Shown here in pieces: positions 1-11,669 of a stretch of 11,669 nucleotides of DNA. The notes beneath the pieces are model-generated. The model was not told where the DNA came from, ran no database searches, and saw nothing but the letters and a program-made list of their open reading frames with translations. Within the stretch, counting starts at the first letter, position 1; every line of letters starts with the position of its first letter. The translations under genes were made by a program, and so were the position numbers. The stretch comes from an uncultured Archangium sp. GTDB taxonomy: Bacteria > Myxococcota > Myxococcia > Myxococcales > Myxococcaceae. The stretch spans positions 1 through 11,669 of the forward strand of contig CAMLFP010000159.1 in assembly GCA_946479335.1 (NCBI GenBank). The letters are read 5' to 3'.

Positions 1-51
1 CCGACGAAGCAGCGCGGCGTTCTGGCGACGGGAGAGGTTGTGAGATGCGCT

Positions 52-453
52 CTAGTTCACGCGGGCGCGCTGCTTCGCGGCGTCGGTCACCGGCGTGAAG
101 CAGTTGAGGAGATTCCCGTCGGGGTCGCGCACCAGCAGCGAGCGATTGCCCCAGGGCATGGTGGTCGGTGGCTGCAACACGTCGGTGAGGTGCGGCCGCG
201 CGCGCTCGAAGGTCGCGTCGACGTCGTTATCGAGCCACTCGATGATGAGGGAGCGGTTGCTCCCGGGTTGAACCACGCCCGCGCCGAGCGCCTTCAGCGT
301 GCGCTCATGCGCGAGCGCGAGGGTGCCGCGCGCGGTGACGAACTCGGCGAAGTCGTCGGTGTGCCAGGTCGGCGTGAGCCCGGTGAGGTGCGCGTAGAAC
401 TCGGCGAGCCGGTGGACGTCGGTGGTGACGATGCGGATGGAAGCGAAGTGCAT
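52..453 (-). CDS. VOC family (glyoxalase/bleomycin-resistance fold) protein
   Basis: A 133-residue single-module VOC protein, the usual length of the family. The reading frame is open upstream to 534, but the ATG at 453 is preferred: GGAG precedes it at good spacing, and homologous VOC proteins begin just before the first beta strand (here HFASIRIVTTDV). Visible family marks are FYAHLTG near residue 20, NRSLIIEWLDNDVDATFERAR in the middle, and PWGNRSLLVRDPDGNLLNCFTP near the end. The last strand has N-C where metal-dependent glyoxalases carry a Glu ligand, so classical glyoxalase I chemistry is unlikely. It is divergent from a WYL regulator, an arrangement common for small VOC proteins with YafY-like regulators, so that regulator may control it (inference). 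Substrate unknown. Confidence 0.9.
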   Translation of the reverse strand: MHFASIRIVTTDVHRLAEFYAHLTGLTPTWHTDDFAEFVTARGTLALAHERTLKALGAGVVQPGSNRSLIIEWLDNDVDATFERARPHLTDVLQPPTTMPWGNRSLLVRDPDGNLLNCFTPVTDAAKQRARVN

Positions 454-512
454 GGGAACTCCGTGAGGTCGCCGCGTAATTGCGGCGGGCAGATGCACCC
501 TCTCCCAGAGCT

Positions 513-530
513 GCTGACATCGTGCTGACA
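513..530. promoter_or_regulatory. 11-bp-period direct repeat, candidate operator of the WYL regulator
   Basis: GCTGACA occurs at 513-519 and again at 524-530, so the copies start 11 bases apart, about one helical turn. The pair lies in the 102-base divergent region between the VOC and WYL genes, immediately upstream of the proposed -10 of the regulator. Both half-sites would be on the same DNA face. That this is the regulator's binding site is inference; the repeat is directly visible. Confidence 0.35.
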
Positions 531-541
531 GCAACGTGGGC

Positions 542-547
542 TAGGTT
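542..547 (+). promoter_or_regulatory. candidate -10 element for the WYL regulator gene
   Basis: TAGGTT fits TANNNT and ends 8 bases before the ATG at 556. There is no Shine-Dalgarno sequence, so the transcript may be leaderless or nearly so. No good -35 is visible at 16-18 bases upstream, which keeps the confidence low. Confidence 0.3.
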
Positions 548-555
548 GCGCGGCC

Positions 556-1242
556 ATGCGTCGCACCGACAGGCTCTTCGCCATCATCCAGCGGCTGCGA
601 CGCAGCCGGCAGCCGGTCACCGGGCGCGCGCTCGCCGGCGAGCTCGAGGTGTCGCTGCGCACGCTCTACCGAGACGTGGCGGAGCTCATCACGCAGCGCG
701 TACCGATTCGCGGGGAGGCGGGCACCGGCTACGTGCTCGACGCGGGCTACGACCTCCCGCCGTTGATGTTCACCGCCGACGAGCTGGAGGCCGCGATGCT
801 CGGCGCCGCGTGGGTCGCGCAGCGGGGTGACGCCACGCTGGTGCGCGCCGCGAAGAGCCTCACCGACAAGCTGCGCGACGTGGTGCCGCCGGCGCTGCGG
901 CCGGTGTTGCTCGACGCGGTGACGAAGCCCGCGCGCCCGCGCAGTCGCATCGCTGACTCCGTCGACCTGGCCGCCGTGCGCCACGCGACGCGCGAGGGCC
1001 GCAAGCTGGAGCTCTCGTATGTCGACGTCGCCGGGCGCGTCACCACGCGCGTGGTGTGGCCGGTGGTGCTGGCGTACACCGAAGACGTGCGGCTGCTGGC
1101 GGCGCACTGCGAGCTGCGCGGCGACTTCCGGCACTTTCGCGCCGACCGCATCAAGCGCGTGCGCGTGTTGGAGCAGCGCGTGCCCGAGTCACTGGCCTCG
1201 CTGCGTGCGCGGTGGCGTGCCGCGCACCCCGGGCGGGAGTAG
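556..1242 (+). CDS. HTH-WYL domain transcriptional regulator (YafY-like)
   Basis: A 228-residue DNA-binding regulator. An N-terminal helix-turn-helix occupies about residues 4-57, with the recognition region SLRTLYRDVAEL at 33-44 followed by the family wing (GEAGTGYVLDAGYDLPPL, 53-70). A WYL domain spans about 136-203, ending in RGDFRHFRADRI (188-199), the signature of this fold; the WYL tripeptide itself is replaced by VRL at 178-180. WYL domains bind ligands, in some cases nucleic acids or nucleotides; the effector here is unknown. At 228 residues it lacks the C-terminal extension of longer WYL proteins such as PafB/C. The start is the first ATG, with no visible Shine-Dalgarno. Divergent from the VOC gene, its likely target and possibly part of an autoregulated pair (inference). 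Confidence 0.9.
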   Translation: MRRTDRLFAIIQRLRRSRQPVTGRALAGELEVSLRTLYRDVAELITQRVPIRGEAGTGYVLDAGYDLPPLMFTADELEAAMLGAAWVAQRGDATLVRAAKSLTDKLRDVVPPALRPVLLDAVTKPARPRSRIADSVDLAAVRHATREGRKLELSYVDVAGRVTTRVVWPVVLAYTEDVRLLAAHCELRGDFRHFRADRIKRVRVLEQRVPESLASLRARWRAAHPGRE

Positions 1243-1269
1243 CGGCGCCTCCGTCGTCACTGCACGCGC

Positions 1270-1563
1270 TCATCGCCTGCGGCGGCGGCGCAGCGCCACC
1301 ACCGCCGGCAGCAGCCACAGAACCGGTGCCGAGGAGCACCCGATTTCCTTCACCGGCGCGGGCTTGCAGCTGCCGCTGACGCACTCGGTGGCGCCGAGGC
1401 AGTCACGGTCGCTGCGGCAGGCGCCGTTCGGGTCGTTCTCCTCGCTGCCTTGATCCGCGCCGCCCTGACCGACGGAGGCATCGGGCAACCCGGCGTCGGG
1501 CAGATCCTGCGCGAGTGAAACTGAGGCACCGGTCAGAACGAGGAGGAGAAGAATGCGTGCCAT
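1270..1563 (-). CDS. small secreted Cys-rich protein with MYXO-CTERM-like sorting tail
   Basis: Only 97 residues, yet with a complete surface-sorting architecture. A signal peptide covers residues 1-18 (ARILLLLVLTGASVSLA, likely cut before QD). An acidic Asp/Gly/Ala-rich linker follows (19-47). A four-Cys segment has C49, C55, C61 and C66 (C-x5-C-x5-C-x4-C). The C-terminus has GCSS at 75-78, a short hydrophobic segment (80-91) and six arginines. The GCSS-helix-Arg pattern matches the MYXO-CTERM signal that myxobacteria use for processing and anchoring at the cell surface. The ATG at 1563 follows AAAGGAAAG, a good ribosome site. It is divergent from the receiver-DUF4388 gene, 53 bases away, and convergent with the WYL gene. 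Function unknown; the Cys pattern resembles the N-terminus of the lipoprotein at 5883-7010. Confidence 0.85.
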   Translation of the reverse strand: MARILLLLVLTGASVSLAQDLPDAGLPDASVGQGGADQGSEENDPNGACRSDRDCLGATECVSGSCKPAPVKEIGCSSAPVLWLLPAVVALRRRRRR

Positions 1564-1595
1564 GAGAGCTTTCCTTTGAGAGCGCCCGCGGGGCG

Positions 1596-1605
1596 AGAGT
1601 AACCT
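1596..1605. promoter_or_regulatory. overlapping divergent -10-like hexamers
   Basis: On the plus strand TAACCT (1600-1605) lies 11 bases before the ATG at 1617. On the minus strand TACTCT (plus-strand 1596-1601) lies upstream of the ATG at 1563. The two hexamers share two bases, so if both are real, polymerase could not occupy both at once. No clear -35 was assigned to either. Confidence 0.25.
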
Positions 1606-1616
1606 GCCGCCCCAAG

Positions 1617-2936
1617 ATGTCGCCCGCGATTCTCGTCGTCGATGACAACAAGGAGCTCGTGGCTCTGCTGACCTCTCTGTTCGAGGAAGCGGGCTACACC
1701 GTCATCGGGGCCAACAAGGGCAAGGTCGCGGTGGAGCAGGGCAAGACCGCCGCCATCGGGGTCGCCATCATCGACGTGCTGCTGCCCGACATGATGGGCT
1801 ACCACGTGGCCGAGGGGCTGCGCGCGAGCAGGCCGGAGCTGCCGCTGCTGTTCATGAGCGGCGTCTTCAAGGGCACCAAGCACTCCACCGAGGCCACCAC
1901 GCGCTTCCCCGGCGCGCGCTTCTTCGAGAAGCCCTTCGACGCCAAGCAGCTGCTCGAGGCGGTGAAGCACATCGTGCCGCCGCCGGCGCGCCCTGCGCCC
2001 ACCTCGCCGCCCGCCGAGGAGTCGTGCGACGTCGAGCTCGACATCGACGTGGAGGAGGGCGACTCCGACGAGCCGATGGAGCTGACCGGGAAGATCCGCG
2101 TCACCGGCGGCGGGAACATCACCGCTGAATTGCAGGGCGCCACGCTCACCGCGCAGCGGCACGTCGCGGGGCCGGTGTCGGGCACGCGGCCTCCGCCGTC
2201 GATGGCCAGCGGCATCGTCGCGCCGTCGCGCACCGCGCGGCAGGGCGAGCTGCGCGACAACCTGCCCGGGCTGATCAGCGCCTTCTACCTCTCGAAGGAG
2301 ACCGGCGAGCTCTACGTGCAGAAGGGCAAGGTGAAGAAGGTCGTCTACTTCGAGAGCGGCCAGCCGGTGTTCGCGCTCTCCAACCTCGCCGCTGACCGCT
2401 TCGGCCAGTTCCTGGTGCGCGTGGGGAAGATCAAGCCCGACCAGCTGCAAGACGCGGCGGTGGTCGCGGCGCAGAGCAAGCGGCGCACCGGCGACGTGCT
2501 GGTGGAGCGCGGCCTCCTCAAGGAGACCGAGCGCCTCTATTACGTAGGCCAGCAGGTGAAGGCCATCATCTACAGCTTGTTCGGCTGGGAAGAGGGCCAG
2601 TTCACCGTCACCTTCCGCGAGAAGGCGCGCGCGGAGAGCATCAAGCTGGACCTCTTCCCCGGCAACCTCACGATTCGCGGCATCAAGAAGCTCTACAAGC
2701 CCGAGCGCCTGAACCGCATCATCAAGCCCGAAGAGCGCCTGCTGCCGAGCCAACAGCCCGCGTACCAGCTCCATGAGCTCGAGCTCGAGAAGTGGGAAGC
2801 CCAGCTGCTGCCCCGCGTCGACGGCACCCGCACCAACGCCGAGCTGATTGCCCTGGCCGGCCGGCCCGAGCACCAGGTGAAGGCCTTCCTCGCGGCGATG
2901 ATGGGCGTGCAGATCCTCGAGACGCGCGAGGCGTAA
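1617..2936 (+). CDS. response regulator receiver with C-terminal DUF4388 (PATAN) domain
   Basis: A 439-residue cytoplasmic signalling protein. The receiver domain (about 3-118) has the acidic pair D9/D10, phospho-acceptor D53 (IIDVLLPDMMG), S81 (LFMSG) and K105 (FEKPFD), so it looks phosphorylatable. An unstructured Pro-rich and acidic linker (about 121-160) leads to a basic/Pro segment. A DUF4388 (PATAN) region begins near 208 with GELRDNLPGLISAFYLSKETGELYV and continues through SGQPVFALSNLAADRFGQFLVRVGKI. The last ~55 residues contain DGTRTNAELIAL, typical of the C-terminus of DUF4388 proteins. Such proteins are frequent in myxobacteria and are thought to mediate protein-protein contacts; no DNA-binding domain is seen. 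The ATG has no strong ribosome site and may be leaderless. No partner kinase is adjacent. Confidence 0.9.
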   Translation: MSPAILVVDDNKELVALLTSLFEEAGYTVIGANKGKVAVEQGKTAAIGVAIIDVLLPDMMGYHVAEGLRASRPELPLLFMSGVFKGTKHSTEATTRFPGARFFEKPFDAKQLLEAVKHIVPPPARPAPTSPPAEESCDVELDIDVEEGDSDEPMELTGKIRVTGGGNITAELQGATLTAQRHVAGPVSGTRPPPSMASGIVAPSRTARQGELRDNLPGLISAFYLSKETGELYVQKGKVKKVVYFESGQPVFALSNLAADRFGQFLVRVGKIKPDQLQDAAVVAAQSKRRTGDVLVERGLLKETERLYYVGQQVKAIIYSLFGWEEGQFTVTFREKARAESIKLDLFPGNLTIRGIKKLYKPERLNRIIKPEERLLPSQQPAYQLHELELEKWEAQLLPRVDGTRTNAELIALAGRPEHQVKAFLAAMMGVQILETREA

Positions 2937-2958
2937 CCGCGCTGCCCGCGTGAAATGA

Positions 2959-2995
2959 CTCGCCCTCCACCGGCGCGTGACCGGAGGAGGGCGAG
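2959..2995. terminator. strong bidirectional hairpin between convergent genes
   Basis: CTCGCCCTCC (2959-2968) pairs perfectly with GGAGGGCGAG (2986-2995). After one A-A mismatch, CCGG (2970-2973) pairs with CCGG (2981-2984), closing a 7-base loop. It lies between the stops of the receiver-DUF4388 gene and the ASH-repeat lipoprotein gene. No U-tract follows on either strand, as is common in GC-rich genomes, so it may stop polymerase or protect 3' ends for both genes. Confidence 0.7.
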
Positions 2996-3018
2996 GGCCC
3001 GACGAAGCGGCGCGTGCG

Positions 3019-5760
3019 TCAGTTGCCTGACACGGTCAACGCCGCCGGGAGCGGAGCGCAGCGCCCCGCGGTGCTGGTGATGGACACCGTGGCCGACTGC
3101 GGGCCGCTGAGCAGCGGCTTGGAGTAGGTGACCGACTCCGTGACGCTGTTGCCCGCGTTCGCCGTGCCCGAGGTCGGGGTGACCGCGAAGCTGCCCGGGT
3201 TGTTGCCGCCCACCGTCAGCGTGTACGGCGCCGTGACGTTGCCCGAGTTGTTGACGGTGAAGTTCTTGGTCTGCCCGTTGGTGAAGGCCAGCGAGGTGGG
3301 GTTGAGCGTCAGCACCGCGCCCTGCGCCGTCTCGTGCAGCGACACGGTGTGCGTCTCGTTGATGGGGCCGCCGGTGCCGGTGATGGACAGCGTGTCGGCG
3401 AAGCCGTCAGCGGCGGTCGACGACGTGGCCGGCACCATCTTCGGGGTGACGGTGATGGTGGCGGTCGCGCCCGCGGCCACCGTGGTGGGGCCCGACACGG
3501 TGTACGGCGAGCTGGCGCCCTGCTCGAGCGCGAGGGCCAGCGTCAGCGTCTGCGCCGAGTTGTTGGTGACGCCCACCGTCAGCGCGCTCGCCGTCGAGCC
3601 GCACGGCACCAGGCCGCCGGCGCCGAACGTGAGGCTGGAGGTCGAGAGCGCCATCACGTTGCCCGAGGTGCCCGCGCCCGCGAGGCTCATGGTGGTGAAC
3701 GGGAGTGGCTGGCACAGCACCGTGCCGCTGGCCGCGGCGATGGTGGCCGTGTCGCTGTAGCCCATGGCGCCCATCGGGGTCATCGTGCCGGTCTGGCCGC
3801 TCGAGGTGTTGGGGTTCACCTGCGCGTTCGACGGCAGCCCGAAGATGGTGGGCTGGCCGGGCGTGAAGACCAGGCCGCCGGCCGCGTTGCCGTCGTTGGT
3901 GACGGTGAACTGCGAGCTCGCCGTCGTGCCCACCGCCACCGAGCCGAAGTTGATGCTGTTGGTGCTGATGGCGAAGATGCTGCCGCGCGCGGTGAGGCGG
4001 AGCGGGATGTCGCGCGGTGAATCTCCCACCACGTCGGTGCTGACGGTGAGGGTGTCGCCGTAGAGGTCGGGCGTCACCGCCGACGTCTGGGGAATCGCGT
4101 TGGGCGCGACGGTGATGACCACCGTGCCGCCGTCAGGGTCGACCACGCCGGTGGGCGGCGCGAGCGTCACCGCGAACCACGAGCCCGCGTCGTGCCCGAG
4201 CGTCGGGGTGATGGTGTACGCCTGATTGCCGTCGTTGCGGAAGGTGATGGTGCGCGCCGCCGCGGTGGTGCCGCAGTTCACCGCGCCGAAGTCGAGCGCC
4301 ACCGGCGAGAAGCTGACCGACCCGTTGGTGCCCTGGCCGCTCATCGGCAGCGGGCCGGGGAGCGCGCCGCACAGGGGCTCCGTGGGGTCGAGCGTCAGCG
4401 CGAGCAGCCCGGTCTGGGGCAGCACCGAGGTGCCGGGCGCGAAGGTGCCGGTGAGCTCGGTGCTGCTGGCGCCCGTCGCGGCCAGCGGGCTCGGCGGGTC
4501 GATGGTGAACGCCGCGTTGTCGGAGGTCAGCGTCACCATCGGGCTGGTGTTGCCCGCGTTGACGAGCCCGATGGGCGCGCTCGCCGTGTTGTTGACGGGC
4601 ACCTGGCCGAAGTCGACCGAGTTCTGCGCCCAGCTCAACACCGCGCCGTTCGCCGTCTGGTGCAGGGTGATGGGGTGCGCCGCGTCGTTCGCGATGTCGG
4701 TGACGATGGTGAGGATGTCGCCGAACGCGTCATCGGCGGTCGACGCCTCGGGGGGGATCGCGCTGGTCGAGATGTTGATGGTGACCGTGCCGGAGTTGGC
4801 GGGCAGCGTGCCGCTGCTCGGCGAGAAGGTGAACGGCGAGCTCAGCCCCTTGCTCAGCGTCGCGTTCCACGCGAAGGCCTGGTTGCCGGTGTTGGTCAGC
4901 ACCAGCGTCTGCATGCCCGCCTGCGTGCCGCAGTTGACGCGCCCGTTGGTGCCGAAGAACACGTCGGTGGTCGAGAGCATCAGGCTGCCGTTGGTGCCTT
5001 GCCCCGACATCGCGATGGAGGAGACCGAGGTGCCGCACACCGCCTCCGCCACGGTGAGCGCGGCGGTGCTGGTCGACGGCGTGATGGTCGACGGCGTGAA
5101 GCCCGCCTGCAGCCCGGGGAGCGTCGCTCCCGCCGCCACCGTCACCGCGTCGGGCGCGCCGGTCCACGCGAGGGAGAACTGCGCGTCAGCGGGCTGGGTG
5201 AACGAGACGGTGGCCGCCACGTTGCCGGTGTTGGTGAGCGTCAAGGGCAGCGCCGGCGCGACGGTGTTCACCGGGAGCACCCCGAACGTCGCCACCGACG
5301 GCGTCAGCGTGAGGGTGACGCCCGCCGACTTCGCGGTCAGCGCCACGGTGTGGGCGGCGACGGCCTCGTTGGTGGTGAACGTCAGCGTGCCTGTGTAGTC
5401 GGTGCCGGCCGCGGCGCTGGCCGAGACGGTCGCGGTGACGGTGAAGGTGGCGCTGGCGCCCGCGGAGACGGTGGCGCTCGCGGGCGACACCGAGAACACC
5501 GTGGAGTTGGCGATCGCCGCCGCGACCGTGAGCTCGCCGGTGCCGGTGTTGCTGACGACCACGTCCTTCGTCGTCGCCGCGCCGCAGAACGCCTGCGCGA
5601 AGTCGAGGCTCGCCGGCGAGATGGACGACGCGGGCGTCAACGCCACGCCGGAGTCACTCCCTCCGTCGGCGGTGTGGCCCGCGTCAGGGAGGACGATGTT
5701 GGGGGTACAGGCGCTGAGCATGATGAGCACCAGCGAGGCGCAAAGCGGTCGGACGTTCAC
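3019..5760 (-). CDS. large surface lipoprotein with eight ASH/choice-of-anchor-D Ig-like modules
   Basis: A 913-residue lipoprotein. The signal peptide ends in lipobox L15-S16-A17-C18; residue +2 is Thr, which by the Lol rule predicts outer-membrane rather than inner-membrane retention. A short Asp/Gly/Ser linker precedes eight Ig-like modules of the ASH (ASPM-SPD2-Hydin)/choice-of-anchor-D type, each opened by a strand like LDFGAVNCGTT followed by LTNTGN or FRNDGN. The modules alternate in two kinds, giving four super-repeats of about 212-222 residues. The mature part has exactly eight Cys after the lipid Cys, two per super-repeat. GTG start at 5760, with GGAG nine bases upstream; the frame gives a complete signal peptide. 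Probably an extended surface stalk or adhesin-like scaffold; the binding partner is unknown. It lies 122 bases downstream of the caspase operon and may have its own promoter. Confidence 0.88.
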   Translation of the reverse strand: MNVRPLCASLVLIMLSACTPNIVLPDAGHTADGGSDSGVALTPASSISPASLDFAQAFCGAATTKDVVVSNTGTGELTVAAAIANSTVFSVSPASATVSAGASATFTVTATVSASAAAGTDYTGTLTFTTNEAVAAHTVALTAKSAGVTLTLTPSVATFGVLPVNTVAPALPLTLTNTGNVAATVSFTQPADAQFSLAWTGAPDAVTVAAGATLPGLQAGFTPSTITPSTSTAALTVAEAVCGTSVSSIAMSGQGTNGSLMLSTTDVFFGTNGRVNCGTQAGMQTLVLTNTGNQAFAWNATLSKGLSSPFTFSPSSGTLPANSGTVTINISTSAIPPEASTADDAFGDILTIVTDIANDAAHPITLHQTANGAVLSWAQNSVDFGQVPVNNTASAPIGLVNAGNTSPMVTLTSDNAAFTIDPPSPLAATGASSTELTGTFAPGTSVLPQTGLLALTLDPTEPLCGALPGPLPMSGQGTNGSVSFSPVALDFGAVNCGTTAAARTITFRNDGNQAYTITPTLGHDAGSWFAVTLAPPTGVVDPDGGTVVITVAPNAIPQTSAVTPDLYGDTLTVSTDVVGDSPRDIPLRLTARGSIFAISTNSINFGSVAVGTTASSQFTVTNDGNAAGGLVFTPGQPTIFGLPSNAQVNPNTSSGQTGTMTPMGAMGYSDTATIAAASGTVLCQPLPFTTMSLAGAGTSGNVMALSTSSLTFGAGGLVPCGSTASALTVGVTNNSAQTLTLALALEQGASSPYTVSGPTTVAAGATATITVTPKMVPATSSTAADGFADTLSITGTGGPINETHTVSLHETAQGAVLTLNPTSLAFTNGQTKNFTVNNSGNVTAPYTLTVGGNNPGSFAVTPTSGTANAGNSVTESVTYSKPLLSGPQSATVSITSTAGRCAPLPAALTVSGN
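3022..5622 (-). repeat. four in-frame super-repeats (~640-670 bp each) inside the ASH lipoprotein
   Basis: Units at about 4984-5622, 4318-4983, 3658-4317 and 3022-3657. Each encodes a Cys-containing module (NCGT or similar), a Cys-free module, and a closing strand with a second Cys. Units 1 and 2 end in the identical peptide MSGQGTNGS (residues 251-259 and 473-481), unit 3 in LAGAGTSGN. Units 2-4 also share a segment with aspartates before LTI/LTV (AFGDILTIVTD, LYGDTLTVSTD, GFADTLSITG). The units have diverged in sequence, so the expansion is old rather than recent. Boundaries are approximate. Confidence 0.75.
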
Positions 5761-5798
5761 GTGGGGGGTCTCCAGTCGGGTGGTTTTTCAACTCGGCT

Positions 5799-5817
5799 GC
5801 AGGGTGTTGCGCCCTGC
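5799..5817. promoter_or_regulatory. hairpin in the gap upstream of the ASH lipoprotein gene
   Basis: GCAGGG (5799-5804) pairs with CCCTGC (5812-5817) across a 7-base loop. It lies in the 122-base gap between the end of the caspase operon and the GTG at 5760. It could be a weak terminator for the operon or leader structure of the next gene; no U-tract follows. Confidence 0.35.
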
Positions 5818-5852
5818 CCACCACGTGGATCGCCCCAGCGCACTTTTCGCGA

Positions 5853-5864
5853 TGACGCGCGTCA
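5853..5864. promoter_or_regulatory. perfect 12-bp palindrome
   Basis: TGACGCGCGTCA is its own reverse complement. It lies 19 bases beyond the stop of the He_PIG lipoprotein gene, in the region that should hold the promoter of the downstream ASH lipoprotein gene. A dimeric regulator site is possible; with no loop it would make a poor terminator hairpin. CCACGTGG, an 8-bp palindrome, lies nearby at 5821-5828. Confidence 0.3.
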
Positions 5865-5882
5865 GGCCCGCGCGGTGACCGC

Positions 5883-7010
5883 TCAGTACACGGTGAGGCT
5901 CAGCGCCTGGTTCTGCGACTGCAGCACGGAGTCGACGCAGCGCACCGTGAACGGGAAGGTGCCCGTCGCGGTGGGCGTGCCGCTCAGCGACCAGTCGCTC
6001 CCGGCATTCGTCAGCGCCAACCCTGGCGGCAGGGAGGCGGTGCCCGACTGCACCGACCAGGTGTACGGCGGCGTTCCCCCGGACACCTTCAACGGCAGCG
6101 CGTACGCCGTACCCACGCGGCCATCGGGCGCGCCCGCGGTCGCGATGTCGAGCGTCAGTACCAAGGTCTTGATCTGCACGCTGAGTTGCCGGCTGGCGCG
6201 CTGCGGCGGCGAGGCCGAGTCGCTCACCGTCACGCCGAAGGTCACCGCCGCGCCGCTGGTGCTCGGCGTGCCCGACAGCACCCCCGCGTCGGAGAGCGAG
6301 AGCCCCGTCGGGGGCGCGCCTCCGTCGAGGCTCCAGGTGTAGGGCGGCGTGCCGCCGGTGGCGCTCAGCACTTCGCTGTACGCCTGCCCCTGCCGGCCGT
6401 CGGTCAACACGTTGCTCGCCACGCGCAGCAGCGGGCGCACCTCGAGAGAGAAGGGCGTGGTGACGGTCGCGCGCGGCACCGCGTCGTCTTCGACCGTGAT
6501 GGAGAAGGGGAAGGTGCCCGGCGTCGGCGCGGCGGCCGTCGACAAGGTGCCGGTGACGCTCAAGGTGAACCCCGGCACGCCGCCGTCCATCGAGAAGTGG
6601 TGCTGCCCCACGCCGCCGGTGGGCATGAAGTCGACGGCGTACGCGGCCGTCTCGATGGCCGCAGCCAACGCCTGCGCCGGCAGCGCGAGCGGGGGCCCCG
6701 CGTCGGTGCCTGCATCTTCAACACCCGCGTCGTCGTCGCCCGCGTCGGGCCCGGCGTCTTCCACGCCTGCGTCGTGGTCGCCCGCGTCGGCGCCGGCGTC
6801 TTCAACACCCGCATCGTCGGTGCCCGCGTCGTCGGGCGGAGGGCAGTCTTCTCCACACTCGGGCACGCAGCGGCGCGCCTCCGCGAGACAGAGGAACCCG
6901 GTGGGGCACTCACCGCTCGCGGTGCACGGCTCGTAGCGCGAGAGGTCGGGCGCGAAGACGCACGCGCTCAAGCTGGCCAGCGCCACGGCGATGAAGGCGC
7001 GCGCCGTCAC
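5883..7010 (-). CDS. lipoprotein with Cys-rich head, Asp-Ala-Gly linker and He_PIG (putative Ig) repeats
   Basis: A 375-residue lipoprotein, third gene of the caspase operon. The GTG at 7010 overlaps the preceding stop (GTGA) and gives a complete signal peptide with lipobox L14-S15-A16-C17; Val at +2 predicts outer-membrane location. A Cys-rich head follows, with C29, C35, C41, C48, C52 and C56. An acidic linker (about 59-107) is built of 14-residue repeats with the core DAGVEDAG. Three Ig-like segments follow: a degenerate one (about 115-190) and two clear He_PIG copies marked by GGTPPYTWS at 219-227 and 311-319, with LSGTPS/LSGTPT at their ends. The open frame extends far upstream, but that part is an out-of-frame shadow of the two preceding genes. 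Likely a surface binding protein; the ligand is unknown. Translational coupling to the membrane-protein gene is likely. Confidence 0.87.
   Translation of the reverse strand: MTARAFIAVALASLSACVFAPDLSRYEPCTASGECPTGFLCLAEARRCVPECGEDCPPPDDAGTDDAGVEDAGADAGDHDAGVEDAGPDAGDDDAGVEDAGTDAGPPLALPAQALAAAIETAAYAVDFMPTGGVGQHHFSMDGGVPGFTLSVTGTLSTAAAPTPGTFPFSITVEDDAVPRATVTTPFSLEVRPLLRVASNVLTDGRQGQAYSEVLSATGGTPPYTWSLDGGAPPTGLSLSDAGVLSGTPSTSGAAVTFGVTVSDSASPPQRASRQLSVQIKTLVLTLDIATAGAPDGRVGTAYALPLKVSGGTPPYTWSVQSGTASLPPGLALTNAGSDWSLSGTPTATGTFPFTVRCVDSVLQSQNQALSLTVY
6690..6815 (-). repeat. three 42-bp tandem repeats encoding Asp-Ala-Gly linker
   Basis: Residues 66-79, 80-93 and 94-107 of the lipoprotein are three 14-residue units starting DAGVEDAG and differing only near the end (ADAGDH, PDAGDD, TDAGPP). 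The DNA repeats are close, with period 42, and should be prone to slippage without breaking the frame. The strongly acidic linker probably acts as an extended spacer, possibly binding cations (inference). Confidence 0.75.
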
Positions 7011-7705
7011 GGGAGGTCCACCACCCAGAGCACGACGGCGCCCGTCAGCAGCGCGCCCGCGACGCCGAAGAGCACGTTGGCAGCGGTCGCTTCGCTCTTG
7101 CCCGTCTTGAGCTGCGCGTCGAGGCAGTCGCGGTAGCCGGTGCCACCGCCGCCGCAGCCGGTGGTGCCGTTCGAGAGCTGCTGCTGGTGGTGCCGCGCGT
7201 CGAGGCCCAGCGCGACGCCCACGCCGGCGCTGGTCACCGCGGCCGCGCCGAGCGCCAGCGAGGGCCAGCGGGTCTTCTTCGCCGGCGCCCGCGTGTCCCA
7301 CTGGTAGAGGACGCCCAGCGCCGTCGCGAGCTCCACTTCCGCGGCGGTGGCGCGGGCGGTGCGCGTCGCGGTGGCGCGGAGGAGGTCGACGTTGTGGTGC
7401 GCGCCGGCGCCGACGACCACGCCGCTGACCACCTCGTCGGCGTCGAGCGCGGAGAGCTGCGCGGTGACGCACGCGCGATCGAGGCACGGCGGCAGCGCAC
7501 GCCGGGGGAACTTCGCCAGCTTCTCGATGGTGGCCGCGCGTGGCTCGACGCACAGCCCCGGCCGGGAGGTCAACGCGCCGCGCACCTGCTCCTCGAGCGC
7601 GCGCGCCACGGCGGGCGAGGTGGCGAGCGGCTCGAAGGGCGTGACCACCACGCGCACGCACGGCGCGGCCGCCAACACGAAGGTGAGGAGCAGGGGCGAC
7701 GTCAC
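7007..7705 (-). CDS. small exported or membrane protein with TolB/FlgO-like N-terminal domain and two hydrophobic helices
   Basis: A 232-residue protein, middle gene of the caspase operon. Residues 1-15 are hydrophobic (TSPLLLTFVLAAA) and resemble a signal peptide, though lacking the usual basic residues; P15-C16 is not a lipobox. Residues about 17-125 have the alternating strand/helix pattern of TolB-N/FlgO-like domains: RVVVTPFEPL, then PAVARALEEQVRGAL, then the paired-Cys segment C74-x4-C79, then DADEVVSGVVVGAG. Two hydrophobic helices follow at about 149-167 and 210-229, separated by a His/Gln-rich and Cys-containing loop (RHHQQQLSNGTTGC). The GTG at 7705 is 7 bases after the caspase stop, and no other start is available in this frame. 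No Shine-Dalgarno is seen, suggesting reinitiation. Function unknown; perhaps a membrane partner of the caspase or lipoprotein. Confidence 0.8.
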   Translation of the reverse strand: MTSPLLLTFVLAAAPCVRVVVTPFEPLATSPAVARALEEQVRGALTSRPGLCVEPRAATIEKLAKFPRRALPPCLDRACVTAQLSALDADEVVSGVVVGAGAHHNVDLLRATATRTARATAAEVELATALGVLYQWDTRAPAKKTRWPSLALGAAAVTSAGVGVALGLDARHHQQQLSNGTTGCGGGGTGYRDCLDAQLKTGKSEATAANVLFGVAGALLTGAVVLWVVDLP

Positions 7706-7712
7706 GGGGAGG

Positions 7713-8972
7713 TCAGGGCGAGAGGTCCGGCTCCGGGGCGGGGCGCACCGGCACCTCGCCGCTGCTGGCGACGAAGCCCCCGTAGAACGTCGGCCCATAC
7801 GGCGACCCGAAGAGGTGCTCGCGGAAGCTCTGGTCGAGCGAACCACCGCGCGCCGCGGTGCTCGAGGGCGCCCACGCCAGCTGCGCGACGTCGACCAGCT
7901 TGCCGGCGCGCGGGCGCTCGAGCCGCGCCTCGCTGGCGGCGGTGCGCACGAAATACGTCTCACCGGGCGGCAGCGCCAACAGCAACGCGCGCGCGGGCTC
8001 CTTGTTGAAGTCGGCGAGGCGCACGCCGTGGCTGTCTTCGACCCAGTGGTGCCCCTCGACGCCCGCGGGCAACAGGAGGAACGCGTTGCTCGATGGCGCG
8101 GTGAGCTCCGCCAGCGGCGCCGAGCGATCTCTCGCGGGCGGGCGCGCGAACATGTCCACCTTGCCGCGCGGGTCGTCGACCTGCTGGTTGGCGGCGGCGA
8201 CGAACGCGCGCAGCTCGGAGTACTCAATCTTCCCGTCGGCGTTGACGTCGGCCGCGCCGAGCAGCGCGGAGATGACCTCATGCGAGAAGACGCCCGCGTT
8301 GATGGCGGCCCACTCGTGGCTCTCCTGCTGGCTGCTGGTGGAGAGCACCACGCCCACGTCGGGGAAGCGGTCCAGCGAGCGCTCCTCGAGGAACTGCGCG
8401 ACCGCCACCCGCTGGCTCGCGGCGACCGGGAGCCCGCCGCGCTGGTTGACGAAGAAGTACGAGTCGCACGCGTCGATGATGAGGTGCGTGGTGCTGGCCT
8501 GCAGCGGCGTGAGCACCTCCTCGAAGAGCTGCGTGCGCGTGAACTGCTCGCCCAGCAGCGCGATGGAGCCCTCACCCGCGTCGCCGCGCTGCCCGTGCCC
8601 GGTGAAGACGAAGAAGAACACCGGCTGTTTCCCCTCGGCGCGCGCCTGCTTCATCTGCGCGTTGAGCTGGCCCAGCGCCTCGCGCAGCTCCTTGCGGCTC
8701 GGCGGCCGGGTCTGCGCCGCCAACCCGGGGAAGCGGCGCTGCGTGTCGTCGTCGAGCACGCTGAGCAACCGCACCTGCTCCGCCATCGGCTTGAGCACCG
8801 TGAAGTACCGCGCGCCGTCGTCGTCGGCGAACTTGAGGTTCGCCTGCTTCGGGTCGTTGCTCTGGTTGTTGGCGATGATCAGCGCGTAGACCGGTGAGCT
8901 GGCGCCCAGCGAGGCCGCCACCACGAGAGAAAGAGCGAGCACGTGGCGAAGAGTAGCCGGGCGACGAGCCAC
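7713..8972 (-). CDS. exported caspase-like (peptidase C14) protein with EF-hand loop
   Basis: A 419-residue caspase-fold protease with an intact catalytic pair: H126 in FTGHGQRGD and C169 in IIDACDSYF (the DxCxS pattern of the p20 subunit). The fold opens with YALIIANN directly after a signal-like segment (about 1-24: basic start ARRPATLRH, then LALSLVVAASLGA), so the enzyme is probably periplasmic or surface-exposed. An EF-hand loop fits the consensus exactly at 242-253 (DVNADGKIEYSE). The C-terminal ~150 residues look beta-rich and have no recognised family. Caspase-fold enzymes cleave proteins after specific acidic or basic residues; specificity here is unknown. Start uncertain: TTG at 8999 would lie upstream of the likely promoter, GTG at 8972 gives the best signal peptide, and GTG at 8942 would be leaderless after TACTCT (8950-8955). 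First gene of the operon and divergent from the sigma factor. Confidence 0.88.
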   Translation of the reverse strand: MARRPATLRHVLALSLVVAASLGASSPVYALIIANNQSNDPKQANLKFADDDGARYFTVLKPMAEQVRLLSVLDDDTQRRFPGLAAQTRPPSRKELREALGQLNAQMKQARAEGKQPVFFFVFTGHGQRGDAGEGSIALLGEQFTRTQLFEEVLTPLQASTTHLIIDACDSYFFVNQRGGLPVAASQRVAVAQFLEERSLDRFPDVGVVLSTSSQQESHEWAAINAGVFSHEVISALLGAADVNADGKIEYSELRAFVAAANQQVDDPRGKVDMFARPPARDRSAPLAELTAPSSNAFLLLPAGVEGHHWVEDSHGVRLADFNKEPARALLLALPPGETYFVRTAASEARLERPRAGKLVDVAQLAWAPSSTAARGGSLDQSFREHLFGSPYGPTFYGGFVASSGEVPVRPAPEPDLSP

Positions 8973-8988
8973 CGTCGCGGCCCGGGGC

Positions 8989-9018
8989 AATACAGACAAA
9001 AGCCAGCGCTGGTGTCGG
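8989..9018 (-). promoter_or_regulatory. candidate promoter of the caspase operon, with palindrome in the spacer
   Basis: On the minus strand CCGACA (plus 9013-9018) is followed after 18 bases by TGTATT (plus 8989-8994); each matches the sigma-70 consensus at four of six positions. The spacer contains the perfect 10-bp palindrome CCAGCGCTGG (9003-9012), a good place for a repressor or activator. The predicted start of transcription, near 8982, favours the GTG at 8972 as translation start. No GGAAC-type ECF promoter motif is visible on either strand of this divergent region. Confidence 0.35.
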
Positions 9019-9045
9019 TCGGGGCTGGGCGGTAGTCAGCCGCGC

Positions 9046-9675
9046 GTGGGGTTCGACCGGGCGCTTCTGCAGCAGTTTCGGGCCGGCGACGCCGCGGCCC
9101 TGGCAGAGGTGTACCGGAAGCACGCCGACGCGCTCACACGCATGTTGCGGGCCGCGGCGTTCCGCGGGCAGTCGTTCGCGGTCTTGAGGTCATCGATGGA
9201 AATGGAGAACGCCATCGTCGAGGTCTTCACCCGCGCCTTCGAGCCGCGCGCGCGGCAGGTGTACGACGGGCAGCGGCCGTACGAGTTCTTCTTGATGGGC
9301 ATCGCGCGCAACTACCTGCTGGAGCTGCTGCGCAACCGCGAGCGCCCCGTGGGTCTCGAGCTCTCGGCGGAGGTCGACGCGGCGCTCTCGCTGGACCGCG
9401 CCGACGTGCACGAGGAGCTCGAAGATCGCGAGGTCGGTGAGCTGATGGCGCGCTTCCGCGCGGAGCTGGGCGAAGAGGAGGGCCGGCTGTTCGACCTCCG
9501 CTACGTGGAGGGGCTGACCCAGAACGTCGCGGCCGAGCGTCTCGGGCAGACCCGCATCCAGCTCCGGCGGCGCGAGCACAAGCTGCGCCTGCGCGTGCTG
9601 GAGTACCTCAAGGCGCACGGTTACCTCGGCGCGCTCACGCCGACCGGTTGGTCGTTCATCACGGAGCCCACATGA
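9046..9675 (+). CDS. ECF-type RNA polymerase sigma factor with enlarged region 2
   Basis: A 209-residue sigma-70-family protein with regions 2 and 4 only. Region 2 begins with LLQQFRAGDAAALAEVYRKHADAL (7-30), and after an insertion of about 20 residues resumes with AIVEVFTRAFEPRARQVYDGQRPYEFFLMGIARNYLLELLR (56-96), containing the core-binding and -10-recognition helices. Region 4 (about 130-190) carries LRYVEGLTQNVAAERLG and a basic recognition helix (TRIQLRRREHKLR). Region 3 is absent. It directs RNA polymerase to a specific regulon, target unknown. The GTG at 9046 is preceded by TAGTCA at 9033-9038 and no Shine-Dalgarno. Its last codon overlaps the ATG of the anti-sigma gene. Divergent from the caspase operon, a natural candidate target (inference). 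Confidence 0.9.
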   Translation: MGFDRALLQQFRAGDAAALAEVYRKHADALTRMLRAAAFRGQSFAVLRSSMEMENAIVEVFTRAFEPRARQVYDGQRPYEFFLMGIARNYLLELLRNRERPVGLELSAEVDAALSLDRADVHEELEDREVGELMARFRAELGEEEGRLFDLRYVEGLTQNVAAERLGQTRIQLRRREHKLRLRVLEYLKAHGYLGALTPTGWSFITEPT

Positions 9676-10367
9676 CCTGCGATGACGCCCGCGCCGCGAT
9701 GGACGCCGAGTTCGCCGGAGACGCGCCCGCCGAGCGCGCCGCGCCGCTGCGAGAACACCTGCGCGAATGCGCGAGCTGCCGGGAGCGCTACGACCGCCTC
9801 GCGCGCGTCGAGGCGCGGCTCTCGGGCGGCGGGCTCTCGGAGCAGAAGCGCGACGTGCTGCAGGCGTTGATCCTCGCCAGGAGCGCGCCGGTGCCGTCGG
9901 TCGTCGCGCCTCCGCCGCTGGTGCCGCGCCGCTGGGGCCTGCTGCTCGCCGCGGCGGCGGTGCTGGTGGTGTCGACCGTCGCGGTCTTCAGCTCGCGCGC
10001 GACCCGGGAGGACCCCTTCACTCCGCGCGGCGCCACCGGGAAAAGCTGGGGCGTGCGCGCCTTCTGCGTGAGCGAGGGGCACGTCACGGGCGAAGCGCTG
10101 GCGGGCGGCACCCTGGTGTGCGGCGAGGGCGCGCTGGTGCAGTTCACGTACACCGCGCCGCAGCCCGCGACGTTGACCATCTCGCTCGACGGCACCGCGC
10201 AGACCTTCGTCTCCGGGGTGCGGGTGAGCGACGGCACCGACGTCGCGCTCCCGACGAGCACGCCGGTCGGCGCGTGGCTGTCGGGCCCGACGCGCGTGAC
10301 CGCGCGGTTCACCGATGACGCCGGCGGCACGCTCGCCGAGCGCACGCTCTCCCTCACTCCACGCTGA
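9672..10367 (+). CDS. zinc-finger (zf-HC2/ZAS) transmembrane anti-sigma factor
   Basis: A 231-residue inner-membrane protein. The N-terminal cytoplasmic part has C3 and the H29-x3-C33-x2-C36 motif (REHLRECASC) of zinc-dependent anti-sigma domains, which bind and hold ECF sigma factors. A Pro-rich stretch leads to one transmembrane helix (about 88-107, WGLLLAAAAVLVVSTVAVF). An extracytoplasmic domain (about 108-231) ends in beta-rich sequence and has two Cys (C132, C150) that could form a disulfide. The ATG at 9672 overlaps the sigma-factor stop by ATGA, implying coupled, near-stoichiometric synthesis; the open frame extends eight codons upstream, but this start also gives the normal position of C3. 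It probably transmits an envelope signal by release or proteolysis. The extracytoplasmic domain has no recognised family. Confidence 0.88.
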   Translation: MTCDDARAAMDAEFAGDAPAERAAPLREHLRECASCRERYDRLARVEARLSGGGLSEQKRDVLQALILARSAPVPSVVAPPPLVPRRWGLLLAAAAVLVVSTVAVFSSRATREDPFTPRGATGKSWGVRAFCVSEGHVTGEALAGGTLVCGEGALVQFTYTAPQPATLTISLDGTAQTFVSGVRVSDGTDVALPTSTPVGAWLSGPTRVTARFTDDAGGTLAERTLSLTPR

Positions 10368-10382
10368 GGCGGGGGCTCAGCG
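10362..10382. terminator. bidirectional hairpin containing both convergent stop codons
   Basis: CGCTGAG (10362-10368) pairs perfectly with CTCAGCG (10376-10382) across a 7-base loop. The TGA of the anti-sigma gene (10365-10367) sits in one arm and the TGA of the kinase gene (10377-10379, minus strand) in the other. Only nine bases separate the genes, so any shared terminator must use coding bases. No U-tract on either strand. Confidence 0.5.
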
Positions 10383-11669
10383 CGCGCGCTGCCCGTGCGG
10401 CGGCGTCATCGTACCCTCGCGCGTGTCGGTGGTCGGCGGCAGGCGCACGGTGAAGGTGGTGCCCGGGCCGTCGTCGTTGTTGCGCGCGACGATGTCGCCG
10501 AGGTGCGAGTCGACGATGCGCTTGACCACCGCGAGGCCGAGGCCGGTGCCGGTGGCCTTGGTGGTGAAGAACGGCTGGAACATCTTCGCGCTGGCCGTCT
10601 CGCTGAGGCCCACGCCCTCGTCGCGCACGCGCACCACGAGCCACGGCCGCCCGCCCTCGGGAGGTGTCTCGGTCGTGGCGTTCACCAGCACCCGCCCGCC
10701 GCGCGGCATCGACTGCGCCGCGTTGACGATGAGGTTCATCAGCGCCTGCCGCAGCAGGTGCGCGTCGACGGGGAAGGGCGGGAGCTCCCGGGGGAACTCG
10801 GTGAGCACCCGCACGTTGCCGTTGAGCACCGAGAGCGACGCCGCGTCGACGGCGTTGGCGATGATGGGCTCCACCGCCGCCGGCTTCTTCACCAGCTCGT
10901 AGGGGCGCACGAAGTCCATCAGGTCGCCGACGATGCGGTTCAACCGGTCGGCCTCCTCGCCCACCATGTTGAGCATCATCTCCACGTCGCCGTCGTGCCG
11001 GCTGATGCGCTTGATGGTGGTGAGGCAGTTGAAGATGACGCCCAGCGGGTTGCGCACCTCGTGGGCCATCACCGCGGCCAGCTCGCCGACGGCCGCGAGG
11101 CGCTCGTGCCGCACCAGCTCCTGCTGCGTGCGCGCCAACTGGTCGTACGACGCCTTGAGGTCGTCGTAGAGCTGGCTCATCTGCTCGTAGAGCCGCGCGC
11201 GGTCGAGCACGGTGGTGAGCTGCACGCCGAGGATCTCCGCGGTGCGCATCTCCGCTTCGGTGTACGGCGTGTCGTGGTTGCGCGCGAGCGTCAGCAGGCC
11301 CACGGGCGTGCCGTCGATGGTCAACGGCACCACCGCCAGCTGCACGAAGCCCTGTTGGCGCAGCAGCTCGGGGGCGTGCTCCACCTCGGAGACCGACATC
11401 GCCGTCGGCCCGCGCATGCGCTGCAGCCGCGGCGGGAGCCGGAAGCGTCGCCAGCGCTCCACCACCACGCCCTCGGTGCCGTAGGCGTCGCCGGTCTGCG
11501 TGTACTCGCCGGCGGAGTCGCGGCGGTGCAGCACCGCGGCGTTGGTCTGCGTGGTGCTGCACAGCGTGGCCAACGCGCGCGCGCACAGTTCGCGCGAGTC
11601 GAGGCTGGTGCCGGCCGCGGCGAGCTCGTGCACCAGCTCCAGCTCGATGTTGCGGCGGTCGAGCTGCGC
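10377..11669 (-). CDS. GAF-domain sensor histidine kinase, 5' end outside the window
   Basis: 430 residues are visible; the frame stays open to the right edge (AQLDRRNIELEL precedes the first possible GTG at 11633), so the N-terminus is missing. In order: a GAF sensor domain (about 13-160), a coiled linker (ARLYEQMSQLYDDLKASYDQL), a HisKA dimerisation domain with phospho-acceptor H203 (AVMAHEVRNP), and an HATPase domain with N-box (NLIVNAA, N312/N316), G1 (DEGVG, from D350), F-box (FQPFFTTK) and G2 (GTGLGL, 374-379). All catalytic motifs are intact. No transmembrane segment is visible, so in the visible part it looks like a cytoplasmic kinase sensing a small ligand or redox state through GAF. 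No response regulator is adjacent in the window; the receiver-DUF4388 protein is about 7.5 kb away. Confidence 0.92.
   Translation of the reverse strand, partial: AQLDRRNIELELVHELAAAGTSLDSRELCARALATLCSTTQTNAAVLHRRDSAGEYTQTGDAYGTEGVVVERWRRFRLPPRLQRMRGPTAMSVSEVEHAPELLRQQGFVQLAVVPLTIDGTPVGLLTLARNHDTPYTEAEMRTAEILGVQLTTVLDRARLYEQMSQLYDDLKASYDQLARTQQELVRHERLAAVGELAAVMAHEVRNPLGVIFNCLTTIKRISRHDGDVEMMLNMVGEEADRLNRIVGDLMDFVRPYELVKKPAAVEPIIANAVDAASLSVLNGNVRVLTEFPRELPPFPVDAHLLRQALMNLIVNAAQSMPRGGRVLVNATTETPPEGGRPWLVVRVRDEGVGLSETASAKMFQPFFTTKATGTGLGLAVVKRIVDSHLGDIVARNNDDGPGTTFTVRLPPTTDTREGTMTPPHGQRAR

Follow-up and report, generated by a model that had tools for sequence, protein, structure and literature searches.

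What does a predicted-exported caspase do beside a sigma factor and its membrane-bound inhibitor? The question is raised by five genes in the window (the whole 11,669-nt stretch of DNA from an uncultured Archangium sp. that was analysed), in which an ECF sigma/anti-sigma pair faces an operon for a caspase, a membrane protein and a lipoprotein. Caspases are widespread among prokaryotes, but the substrates of only a few are known. The answer that we favour, with close to an even chance of being right, is a caspase-operated ECF sigma system, in which a predicted-exported EF-hand orthocaspase would be the site-1 protease of the anti-sigma factor.

Organization of the locus

The genes for the ECF sigma factor (P0004; 9046-9675, + strand) and for the ZAS transmembrane anti-sigma factor (P0005; 9672-10367, + strand) overlap by ATGA. 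On the opposite strand lie the genes for the caspase, a predicted-exported orthocaspase/metacaspase-type protease of 409 aa with a beta-rich C-terminal part (P0001; 7713-8942, - strand), for a membrane protein designated MID (P0002; 7007-7705, - strand) and for a predicted lipoprotein designated LIPO (P0003; 5883-7010, - strand). The ATGA overlap, the 7-base gap between caspase and MID and the 4-base overlap of MID and lipoprotein, all noticed in a preceding sequence-only reading of this DNA, agree with the ORF coordinates. None of the five proteins matched a PADLOC family of known defence systems at E-values up to 1. A 913-aa Ig-repeat protein is also encoded in the window (3019-5760); among the first 19 loci a match to it above 60 bits was found beside the cluster only in L001 and L002, and it was therefore excluded from the module.

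Distribution among Myxococcota

All five genes are present in 40 of 42 distinct orthologous loci, which excludes a chance grouping; the remaining two loci are cut by a contig or slice end, and in L018 all five genes are co-directional. The gene-neighbourhood comparison proposed with the sequence-only reading, which asked whether the pair and the caspase occur together only in this genome, thus found the association to be phylum-wide: in Myxococcota outside the orthologous group, genes for an ECF sigma, a transmembrane anti-sigma and a caspase are found together, mostly on one strand. Among the loci L051-L089, 31 were matched by all three profiles on one strand, and 30 of these are ordered sigma, anti-sigma, caspase. 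Of the 40 slices L050-L089, 37 contain an ECF sigma factor, no more than 1.5 kb from the caspase in 33 of them; none was seen in L059, where the contig ends, in L068 or in L080. An ECF sigma factor was likewise present at 19 of 20 newly fetched loci of a second caspase subfamily (K), compared with one of ten arbitrary slices similar in size to L050-L089. The pair and the caspase are 1 to 5 kb apart in L007, L008, L193 and L195.

The association was also found from the side of the anti-sigma factor. A profile of the post-membrane part of 18 caspase-linked anti-sigmas recovered 26 loci in 6 genomes, 22 of which were not rows of the profile; a caspase lies within 1.5 kb in 24 of the 26, and about 1.6 and 6 kb off in the other two. 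From the side of the protease, 30 Peptidase_C14 loci were fetched out of 43 matches in 6 genomes, with an ECF match in the short slice in 19; the other 11 comprise five family members (L157, L162, L163, L168, L174), of which L162 and L163 (the L084 and L065 loci) are known to have the sigma factor further off, and six 'other caspase' loci. The latter showed no sigma factor (0/6, also in 12.7-kb slices), a count that is partly circular because these loci were picked as showing only one weak caspase match in short slices; a sigma factor was present in all of four more Peptidase_C14 loci of weak similarity.

The caspase

The caspase matches Peptidase_C14 (Pfam, E 9e-8) and, under the Pfam cut-off, an EF-hand (E 3e-4). 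Its H/C dyad, already read as intact, characterizes it as a caspase-fold orthocaspase/metacaspase: His116 (codon 8595-8597, - strand) and Cys159 of the DAC motif (codon 8466-8468, - strand) are invariant in 139/139 aligned sequences, as are D157 and A158, in an alignment that includes the window's own copy and was not deduplicated. Asp157, two residues before Cys159, stands at the sequence position of the acidic S1 residue, and an Asp is found there in 40/40 of L050-L089; in our own alignment it takes the position of Asp211 of T. brucei MC2, described as accommodating basic residues (PMC6426788).

Nine residues after Cys159 lies Arg168-Gly169 (8436-8441, - strand), a candidate self-processing site at the edge of the low-confidence p20/p10 linker (residues 169-186; pLDDT below 50 from residue 169). 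RG is found at this +9 position in 139/139 close relatives and [RK]G in 40/40 of L050-L089 (38 RG, 2 KG); exceptions among the caspases are L131 and L143, with the dipeptide at +8, and L132, with R not followed by G. The K subfamily carries RxKG in its own inter-domain loop, matching the RxKG of its partner anti-sigmas. In the caspases of a third, smaller sigma-linked group (L255-L258) the active site reads ATCHSG, with Ala where the others have Asp two residues before the catalytic Cys, and [RK]G is missing at +9.

The EF-hand loop (residues 232-243, DVNADGKIEYSE; 8214-8249, - strand) is conserved at D232, V233 and N234 (139/139) and at D236 (138/139), and its pattern recurs in 35 of the 40 loci L050-L089; PDB calcium-binding proteins weakly match residues 231-255. 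Ubiquitin matches of the A6 profile against PDB sequences were set aside as built from many tiny repeat scores. Judged by eye, the signal peptide of the window's caspase is minimal (about 16 residues from the GTG at 8942) and that of relatives such as L005-L007 is classical-looking. An alternative in-frame TTG start is possible at 8999.

The anti-sigma factor and its juxtamembrane motif

The anti-sigma factor consists of a ZAS domain (residues 3-71), a helix (96-109), a disordered linker and a beta-sandwich (127-229). The N-terminal HC2 zinc finger (zf-HC2, E 2e-5, over the Pfam cut-off; matched by 68 of the 69 aligned members when E-values up to 1 are admitted) and the hydrophobic helix bear out its first reading as a zinc-finger transmembrane anti-sigma. 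A single membrane helix followed by an extracytoplasmic beta domain (127-229) is the topology as judged from the sequence; the AF2 model has a pLDDT of 81.8 and a pTM of 0.50, with the membrane helix itself at low confidence. The Cys pair C132/C150 of the periplasmic domain is invariant. Foldseek and Pfam gave this domain no assignable family, all matches being weak or sub-threshold: beta-sandwich matches to RhoGDI (E from 8e-5, TM by target up to 0.49) and to a fibronectin-III module (0.66 at E 0.01), and DUF4384 in 2 of 69 members.

Caspase-paired anti-sigmas are as little as 17% identical after the membrane, yet a short juxtamembrane motif is common to them. In the window it reads FTPR-G (Phe116-Gly120; 10017-10031, + strand), which motif statistics mark as a candidate cleavage site; residues 116-121 fall below a pLDDT of 50, and the caspase loop dipeptide and the anti-sigma motif thus both lie in, or at the edge of, such stretches. 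Motifs were counted within 34 residues after the membrane helix. Rows with no readable helix were dropped beforehand; in the set of 104 rows, 66 remained once similar ones had been taken out. The pattern [FW]xxR[GS] was found in 40 of 55 anti-sigmas of one caspase subfamily (shuffled sequences: mean 2.2, maximum 9), and RxK[GS] in 35 of 42 of the other (mean 1.0, maximum 6) and in 19/19 readable partners at the 20 freshly fetched K-subfamily loci. Neither pattern occurs in 25 control anti-sigmas (0/22 after removing similar ones), namely those that gave a segment out of the top 30 among 108 zf-HC2 matches from 4 genomes; the control loci showed no caspase match, and 28 of the 30 contain an ECF sigma factor. 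When the span was 45 residues, the broad pattern [FWLYVI]xx[RK][GS] was matched by a single control, L103, with VPERS. The dipeptide [RK][GS] by itself is less telling (64/66 against 38 expected; controls 8/23 against 9 expected). Among the anti-sigmas read, the juxtamembrane motif appears confined to caspase-linked ones.

The basic residue lies 0 to 30 residues, mostly 8 to 16, from the helix end as given by the helix finder, with 4 helix residues subtracted. The R/K matching of anti-sigma and caspase comes in large part from a single deep split, and it is not without exceptions: the anti-sigma has K with a caspase R in L018, L057 and L063, and the reverse holds in L084/L134. In L003 and L037 the motif R is not followed by G or S. 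Two of four third-group anti-sigmas were readable; both have KG and neither has the other two motifs. The segments of L159, L164 and L225 contain KG, though the site picker labelled them otherwise.

Proposed mechanism

The motif outside the membrane resembles the protease's own loop, which suggests that the protease cuts the anti-sigma and so turns the switch on. The earlier proposal that the protease acts on the extracytoplasmic part of the anti-sigma thereby gains an argument that is specific, the motif being found, among the anti-sigmas read, only in caspase-linked ones, and indirect. We infer cleavage, the position of the cut, its calcium dependence and the later proteolytic steps as follows. 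The sigma factor would be held at the inner membrane by the single-pass zinc-finger anti-sigma, on which the exported, probably calcium-dependent orthocaspase would act from the periplasm. It would cut after the motif Arg (or Lys) in the disordered linker outside the membrane helix (R119-G120 here), with the specificity of the processing of its own inter-domain loop (R168-G169). This site-1 cut would shed the folded periplasmic domain, so that a general site-2 protease and ClpXP could finish the anti-sigma and free the sigma factor; in the window's group, the role of MID and the lipoprotein would be to anchor the protease at the envelope or to control it there. With rather more reserve we extend the proposal to at least two large Myxococcota subfamilies of exported caspases, which may be dedicated site-1 proteases whose anti-sigmas copy their own caspase's self-processing peptide.

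If so, one specificity would govern both protease activation and sigma release, and the caspases would be switches of envelope signalling in these bacteria, not death enzymes. In about a hundred loci read, and probably in many more, sequence alone names a candidate substrate, a candidate bond and a readout (the ECF regulon) for a bacterial caspase, so that what these enzymes cut becomes directly testable.

The sigma factor and alternative readings

The sigma factor passes the sigma70-ECF superfamily cut-off TIGR02937 (47.0 against 42.9 bits; NCBIfam), its Pfam region 2 and 4 matches being under their cut-offs, and the A4 profile matches the solved ECF sigma factor SigL (E 9e-6). ECF sigmas commonly regulate neighbouring genes, and the caspase might be output only: the sigma factor would drive the caspase operon, the protease would act on envelope or prey proteins or in cell death, and adjacency would reflect regulation alone. 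Most wider-family loci do have the caspase in the same direction behind the anti-sigma, and a degenerate copy of a promoter-like element, TTGYC-N15-TGGMTY, precedes the caspase (8966-8990, - strand; weak in the window itself). In a relaxed form the element occurs upstream of 23 of 41 close-ortholog caspases, the window's own among those counted; these regions are related sequences and not independent. The stricter pattern is rare: across 6 genomes it matched 17 times, with 3 of these hits belonging to the caspase, and the reversed pattern never matched, so that no broad regulon is shown. The sequence-only suggestion that this sigma factor controls the caspase operon is slightly favoured by the element and disfavoured by the few other genomic matches. 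As the whole explanation, regulation appears unlikely to us, since it accounts neither for a motif present in caspase-linked anti-sigmas and not in controls nor for its resemblance to the caspase's loop. Autoregulation of the sigma factor from one shared promoter was rejected, as the caspase element was not seen upstream of sigma (by eye); a different sigma-70-like arrangement appears kept there (by eye).

The motif could also serve for docking, mark a domain boundary or act as an inhibitory pseudosubstrate; in our set it is found together with the periplasmic domain, so the domain itself may be the recognised part. As a pseudosubstrate, the RG/KG segment would sit in the active site and keep the protease off, the anti-sigma would double as an anti-protease, and a signal would free both. 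The resemblance to the caspase's loop would suit this reading, and the well-folded domain could hold the peptide in place; the variable distance between helix and basic residue is more like that of a cleavable linear motif than of a fixed inhibitor, and we judge this role improbable.

Relation to known systems

To our knowledge, the known site-1 proteases of RIP-controlled anti-sigmas are not caspases, and known metacaspases lack the +9 dipeptide. The window's family resembles the orthocaspases/metacaspases (C14B) in the H/C dyad, the acidic position of DxC and a metacaspase-like fold, and differs from them in [RK]G at +9 after the Cys, in the EF-hand located late in the protease domain and in its steady pairing with sigma and anti-sigma. 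The anti-sigma resembles those activated by proteolysis under RIP control (DegS/RseA, PrsW/RsiW), as described in PMC8999054, in being single-pass, with one part in the cytoplasm that binds sigma and another in the periplasm; in its passages on CHAT proteins, that source mentions them only for ECF54, treated as lacking an anti-sigma.

The sigma/metacaspase association is not new: a 2012 paper reported sigma factors in four metacaspase operons that together account for four of the five metacaspases of M. xanthus, and described the same arrangement for Anaeromyxobacter, Haliangium, Sorangium, Ralstonia and Fibrobacter (PMC3501461). Passages of that paper discuss a possible part in programmed cell death and hold neither the motif nor an anti-sigma mechanism; the terms 'anti-sigma', 'zinc finger' and 'zf-HC2' do not occur in its main text. 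Cutting of an anti-sigma by a caspase-fold protease is likewise known from type III-E CRISPR, where, as described in PMC10028731, Csx29 (TPR-CHAT) cuts the anti-sigma Csx30, relieves the inhibition and frees CASP-sigma. There as here, caspase-fold protease, ECF-sigma inhibitor and sigma factor are encoded together; here the cutting is proposed. Csx29 is cytoplasmic and RNA-activated with Cas7-11, whereas the window's protease has a predicted signal peptide and its anti-sigma is membrane-bound with a ZAS domain; scans of proteins from the window (9 against Pfam, 9 against NCBIfam and 5 against PADLOC; 11.7 kb) gave no match to Cas7-11, TPR-CHAT or another CRISPR protein. The favoured mechanism would be an envelope parallel, outside CRISPR, to such caspase-fold control of a sigma factor. 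New here are the juxtamembrane motif and its resemblance to the caspase loop.

The membrane protein and the lipoprotein

MID comprises a signal peptide, a Cys-containing domain of unknown family and a C-terminal two-helix membrane hairpin (A3 alignment). The 'TolB-like' domain ascribed to it earlier is not supported: Pfam gave no match to MID with E-values up to 1 allowed, PDB sequences offered no support for such a domain, and no TolB family is listed in the Pfam table for 15 aligned members. Among close orthologues, MID and the lipoprotein belong to the cluster as constant members; in L051-L089 MID has no match and the lipoprotein only two weaker ones (L076, L088). The idea that the three operon products form one module therefore holds for the window's ortholog group and not for the wider family, whose constant part is sigma, anti-sigma and caspase. 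Motif and domain might instead be needed for assembly with a further periplasmic partner, e.g. MID or the lipoprotein, which would then be the only link between caspase and anti-sigma. This reading would suit the fixed membership and the hairpin that MID shares with wider-family caspases, yet many of L051-L089 keep caspase and motif, which makes it very improbable. The likeness is between the MID hairpin and a C-terminal hairpin that is fused to other caspases of this family, as given by hhalign (probability 95.7) and by hmmsearch (lowest E 2e-11, set of 15). The lipoprotein carries a lipobox (LSAC17; C17 invariant in 13/13 lipoproteins) and three stretches of Ig-like (He_PIG) repeats (Pfam, E 7e-19).

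Gene cluster in the window

On re-reading of the window, the coordinates, strands, 4-base overlaps and 7-base gap of the sequence-only reading were all found to be correct. The ECF sigma gene (9046-9675, plus strand; NCBIfam and Pfam support) overlaps by four bases with the anti-sigma gene (9672-10367, plus strand; zf-HC2 in Pfam). Divergent from this pair is the caspase gene (7713-8942, minus strand; Pfam support), followed on the same strand, after a 7-base gap, by the gene for the membrane protein MID (7007-7705) and, with a 4-base overlap, by that for the lipoprotein LIPO (5883-7010), which carries Ig-like repeats. The window caspase also gave an EF-hand match, below the Pfam family cut-off; no family match was obtained for MID in Pfam.

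A palindrome, CCAGCGCTGG, was noticed by eye between the divergent starts (window 9003-9012) and is perhaps a regulator site; among the intergenic regions printed, it was also seen by eye, as GCCAGCGCTGGC, in loci L001 and L002. After LIPO (3019-5760, minus strand) comes the gene for a lipoprotein-like protein of 913 aa, in which choice-of-anchor-D/HYDIN Ig-like domains are repeated; of the first 19 loci, only L001 and L002 have a match of >60 bits next to the cluster. The flanks comprise a response regulator with DUF4388 (1617-2936, plus strand) and a GAF-histidine kinase (10377-11669, minus strand), which are only scattered in the first 19 loci (kinase match in L006, L007 and L018; regulator in L007). 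A small MXAN_6627.5-like MYXO-CTERM protein (1270-1563, minus strand) is below the family cut-off.

Conservation and sigma linkage

Scanning a single genome for each species yielded 19 caspase relatives (record titles Archangium, Hyalangium, Corallococcus or Myxococcaceae), with sigma and anti-sigma genes in all 19 loci and MID and LIPO in 18; the sequence of the remaining locus, L019, ends inside the caspase. The caspase profile was then searched in 195 genomes from the phylum to which G004, the source of the Hyalangium locus L004, belongs (about nine candidates scored per genome); the family was found in 106 genomes at E <= 1e-30, and a close ortholog (E < 1e-150) in 46, counted among the matches listed. 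The fetched close orthologs group into 42 distinct loci, and all five genes are present in 40; in the other two, the end of the contig or slice truncates the locus. In L018 the genes run sigma, anti-sigma, caspase, MID, LIPO on a single strand, and the sigma pair is 3 to 5 kb away from the caspase in L007 and L008. In L007, L008, L193 and L195, the caspase operon is set apart from the sigma pair by 1 to 5 kb of other sequence (in L007 with kinase-like and response-regulator-like matches), the cassette being unbroken.

Forty further loci (L050-L089; L050 itself a close ortholog) were hand-picked from the ranked list. Of the 39 loci L051-L089, 31 were matched by all three profiles, sigma, anti-sigma and caspase, on a single strand in every case and in this order in 30 (exception, L057). 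With a wider ECF model, an ECF sigma was found in 37 of the 40 slices, within 1.5 kb of the caspase in 33; it is missing in L059 (contig ends just upstream), L068 and L080. Arbitrary loci of similar slice size contained one in 1/10. Six other Peptidase_C14 loci contained none in slices of similar size, a result that serves only as a check, since they were chosen once short slices had shown nothing. All 40 of L050-L089 show the dyad pattern, and 35 of the 40 an EF-hand loop.

The association also holds from the side of the anti-sigma. A profile of the post-membrane part only of 18 caspase-linked anti-sigmas matched 26 loci in six genomes (four being rows of the profile itself and several more close orthologs of rows), with a caspase match within 1.5 kb in 24; in the other two, the caspase is about 1.6 kb (L122, the L065 locus) and 6 kb (L128, the L007 locus) away. 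The control set, the 30 best of 108 zf-HC2 matches in four genomes, gave no match to either caspase profile, and an ECF sigma is present in 28/30. A second, more divergent caspase subfamily (K-subfamily) was found beside related anti-sigmas; at E <= 1e-20, its profile has matches in 155/189 genomes from the phylum.

Resembling motifs in protease and anti-sigma

When the anti-sigmas were read side by side, a short motif was found soon past the membrane helix, the remaining linker being variable. The pattern [FWLVYI]xx[RK][GS], within 34 residues of the helix, is present in 55 of 66 non-redundant caspase-linked anti-sigmas (1000 shuffles: mean 9.7, maximum 18) and in 0/23 controls without a caspase. 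Anti-sigmas beside R-group caspases (Arg in the dipeptide after the catalytic Cys) carry [FW]xxR[GS] in 40/55 (2.2 expected) and RxK[GS] in 0/55; those of the K-group (Lys) carry RxK[GS] in 35/42 (1.0 expected) and [FW]xxR[GS] in one, L134, an R-type pair placed in the K set through the KG of its caspase. Neither pattern occurs in the control anti-sigmas (0/25; 0/22 once similar ones were removed). The motif of the window anti-sigma is FTPRG (residues 116-120); its AF2 model (pLDDT 81.8, pTM 0.50) is of high confidence in the zinc-finger part and in a beta-sandwich from residue 127, and of low confidence over the linker, including 116-121, and most of the membrane helix.

In the protease, Arg-Gly is found exactly at +9 from the catalytic Cys in 139/139 close relatives, 138 of which have Val at P4, and in L050-L089 this position holds [RK]G in 40/40; exceptions are L131 and L143 (dipeptide one residue earlier) and L132 (R without G). 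R168-G169 of the window caspase is at the edge of a stretch below pLDDT 50 (169-186) in the p20/p10 linker, the usual processing place of caspases and metacaspases. K-subfamily caspases, taken by [RQ]xKG at +9, have R at P3 in 39/41, like the RxKG of their anti-sigmas. Among 20 fresh K-loci fetched from other genomes, the caspase has KG at +9 in 20/20, and RxK followed by G or S is juxtamembrane in 19/19 readable upstream membrane proteins (S in L231; L232 is cut). In a small control of caspases without sigma, RG at +9 is absent from L147, L153 and L154, and L148 has RG at +8.

Proposed mechanism

Gene association, topology by sequence, the conserved active site, the EF-hand and the resembling motifs are the observed parts of a model in which the exported orthocaspase would make the site-1 cut in the anti-sigma; this cleavage is probably how the system works. 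Calcium control of the caspase, site-2 and cytoplasmic proteolysis of the anti-sigma, and an inducing signal would be further steps. Several points argue against the site-1 model: the R/K matching has exceptions, one deep split lies behind the subfamily match, and a third caspase group does without the +9 dipeptide. Pseudosubstrate inhibition and a purely regulatory link of the sigma pair to the caspase stand as alternatives to site-1 cleavage.

The third group of sigma-linked caspases (four loci, L255-L258; active site ATCHSG) lacks [RK]G at +9, which counts against the generality of this dipeptide. The anti-sigmas are readable in two (L255 and L257) and have KG after EW-x-G-x past the helix (EWTGEKG and EWNGVKG); the caspases have a lipobox-like start, soon followed by EKG or DKG in three and SKG in the fourth.

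A 2012 study described metacaspase operons of M. xanthus that contain sigma-70 genes, and comparable operons elsewhere (PMC3501461); ECF sigmas are described beside other caspase conflict systems (PMC8195603), and CHAT proteins near ECF54 (PMC8999054). The nearest mechanism is that of Csx29, which cuts Csx30 and frees CASP-sigma (PMC10028731). Literature searches gave only off-topic papers for metacaspase with anti-sigma (each term once; judged from title and abstract) and nothing for orthocaspase with anti-sigma; the 2021 ECF classification, where an earlier remark is possible, is outside their scope.

Possible membrane tethering and a possible further target

Close-ortholog caspases stop soon past the caspase domain, and in many wider-family caspases the chain finishes with two hydrophobic helices at the C-terminus. 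These fused hairpins are resembled by the one at the C-terminal end of MID (hhalign probability 95.7; E between 2e-11 and 0.006 when the profile of the fused hairpins was run on 15 MID tails; best E 1e-7 when the MID profile was run on 21 fused tails), a likeness that is only suggestive because myxobacteria commonly have such membrane hairpins. A role for MID would follow from it: in the group of the window, MID may be the caspase anchor, as a separate subunit. The caspases of L070-L073, L075, L078, L079, L080, L082, L085 and L088 are extended at the C-terminus by about 160-176 residues, mostly with no strong membrane helix, that of L073 being outer-membrane barrel-like by eye; the extensions may be different anchors within one protease family.

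The promoter-like element of the caspase was matched a second time at G090:C1:3351850-3351876 (locus L177), in a genome that also holds a caspase copy. Like the caspase's own element, it starts with TTGTCGCGAG and ends with GTGGATTG, and L177 may be another of the sigma factor's targets.
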